Assembly (NCBI GenBank): GCA_946011705.1
Contig: CAMGCA010000007.1
Location: forward strand, 1-19,641
Direction: 5' to 3'
Length of the DNA stretch: 19,641 nucleotides
Source: an uncultured Clostridia bacterium
Lineage (GTDB): Bacteria; Bacillota; Clostridia; Oscillospirales; Oscillospiraceae
In this document: one piece after another, positions 1-19,641 of the stretch
How the letters are laid out: each line of letters opens with the position of its first letter
Numbering within the stretch: position 1 is the stretch's first letter
Translations under genes and position numbers: made by a program
The notes under the pieces: model-generated
Databases searched by the model: none
What the model was told of the DNA's origin: nothing
Seen by the model: only the letters and a program-made list of their open reading frames with translations

Positions 1-49
1 CGGATTCCGGTTCCGAGGGTTGGGGGTTCGAGTCCCTTCCGGCGTACCA
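1..49 (+). tRNA. tRNA-Arg (anticodon CCG), 3' part
   Basis: The window opens inside a tRNA, at about nucleotide 28. The anticodon stem CGGA pairs with TCCGA (the first base lies outside the window). The 7-base loop TTCCGGT carries anticodon CCG, which reads CGG (Arg). A 5-base variable loop, a T-arm with a GGGGG stem and TTCGAGT loop, the acceptor strand CCGGCGT, discriminator A46 and an encoded CCA at 47-49 follow. The acceptor strand implies a 5' end of ACGCCGG upstream of the window. The identity rests on the perfect anticodon stem and U33; the D-arm cannot be seen. Confidence 0.9.
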
Positions 50-55
50 AAGAAG

Positions 56-101
56 AATAATCCGAACCTTATCTCAGTGGGAGAAGGGTTCGGATTATTT
101 T
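56..101 (+). terminator. Rho-independent terminator of the tRNA-Arg gene
   Basis: A near-perfect stem pairs AATAATCCGAACCTT (56-70) with AAGGGTTCGGATTATT (84-99), with one bulged base, around a 13-base loop and followed by a short T-run. It lies 6 bases after the tRNA CCA. The A-rich and T-rich ends would let it work in both directions. An identical copy lies at 215-260. Confidence 0.8.
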
Positions 102-167
102 CATATTTGGGACTCGAACAATAAAATGCAAATGTCCGGTGGAGATTTGCCCGGCGGCGGCTCGACG

Positions 168-208
168 ACGCCGGCACCATAGTGTTGCGAGTCCCTTCCG
201 GCGTACCA
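168..208 (+). pseudogene. tRNA-Arg remnant: acceptor-stem-only 'mini' tRNA
   Basis: ACGCCGG (168-174) is the exact complement of the duplicated acceptor strand CCGGCGT (198-204), which is followed by A205 and CCA (206-208). The 41 bases could fold as a 7-bp acceptor stem with an encoded CCA, but the D-arm and anticodon arm are missing and the T-stem is degenerate. It may be the scar of a tRNA copy with an internal deletion, or the far att half-site with a chance match on the 5' side. It cannot work as an ordinary tRNA. Confidence 0.4.
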
Positions 209-214
209 AGAGGT

Positions 215-261
215 AATAATCCGAACCTTATCTCAGTGGGAGAAGGGTTCGGATTATTTTT
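215..261 (+). terminator. Second copy of the tRNA terminator
   Basis: This is an exact copy of the hairpin at 56-101, ending in a T-run (256-261). It follows the duplicated tRNA 3' end and would shield the polysaccharide locus from tRNA read-through, or stop transcription arriving from the other side. Confidence 0.7.
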
Positions 262-413
262 GCTTTTGGGAGATTCTTATGGATAGCCCGCGATATCAAA
301 ATGCTCAATCATGGTGTACCTCTAAATGCCAATAAAGATATCCTTTTCTGCTGTTATTCCTGTCGGCCATTGGACGGAAAATCAGTCTGCGTCTGCAAAT
401 CCGGCGAAGAGGA

Positions 414-442
414 TTGCTTTTGACGGGGAGGTATGGTATGAT
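414..442 (+). promoter_or_regulatory. Possible promoter of the polysaccharide operon
   Basis: An extended -10 box (TGGTATGAT, with TATGAT at 437-442) lies 17 bp after a weak -35 box TTGCTT (414-419), about 80 bp before the chosen start of the first gene. The -10 is good and the -35 poor. Its position between the last terminator and the first ribosome site supports it. The rest of 262-523 shows no convincing gene; the open frame running through it lacks a ribosome site and does not resemble the family. Confidence 0.4.
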
Positions 443-523
443 ACAAAAAAACTATACATTTTCCGCCTTTCTTCCGCGCGAGGGGGGAGACGAAAAGACG
501 CATACATATTGAGGGTGTTATTC

Positions 524-1384
524 ATGAGAAAACAAGTGAAAATGCTGCTTTCCTCCCTGTCACCGGAGCTGACCACCAGATTGATGTTCCGGTATAATTT
601 TCACAAGAGGTTGAATCTGAAAAATCCTCAGGATTTCAATGAAAAGCTGCAGTATCTGAAGCTTCGAACTTACTATAACAATCCTGTGATTACCCAGTGC
701 GTTGATAAATACCGGGTGCGTGAGTATCTGGAACAGCAGGGGGAAGGCCGCCTTCTGCCTGAACTGCTTGCCGGCCCGTTCTATGACGCGCGTGACCTGA
801 GAGCGGTCTGGGATTCCCTGCCCCAGAGTTTTGCGATTAAGTGTAATCACGGCTGTGGCTACAATATTCTGGTGAAAGACAAGTCCAAGACCGATTTGGA
901 AGATGCCGTGAAGACGCTGGGGAGGTGGCTCCGGGAGGATTACTGGAAAATCTACTGTGAGCCGCAGTATAGATTTGTAAGGAAAGCTTTTACCGTGGAG
1001 AGATATCTGGGCAACAACATTGAAACCTATAAGTTCTACTGCTTTAACGGCAAGCCGGAGGTCATGTATCTCTCCTCCAACGGTGAGCACGGGGAGAAGG
1101 ACTTGTATCTGGATTACTACGATATGGATATGAACTGGATCGATCTCACACTCTACCCCCATCAGCACGCCAAAGAAAAGGCTGTGAAACCGGAAAACTT
1201 CGGGGAAATGGCTGCGCTGGCGGAAAAGCTGTCCGCGCCCTTCCCCTTTGTACGGATTGATTTGTATGACGTGGATGGGGAAATCTATTTTTCTGAGTTC
1301 ACCTTTGTCCCCACCGGCGGAAATATGAAACTGAAACCGGAGCACTATCTGGACGACTGGGGAAAGCTGCTGCGGCTGCCGTAA
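524..1384 (+). CDS. TupA-like ATP-grasp protein of polysaccharide synthesis
   Basis: A 286-residue cytoplasmic protein resembling the ATPgrasp_TupA family, which is found in capsule and teichuronic-acid loci and thought to ligate or modify sugar building blocks; the precise reaction is unknown. Family features visible are the N-terminal NPQDFNEKLQ stretch (about 34-43), the nucleotide-loop-like KCNHGCGYN (106-114), the segment around TVERYLG (157-163) and KFYCFNGKP (170-178), and a C-terminal acidic metal-site pattern RIDLYDVDGEIYFSEF (244-259). ATG524 is chosen because GAGGG (511-515) lies at normal spacing and the family begins here. The frame stays open back to 326, but that extension looks non-coding. 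It is the first gene of the + strand polysaccharide locus. Confidence 0.8.
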   Translation: MRKQVKMLLSSLSPELTTRLMFRYNFHKRLNLKNPQDFNEKLQYLKLRTYYNNPVITQCVDKYRVREYLEQQGEGRLLPELLAGPFYDARDLRAVWDSLPQSFAIKCNHGCGYNILVKDKSKTDLEDAVKTLGRWLREDYWKIYCEPQYRFVRKAFTVERYLGNNIETYKFYCFNGKPEVMYLSSNGEHGEKDLYLDYYDMDMNWIDLTLYPHQHAKEKAVKPENFGEMAALAEKLSAPFPFVRIDLYDVDGEIYFSEFTFVPTGGNMKLKPEHYLDDWGKLLRLP

Positions 1385-1433
1385 TGGAGTGGTTAGAGAG
1401 TGGTATTAACAGAAGGTTCTACCGGGTTGCTGA

Positions 1434-1640
1434 TGTCAAGTTCACACCCTGATAGAGAATACACGGTCTATACTGCTCAAGCTGGTGTGGAAGCTGGATA
1501 CCTTCATGGATGACGTATCCAACGGATATGCGCTGCTTACTGCGTTGGCAATTCTGGTCGGCTGTTTCGCGGCAGCGGAGTTTATCAACCGCTTCTGTCC
1601 ATGGATTCTTGGAAAAAGCAGGCAGAAGGCGATAAAGTAG
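1434..1640 (+). pseudogene. C-terminal remnant of a membrane acyltransferase
   Basis: A frame open from just after TGA (1431-1433) to TAG (1638-1640) encodes about 68 residues. It contains one strong membrane helix (NGYALLTALAILVGCFAAA) followed by EFINRFCPWILGK and a basic tail. This resembles the last helix and tail of acyltransferase-3 (OatA-like) membrane proteins that O-acetylate polysaccharides. The remaining roughly 300 residues expected for that family are absent, and the preceding 50 bp continue directly from the upstream gene. An internal ATG at 1518 could give a 40-residue peptide but has no clear ribosome site. The family assignment is inference from the tail alone. Confidence 0.5.
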
Positions 1641-1650
1641 GTGTGTATCA

Positions 1651-2763
1651 ATGAAAAAAAGAAGTCTTTGCTATGCGATACCTTCCGCGTCTTTCGCCAA
1701 TGGGATCGTCCGCGTGGTCGTGAACCTCGCGAACGCTTTGCAGAACACGGGGAAATATGACATCACCATTCTGGCACTGGAGCCGGACGGAGACGGGAAT
1801 CTTCCTCTGACAGAGGGCATCCGGCTGGACACCCTGCAATATGAGAAGAATCCGGCCCCCGGTGCCGCATCCAAAATCGACAAATACCGGAAGATCACCG
1901 CGTCGTTGAAAGCCTATTTCCAAACCCGCCGCTTTGCCCTGTGCGTGGTCTCCGGCAAGGAATACGCCACCTTTTTCCATCTGGCCTGCCGAAAAATGGG
2001 GATGCCCCTCGTCATGTGGGAGCACATGAACTATGCCAAGGGGGCTCCGCTGAAAAGCGAGTGGACGGGAATGCGCATTGCCCTGAGACATTTTGCCGCC
2101 GTTGTCTGCCTGACAAAAAAGGACGAAAAAGCCTACCTGGCTCACAAAAAGTCCGCTGCCATCCGGCAGATCTACAACATCACGACCTATCGGGAATCCC
2201 CTGCACCGTACTGCGTCCAGAGCAAAAAAATCATCAGTGTGGGCTATCTGAATCCGATCAAGGGCTTTGATATGGCGCTGGAAGCTGCCCGGATGGTGTT
2301 CCGGCGGCATCCCGACTGGAGCTGGGATATTTACGGCGAGGGAGGCGAGCGGGCGGCGCTGGAAAAGGCCATCGCGGAATATGGGCTGGAAAACCATGTC
2401 CGGCTGATGGGTTACTGTTCGGACGTGGCGGCGCGGTATTCGGAGTACGCCATGTTTGTTATGACTTCCCGGAAGGAGGGGCAGGGCATGGTGCTGCTGG
2501 AAGCCCAGAAGAACCATCTGCCGGTGGTGTCCTTTGACATTCTGTGCGGCCCGTCGGATGTCATTACCGACGGCGGGAACGGATATCTGGTTCCGCCCTT
2601 TGACACTGCCGTGTTGGCGGAGCGTATCTGTTCCCTGATCGAGGAACCGGAAACGCGGGAGGCGTTTTCCCTGCACGCCTGCGACTGCCACGCCGGTTTC
2701 GACCCAGCGTATATCCTTTCCCAGTGGGAAAGGCTGATTTATGATTGCGCGAAGGAGAATTGA
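1651..2763 (+). CDS. Glycosyltransferase family 4 (GT-B)
   Basis: A 370-residue retaining GT-B glycosyltransferase. The N-terminal acceptor domain begins with a Rossmann-like strand and the NGIVRVVVNLANAL helix (about 18-31). The donor domain holds YLNPIKG (199-205), IYGEGGER (227-234) and the family's EX7E motif, E276 to E284 in RKEGQGMVLLEA. GPSDVITDGGNGYLVP (300-315) matches the usual end of the nucleotide-sugar site. No signal peptide is present, so it should act at the inner face of the membrane on a lipid-linked acceptor. It starts 10 bp after the acyltransferase remnant and ends 4 bp before the next gene. Sugar specificity cannot be told. Confidence 0.9.
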   Translation: MKKRSLCYAIPSASFANGIVRVVVNLANALQNTGKYDITILALEPDGDGNLPLTEGIRLDTLQYEKNPAPGAASKIDKYRKITASLKAYFQTRRFALCVVSGKEYATFFHLACRKMGMPLVMWEHMNYAKGAPLKSEWTGMRIALRHFAAVVCLTKKDEKAYLAHKKSAAIRQIYNITTYRESPAPYCVQSKKIISVGYLNPIKGFDMALEAARMVFRRHPDWSWDIYGEGGERAALEKAIAEYGLENHVRLMGYCSDVAARYSEYAMFVMTSRKEGQGMVLLEAQKNHLPVVSFDILCGPSDVITDGGNGYLVPPFDTAVLAERICSLIEEPETREAFSLHACDCHAGFDPAYILSQWERLIYDCAKEN

Positions 2764-2767
2764 AGCC

Positions 2768-3493
2768 ATGCCCTTTTTCAGCATCATCACCGTTTGCTAC
2801 AACAGCGAAAAAACCATTGAAAAAACCCTGCAAAGCGTTCTTTCCCAGACGGAGCAGGATTTTGAATACATCCTCATTGACGGCGCGTCCACCGACGGCA
2901 CGCTGGATATCCTCCGGGCATGGGAGCCGAAATTCGGCGGGCGGATGAAGATCGTTTCCGAGCCGGACGCAGGCATTTACGACGCCATGAACAAGGGCAT
3001 CCGCATGGCCCGGGGCACGCTGGTGGGCATCGTCAACAGCGACGATTTTTACCAGAGCGATGCGCTGGAGCGGGTAAAGGCCCACTATGACCCCAGCCTG
3101 CGCTATCAGATTCTCTACGGCGCCCAGAACAACATCGACGATGACGGGGACATCACCACGGTGGAATTTGTGCACCACAAAAATCTGCCGGTTCGGATGA
3201 TCAATCACCCCGCAAGCTTTGTGGCGAACGCGGTCTATCAGGAAAAGTCCCTGTACTCTCTGGAGTATCGGTCGGTCAGCGACTACGACTTTATGCTGAA
3301 AATGTTCTACGACCCGGACGTGACCTTCCTGCCAATCCATGAGGTGCTGACGAATTTCTATGTCGGCGGCGTTTCCAGCAGCACAAAGTCCCATCTGGAA
3401 ACCTTCAAGCTCTGGCGCAGGTACGGGTGCATTACAAATAAACGCTACTGGCTGATCACATTGAGTACCTATGTTAAGAGTATTATTAGATAA
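2768..3493 (+). CDS. Glycosyltransferase family 2 (GT-A)
   Basis: A 241-residue inverting GT-A glycosyltransferase of the WcaA/WcaE-like kind. It begins directly with the nucleotide-binding strand FFSIITVCYNSE, then IDGASTDGT (37-45), DAGIYDAMNKG (67-77) and the metal-binding NSDDF (90-94). At about 240 residues it is the usual size for this short class without membrane helices. The start at ATG2768 is preferred over the in-frame ATG2741 because AAGGAG (2752-2757) sits 10 bases ahead and the family starts at MPFFSI; the upstream start would also lie inside the previous gene. Translation is probably coupled to that gene. The sugar is unknown. Confidence 0.9.
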   Translation: MPFFSIITVCYNSEKTIEKTLQSVLSQTEQDFEYILIDGASTDGTLDILRAWEPKFGGRMKIVSEPDAGIYDAMNKGIRMARGTLVGIVNSDDFYQSDALERVKAHYDPSLRYQILYGAQNNIDDDGDITTVEFVHHKNLPVRMINHPASFVANAVYQEKSLYSLEYRSVSDYDFMLKMFYDPDVTFLPIHEVLTNFYVGGVSSSTKSHLETFKLWRRYGCITNKRYWLITLSTYVKSIIR

Positions 3494-3513
3494 GTATCAA
3501 AGGAGACATGGCA

Positions 3514-4737
3514 ATGGACAGCTACCACATTGTTCTTGATGGAACCCGCTTATGCAACTGGAATGGGGGAACGGATTTTCTGGCCAATCTGGCAGCAATC
3601 TGCCGGGACGTCCAGCAGTCCTCAGAGAGAATGGAGCTTACCGTATCTGTTATGCTTCCATATCTGATTCCTAAATATGAAAGTGTCCTCCGAAAGCTGC
3701 TGGGGAAAACTACGGATGAACGAAACAAGCACATTCAATTTGTGACAGACACGGTAAAGCGGGCAAATCCCAATGTGAGGATTGTTTACCTGAGAAAATA
3801 TGACGTACTCGAAGGTTCAGAGAGCTGGGCGGTCCGGCGTCTGGTTCGGAAAATTCACGCGGATTGTGTGGTGGGAGTTACCGGTAATATCTATGATCAC
3901 CTGCCCGTGCCGTGGGTAAGCTACATACCGGATTTTCAGCATAAATATCTGCCGCAGTTTTTTCTGCCCAGTGAGATTGAGGGCCGAAATAAGACCTTTG
4001 CTCAGATAGCGGAGGCTTCCCCTTATTTCATTGCGACATCTCTTTCACATCGATCTGATCTGATGCAGTATGCAAAAATCTCGCCTGACAGGATTTTCAC
4101 CATGCCGTTTGCTCCAATTGCAGCTGACGCTTTCCTAGATACAGAAAACGTCGATATCGGGCATTACCAGCTTCCGGAAGACTATTTCCTGATTTCCAAC
4201 CAGTTCTGGCAGCATAAGTCCCACAAAACTGCCATTCAAGCACTGAAACTGCTGCATAAAAGAGGTTATTCAAATCTTGTGATTGCCTGTACCCGAAGCA
4301 CGGAGGATTACATAAATGAGGGCTATATTTCCGAGATCAGGCAGATGATTTCGGATTTGAAATTGGAGAAGCATTTCAGAATTCTTGGACTGATTCCAAA
4401 GCTGGAGCAGATTGAGGTCATGAAGCACGCACGAGCTTTGATCCAGCCCTCTTTGTTTGAAGGAGACCCGGGTGGTTGTTCTGCCTATGATGCCGTTGGG
4501 TTGGATATTCCTGTCATCCTATCAGATATTCCGGTCAATTTGGAGGCAAAGGAGTATTCACAAGCTTACTATTTTCAGGCGGAGAACCCGGAGGATATGG
4601 CCTGGCAGATGGAGACACTGCTACATCGGGAGCGCCATGTTTACTACCGGGAGGAGGTTTTGCAAAAGAGGGCGGAAAACGCGTCCAAGCTGAAAACATT
4701 CTTTGAAGATATGATTATTTCAATTTGTGGGGGATAA
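3514..4737 (+). CDS. Glycosyltransferase family 4, mannosyltransferase-like
   Basis: A 407-residue GT-B protein. Visible landmarks are the N-terminal glycine turn LCNWNGGTDF (13-22), PDFQHKYLPQFF (139-150), which is typical of GT4 mannosyl/rhamnosyl-type enzymes, SNQFWQHKSHKTAI (228-241) and LIQPSLFEGDPGG (309-321). The position that should hold the second glutamate of EX7E is not a glutamate (E316 followed by GDPGGCSAYDA), so the motif is altered. ATG3514 is chosen over ATG3508 because AGGAG (3501-3505) is 8 bases from the former and only 2 from the latter. The gene ends 3 bp before the aminotransferase and appears more AT-rich by eye than the first glycosyltransferases. Confidence 0.85.
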   Translation: MDSYHIVLDGTRLCNWNGGTDFLANLAAICRDVQQSSERMELTVSVMLPYLIPKYESVLRKLLGKTTDERNKHIQFVTDTVKRANPNVRIVYLRKYDVLEGSESWAVRRLVRKIHADCVVGVTGNIYDHLPVPWVSYIPDFQHKYLPQFFLPSEIEGRNKTFAQIAEASPYFIATSLSHRSDLMQYAKISPDRIFTMPFAPIAADAFLDTENVDIGHYQLPEDYFLISNQFWQHKSHKTAIQALKLLHKRGYSNLVIACTRSTEDYINEGYISEIRQMISDLKLEKHFRILGLIPKLEQIEVMKHARALIQPSLFEGDPGGCSAYDAVGLDIPVILSDIPVNLEAKEYSQAYYFQAENPEDMAWQMETLLHRERHVYYREEVLQKRAENASKLKTFFEDMIISICGG

Positions 4738-4740
4738 ATT

Positions 4741-5838
4741 ATGATTCCGGTATACCAACCATCCTTAACGGGCAACGAAAGAAAATATGTCAACGATTGT
4801 CTGGATACCACATGGATTTCGTCGAAAGGCAAATATGTGAATGCTTTTGAGAGTGCGTTTGCCGATTATGTCGGGGTCAAGCATGGTGCACTGGTTTCCA
4901 ACGGTACTGTGGCGGTGCATCTGGCTCTGCTGGCGCTGGGGATTGGCCCCGGCGACGAGGTGATCGTTCCGACTTTCACTTATATTGCCTCTGTAAACGC
5001 CATTCGTTATGTGGGCGCAACACCGGTATTTGTGGACTCTTTGATGGATACCTGGCAGATGGATCCGGCGCAGGTGGAAAAAAAGATTACCAGCAAAACT
5101 CGAGCGGTCATTGTGGTACATTTGTATGGACATCCCTGTGAAATGGATCAAATCATGTCCATTACCAAGGCTCATGACCTGTTTGTCATCGAAGATACGG
5201 CTGAGGCCATCGGAAGCTGTTATCACGGCGCAAAGGTGGGAAGTTTTGGCGATATTGCCTGCTTCAGCTTCTTTGGAAACAAGACCATCACTACCGGCGA
5301 GGGTGGAATGGTCATGACCAATGACAGTACGCTCTACGACAGGGTGTGCCGCATCCGCAATCAGGGGAATGCGCCGGACCGGGAGTACTGGAACGATATC
5401 ATCGGATACAATTTCCGAGGAACAAACATCTGTGCCGCGATTGGCTTGGCACAGCTGGAGCAGATAGAAACATTCATTGCCAGAAAAGTTACAATCGGTG
5501 AGATGTACAGGCAATCCTTTGCGGATATTCCGATTAGAACCCACGAGCCAGTGGGCGATGTATTCCACACAAAATGGATGTGTTCTATCCTGGTCAATGA
5601 GCCGGAGGAACGGGATGCTCTGCGGACTTTGCTGAAGGAGAAGGGGATTGAGACCAGACCGACCTTCCATCCCGCCCACACAATGCCCATGTATTCGGAG
5701 CGGTTTGACAGATACCCGGTCGCAGAGTACATTGGCTGGCGGGGAATCAACCTGCCCAGCTGGCCCGGCCTGACCGATGAACAGGTCTGCTATATCTGCG
5801 ATAGCGTGCACGAGTACTATCAACGCAATGTAAAGTAA
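4741..5838 (+). CDS. DegT/DnrJ/EryC1/StrS sugar aminotransferase, perosamine-synthase type
   Basis: A 365-residue PLP enzyme that converts a keto-sugar nucleotide to an amino sugar. The opening IPVYQPSLTGNERKYV and TTWISSKGKYV closely resemble GDP-perosamine synthases (RfbE/Per), which use GDP-4-keto-6-deoxymannose and glutamate. SNGTVAVHLAL (53-63) forms the cofactor phosphate pocket, E151-D152 holds the pyridine nitrogen, and K181 in FFGNKTITTGEGG forms the Schiff base. The EDTAEA stretch replaces the more usual EDAAQA. No GDP-mannose dehydratase gene lies in the window, so the substrate must come from elsewhere. The 4-amino-sugar product, and hence perosamine itself, is inference from resemblance. 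Confidence 0.88.
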   Translation: MIPVYQPSLTGNERKYVNDCLDTTWISSKGKYVNAFESAFADYVGVKHGALVSNGTVAVHLALLALGIGPGDEVIVPTFTYIASVNAIRYVGATPVFVDSLMDTWQMDPAQVEKKITSKTRAVIVVHLYGHPCEMDQIMSITKAHDLFVIEDTAEAIGSCYHGAKVGSFGDIACFSFFGNKTITTGEGGMVMTNDSTLYDRVCRIRNQGNAPDREYWNDIIGYNFRGTNICAAIGLAQLEQIETFIARKVTIGEMYRQSFADIPIRTHEPVGDVFHTKWMCSILVNEPEERDALRTLLKEKGIETRPTFHPAHTMPMYSERFDRYPVAEYIGWRGINLPSWPGLTDEQVCYICDSVHEYYQRNVK

Positions 5839-5849
5839 AGGAGAGCAAT

Positions 5850-7004
5850 ATGGAGAAAATGCCTGCCATTGTCGCCATTGGTTACAACCGAAAGGATTCT
5901 ATGGAACGGCTGCTGAACTCCATTCTGGCTGCGGATTACCCGGACGGAGAAATTCCGCTGATCATCAGCATCGACCACCACCCAGACAATCAGCCTGTGA
6001 TTGACCTGGCCAACAGCATTCGCTGGGAACATGGACCCAAAATCGTCAAGATTCACGACCAGCGGATGGGTCTGCGCCCCCATGTGCTGGAGTGTGGAAA
6101 TTACAGCATGACCTATGGCTGCGCGATCATTCTGGAAGATGATCTCTTTGTGGCGAAGGATTTCTACCGCTACACGCTGGCGGCGCAGGAATTTTACGCA
6201 GACTGTCCCAGGGTCGCGGGCGTTGCGCTGTATAGCTACGCCCACGATGAAATCGGTATCTTTCCCTTTACGCCGCAGGCAAGCCCCTGGGATACCTATT
6301 TTGTAGGAACTACGATCTCCTGGGGGCAAAGCTGGACAGCCAGCCAATGGACTGCGTTCATGGACTGGTATCATGACCATCCTGTTCTGGAAGATACCCC
6401 GGGATTTCCGAAGCATATCTACCAGATGCCGGAAACCTCTTGGTCAAAGTATTTCGCGGCGTACATGGCAGATCAGGGAAAATATTATGTCTGTGGTTAT
6501 TTTGCCCGATCTACCTGCTTTGCAGAGGTAGGTCAGCATACTATTCAGAAGGAGATCCGCTATCAGGCACGGCTGATGGAAGGTGTTCCGAAGTCCTATC
6601 GGTTTGCACCCTTCAATCAGGGTGTCAAATACGATGCCTTTCTGGAAAGCACAGAGCTTCAGCCTTATCTCGATGCGTATACCGGCGGTCAGCCCGTGCG
6701 GGTTGCCATTCACGGGGAACATTTGGAAGGGCCGGAGTCCTTCCTCCTGACGACGAAGGCCTTGCCCTACGCCGTTGTAGCGGACTTTGCTTTTGAAATG
6801 AATCCCCCGGAGCAGAACATCATTTACGGCATCCCCGGAAACGACATCCATCTGTACGACCTGAGCAAGCCTGCCCCGCTGCTGGAAAACCGCTTTGTAT
6901 GGGAGCAGCATGAGCTGTGCACGCTGTCGGTCAAGGACTTACTGAAATACTGCTGGTTTAAGATCATCCGAAAGATCCGCTGGATGCTTCGGCTGCAAAA
7001 ATAG
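5850..7004 (+). CDS. GT-A glycosyltransferase with EDD motif
   Basis: A 384-residue predicted cytoplasmic glycosyltransferase. It starts with PAIVAIGYNRKDSMERLLNS (5-24), a typical GT-A nucleotide-binding start, and has LIISIDHH (37-44) and ILEDDLF (94-100). The ED-D triplet is like the metal site of GT13 N-acetylglucosaminyltransferase-like enzymes. A long middle region rich in aromatics (WDTYFVGTTISWGQSW, about residues 149-164) probably builds the acceptor site. AAAGGAG ends 6 bases before the ATG, and the gene follows the aminotransferase by 11 bp. It may use that enzyme's product, but this is only suggested by position. Exact family and sugar are unclear. Confidence 0.75.
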   Translation: MEKMPAIVAIGYNRKDSMERLLNSILAADYPDGEIPLIISIDHHPDNQPVIDLANSIRWEHGPKIVKIHDQRMGLRPHVLECGNYSMTYGCAIILEDDLFVAKDFYRYTLAAQEFYADCPRVAGVALYSYAHDEIGIFPFTPQASPWDTYFVGTTISWGQSWTASQWTAFMDWYHDHPVLEDTPGFPKHIYQMPETSWSKYFAAYMADQGKYYVCGYFARSTCFAEVGQHTIQKEIRYQARLMEGVPKSYRFAPFNQGVKYDAFLESTELQPYLDAYTGGQPVRVAIHGEHLEGPESFLLTTKALPYAVVADFAFEMNPPEQNIIYGIPGNDIHLYDLSKPAPLLENRFVWEQHELCTLSVKDLLKYCWFKIIRKIRWMLRLQK

Positions 7005-7021
7005 GGGAAAGGAATATCGAT

Positions 7022-7969
7022 ATGGAGCAAGATTGGCTTTACCTTCGCTATCGTTCCAAATGGCTGGCGGAAAAATGCGCCCGGAAGCTGGGTGTGAAAT
7101 TCCACGAACCGGCTGTCTATGCCGGTATGCCCGTCATTCCCATCGAACAGGCGCAGGCGTTTGTTAAGGAGAGAATCCTCAGCGGGGAACCCTTTGCGGC
7201 GGGCCGATTTGGTTCCGTAGAACTCAGCGCGTTTTGGCATCAGGATGCCATCGAGCCAGTCCGTCCCAAAACAAAACGCGCGGTTCTGAATGAAATGTGC
7301 TGCAACGCCGGCTTCTTTCCGCCGGATGAGCGAAAGCTGGAACAGTTTGCGCAGATCATGCGGACTGCCTGCGGGCGGATGGACGTTTTCTGCGTGTGGT
7401 TTAATCCCATGGAGGACTACGCCATCGATGCTTACGGAAATCCCCAAATGATCACCAAACTGAGGGCACTGGAGCCGTGGTATGTGGAACATCCCTGGAC
7501 GGGGGGGTTATCAGGCAAGAAGGTACTGGTGATCCATCCCTTCCGGGAAACCATTCTTCGCCAGTACGAAAAGCGGGAAATGCTGTTCGACAATCCCGAA
7601 ACGCTGCCGGAATTTGCCGATCTGCAAGTGGTTCAAGCGGTACAGACCATCGCCGGGAATACGGACGGACGGTTCCGGGACTGGTTTGAAGCGCTGGACT
7701 GGATGTACACGGAAGCGGTAAAAATTGACTTTGACACTGCCATCATCGGCTGCGGGGCTTATGGCTTTCCGCTGGCGGCAAAGCTGAAAGCGGCAGGAAA
7801 GCAGGCGTTCCACATGGGCGGCGCAACGCAGCTGCTGTTTGGCATCAAGGGCAGCCGCTGGGATAACCACCCGGTGATCGGCAGACTGTACAACAAGCAC
7901 TGGGTCAGACCCGCTGAGTCCGAAACGCCCAGAAGAGCGAATATCGTCGAAGGCGGCTGCTACTGGTAA
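7022..7969 (+). CDS. GT-D-like (DUF1792-related) putative glycosyltransferase
   Basis: A 315-residue soluble protein. The segment FAAGRFGSVELSAF (58-71) resembles the RFGDGE signature of the GT-D fold, known from the Fap1-glycosylating streptococcal enzyme that contains DUF1792. The usual D-G-E becomes S-V-E here, keeping the glutamate. A second conserved-looking block near the C terminus reads IIGCGAYGFPLAAKL followed by HMGGATQLLFGIKG, which looks like a Rossmann-type glycine turn and a substrate loop. The location among glycosyltransferases supports a sugar-transfer role. The function is inferred from one motif and context; a non-transferase role cannot be excluded. Confidence 0.6.
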   Translation: MEQDWLYLRYRSKWLAEKCARKLGVKFHEPAVYAGMPVIPIEQAQAFVKERILSGEPFAAGRFGSVELSAFWHQDAIEPVRPKTKRAVLNEMCCNAGFFPPDERKLEQFAQIMRTACGRMDVFCVWFNPMEDYAIDAYGNPQMITKLRALEPWYVEHPWTGGLSGKKVLVIHPFRETILRQYEKREMLFDNPETLPEFADLQVVQAVQTIAGNTDGRFRDWFEALDWMYTEAVKIDFDTAIIGCGAYGFPLAAKLKAAGKQAFHMGGATQLLFGIKGSRWDNHPVIGRLYNKHWVRPAESETPRRANIVEGGCYW

Positions 7970-7987
7970 AAAGAGAGGAGAACCCCC

Positions 7988-8038
7988 TTGAACAGCAAAG
8001 ATGACTTCCCGTGGAAAGAAAACGAACTGCTGAAATAA
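7988..8038 (+). pseudogene. Truncated 5' copy of the alpha/beta-hydrolase-like gene
   Basis: TTG start, 16 codons (MNSKDDFPWKENELLK) and TAA. The 48 bases at 7988-8035 match 9093-9140, the start of the downstream gene, at 47 of 48 positions, and the ribosome site just upstream (GAGAGGAG) is similar too. After codon 16 the match fades and the frame stops. It is the stub left when the GT11-like gene was placed between this start and the rest of the gene. If translated it yields a 16-residue peptide. Confidence 0.75.
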
Positions 8039-8181
8039 GCGAGAAGGAAAGAAATAAGAACCGATTTCCTTTACTCACTCGCCGGGTATATTGCAAAACG
8101 CAACGAAACTTCATTACCGCCGGATTTTGGAAAAATTTCTGAATCTCAGCCCCCTACAGCTGCATTTGGAGGCCAGGACAC

Positions 8182-9096
8182 ATGATTATTGTCAATAACA
8201 ACTCGGGGCAGCTTTGTAATAAGCTGATTCTATTTGCCCATGCTTACGCAACGGCAATCGATACTCACCAGAAAGTATATCACCTGTATTGGTTTTACAG
8301 CCGACATCTGTTTCGTGAATCGTGCAGAACCGATATCGGTTTTTTTCCTGGCCGACTGGGAATATTCTATCGCTATTACGACAAATACGTGACGTCTAAA
8401 CGTAGCCAACGCTACGACTACGCTGCCCGCATGGAAATGCAGTCCCGAATCAGGGGACAGATCCTTGCTAAGGGAGTCCACCGACTATATGTAATTGACG
8501 CTTGGGAATACCGGGACTATGATGCACTCTTTCGGCACCGGGACATCATCGTAAGTGTTTTTCGCCCTACCGCCGAAATAGAGGATGCAGTTGAGCGGTT
8601 CTGGGACAGCCTCCCCCGTGAGGATAATACCGTTATCGTTGGCATCCATATGCGCAGGGGCGATTATCGGGTATGGAATGATGGGGTATTCTATTATTCT
8701 GACGATGTGTACCAAAACTGGATGGAAGATTTGGCAAAGAGTACAACACGAAATGTTCATTTCCTATTGTGCTCCAATGAGGAATTCGACCTTGCCAACT
8801 TCAAGAGTGAAGCTTATACGGTCTCTAAAGCGCCCGGAACCCAGTTAGGTGACTTATATTCTCTTGCAAAGTGTGACTATATCATGGGCCCTCCCAGCAC
8901 ATACTCTTGGTGGGCAGCTTTTTATGGAAATCGGAAATATCTGACACTTTATTCCTCTGACATGAGGATTTCTATGGAAAATTTTCAGGATATTCGGGGA
9001 GAGGAATTCAGCCCACCTGTAATACAAAAGATGGGTGATCATCGCCAAGCGCACGGTGGACGCCAATCTACACTGGAGAGGGGGAGCCTCTTTTGA
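8182..9096 (+). CDS. GT11-like alpha-1,2-fucosyltransferase-related protein
   Basis: A 304-residue glycosyltransferase. IHMRRGDYR (155-163) is the HxRRxDY motif that binds GDP-fucose in GT11 and related fucosyltransferases, and GPPSTYSWWAAFYG (236-249) matches the SSFSWWA block of the same family. The N terminus NSGQLCNKLILFAHAYA is a diverged form of the usual GGLGNQ motif. TTTGGAGGCC lies upstream of the ATG. The gene looks more AT-rich than its neighbours and stands between 48-bp repeats, so it is probably a recent acquisition. Its last codons run into the ribosome site and start codon of the next gene (TTTTGA: TTG start and TGA stop overlap), so the last residues may have been acquired on insertion. 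Confidence 0.8.
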   Translation: MIIVNNNSGQLCNKLILFAHAYATAIDTHQKVYHLYWFYSRHLFRESCRTDIGFFPGRLGIFYRYYDKYVTSKRSQRYDYAARMEMQSRIRGQILAKGVHRLYVIDAWEYRDYDALFRHRDIIVSVFRPTAEIEDAVERFWDSLPREDNTVIVGIHMRRGDYRVWNDGVFYYSDDVYQNWMEDLAKSTTRNVHFLLCSNEEFDLANFKSEAYTVSKAPGTQLGDLYSLAKCDYIMGPPSTYSWWAAFYGNRKYLTLYSSDMRISMENFQDIRGEEFSPPVIQKMGDHRQAHGGRQSTLERGSLF

Positions 9097-9997
9097 ACAG
9101 CAAAGATGACTTCCCGTGGAAAGAAAACGGACTGCTGAAAGAGGCGTATAAACAGGACAACTATCTGGTCTCGGAAACGGGAAGCAAAACCGGGCAGGCA
9201 GTTATTTTCTTTTCCAGCAACGGAATTTACTACCCCAATGACGAGGAGACCTTCCGGGCGTATATCCAGAAGGGGAATGAGGGCTTTGAATGGTTCCATC
9301 TGGCCCAGCACCGGGAAATTCAGAACCATTTCGAGAAGATCATTTTTGTCCGGGATGTTTACAAGCAGTGGTATGTTACGGGAATCAACGAAAGACTGGA
9401 CAGTGTGGACAAGGTTCTGTCGTTTCTGCAGGAGCAGACGGGGGGTGCCGTGTCACCACTTGTGGAGGTTCGGCAGGCGGCTATGCCGCCGCTCTGTTTG
9501 GATGTCTTCTCCACGCCAACCGTATTTTTGCAAACTCCGCGCAGTTTTTGCTGCTGCCCGACAGCCGCTTCGGGCCGTTTATCGAACGGTACGCCTCAGC
9601 ACCTTCCCGCAGCCGGTATTATGATCTGCTGCCGCTTTTGCGGAAGCAGCCCAATGTGTTTTACACCTTTCCGGCCCAATGTGAAGACGATAAAACGCAG
9701 TATGAACATATCCGGGAGCTTCCCAATATGCATATTCTGCGGATACGCAGTAAAGTTCATGGTGACACGCTGGAAGGCATCTGCTGGCCCTATCTTCTGA
9801 CGATGGACAACGACAGGCGGACAGACTTATACCGAAGGTACAGCAGGAAGCCAGTCTACCGGCTGACGGCTTCAAATGCTGTTCTGCCCACCGGCGAGAA
9901 AGTCCGGCTCCTCTGTCACAAAATCGCAAAGAAACTCCGCAAGCTATTTTGTGCCCTGCATCGTAGGGGCACACATCATAAAGGAACCCATTCATGA
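9093..9997 (+). pseudogene. Alpha/beta-hydrolase-like protein, frameshifted at a G6 run
   Basis: The first frame starts at TTG9093 (ribosome site GAGAGGGGGAG) and gives about 118 sensible residues up to FLQEQTGG. The frame then needs a -1 shift at GGGGGG (9440-9445) to continue as CRVTTCGGSAGGYAAALFG, a nucleophile-elbow-like GxSxGG motif, to a stop at 9997. One extra G would give a 301-residue protein typical of hydrolase-like genes in capsule loci, possibly a deacylase or esterase for the polysaccharide. The second frame ends in ATGA shared with the flippase start, so the coupling is preserved. It could be a recent mutation, a phase-variable run, recoding, or an assembly error. Confidence 0.7.
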
Positions 9998-11532
9998 AAC
10001 TGGAACGAACCAAAAACACGGCGCGCCATGCCGCCTACGGCTACCTCAGCAGACTGATGCTGATGATCTTCCCCTTCCTGACCCGAGGCCTGTTTATCCG
10101 GCTGCTGGGCTCTGAGTATCTGGGACTGAACGGTCTGTTCAGCTCCATTTTGACGGTGCTCAATATGTCCGAGCTGGGCTTCAGCAGCGCCATCGTGGTG
10201 CATATGTACCGGGCCATCGCGGCGGATGACGGGAAGACCATCAATGCCCTGCTGAATTACTACCGCAGGATCTATCACATCGTGGGCACTGTGATCCTGT
10301 GCGCCGGCTGCGCGGTGATTCCCTTCCTGCCAAGGCTGATTCGTGGCTCCTATCCCGCGGATATCAATCTGACAGCGGTGTATCTGGTGTTCCTGCTGGA
10401 TACCGTGCTGAGTTACTTCCTTTTCGCGCACTATAACAGTCTGCTCTCTGCTTTCCAGCGGGATGACCTGGTCACGAAGGTCAATCTGCTGGTGAAGCTG
10501 CTGATGTACGCGCTTCAGATCGGAATCCTTCTGGTGATCCGCAATTTCTATGTGTATCTGTTTATCATGCCGCTGTGCACCGTAGTGCGCAATTTGATAA
10601 CCTGCTTTGCCGCCAGACACGCGTTCCCGGAATATATGCCCGCCGGGAAGCTCCCGAAAAGCACCACGGAGGACATCGGCACCATGGTGAGGGGGGCGAT
10701 GATCGGCAGGGTTGCCGCTGTATGCCGGAATTCCTTCGACAGCGTTTTCGTTTCCATGTTTCTGGGCCTGACGGCTAACGCCATTTATGGAAACTATTAC
10801 TATATCATGGATACTATCTCCTGCCTTCTTCAGGTGCTGACCGGCGCTGCCACCGGCGGTGCCGGCAATAGCGTGGCTATGGAGAGCCAGGAGAAAAACC
10901 ATCAGGATATGCTCCGCATGAATTTTTTGTATATGTGGGCTGCCGGATGGTGCGCCATCTGTATGCTGTGCCTGTATCAGCCCTTTATGAGACTGTGGGC
11001 CGGTGATCAGATGCTGCTCCCGGTTCCAACCATGGTGTTGTTCTGTGTATATCTGTATCTGCTCAAGATCGGTGATGTGATGTCCATCTATTCCGGCACG
11101 AGGGGGTTGTTCTGGGAGCAACGCTATATTACGATTGCGGAGGCGGTGGGCAATATCACGCTGAATTACTTCCTTGGAAAGCACTTTGGCATCGCCGGCA
11201 TCCTCTGGGCCACCATCATTACCGTGCTGGGGATCAACTTTCTTTGGGGATGTCGTGTGGTCTTCCGGCACTATTTCACCCATTTTTCCGCCAACCAGTA
11301 TATCCTGTGGCACCTGAAGCGGGGGGCTGTCACCCTCGTCGTCGGCGCGGTCACTTACTGGGTGTGCGGCGTTGTCACGATCTCCGGCATTCCGGGCCTG
11401 ATCGTGACCGGCCTGATCTGCGTGGTGCTGCCGAACCTTCTGTTCTTCCTGATCTACCGCAAAACCCCCAGCTATCAGGAGGCGGTTCCGTGGCTGCTGG
11501 AAAAAGCAAAGCTGATACGATCCTCTCATTAA
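9994..11532 (+). CDS. Wzx-type oligosaccharide flippase (MOP/PST family)
   Basis: A 512-residue multi-span membrane protein of the polysaccharide-transporter family, which moves lipid-linked repeat units across the membrane. The positive N terminus and GYLSRLMLMIFPFLTRGLFI, then the FxRxLGSEYLGLNGLF block (about 35-50), are typical of Firmicute flippases. Roughly 12-14 hydrophobic helices follow, including paired helices near the C terminus ending in a charged tail. AAAGGA lies about 10 bases before the ATG, which overlaps the previous frame's stop by 4 bases (ATGA). It is the last gene of the + strand locus. No Wzy polymerase is adjacent. Confidence 0.9.
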   Translation: MKLERTKNTARHAAYGYLSRLMLMIFPFLTRGLFIRLLGSEYLGLNGLFSSILTVLNMSELGFSSAIVVHMYRAIAADDGKTINALLNYYRRIYHIVGTVILCAGCAVIPFLPRLIRGSYPADINLTAVYLVFLLDTVLSYFLFAHYNSLLSAFQRDDLVTKVNLLVKLLMYALQIGILLVIRNFYVYLFIMPLCTVVRNLITCFAARHAFPEYMPAGKLPKSTTEDIGTMVRGAMIGRVAAVCRNSFDSVFVSMFLGLTANAIYGNYYYIMDTISCLLQVLTGAATGGAGNSVAMESQEKNHQDMLRMNFLYMWAAGWCAICMLCLYQPFMRLWAGDQMLLPVPTMVLFCVYLYLLKIGDVMSIYSGTRGLFWEQRYITIAEAVGNITLNYFLGKHFGIAGILWATIITVLGINFLWGCRVVFRHYFTHFSANQYILWHLKRGAVTLVVGAVTYWVCGVVTISGIPGLIVTGLICVVLPNLLFFLIYRKTPSYQEAVPWLLEKAKLIRSSH

Positions 11533-11624
11533 AGCAGAACAGGTTTTCACATATTTTGTGCTTTCGGAAAGCAGGCTGCGGAGAATTGCAAAAGGAAAAG
11601 AAAACGTGGATATTCTGAGAGCCA

Positions 11625-11666
11625 GCAAAGGGTTCCGTGCGTTGAACATCGCACGGAACCCTTTGC
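11625..11666. terminator. Bidirectional terminator hairpin between flippase and citC
   Basis: A perfect 17-bp stem pairs 11625-11641 with 11650-11666 (GCAAAGGGTTCCGTGCG and its complement) around an 8-base loop. It lies between the ends of two convergent genes. There is no clear T-run on either side, so termination would rest on the very stable stem. The remaining sequence of the 200-bp gap shows nothing else. Confidence 0.65.
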
Positions 11667-11733
11667 GTTAAACCAGGACGGAATCGTCGTCCCCTTCTCT
11701 CGCTGGACTGCCAACTCTGCGCAGTGACCGGCA

Positions 11734-12777
11734 TCAATAATGCACCACATTGCCCGCCCTGCGGATGCGCGCGAGAATGGGAGCGGCTTCCGCTCTGGTG
11801 AAATAGTCCAATGTGGTTTGGGGCACCAGCGTTTTCAGGGTGTCCCAGTCGGCGTTTTGCAGGGCTACCCGGACGGTGGAGGCGCTGATGGCTCTGCCGC
11901 CCGCTTCCTTCCGGGGAATGATGTGGCACTGGATGCCCGCTTTTGGCAGTTCCTCCGCCATAATTTTGTTGTACAGTCCCGTGACTTGACTGGTAGGCTC
12001 CTCGCCCACAAAACGGTGGGTCGCGTTGAGGGCCTTTGCAATTTTCGTGAACACCGCCAAGTCCAGCCGGGCGTGGCCGTCGATGACCGCTGCCTCGTCT
12101 TTCAGAAAATAGCTGGGGAAGGTGGCGCTGCTGATGATGTAGGGGCCGGAATCGTGGAGAACCACGTTGGGGATGTGGGCAACCCCCGCCTGCACCAGTT
12201 CTTTGCGCACGGTGAAGGGCACCAGAGAAGCGTCCTCGCTGAGGACGAACAGATGGAGGGTGTCGCACTGGGCGGCGGCAGTCTCCACAAGGTACTGATG
12301 GCCCAGGGTGAAGGGGTTGGCGTTCATGACCAGAGCGGCGGAAACCCCCTCTTTTTTCGTTTTTTCCAGATTTTTCAGGTAATTGGGGAAGCCGCTTTTT
12401 CGGTTTTCCATGAACACCAGCGTGCCGTCCACCCGGGCGATCTCGTGAAAGCCCAGATCCCCGAAAAATTTGGCGGAACCCACCTTGGTGTACAGAAACA
12501 GGTGGAGATTCCCTCTTGCCTGCTGCACCTCCATCAGGTGGGAAATGATCTCGTTCAGCAAGCCCTCGCCCTGATGCTCGGAACTGACGGCGAAGCACCG
12601 CAGGGTACAGCCAAAGCAGCTGCCAGTAGCAATGACTTCATCATCTTCATCCCGCATGGCGCAGATGTAGTCCAGATTTCCGTCCCGGGTGATGCCCTCC
12701 TTTTGAAGCAATGCGTCGATTTGGGCCAAACTGCGCTTGTCCGAGGGGTAGACTTGGGAAATGGCGTAATCACTCAT
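11734..12777 (-). CDS. citC: [Citrate (pro-3S)-lyase] ligase
   Basis: A 347-residue enzyme that acetylates the phosphoribosyl-dephospho-CoA arm of the citrate lyase acyl carrier protein with acetate and ATP, switching the lyase on. The N-terminal GNAT-like domain includes VSSEHQGEGLLNEI (64-77). The C-terminal nucleotidyltransferase domain has MNANPFTLGHQYLVE (151-165; HxGH-like motif) and GGRAISASTVR, the ISxST-type motif. Length fits the family. Its ATG overlaps the end of citXG by 8 bases (ATGAGTGA), so the two are translationally coupled. The subunit genes citDEF are not in the window. Function is firm by family resemblance. Confidence 0.93.
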   Translation of the reverse strand: MSDYAISQVYPSDKRSLAQIDALLQKEGITRDGNLDYICAMRDEDDEVIATGSCFGCTLRCFAVSSEHQGEGLLNEIISHLMEVQQARGNLHLFLYTKVGSAKFFGDLGFHEIARVDGTLVFMENRKSGFPNYLKNLEKTKKEGVSAALVMNANPFTLGHQYLVETAAAQCDTLHLFVLSEDASLVPFTVRKELVQAGVAHIPNVVLHDSGPYIISSATFPSYFLKDEAAVIDGHARLDLAVFTKIAKALNATHRFVGEEPTSQVTGLYNKIMAEELPKAGIQCHIIPRKEAGGRAISASTVRVALQNADWDTLKTLVPQTTLDYFTRAEAAPILARIRRAGNVVHY

Positions 12778-14119
12778 GGGGTTCCTCCTTCAAAAAATGC
12801 AGCAGATAGACCAGGGCCAGCAGGTCTGCCGTGCCGCCGGGCGACAGGTTTTTTCGGGTAAATTCCGTGTCCAGCACTTCCAGCGTCTCTCTGGACGGGA
12901 AGGGCTCCTTTTCAAGCAAAGCTTTCAGTTTCTCCGATGTTTCCTTCGCCAGCACATAGCCGCCACGGTGGATCATGTTGGTGTCCACGGTGCTTGCCAG
13001 CATGGCAAGGAGTGCCGCGCAGCCCGCTTCGTTGATGGTTTTTCCCGCGGCCAGGGCGGCTTCCAGCTTGGGAAGGCCCACGTTTAAGACGGCGGGGAAG
13101 CCCCCTTCCGCCTCCCCCCGAACCCCGGTGATGCCGTATTGCAGGTACAGCTTCTGCCCGGCGGTTTTTGCGGTTTCGGACGTAAGGTTTACATAATCTT
13201 GGCTTACAAGTCCATTCGTCATGGCGGCGCACTCTGCCAGAACCGCCTTGGGGTCACTCCACTGCTGCCGTTCCAGCCGTCCTAACGCCCCGCAAAGGAT
13301 GCCCATGGAGAAAATGGCCCCCTTGTGGGTGTTGACCCCGCCCGTGGCGTGGAGCATTTCCCCCTCGGCCAGTTTCCCCGGCAGGCGCAGACGGCGGAAG
13401 GTCTCCCGGGGGTCTTCTGTGGTTCTTCCAATTTTCACACATTGCGAAAAATAGGGGTATAGGGCGGCAGCGCTGGCCTGGAAGGTAAAGAAATCCATAT
13501 CCCTGTGGCTGCCGCTGTTTTCCCGGTCCACCAGCCCCGGCTTGGGGGTGGTGGCAACCTCATAGAGGAGGGCTTGTGTGGCAAGTTTCGCGACGGTTTG
13601 GCAGTCCTCCAGTATGACGGCATCCTCCAAAATCTGCCGGGTTCTCTCCTGCAATTGGGCAACGGAATGGGTGCGGCTTCTGGCGCAGGCCTGGGCCATG
13701 CCGCCGCAGATCAGGCACTTCCGGCCCTCCCGGCCCAGCTCCTGCCGGTCGACCTTTCTGCCGTCGGGACAGAGAACGTCCATGTCAAACAGTCGTCCCA
13801 CAGGTGCGTGATCCTCAATCTCCACAGTGATTGCCTTGACTGCAAGGGAATCGGCATCCAGCAGAAAAATGGCCTCATTTCCCGTTTTCTCCTGGATTTC
13901 CTCAAAATAGATTACCGGGATTCCAGCCGCCTCCAGCTGCTGCCGCAAAAGACGCTTTCCCAGGGCGTAACCCCGGCGGATCAGGGCGTTATTCTTCACC
14001 GGCCCGGCAATGTTCATGGTAAAGCAGACCATGGTCTTTCCGTGGGCGCTCAAAAGTACCCGCTGCCGGTTCGCCCGGCGCTCCCGGGCTTCCAGCATTT
14101 CCAGCAATGTCACTTCCAT
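12770..14119 (-). CDS. citXG: Fused CitX-CitG: citrate lyase prosthetic-group synthesis and transfer
   Basis: A 449-residue bifunctional protein. Residues about 1-165 are CitX (apo-citrate lyase phosphoribosyl-dephospho-CoA transferase), with NIAGPVKNN (36-44), RLFDMDVLCPDG (109-120) and RKCLICGG (133-140). Residues about 170-449 are CitG (triphosphoribosyl-dephospho-CoA synthase), with TTPKPGLVDRENSGSH (190-205) and ATGGVNTHKGAIFSMG (258-273). CitG makes the prosthetic-group precursor from dephospho-CoA and ATP, and CitX attaches it to the acyl carrier subunit. Such fusions are known. AAAGGAG precedes the ATG by about 6 bases. It forms an operon with citC. Confidence 0.93.
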   Translation of the reverse strand: MEVTLLEMLEARERRANRQRVLLSAHGKTMVCFTMNIAGPVKNNALIRRGYALGKRLLRQQLEAAGIPVIYFEEIQEKTGNEAIFLLDADSLAVKAITVEIEDHAPVGRLFDMDVLCPDGRKVDRQELGREGRKCLICGGMAQACARSRTHSVAQLQERTRQILEDAVILEDCQTVAKLATQALLYEVATTPKPGLVDRENSGSHRDMDFFTFQASAAALYPYFSQCVKIGRTTEDPRETFRRLRLPGKLAEGEMLHATGGVNTHKGAIFSMGILCGALGRLERQQWSDPKAVLAECAAMTNGLVSQDYVNLTSETAKTAGQKLYLQYGITGVRGEAEGGFPAVLNVGLPKLEAALAAGKTINEAGCAALLAMLASTVDTNMIHRGGYVLAKETSEKLKALLEKEPFPSRETLEVLDTEFTRKNLSPGGTADLLALVYLLHFLKEEPHE

Positions 14120-14152
14120 AGCTTTCTCCTTTACCGATGCTTTTTCAGCAGA

Positions 14153-14311
14153 TCATCCCCCCAGCTCCCGCTCAATGGCTTTGATCCGCTTGGACAGGGC
14201 GGATTGGGTGATGAACAGTCTGTCCGCCACCTTGGTGATATTCCGGCTTTCTCCCGGGACTTCCAGCAGCTGAAAACCTGTTTCAGGATGTTCCTTTCTG
14301 CTGTTTTTCAT
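14153..14311 (-). pseudogene. LysR-type regulator remnant: helix-turn-helix only, 52 codons
   Basis: ATG14311 to TGA14153 encodes 52 residues whose second half, SRNITKVADRLFITQSALSK then RIKAIERELG, is a clear LysR-family winged-helix DNA-binding helix-turn-helix. The first residues (FQLLEVPGESRN) match the family start with a small insertion, and the roughly 230-residue effector domain is missing. It ends 33 bp before citXG. LysR regulators often control such genes, so this is probably the residue of a former local regulator. A free-standing mini DNA-binding protein is possible but lacks a dimerisation helix. Confidence 0.7.
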
Positions 14312-14322
14312 TCCGTATCCTC

Positions 14323-14351
14323 ATAATACACCCAATATGGCCCTTTGTCTA
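14323..14351 (-). promoter_or_regulatory. Possible promoter for citXG-citC
   Basis: On the minus strand TAGACA (14346-14351) and TATTAT (14323-14328) are 17 bp apart. Transcription would start around 14316, too close to the LysR remnant's ATG to leave a ribosome site, so the transcript would serve citXG and citC rather than the remnant. Confidence 0.4.
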
Positions 14352-14366
14352 TGAAGAATTATACCG

Positions 14367-14576
14367 ATGTTCTATTTCAATAAGGACAGACACCCGGCGG
14401 ATTTTGCGCCGGGTGTCTTTGCCAGTGGAGGCGGTTATCTGGCCAACCAAGAGATCATTTTACAATGTGCGGAAGATAATCTGGATCCGATTGATGAGGA
14501 ACTCATCCGACAGGCAGAAAAGTTTGGCGTTCCACCGCGGAAACTTCTGATACTAATTCTCGATAAAAATGTTTAA
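14367..14576 (+). CDS. Small open frame of unknown function (doubtful)
   Basis: A 69-codon frame on the opposite strand to all genes around it. I do not recognise it. The N-terminal third runs through the 14389-14417 hairpin and is probably not coding. The C-terminal part (QEIILQCAEDNLDPIDEELI, then RQAEKFGVPPRKLLIL) looks like an amphipathic helical segment. No ribosome site stands before the ATG. Its stop lies inside the inverted repeat 14557-14589. It may be a gene fragment. Confidence 0.22.
   Translation: MFYFNKDRHPADFAPGVFASGGGYLANQEIILQCAEDNLDPIDEELIRQAEKFGVPPRKLLILILDKNV
14389..14417. other. GC-rich hairpin, possible terminator
   Basis: GACACCCGGCG (14389-14399) pairs perfectly with CGCCGGGTGTC (14407-14417) around GATTTTG. 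On the plus strand TTT follows; on the minus strand no T-run is present. It may end minus-strand read-through from the symporter unit before the citXG promoter. Confidence 0.4.
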
Positions 14577-14589
14577 TTTTTATCGAGAA
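14557..14589. repeat. 14-bp perfect inverted repeat
   Basis: TTCTCGATAAAAAT (14557-14570) is repeated inverted at 14576-14589 around a 5-base spacer. The A/T-rich inner arms and the position downstream of the symporter terminator could suit a weak bidirectional terminator or a protein-binding site. Open frames from both sides end within it with the same residues LDKN. Confidence 0.55.
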
Positions 14590-14728
14590 GGCACCGCCTG
14601 ATGGCGTTGCCGAATATGTGATATTCCTTGGAGTTGAAACAAAATGAACCGGAAGAATCCTGCCTGAACAGCTGATGCATACCGGTGGAGGCCAGACCCG
14701 ATACCGCTCTGCCCAGAATTTGTTCCGC

Positions 14729-14762
14729 CGAAAAAGAAATGGGCTGCCGCAAGCGACAGCCC
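14729..14762 (-). terminator. Terminator of the symporter gene
   Basis: On the minus strand GGGCTGTCG pairs with CGGCAGCCC around a tight CTTG loop (one G-U pair), followed by ATTTCTTTTTC. It starts 15 bp after the symporter stop codon. Confidence 0.75.
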
Positions 14763-14776
14763 AATGGTGTATTTGC

Positions 14777-16006
14777 TTACTTTTCCTCAGCAGCAACAGA
14801 ATCCAGCTTGACGGTATGCTTCATGGCCACGGAACAGGCGATATCGCCCAGGACGTTGCAGCAGGTGGCGCCCATGTCACACAGGGTGTTAACGCTGATG
14901 TACACGCCCATGACACCGGCGGGCAGCCCGGCGATGGTGGACAGGGCGGCGAAGCAGGCGATGGCGCTGCCGGGTACGCCGGGGGCGCCGATGGAGAGCA
15001 ATGTGTTGGACAGCATCACCACCACCATCATACCGAAGGTGATCTCCACGCCGCAGGCATTGGCAAAGAACACGATCATGAAGGACATGATGATGGACAC
15101 GGCGTCCATGTTGATGGTGGCGCCCAGGGGCAGAGCCAGGGAGGAAATCTCGTTGGGTACGCCCATTTCATCGGCGCAGCGCTTGCTGATGGGGATGGTG
15201 GCGGCGCTGGAGCAGGTGCCGAAAGCGGTCAGAGCCGCAGGCATCACGGACTTGAAGAACTTCAGCGCGGGGTATTTGCCGATGAACTTCACAATACCGC
15301 CGTAGACCAGCAGGATGTAGAAGAAATAGGTGACGTACATGGCAACCAGCACACCGCCCAGAGCGATCATGGTCTGCACGCCGTTGGCGTACATCACGGA
15401 AGCGATGGAGCAGAACACACCCACGGGGGTGCAGAACATGACCCAGCTCACCACCTTGATGCAGATGGCGTGGAAAGACTCACAGAGCTTGACAACAGGC
15501 TCGGCAGTTTTGCCCAGGGTCAGGCAGGCGATGCCCACGATGATGGCGAACACCAACACCTGCAGCATATCGCCGGTGGCGAAGGAGGCCACGGGGTTGG
15601 CGGGGATCAGGTTCTTCACGGTATCGAGCAGATTGGTAAATTTTGCCGCTTCCACGGTGGAGTCCATCATCTGAATGGAAACGCCCTTGCCCAGGCCCAG
15701 CATCCGGGGCAGGAACAGACCCAGGGTGCTGGCGATCAGGGTGGTGGAAACGAAGTACAGCACGGACTGACCGCCCACCTTGCCGGTGGCGCTGACGGAG
15801 CCGATGCCCTGAATGCCGATGATCAGACTGCAGAAGACCAGCGGATAGATCATCATGCGCAGGGCGTTCATGTACAGGCTGCTGATGGTCTGGATTACCG
15901 GCAGGGCGAATTCATACCGGCCCGGCATGAACAGGCCGAACAGGATGCCCAGCACCAATCCGATAAAGATGGCCAGGGTGATGTTCAGGGATTTTTTCTT
16001 TTTCAT
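14777..16006 (-). CDS. DAACS-family amino acid:cation symporter, probably for a neutral amino acid
   Basis: A 409-residue membrane transporter of the glutamate-transporter fold (Glt/DctA/ASCT family). Hairpin 1 carries FGTCSSAATIPIS (262-274) and helix 7 has NMDA (299-302) in place of the usual NMDGT. Hairpin 2 has APGVPGSA (341-348) and helix 8 has CDMGATCCNVLGD (376-388). Aligned with the archaeal aspartate transporter GltPh, D394, T398 and N401 are kept (D377, T381, N384), but the arginine R397 that binds the substrate's side-chain carboxylate is alanine (A380). This argues against aspartate or glutamate and for a neutral substrate. ATG16006 follows AAGGAGG by 6-7 bases; the longer frame upstream is T-box leader. 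Expression is set by the T-box. Confidence 0.9.
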   Translation of the reverse strand: MKKKKSLNITLAIFIGLVLGILFGLFMPGRYEFALPVIQTISSLYMNALRMMIYPLVFCSLIIGIQGIGSVSATGKVGGQSVLYFVSTTLIASTLGLFLPRMLGLGKGVSIQMMDSTVEAAKFTNLLDTVKNLIPANPVASFATGDMLQVLVFAIIVGIACLTLGKTAEPVVKLCESFHAICIKVVSWVMFCTPVGVFCSIASVMYANGVQTMIALGGVLVAMYVTYFFYILLVYGGIVKFIGKYPALKFFKSVMPAALTAFGTCSSAATIPISKRCADEMGVPNEISSLALPLGATINMDAVSIIMSFMIVFFANACGVEITFGMMVVVMLSNTLLSIGAPGVPGSAIACFAALSTIAGLPAGVMGVYISVNTLCDMGATCCNVLGDIACSVAMKHTVKLDSVAAEEK

Positions 16007-16019
16007 AGAGATCCTCCTT

Positions 16020-16288
16020 ACAAAATAAAAACCCCCGTCTTCCAAACAGAAGACGGGCGTCATTGTCCGTGGTACCACTTCTCTTCGTTCCGTAAACGGA
16101 ACCTCCTTGCGGATGCCCAGCAGCATCCTCCGCTGTAACGGGCAAACCCGTCGCGGCTTAAATGTTCAGCCGCGCTGCTCCGGAGCCATGTTCCTTCGCG
16201 GCCGCCTGTCTCCCTTCCAGCACCCGGGAGACTCTCTGAAAAGCGGGGAGAGCGAAGTACTCTTTCCTTCACTGCATTTTCCTATACG
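16020..16288 (-). ncRNA. T-box riboswitch leader, candidate methionine specifier AUG
   Basis: The leader spans about 270 nt from the predicted start to the terminator. Stem I is seen as CTTCGC/GCGAAG and CCGCTT/AGGCGG, with the CAGAGAG bulge and a TCTCCC/GGGAGA distal arm. Further hairpins lie at GCGCGGC/GCCGCG and ACGGG/CCCGT. Next comes the T-box core AGTGGTACCACGG (16067-16079), then the terminator. The 3' side of the specifier loop reads GAACATGG; following the GAAC-codon pattern gives AUG (Met). The bulge UGGU would pair with a tRNA having A73, which fits Met and excludes Trp, His, Asp, Asn, Glu and Gly. The T-box is firm; the amino acid is inference. Confidence 0.85.
16024..16057 (-). 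terminator. T-box regulatory terminator
   Basis: On the minus strand CCCGTCTTC pairs with GAAGACGGG around TGTTTG, followed by GGTTTTTATTTTG. It lies between the T-box core and the ribosome site of the symporter. Uncharged tRNA should stabilise the competing antiterminator and allow read-through. Confidence 0.88.
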
Positions 16289-16294
16289 GGAAAT

Positions 16295-16323
16295 ATTATA
16301 AAAAATTCGGGAGAAAATGTCAA
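16295..16323 (-). promoter_or_regulatory. Consensus sigma-A promoter of the T-box/symporter unit
   Basis: On the minus strand TTGACA (16318-16323) and TATAAT (16295-16300) are both perfect consensus and exactly 17 bp apart. The expected start is near 16288, giving a leader length normal for a T-box. Transcription is thus probably strong and constant, with control at the riboswitch. Confidence 0.9.
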
Positions 16324-16339
16324 GAAAAAATGAACGAAA

Positions 16340-16510
16340 TTTTCCCGATTGCCGCATTGGCAACCGAGCCGCTTTGGGCTGTGCCTCGGGTAAAAAGGGC
16401 GTTTCGGCAAACGGTTGGCCCGACGCAAAACACCGTCGCTTGCCAAGTGGCGGTGTCGGATTTGGTCAGCCAAATCGTAGGGGCAGGTCGTCGATCTGCC
16501 CCCGCTATGC
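16340..16510. repeat. Palindrome-rich spacer with stacked hairpins
   Basis: This region holds no convincing gene but several strong inverted repeats. CACCGTCGCTTG and CAAGTGGCGGTG pair fully, allowing two G-U pairs (about 16429-16453). GGGGCAG and CTGCCCC pair at 16480-16486 and 16496-16502, preceded by CGTA. Shorter pairs involve GCCG/CGGC and CCGAG/CTCGG blocks. It may be a decayed intergenic repeat element (REP/MITE-like) or the 3' structure of the DUF2284 transcript. Confidence 0.5.
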
Positions 16511-16519
16511 CGGTACGGC

Positions 16520-17059
16520 TCAATCGAACACATACATCCCAAAAAACGCCAGCAATCCGGGACCGCAGTCATATTCCAGACCGCAGTGTTCCGCCAATTT
16601 CTGCACAAACACGCAGTAGGCGGACATACAGGAATACCTGTCCTCGGGATGGGCGCAGGGCTCTCCATTTTTCAGGTGGCAGGGATTGCACAGGGCGCAG
16701 CCGCTGGCTCCCACCAGGAAGCCAGGAACACCGCCCTCCCGGAACTTCTTCATCAGCCGCAGTTGGGCGGCGTTGTGGGCCTTTTTCGCGGGCTTGATGG
16801 CGGCGTTGTCGGTGATATCCTGAATTTCCCAGATAGTTTGCAGCACCAGTGCCTTTTTGTGGCCGCGGATTTTCTGCTCCATCTCCTCCGTGGTGCCGCA
16901 GTCCGGGGGACAGGTGTAGTTGACGCCGTACTGCCCGCAGAGGTTTTCCTCGCAGCAGGGCCGGAAAATGGGGTCGAACACGATGTCCTTCGTGTCCACC
17001 ACCACAGCCCCGGCAAAATTCTCCGCCAGAGCCAGTTCAATCATTTTTTGTTCCGTCAT
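16520..17059 (-). CDS. DUF2284 cysteine-rich putative metal-binding protein
   Basis: A 179-residue soluble protein with 13 cysteines, resembling the DUF2284 family. Cysteines 35, 36, 41, 50 and 54 (the last two in YTCPPDCG) and the CALCNPC cluster (121-127) with C135, C144, C149, C159 and C165 look like metal or iron-sulphur ligands. YTCPPDCG is the family hallmark. The biochemical role is not known. The start at 17059 is chosen because AAGGAGG precedes it by 8 bases; the in-frame upstream start would lie before that site. It follows the second CHR gene by 30 bp in the same direction and is probably co-transcribed with it. Confidence 0.8.
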   Translation of the reverse strand: MTEQKMIELALAENFAGAVVVDTKDIVFDPIFRPCCEENLCGQYGVNYTCPPDCGTTEEMEQKIRGHKKALVLQTIWEIQDITDNAAIKPAKKAHNAAQLRLMKKFREGGVPGFLVGASGCALCNPCHLKNGEPCAHPEDRYSCMSAYCVFVQKLAEHCGLEYDCGPGLLAFFGMYVFD

Positions 17060-17089
17060 TCCGATAGCCTCCTTATCAATTGTCAATTC

Positions 17090-17638
17090 CTATGCAGGCA
17101 GTCCCAGAGCGCCATACAGCACCAGTCCAGCCGCCGCGCTGAACAGCAGCACCGTGGGCACCCCGGATTTACACTTCAGCAGCAGGAATAAATCCACCGC
17201 TCCGATGGCGATTCCCGTCAGGTTCAGCCCCGTGCCGGACCAGTAGTTGCTGCCGCTCAGCGACAGGATTACGCCCACCACCATGCCCAGGCAGATGGGC
17301 CGCACACCTACCAGAATCCACTGCATCACCCGGCTGTTCCGAAATTTATGGAAGAAAACGGCAGCGGCAGCGCACAGGGTAATGGACGGCATGAGCACGC
17401 CCAGATTCGCGGCGATGGCGCCGGGAATTCCCGCCGCCTGCATACCGGCAAAGGACGCGCAGTTCAGTCCCAGCGGGCCGGGGGTCATCTCGGCGATGGC
17501 GACAATATCCGTCACCTGTTCGGCAGTCATCCAGCCGTGGCTCAGCACTTCGTTTGAGATCTGTGGGATCATGGAAAGGCCGCCGAAGCTGCCGAAGCCG
17601 ATGAGCAGAAAGCTCCAGAAGAGCTTAAGAAGGATCAT
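17090..17638 (-). CDS. CHR-family (chromate-type) transporter, second half-size subunit
   Basis: A 182-residue membrane protein forming one CHR domain. LIGFGSFGGLSMIPQI (16-31) matches the family's FGGG-type motif, and VAIAEMTPGPLGLNCASF (46-63) its TPGP motif. About six hydrophobic segments follow. In Firmicutes the CHR transporter is often split into two adjacent short genes of opposite topology, which fits here. The ATG overlaps the end of the first subunit by 14 bp. Family members export chromate in resistant strains, but in gut anaerobes the natural anion is unknown. Confidence 0.87.
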   Translation of the reverse strand: MILLKLFWSFLLIGFGSFGGLSMIPQISNEVLSHGWMTAEQVTDIVAIAEMTPGPLGLNCASFAGMQAAGIPGAIAANLGVLMPSITLCAAAAVFFHKFRNSRVMQWILVGVRPICLGMVVGVILSLSGSNYWSGTGLNLTGIAIGAVDLFLLLKCKSGVPTVLLFSAAAGLVLYGALGLPA

Positions 17639-18191
17639 GGTCCTGCCTCCTCTCGTAGTAGCTTCCGATGACCAGCCCCAGCACCACGCCCAGAATCACC
17701 ATAAAAATGGGATTGATGCCCGTAAACAAGTAGGCAGCAACCGAGATCAGCATCAGCAGAACGCAGGGGGGATAGGGCATGCTGCCCTTTATCAGATTGA
17801 CAGCGGCGCCGAAAATAATGGGCACCACCGCCGCCTGCATTCCCTCCATAGCGGCATTGACCCATGGGTTCGCGCGGAAAGCGGCGTAAAAAAAGCTGAT
17901 GACCAGAATCACCGCAAACGGCGGCAGAATCATGCCGAACACGGCGGCGAATCCCCCGGCAAGCCCGCCCACCCGGTAGCCATAGAGCATGGCCACGTTG
18001 CCGATCATGGTGCCGGGCAGGCTCTTGGCAACGCTGGCAAGGTCAAGAAGCTCCTGGGGCGTGATTTCCTTCTGCTTTTCCACATACTGCTGCTGCATCT
18101 GGGCGATGATGCTCCAGCCGCCGCCGAAGGTAAAGCAGCCAAACTTCGCGAATTCCAGAAACAGCTGTAAGGGGTTTCTCTTGTTATCCGT
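17625..18191 (-). CDS. CHR-family transporter, first half-size subunit with ACG at the start position
   Basis: A CHR-domain membrane protein. The conserved N-terminal block FLEFAKFGCFTFGGGWSII lies in frame upstream of the first ATG (18098) and is needed for a complete domain. Extending to 18191 gives 188 residues, matching its partner's 182. There AAGGTGA stands at normal distance before ACG, then GATAACAAGAGAAAC (DNKRN), so the original ATG has become ACG. Starting at 18098 would remove 31 residues, including the FGGG motif. SLPGTMIGNVAMLYG replaces the TPGP region. It may be translated weakly from ACG, be inactive, or reflect a base error. Confidence 0.75.
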   Translation of the reverse strand, partial: TDNKRNPLQLFLEFAKFGCFTFGGGWSIIAQMQQQYVEKQKEITPQELLDLASVAKSLPGTMIGNVAMLYGYRVGGLAGGFAAVFGMILPPFAVILVISFFYAAFRANPWVNAAMEGMQAAVVPIIFGAAVNLIKGSMPYPPCVLLMLISVAAYLFTGINPIFMVILGVVLGLVIGSYYERRQDHDPS

Positions 18192-18217
18192 AAAATCACC
18201 TTCAAAAATTGTACAGG

Positions 18218-18255
18218 TATCCGTAGGGCGGAGTCATGACTCAGCCCTACGGATA
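18218..18255. repeat. 38-bp near-perfect palindrome at the CHR promoter
   Basis: TATCCGTAGGGC (18218-18229) is the complement of GCCCTACGGATA (18244-18255), and the centre GAGTCATGACTC (18231-18242) is itself a perfect palindrome. One mismatched pair (18230/18243) separates the blocks. It overlaps one base of the -10 box and covers the expected start of transcription. It could be an operator, a leader hairpin or an inserted intergenic repeat. Confidence 0.75.
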
Positions 18256-18283
18256 GAATACCATGTTGTTCATGGTTTTTCAA
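18255..18283 (-). promoter_or_regulatory. Probable promoter of the CHR-DUF2284 operon
   Basis: On the minus strand TTGAAA (18278-18283) and TATTCT (18255-18260) are 17 bp apart, about 65 bp before the first CHR gene. The spacer itself holds the inverted repeat CCATG/CATGG. The palindrome at 18218-18255 follows at once. Confidence 0.6.
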
Positions 18284-18389
18284 GTTTTTCACGCGGATAC
18301 GATTTCCCCAAAAAACGGTTAACCCCATTTCATCAAGAAATTGTATGACATTGGCCAATTTGGCTGGGTCTCTTCGGTTTTGTCGGATA

Positions 18390-18426
18390 GGAAACCGCTG
18401 CCATTGAAAACTGGCAGCGGCTTTGA
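18390..18426 (-). terminator. Terminator of the surface-protein gene
   Basis: On the minus strand CCGCTGCCA pairs with TGGCAGCGG around an 8-base loop, followed by TTTCC, about 20 bp after the stop codon of the upstream gene. The T-run is short. Confidence 0.65.
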
Positions 18427-18445
18427 AGATGCTTGGATGGTTCGG

Positions 18446-19641
18446 TTATTCTGCAGTTGGCTCAACGGTGGTCTCAGAAGCAGGCTGCTCAGCGGGGGTC
18501 TCGGGAGCGGGGATCACTTCGGTGGTGACAGTACCGTTCATATCATGGAAGTGCTCAACGATATCGCCCGTGTTGCCCTGGACGGGGACGTTATCCTCGT
18601 GGGCTTTTTCCACCGTATCCATGATGGGGTCGATGTCAGGATCTACCTGCTGGATCTCATCGACAGCATCATTAAAGATCTCCTCGGTGGTATCTTCCTT
18701 GGCGGAGGTCTCAAGGCTTTCCGCAAGTTCGATCATTTCTTCCTTGGCTTCCTGCTGCTTGATCTCCTCGCCGTTACCGTCGGTTACGGTCGTATTGCCA
18801 AGGACGATGGCAGCGACTCCCTCTTCTACAGCGGCATCGCTTCCTGTTGTGGCAGGCTGCACTACCTCTTTCCAGTTGTCGGCGCCGGAATCCGTGGAGG
18901 GATCAAAAACATAGTCGGTATGATGCACATAGTAGTTGTCCAAATCGACGGAGGCAGAACCGCCCTTGAAGTCGTCGATGGTAGCACTGGTTCCTTCTTT
19001 CGGTGTAACATGGACGGTGGTTTTCGTCCACGTATCATCGCTGCTGCTGTACTTGTACTCAGTTACAATATAATTGGAACCGGAATTTGTGTTGCCGTCT
19101 TCCTGATGATTCCAAACCGTCCATTGCCAATCCCAGCCTACATACTTGCCGGTATTGCCGATGTAGGTGTGATCTGTCAGCTCCGTGGTGTTGTGGATGT
19201 CCGTGTACTGCGATTGCTTACCGTTTGGATCGGTCCGGGTGCCGGTTTCCGTGTGATTTGCCTGGGTCCAGACCGTTTTGTCGGAACCGTCGTAAGTGTG
19301 CTCGGAAGGCTCGTTGGGGAACTGGGTATAAGTACGATCCTCCGCTTCGCTGACATTCTCGGCTTTTACAATCTGTTCCCGATGATCGATAACTTCCTGC
19401 TCTGTGGCGGTGTAAACATATTTCCCACCATCATCGGACTGCCATTCGCCTTCCCAGCTGTCCTGGGCCCTGTAGTGGGTGTTTTCGACAGTATATGTGC
19501 CGTCATTGTTTGGGGCAATCTCGGTGTGATGTACCTCGTCGGGCTGGTCAGAAGCCTCGTAGTAGAACACATTTGCGGACTCCTGAGAATCGCGGGTTAC
19601 CACATAGACAAGTGTAGAACGGGAGTCGCGATCCTGCTCAG
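18446..19641 (-). CDS. Large acidic secreted or surface-type protein, 3' part
   Basis: The frame is open to the window edge, so the N terminus and any signal peptide are missing; 398 codons are seen. The visible part is rich in Thr, Asp, Glu, Asn, Tyr and Trp, with beta-type segments such as TYTVENTHYRAQDSWEG and KYVGWDWQWTVWNHQ, as in bacterial adhesins or envelope proteins. From about 130 residues before the end it turns into a strongly acidic, helix-forming region (KQQEAKEEMIELAESLE) and then a Pro/Glu/Thr tail (APETPAEQPASETTVEPTAE). No LPXTG signal or C-terminal membrane helix is present. I do not recognise a family; the surface location is inferred from composition. Confidence 0.75.
   Translation of the reverse strand, partial: EQDRDSRSTLVYVVTRDSQESANVFYYEASDQPDEVHHTEIAPNNDGTYTVENTHYRAQDSWEGEWQSDDGGKYVYTATEQEVIDHREQIVKAENVSEAEDRTYTQFPNEPSEHTYDGSDKTVWTQANHTETGTRTDPNGKQSQYTDIHNTTELTDHTYIGNTGKYVGWDWQWTVWNHQEDGNTNSGSNYIVTEYKYSSSDDTWTKTTVHVTPKEGTSATIDDFKGGSASVDLDNYYVHHTDYVFDPSTDSGADNWKEVVQPATTGSDAAVEEGVAAIVLGNTTVTDGNGEEIKQQEAKEEMIELAESLETSAKEDTTEEIFNDAVDEIQQVDPDIDPIMDTVEKAHEDNVPVQGNTGDIVEHFHDMNGTVTTEVIPAPETPAEQPASETTVEPTAE

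Follow-up and report, generated by a model that had tools for sequence, protein, structure and literature searches.

The window, a stretch of 19,641 nucleotides of DNA from an uncultured Clostridia bacterium, carries on its minus strand a symporter locus that forms a complete transcription unit (16323-14740, -), with a promoter, a T-box leader, a terminator, a gene of the SDF family and a second terminator-like site (Table 1). The promoter is the sole promoter-like site within 14600-16500; shuffled sequence averaged 0.8 sites when the threshold was relaxed to 9/12 matches. The initial annotation had proposed a T-box in the leader, and the Rfam covariance model RF00230 bears this out over its whole length (model positions 1-219), scoring 118.3 bits (gathering score, 93) with an E value of 4.6e-26. 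According to the covariance alignment, the 3′ arm of the antiterminator shares sequence with the 5′ arm of the terminator, so that the two are an exclusive pair, as is usual in T-boxes that act on transcription; the terminator hairpin also appears in the predicted fold of the leader (114 nt, z-score -2.42). The ATG behind the AAGGAGG is the likely start of the symporter and was preferred to that of a longer ORF of 449 aa, which begins inside the T-box leader. Because of the terminator-like site after the gene, the unit looks monocistronic. Elsewhere in the window we observed a citX-citG fusion (PF03802 + PF01874) with a citrate lyase ligase gene, downstream and on the same strand (11734-14119), and two neighbouring half-size chromate transporter genes (PF02417; 17090-18098).

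Table 1 Features of the symporter transcription unit, in window coordinates
Feature	Position	Strand	Basis
Sigma-70 type promoter, TTGACA-17-TATAAT	16295..16323	-	12/12 matches
T-box leader (RF00230), full length	16046..16281	-	Rfam covariance match
Specifier codon AUG (Met)	16187..16189	-	Covariance alignment
T-box bulge UGGU, complementary to ACCA of tRNA-Met (A73)	16074..16077	-	Covariance alignment, sequence
Intrinsic terminator, 10 pairs + T tail	16034..16057	-	Terminator scan
Shine-Dalgarno AAGGAGG	16013..16019	-	Sequence
SDF/DAACS symporter, 409 aa, start ATG 16006	14777..16006	-	ORF + profile match
Intrinsic terminator-like site 3′ of gene	14740..14763	-	Terminator scan

The 3′ side of the specifier loop reads GAACAUGG (loop GAA-C-AUG-G), and the loop recurs identically in the T-box that precedes the methionyl-tRNA synthetase gene metS of the host genome (L003; NF008900, 738.7 bits, cut-off 598). 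A T-box search of the contigs of this genome, which is 73% complete, returned ten matches, four of them above the gathering score. Four other host T-boxes read GUC before valS, ACC before thrS, GCC before alaS and UGC before cysS, where the gene names and codons are our own reading, unlike metS, which was identified by profile match. Two more (L005 and L006) have specifiers that look like UGG, and another (L002), with the loop AAAUACCU in a UAC or ACC register, is followed by a small ORF and then by what reads as a peptidase-like gene. The candidate Met specifier of the initial annotation is placed in its AUG register by the host's own metS T-box and by the related leaders, of which all 26 that are readable agree, and not by the bulge.

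The UGGU bulge does fit tRNA-Met, as had been argued from its discriminator, and yet it is not specific to it. The one tRNA-Met found in the host genome, elongator or initiator, ends ...GCU-A-CCA (A73), and among the 30 of 38 host tRNA matches that were compared, UGGU pairs with this tRNA-Met and not with tRNA-His (C73), tRNA-Thr(GGU) (U73) or tRNA-Cys (U73). The window and metS T-boxes carry UGGU and those of thrS and cysS carry UGGA; the valS and alaS T-boxes likewise carry UGGU, and the bulge therefore supports Met without proving it.

A His specifier, in the CAU register, was rejected. The would-be first base of that codon varies among the related leaders (C in 21/26, G in 5/26), the identical loop precedes metS, and the C73 of tRNA-His counts against it, though TBDB ignores the discriminator for His T-boxes. 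Moreover, the default frame of TBDB, which according to excerpts of its description places the codon 2-4 bases from the specifier bulge end (PMC7778990), gives AUG in the window leader. A recent copy of the metS leader was also rejected, given 67.8% identity to metS against 64.3-69.9% to the other eight host T-boxes. In the excerpted report on the S. aureus Met T-box, which prefers or binds initiator tRNA, a change of AUG to UGC in the leader did not impair initiator tRNA binding (PMC3771891), so a specifier alone is no proof of tRNA identity. Taking these comparisons together, control of the symporter unit by tRNA-Met appears, by comparative standards, close to certain.

The encoded protein matches the SDF domain over its full length (PF00375, E 7.1e-110; residues 10-397, profile positions 2-386 of 387). 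Counted from the preferred ATG, its TM8 motif reads D377-M-G-A380-T381-C-C-N384-V-L-G-D388 and aligns without gaps to DMGRTMVNVTGD of GltTk (6xwn) and DMARTTVNVTGD of 9bgz, which have DMGRT and DMART, respectively, where the window protein has DMGAT. In this alignment A380 occupies the position of GltPh R397, and the positions of GltPh D394, T398, N401 and D405 are kept; the Arg-to-Ala replacement and the retained D394, T398 and N401 equivalents described at the outset both hold. The NMDGT motif reads N299-M-D-A-V303, as had also been noted, with V303 at the position of GltPh T314. In GltPh, R397 and T314 hold the side-chain carboxylate, D394 and N401 are backbone ligands, and N310, D312, N401 and D405 are several of the Na+ ligands. 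The positions of D394, N401 and these Na+ ligands are conserved in the window protein, and the GltPh-type acidic signature (Arg at 397, Thr at 314) is absent, Ala380 and Val303 standing in its place. The pocket is very likely uncharged and suited to a neutral substrate, as judged from these residues. The best NCBIfam scores are all far under their cut-offs: DctA 197.8 vs 513 (NF002461) and 194 vs 570 (NF009587), and GltP 163.3 vs 638. SstT is far under its cut-off too, with 109.7 bits vs 308 (NF010151).

The glutamate and aspartate symporters of the DAACS family (PF00375), GltPh and GltTk among them, belong to the same fold family and have the HP1, NMD, HP2 and TM8 motifs in common with the window protein, which differs from GltPh and GltTk by R397 to Ala, T314 to Val and NMDGT to NMDAV, and in HP2 by SIGAPGVPGS where the GltPh/GltTk type has SIGTAGVPGA. 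Three other SDF genes were found in the host genome. L011 keeps NMDGT and the arginine, while L013 (Ala) and L014 (Gly), at 26-27% identity, are also without it, so the absence of the arginine is not unique to the subfamily described below; the pair NMDAV + DMGAT is unique to it among the proteins compared. The corresponding motifs of L013 and L014 are DPPAT and DSFGT, and neither protein matches any NCBIfam family above cut-off. The accessible part of a study of GltPh-R397C, with which our R397 numbering agrees, reports that this mutant lost aspartate uptake and gained serine and alanine uptake, and that methionine, cysteine and valine inhibited its serine uptake by 70%, 93% and 84%, respectively (PMC5750217); by this pattern, replacement of the arginine does not by itself select methionine. 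The same excerpts describe ASCT1 and ASCT2 (SLC1A4/SLC1A5), like GltPh-R397C, as transporters of neutral substrates that are likewise without Arg at 397, and name methionine among the known substrates of ASCT2 (PMC5750217). ASCT2 and GltPh-R397C have Cys at this position, whereas the window protein, bacterial and 409 aa long, has Ala. The initial annotation was fair in calling such a substrate unusual for the family, but not in any absolute sense, given methionine as an ASCT2 substrate and its inhibition of GltPh-R397C.

A scan of genome contigs yielded 56 related loci with 58-98% identity, mostly in Clostridia assemblies (gut or rumen where titles tell) and some in Selenomonadaceae, including the cultured Anaerovibrio slackiae (L061). 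As controls we took 20 homologues of about 35-38% identity by BLASTP (L016, L073-L091), the best outside the subfamily among the sampled genomes and not necessarily the nearest in existence. NMDAV was present in 54/56 loci and DMGATC.N in 55/56, the misses being the frameshifted L070 (both motifs) and the partial L072 (NMDAV); NMDGT with Arg was present in 20/20 controls. In a large protein database, NMDAV occurred in 120/120 and DMGATC.N in 118/120 of the matches listed (120 of 1360), and the two listed proteins without DMGATC.N still have Ala at the 397 position. In a tree, the 53 rows of the subfamily group together with support 100/100, on a long branch against five outside rows; the tree omits L070 (nine stops) and L071 (four stops), which look frameshifted or broken, and the partial L066 and L072, all four of which stay in the counts of 56. 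Among 295 genomes of the same order, a close copy was found only in the window's own, and among 391 genomes of the same class the other 19 matches (E 1e-75 or better) have 35-37% identity and fall outside the subfamily. Several loci nearly duplicate one another or group closely (L037/L038/L040, joined on neighbour evidence by L071/L072; L049/L050; L047/L051; L026/L027; L028/L029), and L020 and L021 share an assembly.

In 27/56 related loci the gene is preceded, at a distance of 74-268 nt, by a T-box motif, with the Rfam gathering score reached in 24/56; a T-box far upstream in L034 was left out of these counts. Of these 27 leaders, 26 are readable, all with AUG, preceded by C in 21 and by G in 5. 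The exception, L029, has a reduced T-box at about L029 2800-3000 that has lost Stem I and has a CGGU bulge. The motif was absent in 29/56 relatives (among them L066, which has no upstream DNA), a permissive search in ten motif-less relatives found no T-box just upstream of the gene, and 0/20 control homologues had the motif within up to 450 nt upstream (only 9 nt for L076). The recurrence of AUG, UGGU and the Ala/Val pair in relatives means that they are not due to chance. Rows with a T-box are scattered over several parts of the subfamily tree, a distribution that suggests an ancestral T-box with repeated loss; gains may have occurred too.

The genes around the relatives provide a line of evidence beyond the initial annotation. 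Searching flanks of up to about 3 kb per side with seven sulfur-gene queries, we found methionine or cysteine genes beside 16/56 relatives and 0/20 controls (Fisher p 0.008), a p value that is optimistic and indicative, since the queries were drawn from the test loci and near-duplicates leave about eight lineages by our grouping; flank DNA amounted to 103 kb for the controls vs 286 kb for the relatives. Neighbours above the NCBIfam cut-off are metY (605.7 vs 495.1), patB (457.8 vs 340) and cysK (465.3 vs 350.95). Below cut-off, with the family still the best, are a cystathionine gamma-synthase-like protein (351.8 vs 513), metA (446.8 vs 460.5) and metF (249 vs 293.7); a metH neighbour scores 342 vs 1010.9, its protein being cut by the end of the stretch, and a small neighbouring protein weakly matches the activation end of metH (E 8e-4). 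The metY match of L028 is a 71-aa fragment and the metH match of L029 is 30% identical. Ten of the 16 loci with sulfur neighbours are without the T-box motif, which extends the link to sulfur amino acids beyond the T-box; cysK, present at 4 loci, does not single out methionine. No sulfur amino acid gene adjoins the symporter gene of the window.

Elsewhere in the host genome there are two SAM riboswitches, of which one precedes a gene read as metK, and a MetQ-type lipoprotein gene (G000:C143:3444-4157) within a 548-aa open frame, so the symporter would be a second methionine system. Several relatives likewise have the MetQ-type gene in long frames (503-553 aa), which are possibly fusions with a permease. 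A model in which the symporter replaces MetNIQ found no support: MetQ-type genes occur in 27/50 genomes examined (26 above cut-off), and no clean replacement is seen. One homocysteine methyltransferase match was found in the host genome, with three strong but fragmentary matches to the Cys/Met enzyme family and some weak ones. Across the 10 genomes closest to the window (G668-G677), such methyltransferase matches fall within open frames of 286-357 aa, and MetH-sized frames (at least 736 aa) occur in 14/23 genomes without the T-box motif and in 9/16 other genomes with it, frame lengths that contig ends may shorten in genomes whose completeness forbids claims of absence. The window's clade may therefore have a limited capacity to make methionine, a condition that would favour import, but such a limit does not generally go with the T-box.

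Published precedents were compared through excerpts of the papers concerned. The nearest that we found are CysP1 and CysP2 of C. perfringens, described as Na+/H+ symporters under Cys T-boxes, that is, secondary symporters behind a sulfur-amino-acid T-box in a clostridium (PMC2940859); the likeness is by description only, and the specifier is TGC (Cys) there vs AUG in the window and in the 26/26 readable relatives. In the excerpts of a survey of T-box transporters in 14 species by Wels et al., Met T-boxes stand before ABC systems only, and one C. perfringens DAACS has an unassigned T-box (PMC2494555). Excerpted reports also place an S-box before metT (PMC2940859), assign the methionine transport genes of C. 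difficile to SAM-I control and its methionyl-tRNA ligase to a T-box (PMC11477304), and count Na+/H+-dicarboxylate symporters among the genes that have riboswitches in antisense, which is not the layout seen here (PMC9943018). The known importer genes metNIQ and metT are likewise methionine-responsive, under Met T-boxes or SAM riboswitches; MetNIQ is of the ABC family, whereas the window protein is of the DAACS. MetT is of an NhaC-type family. SstT, a serine/threonine symporter, is a neutral-substrate member of the same superfamily, with the sub-threshold score given above. No DAACS methionine transporter was found among the matches listed in the searchable literature (most subscription journals lie outside it), and supplementary tables or TBDB entries possibly list such Met T-boxes already. 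As far as we searched, the NMDAV + DMGATC.N subfamily is undescribed, and a methionine assignment would be new for a bacterial DAACS, T-box-controlled amino acid symporters being already known.

The earlier reading of the gene as an importer of a neutral amino acid, perhaps methionine, is supported by these comparisons. Two alignments that could have contradicted it, that of the leader with its specifier and that of A380 with R397, both agree with it. The explanation that we consider best, and probable, is that the locus encodes a Na+-coupled methionine importer of the glutamate-transporter fold, induced by methionine starvation. The T-box, the AUG register, the residue replacements with their conservation in the subfamily and the sulfur-gene neighbours of relatives are seen in sequence; we infer the response to tRNA, the coupling to Na+, the inward direction and methionine as the main substrate, the last being our best single guess and a reasonably likely one. 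Transcription would begin at the promoter beside the T-box; with charged tRNA-Met, the leader terminator would form and transcription would halt. Uncharged tRNA-Met, once accumulated, would pair through its CAU anticodon to AUG and through its ACCA end to UGGU, and the antiterminator would then capture the 5′ arm of the terminator, so that the symporter is made. Ala and Val at the R397 and T314 positions would leave an uncharged pocket that fits a neutral, hydrophobic side chain. For the subfamily as a whole, with its patchy presence in Clostridia and Selenomonadaceae, we give an even chance to the broader proposal that the NMDAV + DMGATC.N proteins are dedicated Na+-methionine symporters, a substrate class new to the glutamate-transporter fold and reached by R397 to Ala and T314 to Val, part of the subfamily being regulated by a Met T-box and another part linked to metH, metY, metA or metF genes.

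Unlikely, if the foremost of the alternatives, is the import of a methionine precursor or a related compound (homocysteine, homoserine esters, cystathionine, methionine sulfoxide or S-methylmethionine), with the Met T-box driving salvage. Synthesis enzymes are indeed among the neighbours of the relatives (metY, metB-type, metH, metA and metF), but a methionine importer would show identical neighbours, no single precursor is indicated, and no synthesis gene adjoins the window gene itself. Homocysteine methyltransferases that use S-methylmethionine are of about the size of the 286-357 aa frames in the 10 genomes nearest the window, which fits salvage. So does the control of precursor and cofactor transport by Met T-boxes in L. 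plantarum, as excerpted from Wels et al. (PMC2494555).

We give slightly less weight to a symporter of broad neutral specificity (Ser/Thr/Ala/Cys/Met), equivalent to ASCT2 in a bacterium and simply placed under a Met T-box. Loss of the arginine widens the specificity of GltPh (PMC5750217, in part), and permease-only systems are expected by Wels et al., in the excerpted text, to be broader than their T-box indicates (PMC2494555). Against such breadth, the SstT score is far under its cut-off, Val for Thr at 314 makes the pocket more hydrophobic, and both the Met specifier and Met/Cys neighbours are found repeatedly in the subfamily. An acidic amino acid or C4-dicarboxylate symporter with coincidental substitutions, already disfavoured, is very improbable: the best NCBIfam scores do go to DctA and GltP, both under cut-off, but the two side-chain-carboxylate positions are replaced throughout the subfamily and kept in 20/20 controls, and a Met T-box lies upstream.

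How the SLC1/GltPh fold selects its substrate is a classical structure-function problem, one approach to which has been the mutation of R397. The subfamily offers a natural case where both of the acid-binding positions have changed, with the specifier codon as an independent pointer to the likely substrate. At least 120 protein clusters gain a testable function, the named ones being currently called dicarboxylate symporters. If the protein imports methionine, this suggests how some gut Clostridia scavenge it.

We also observed other elements around genes of the subfamily. In L017, the closest relative, the T-box leader is split at about 1130-1295 by an insert of ~162 nt that is MITE-like and ends in inverted repeats, TACTAATTCTTGATAAAAA ... 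TTTTTATCGAGAATTAGTA; the Stem I and antiterminator sequences persist. Downstream of the symporter gene of the window, at 14550-14590, ATACTAATTCTCGATAAAAA lies beside TTTTTATCGAGAA, end sequences of the same type, which such a small element may have left behind. In L029, the leader with the reduced T-box comprises a promoter-like sequence, an antiterminator-like region and a terminator, and is followed by patB-type and distant metH-like genes. Directly upstream of the symporter gene of L064, a T-box-less relative, lies a Clostridiales-1 RNA (RF01699, 102.4 bits; L064 2717-2881), and in L059 and L061, both Selenomonadaceae, the symporter gene has a tRNA-Glu (CTC) gene some 200 nt upstream.
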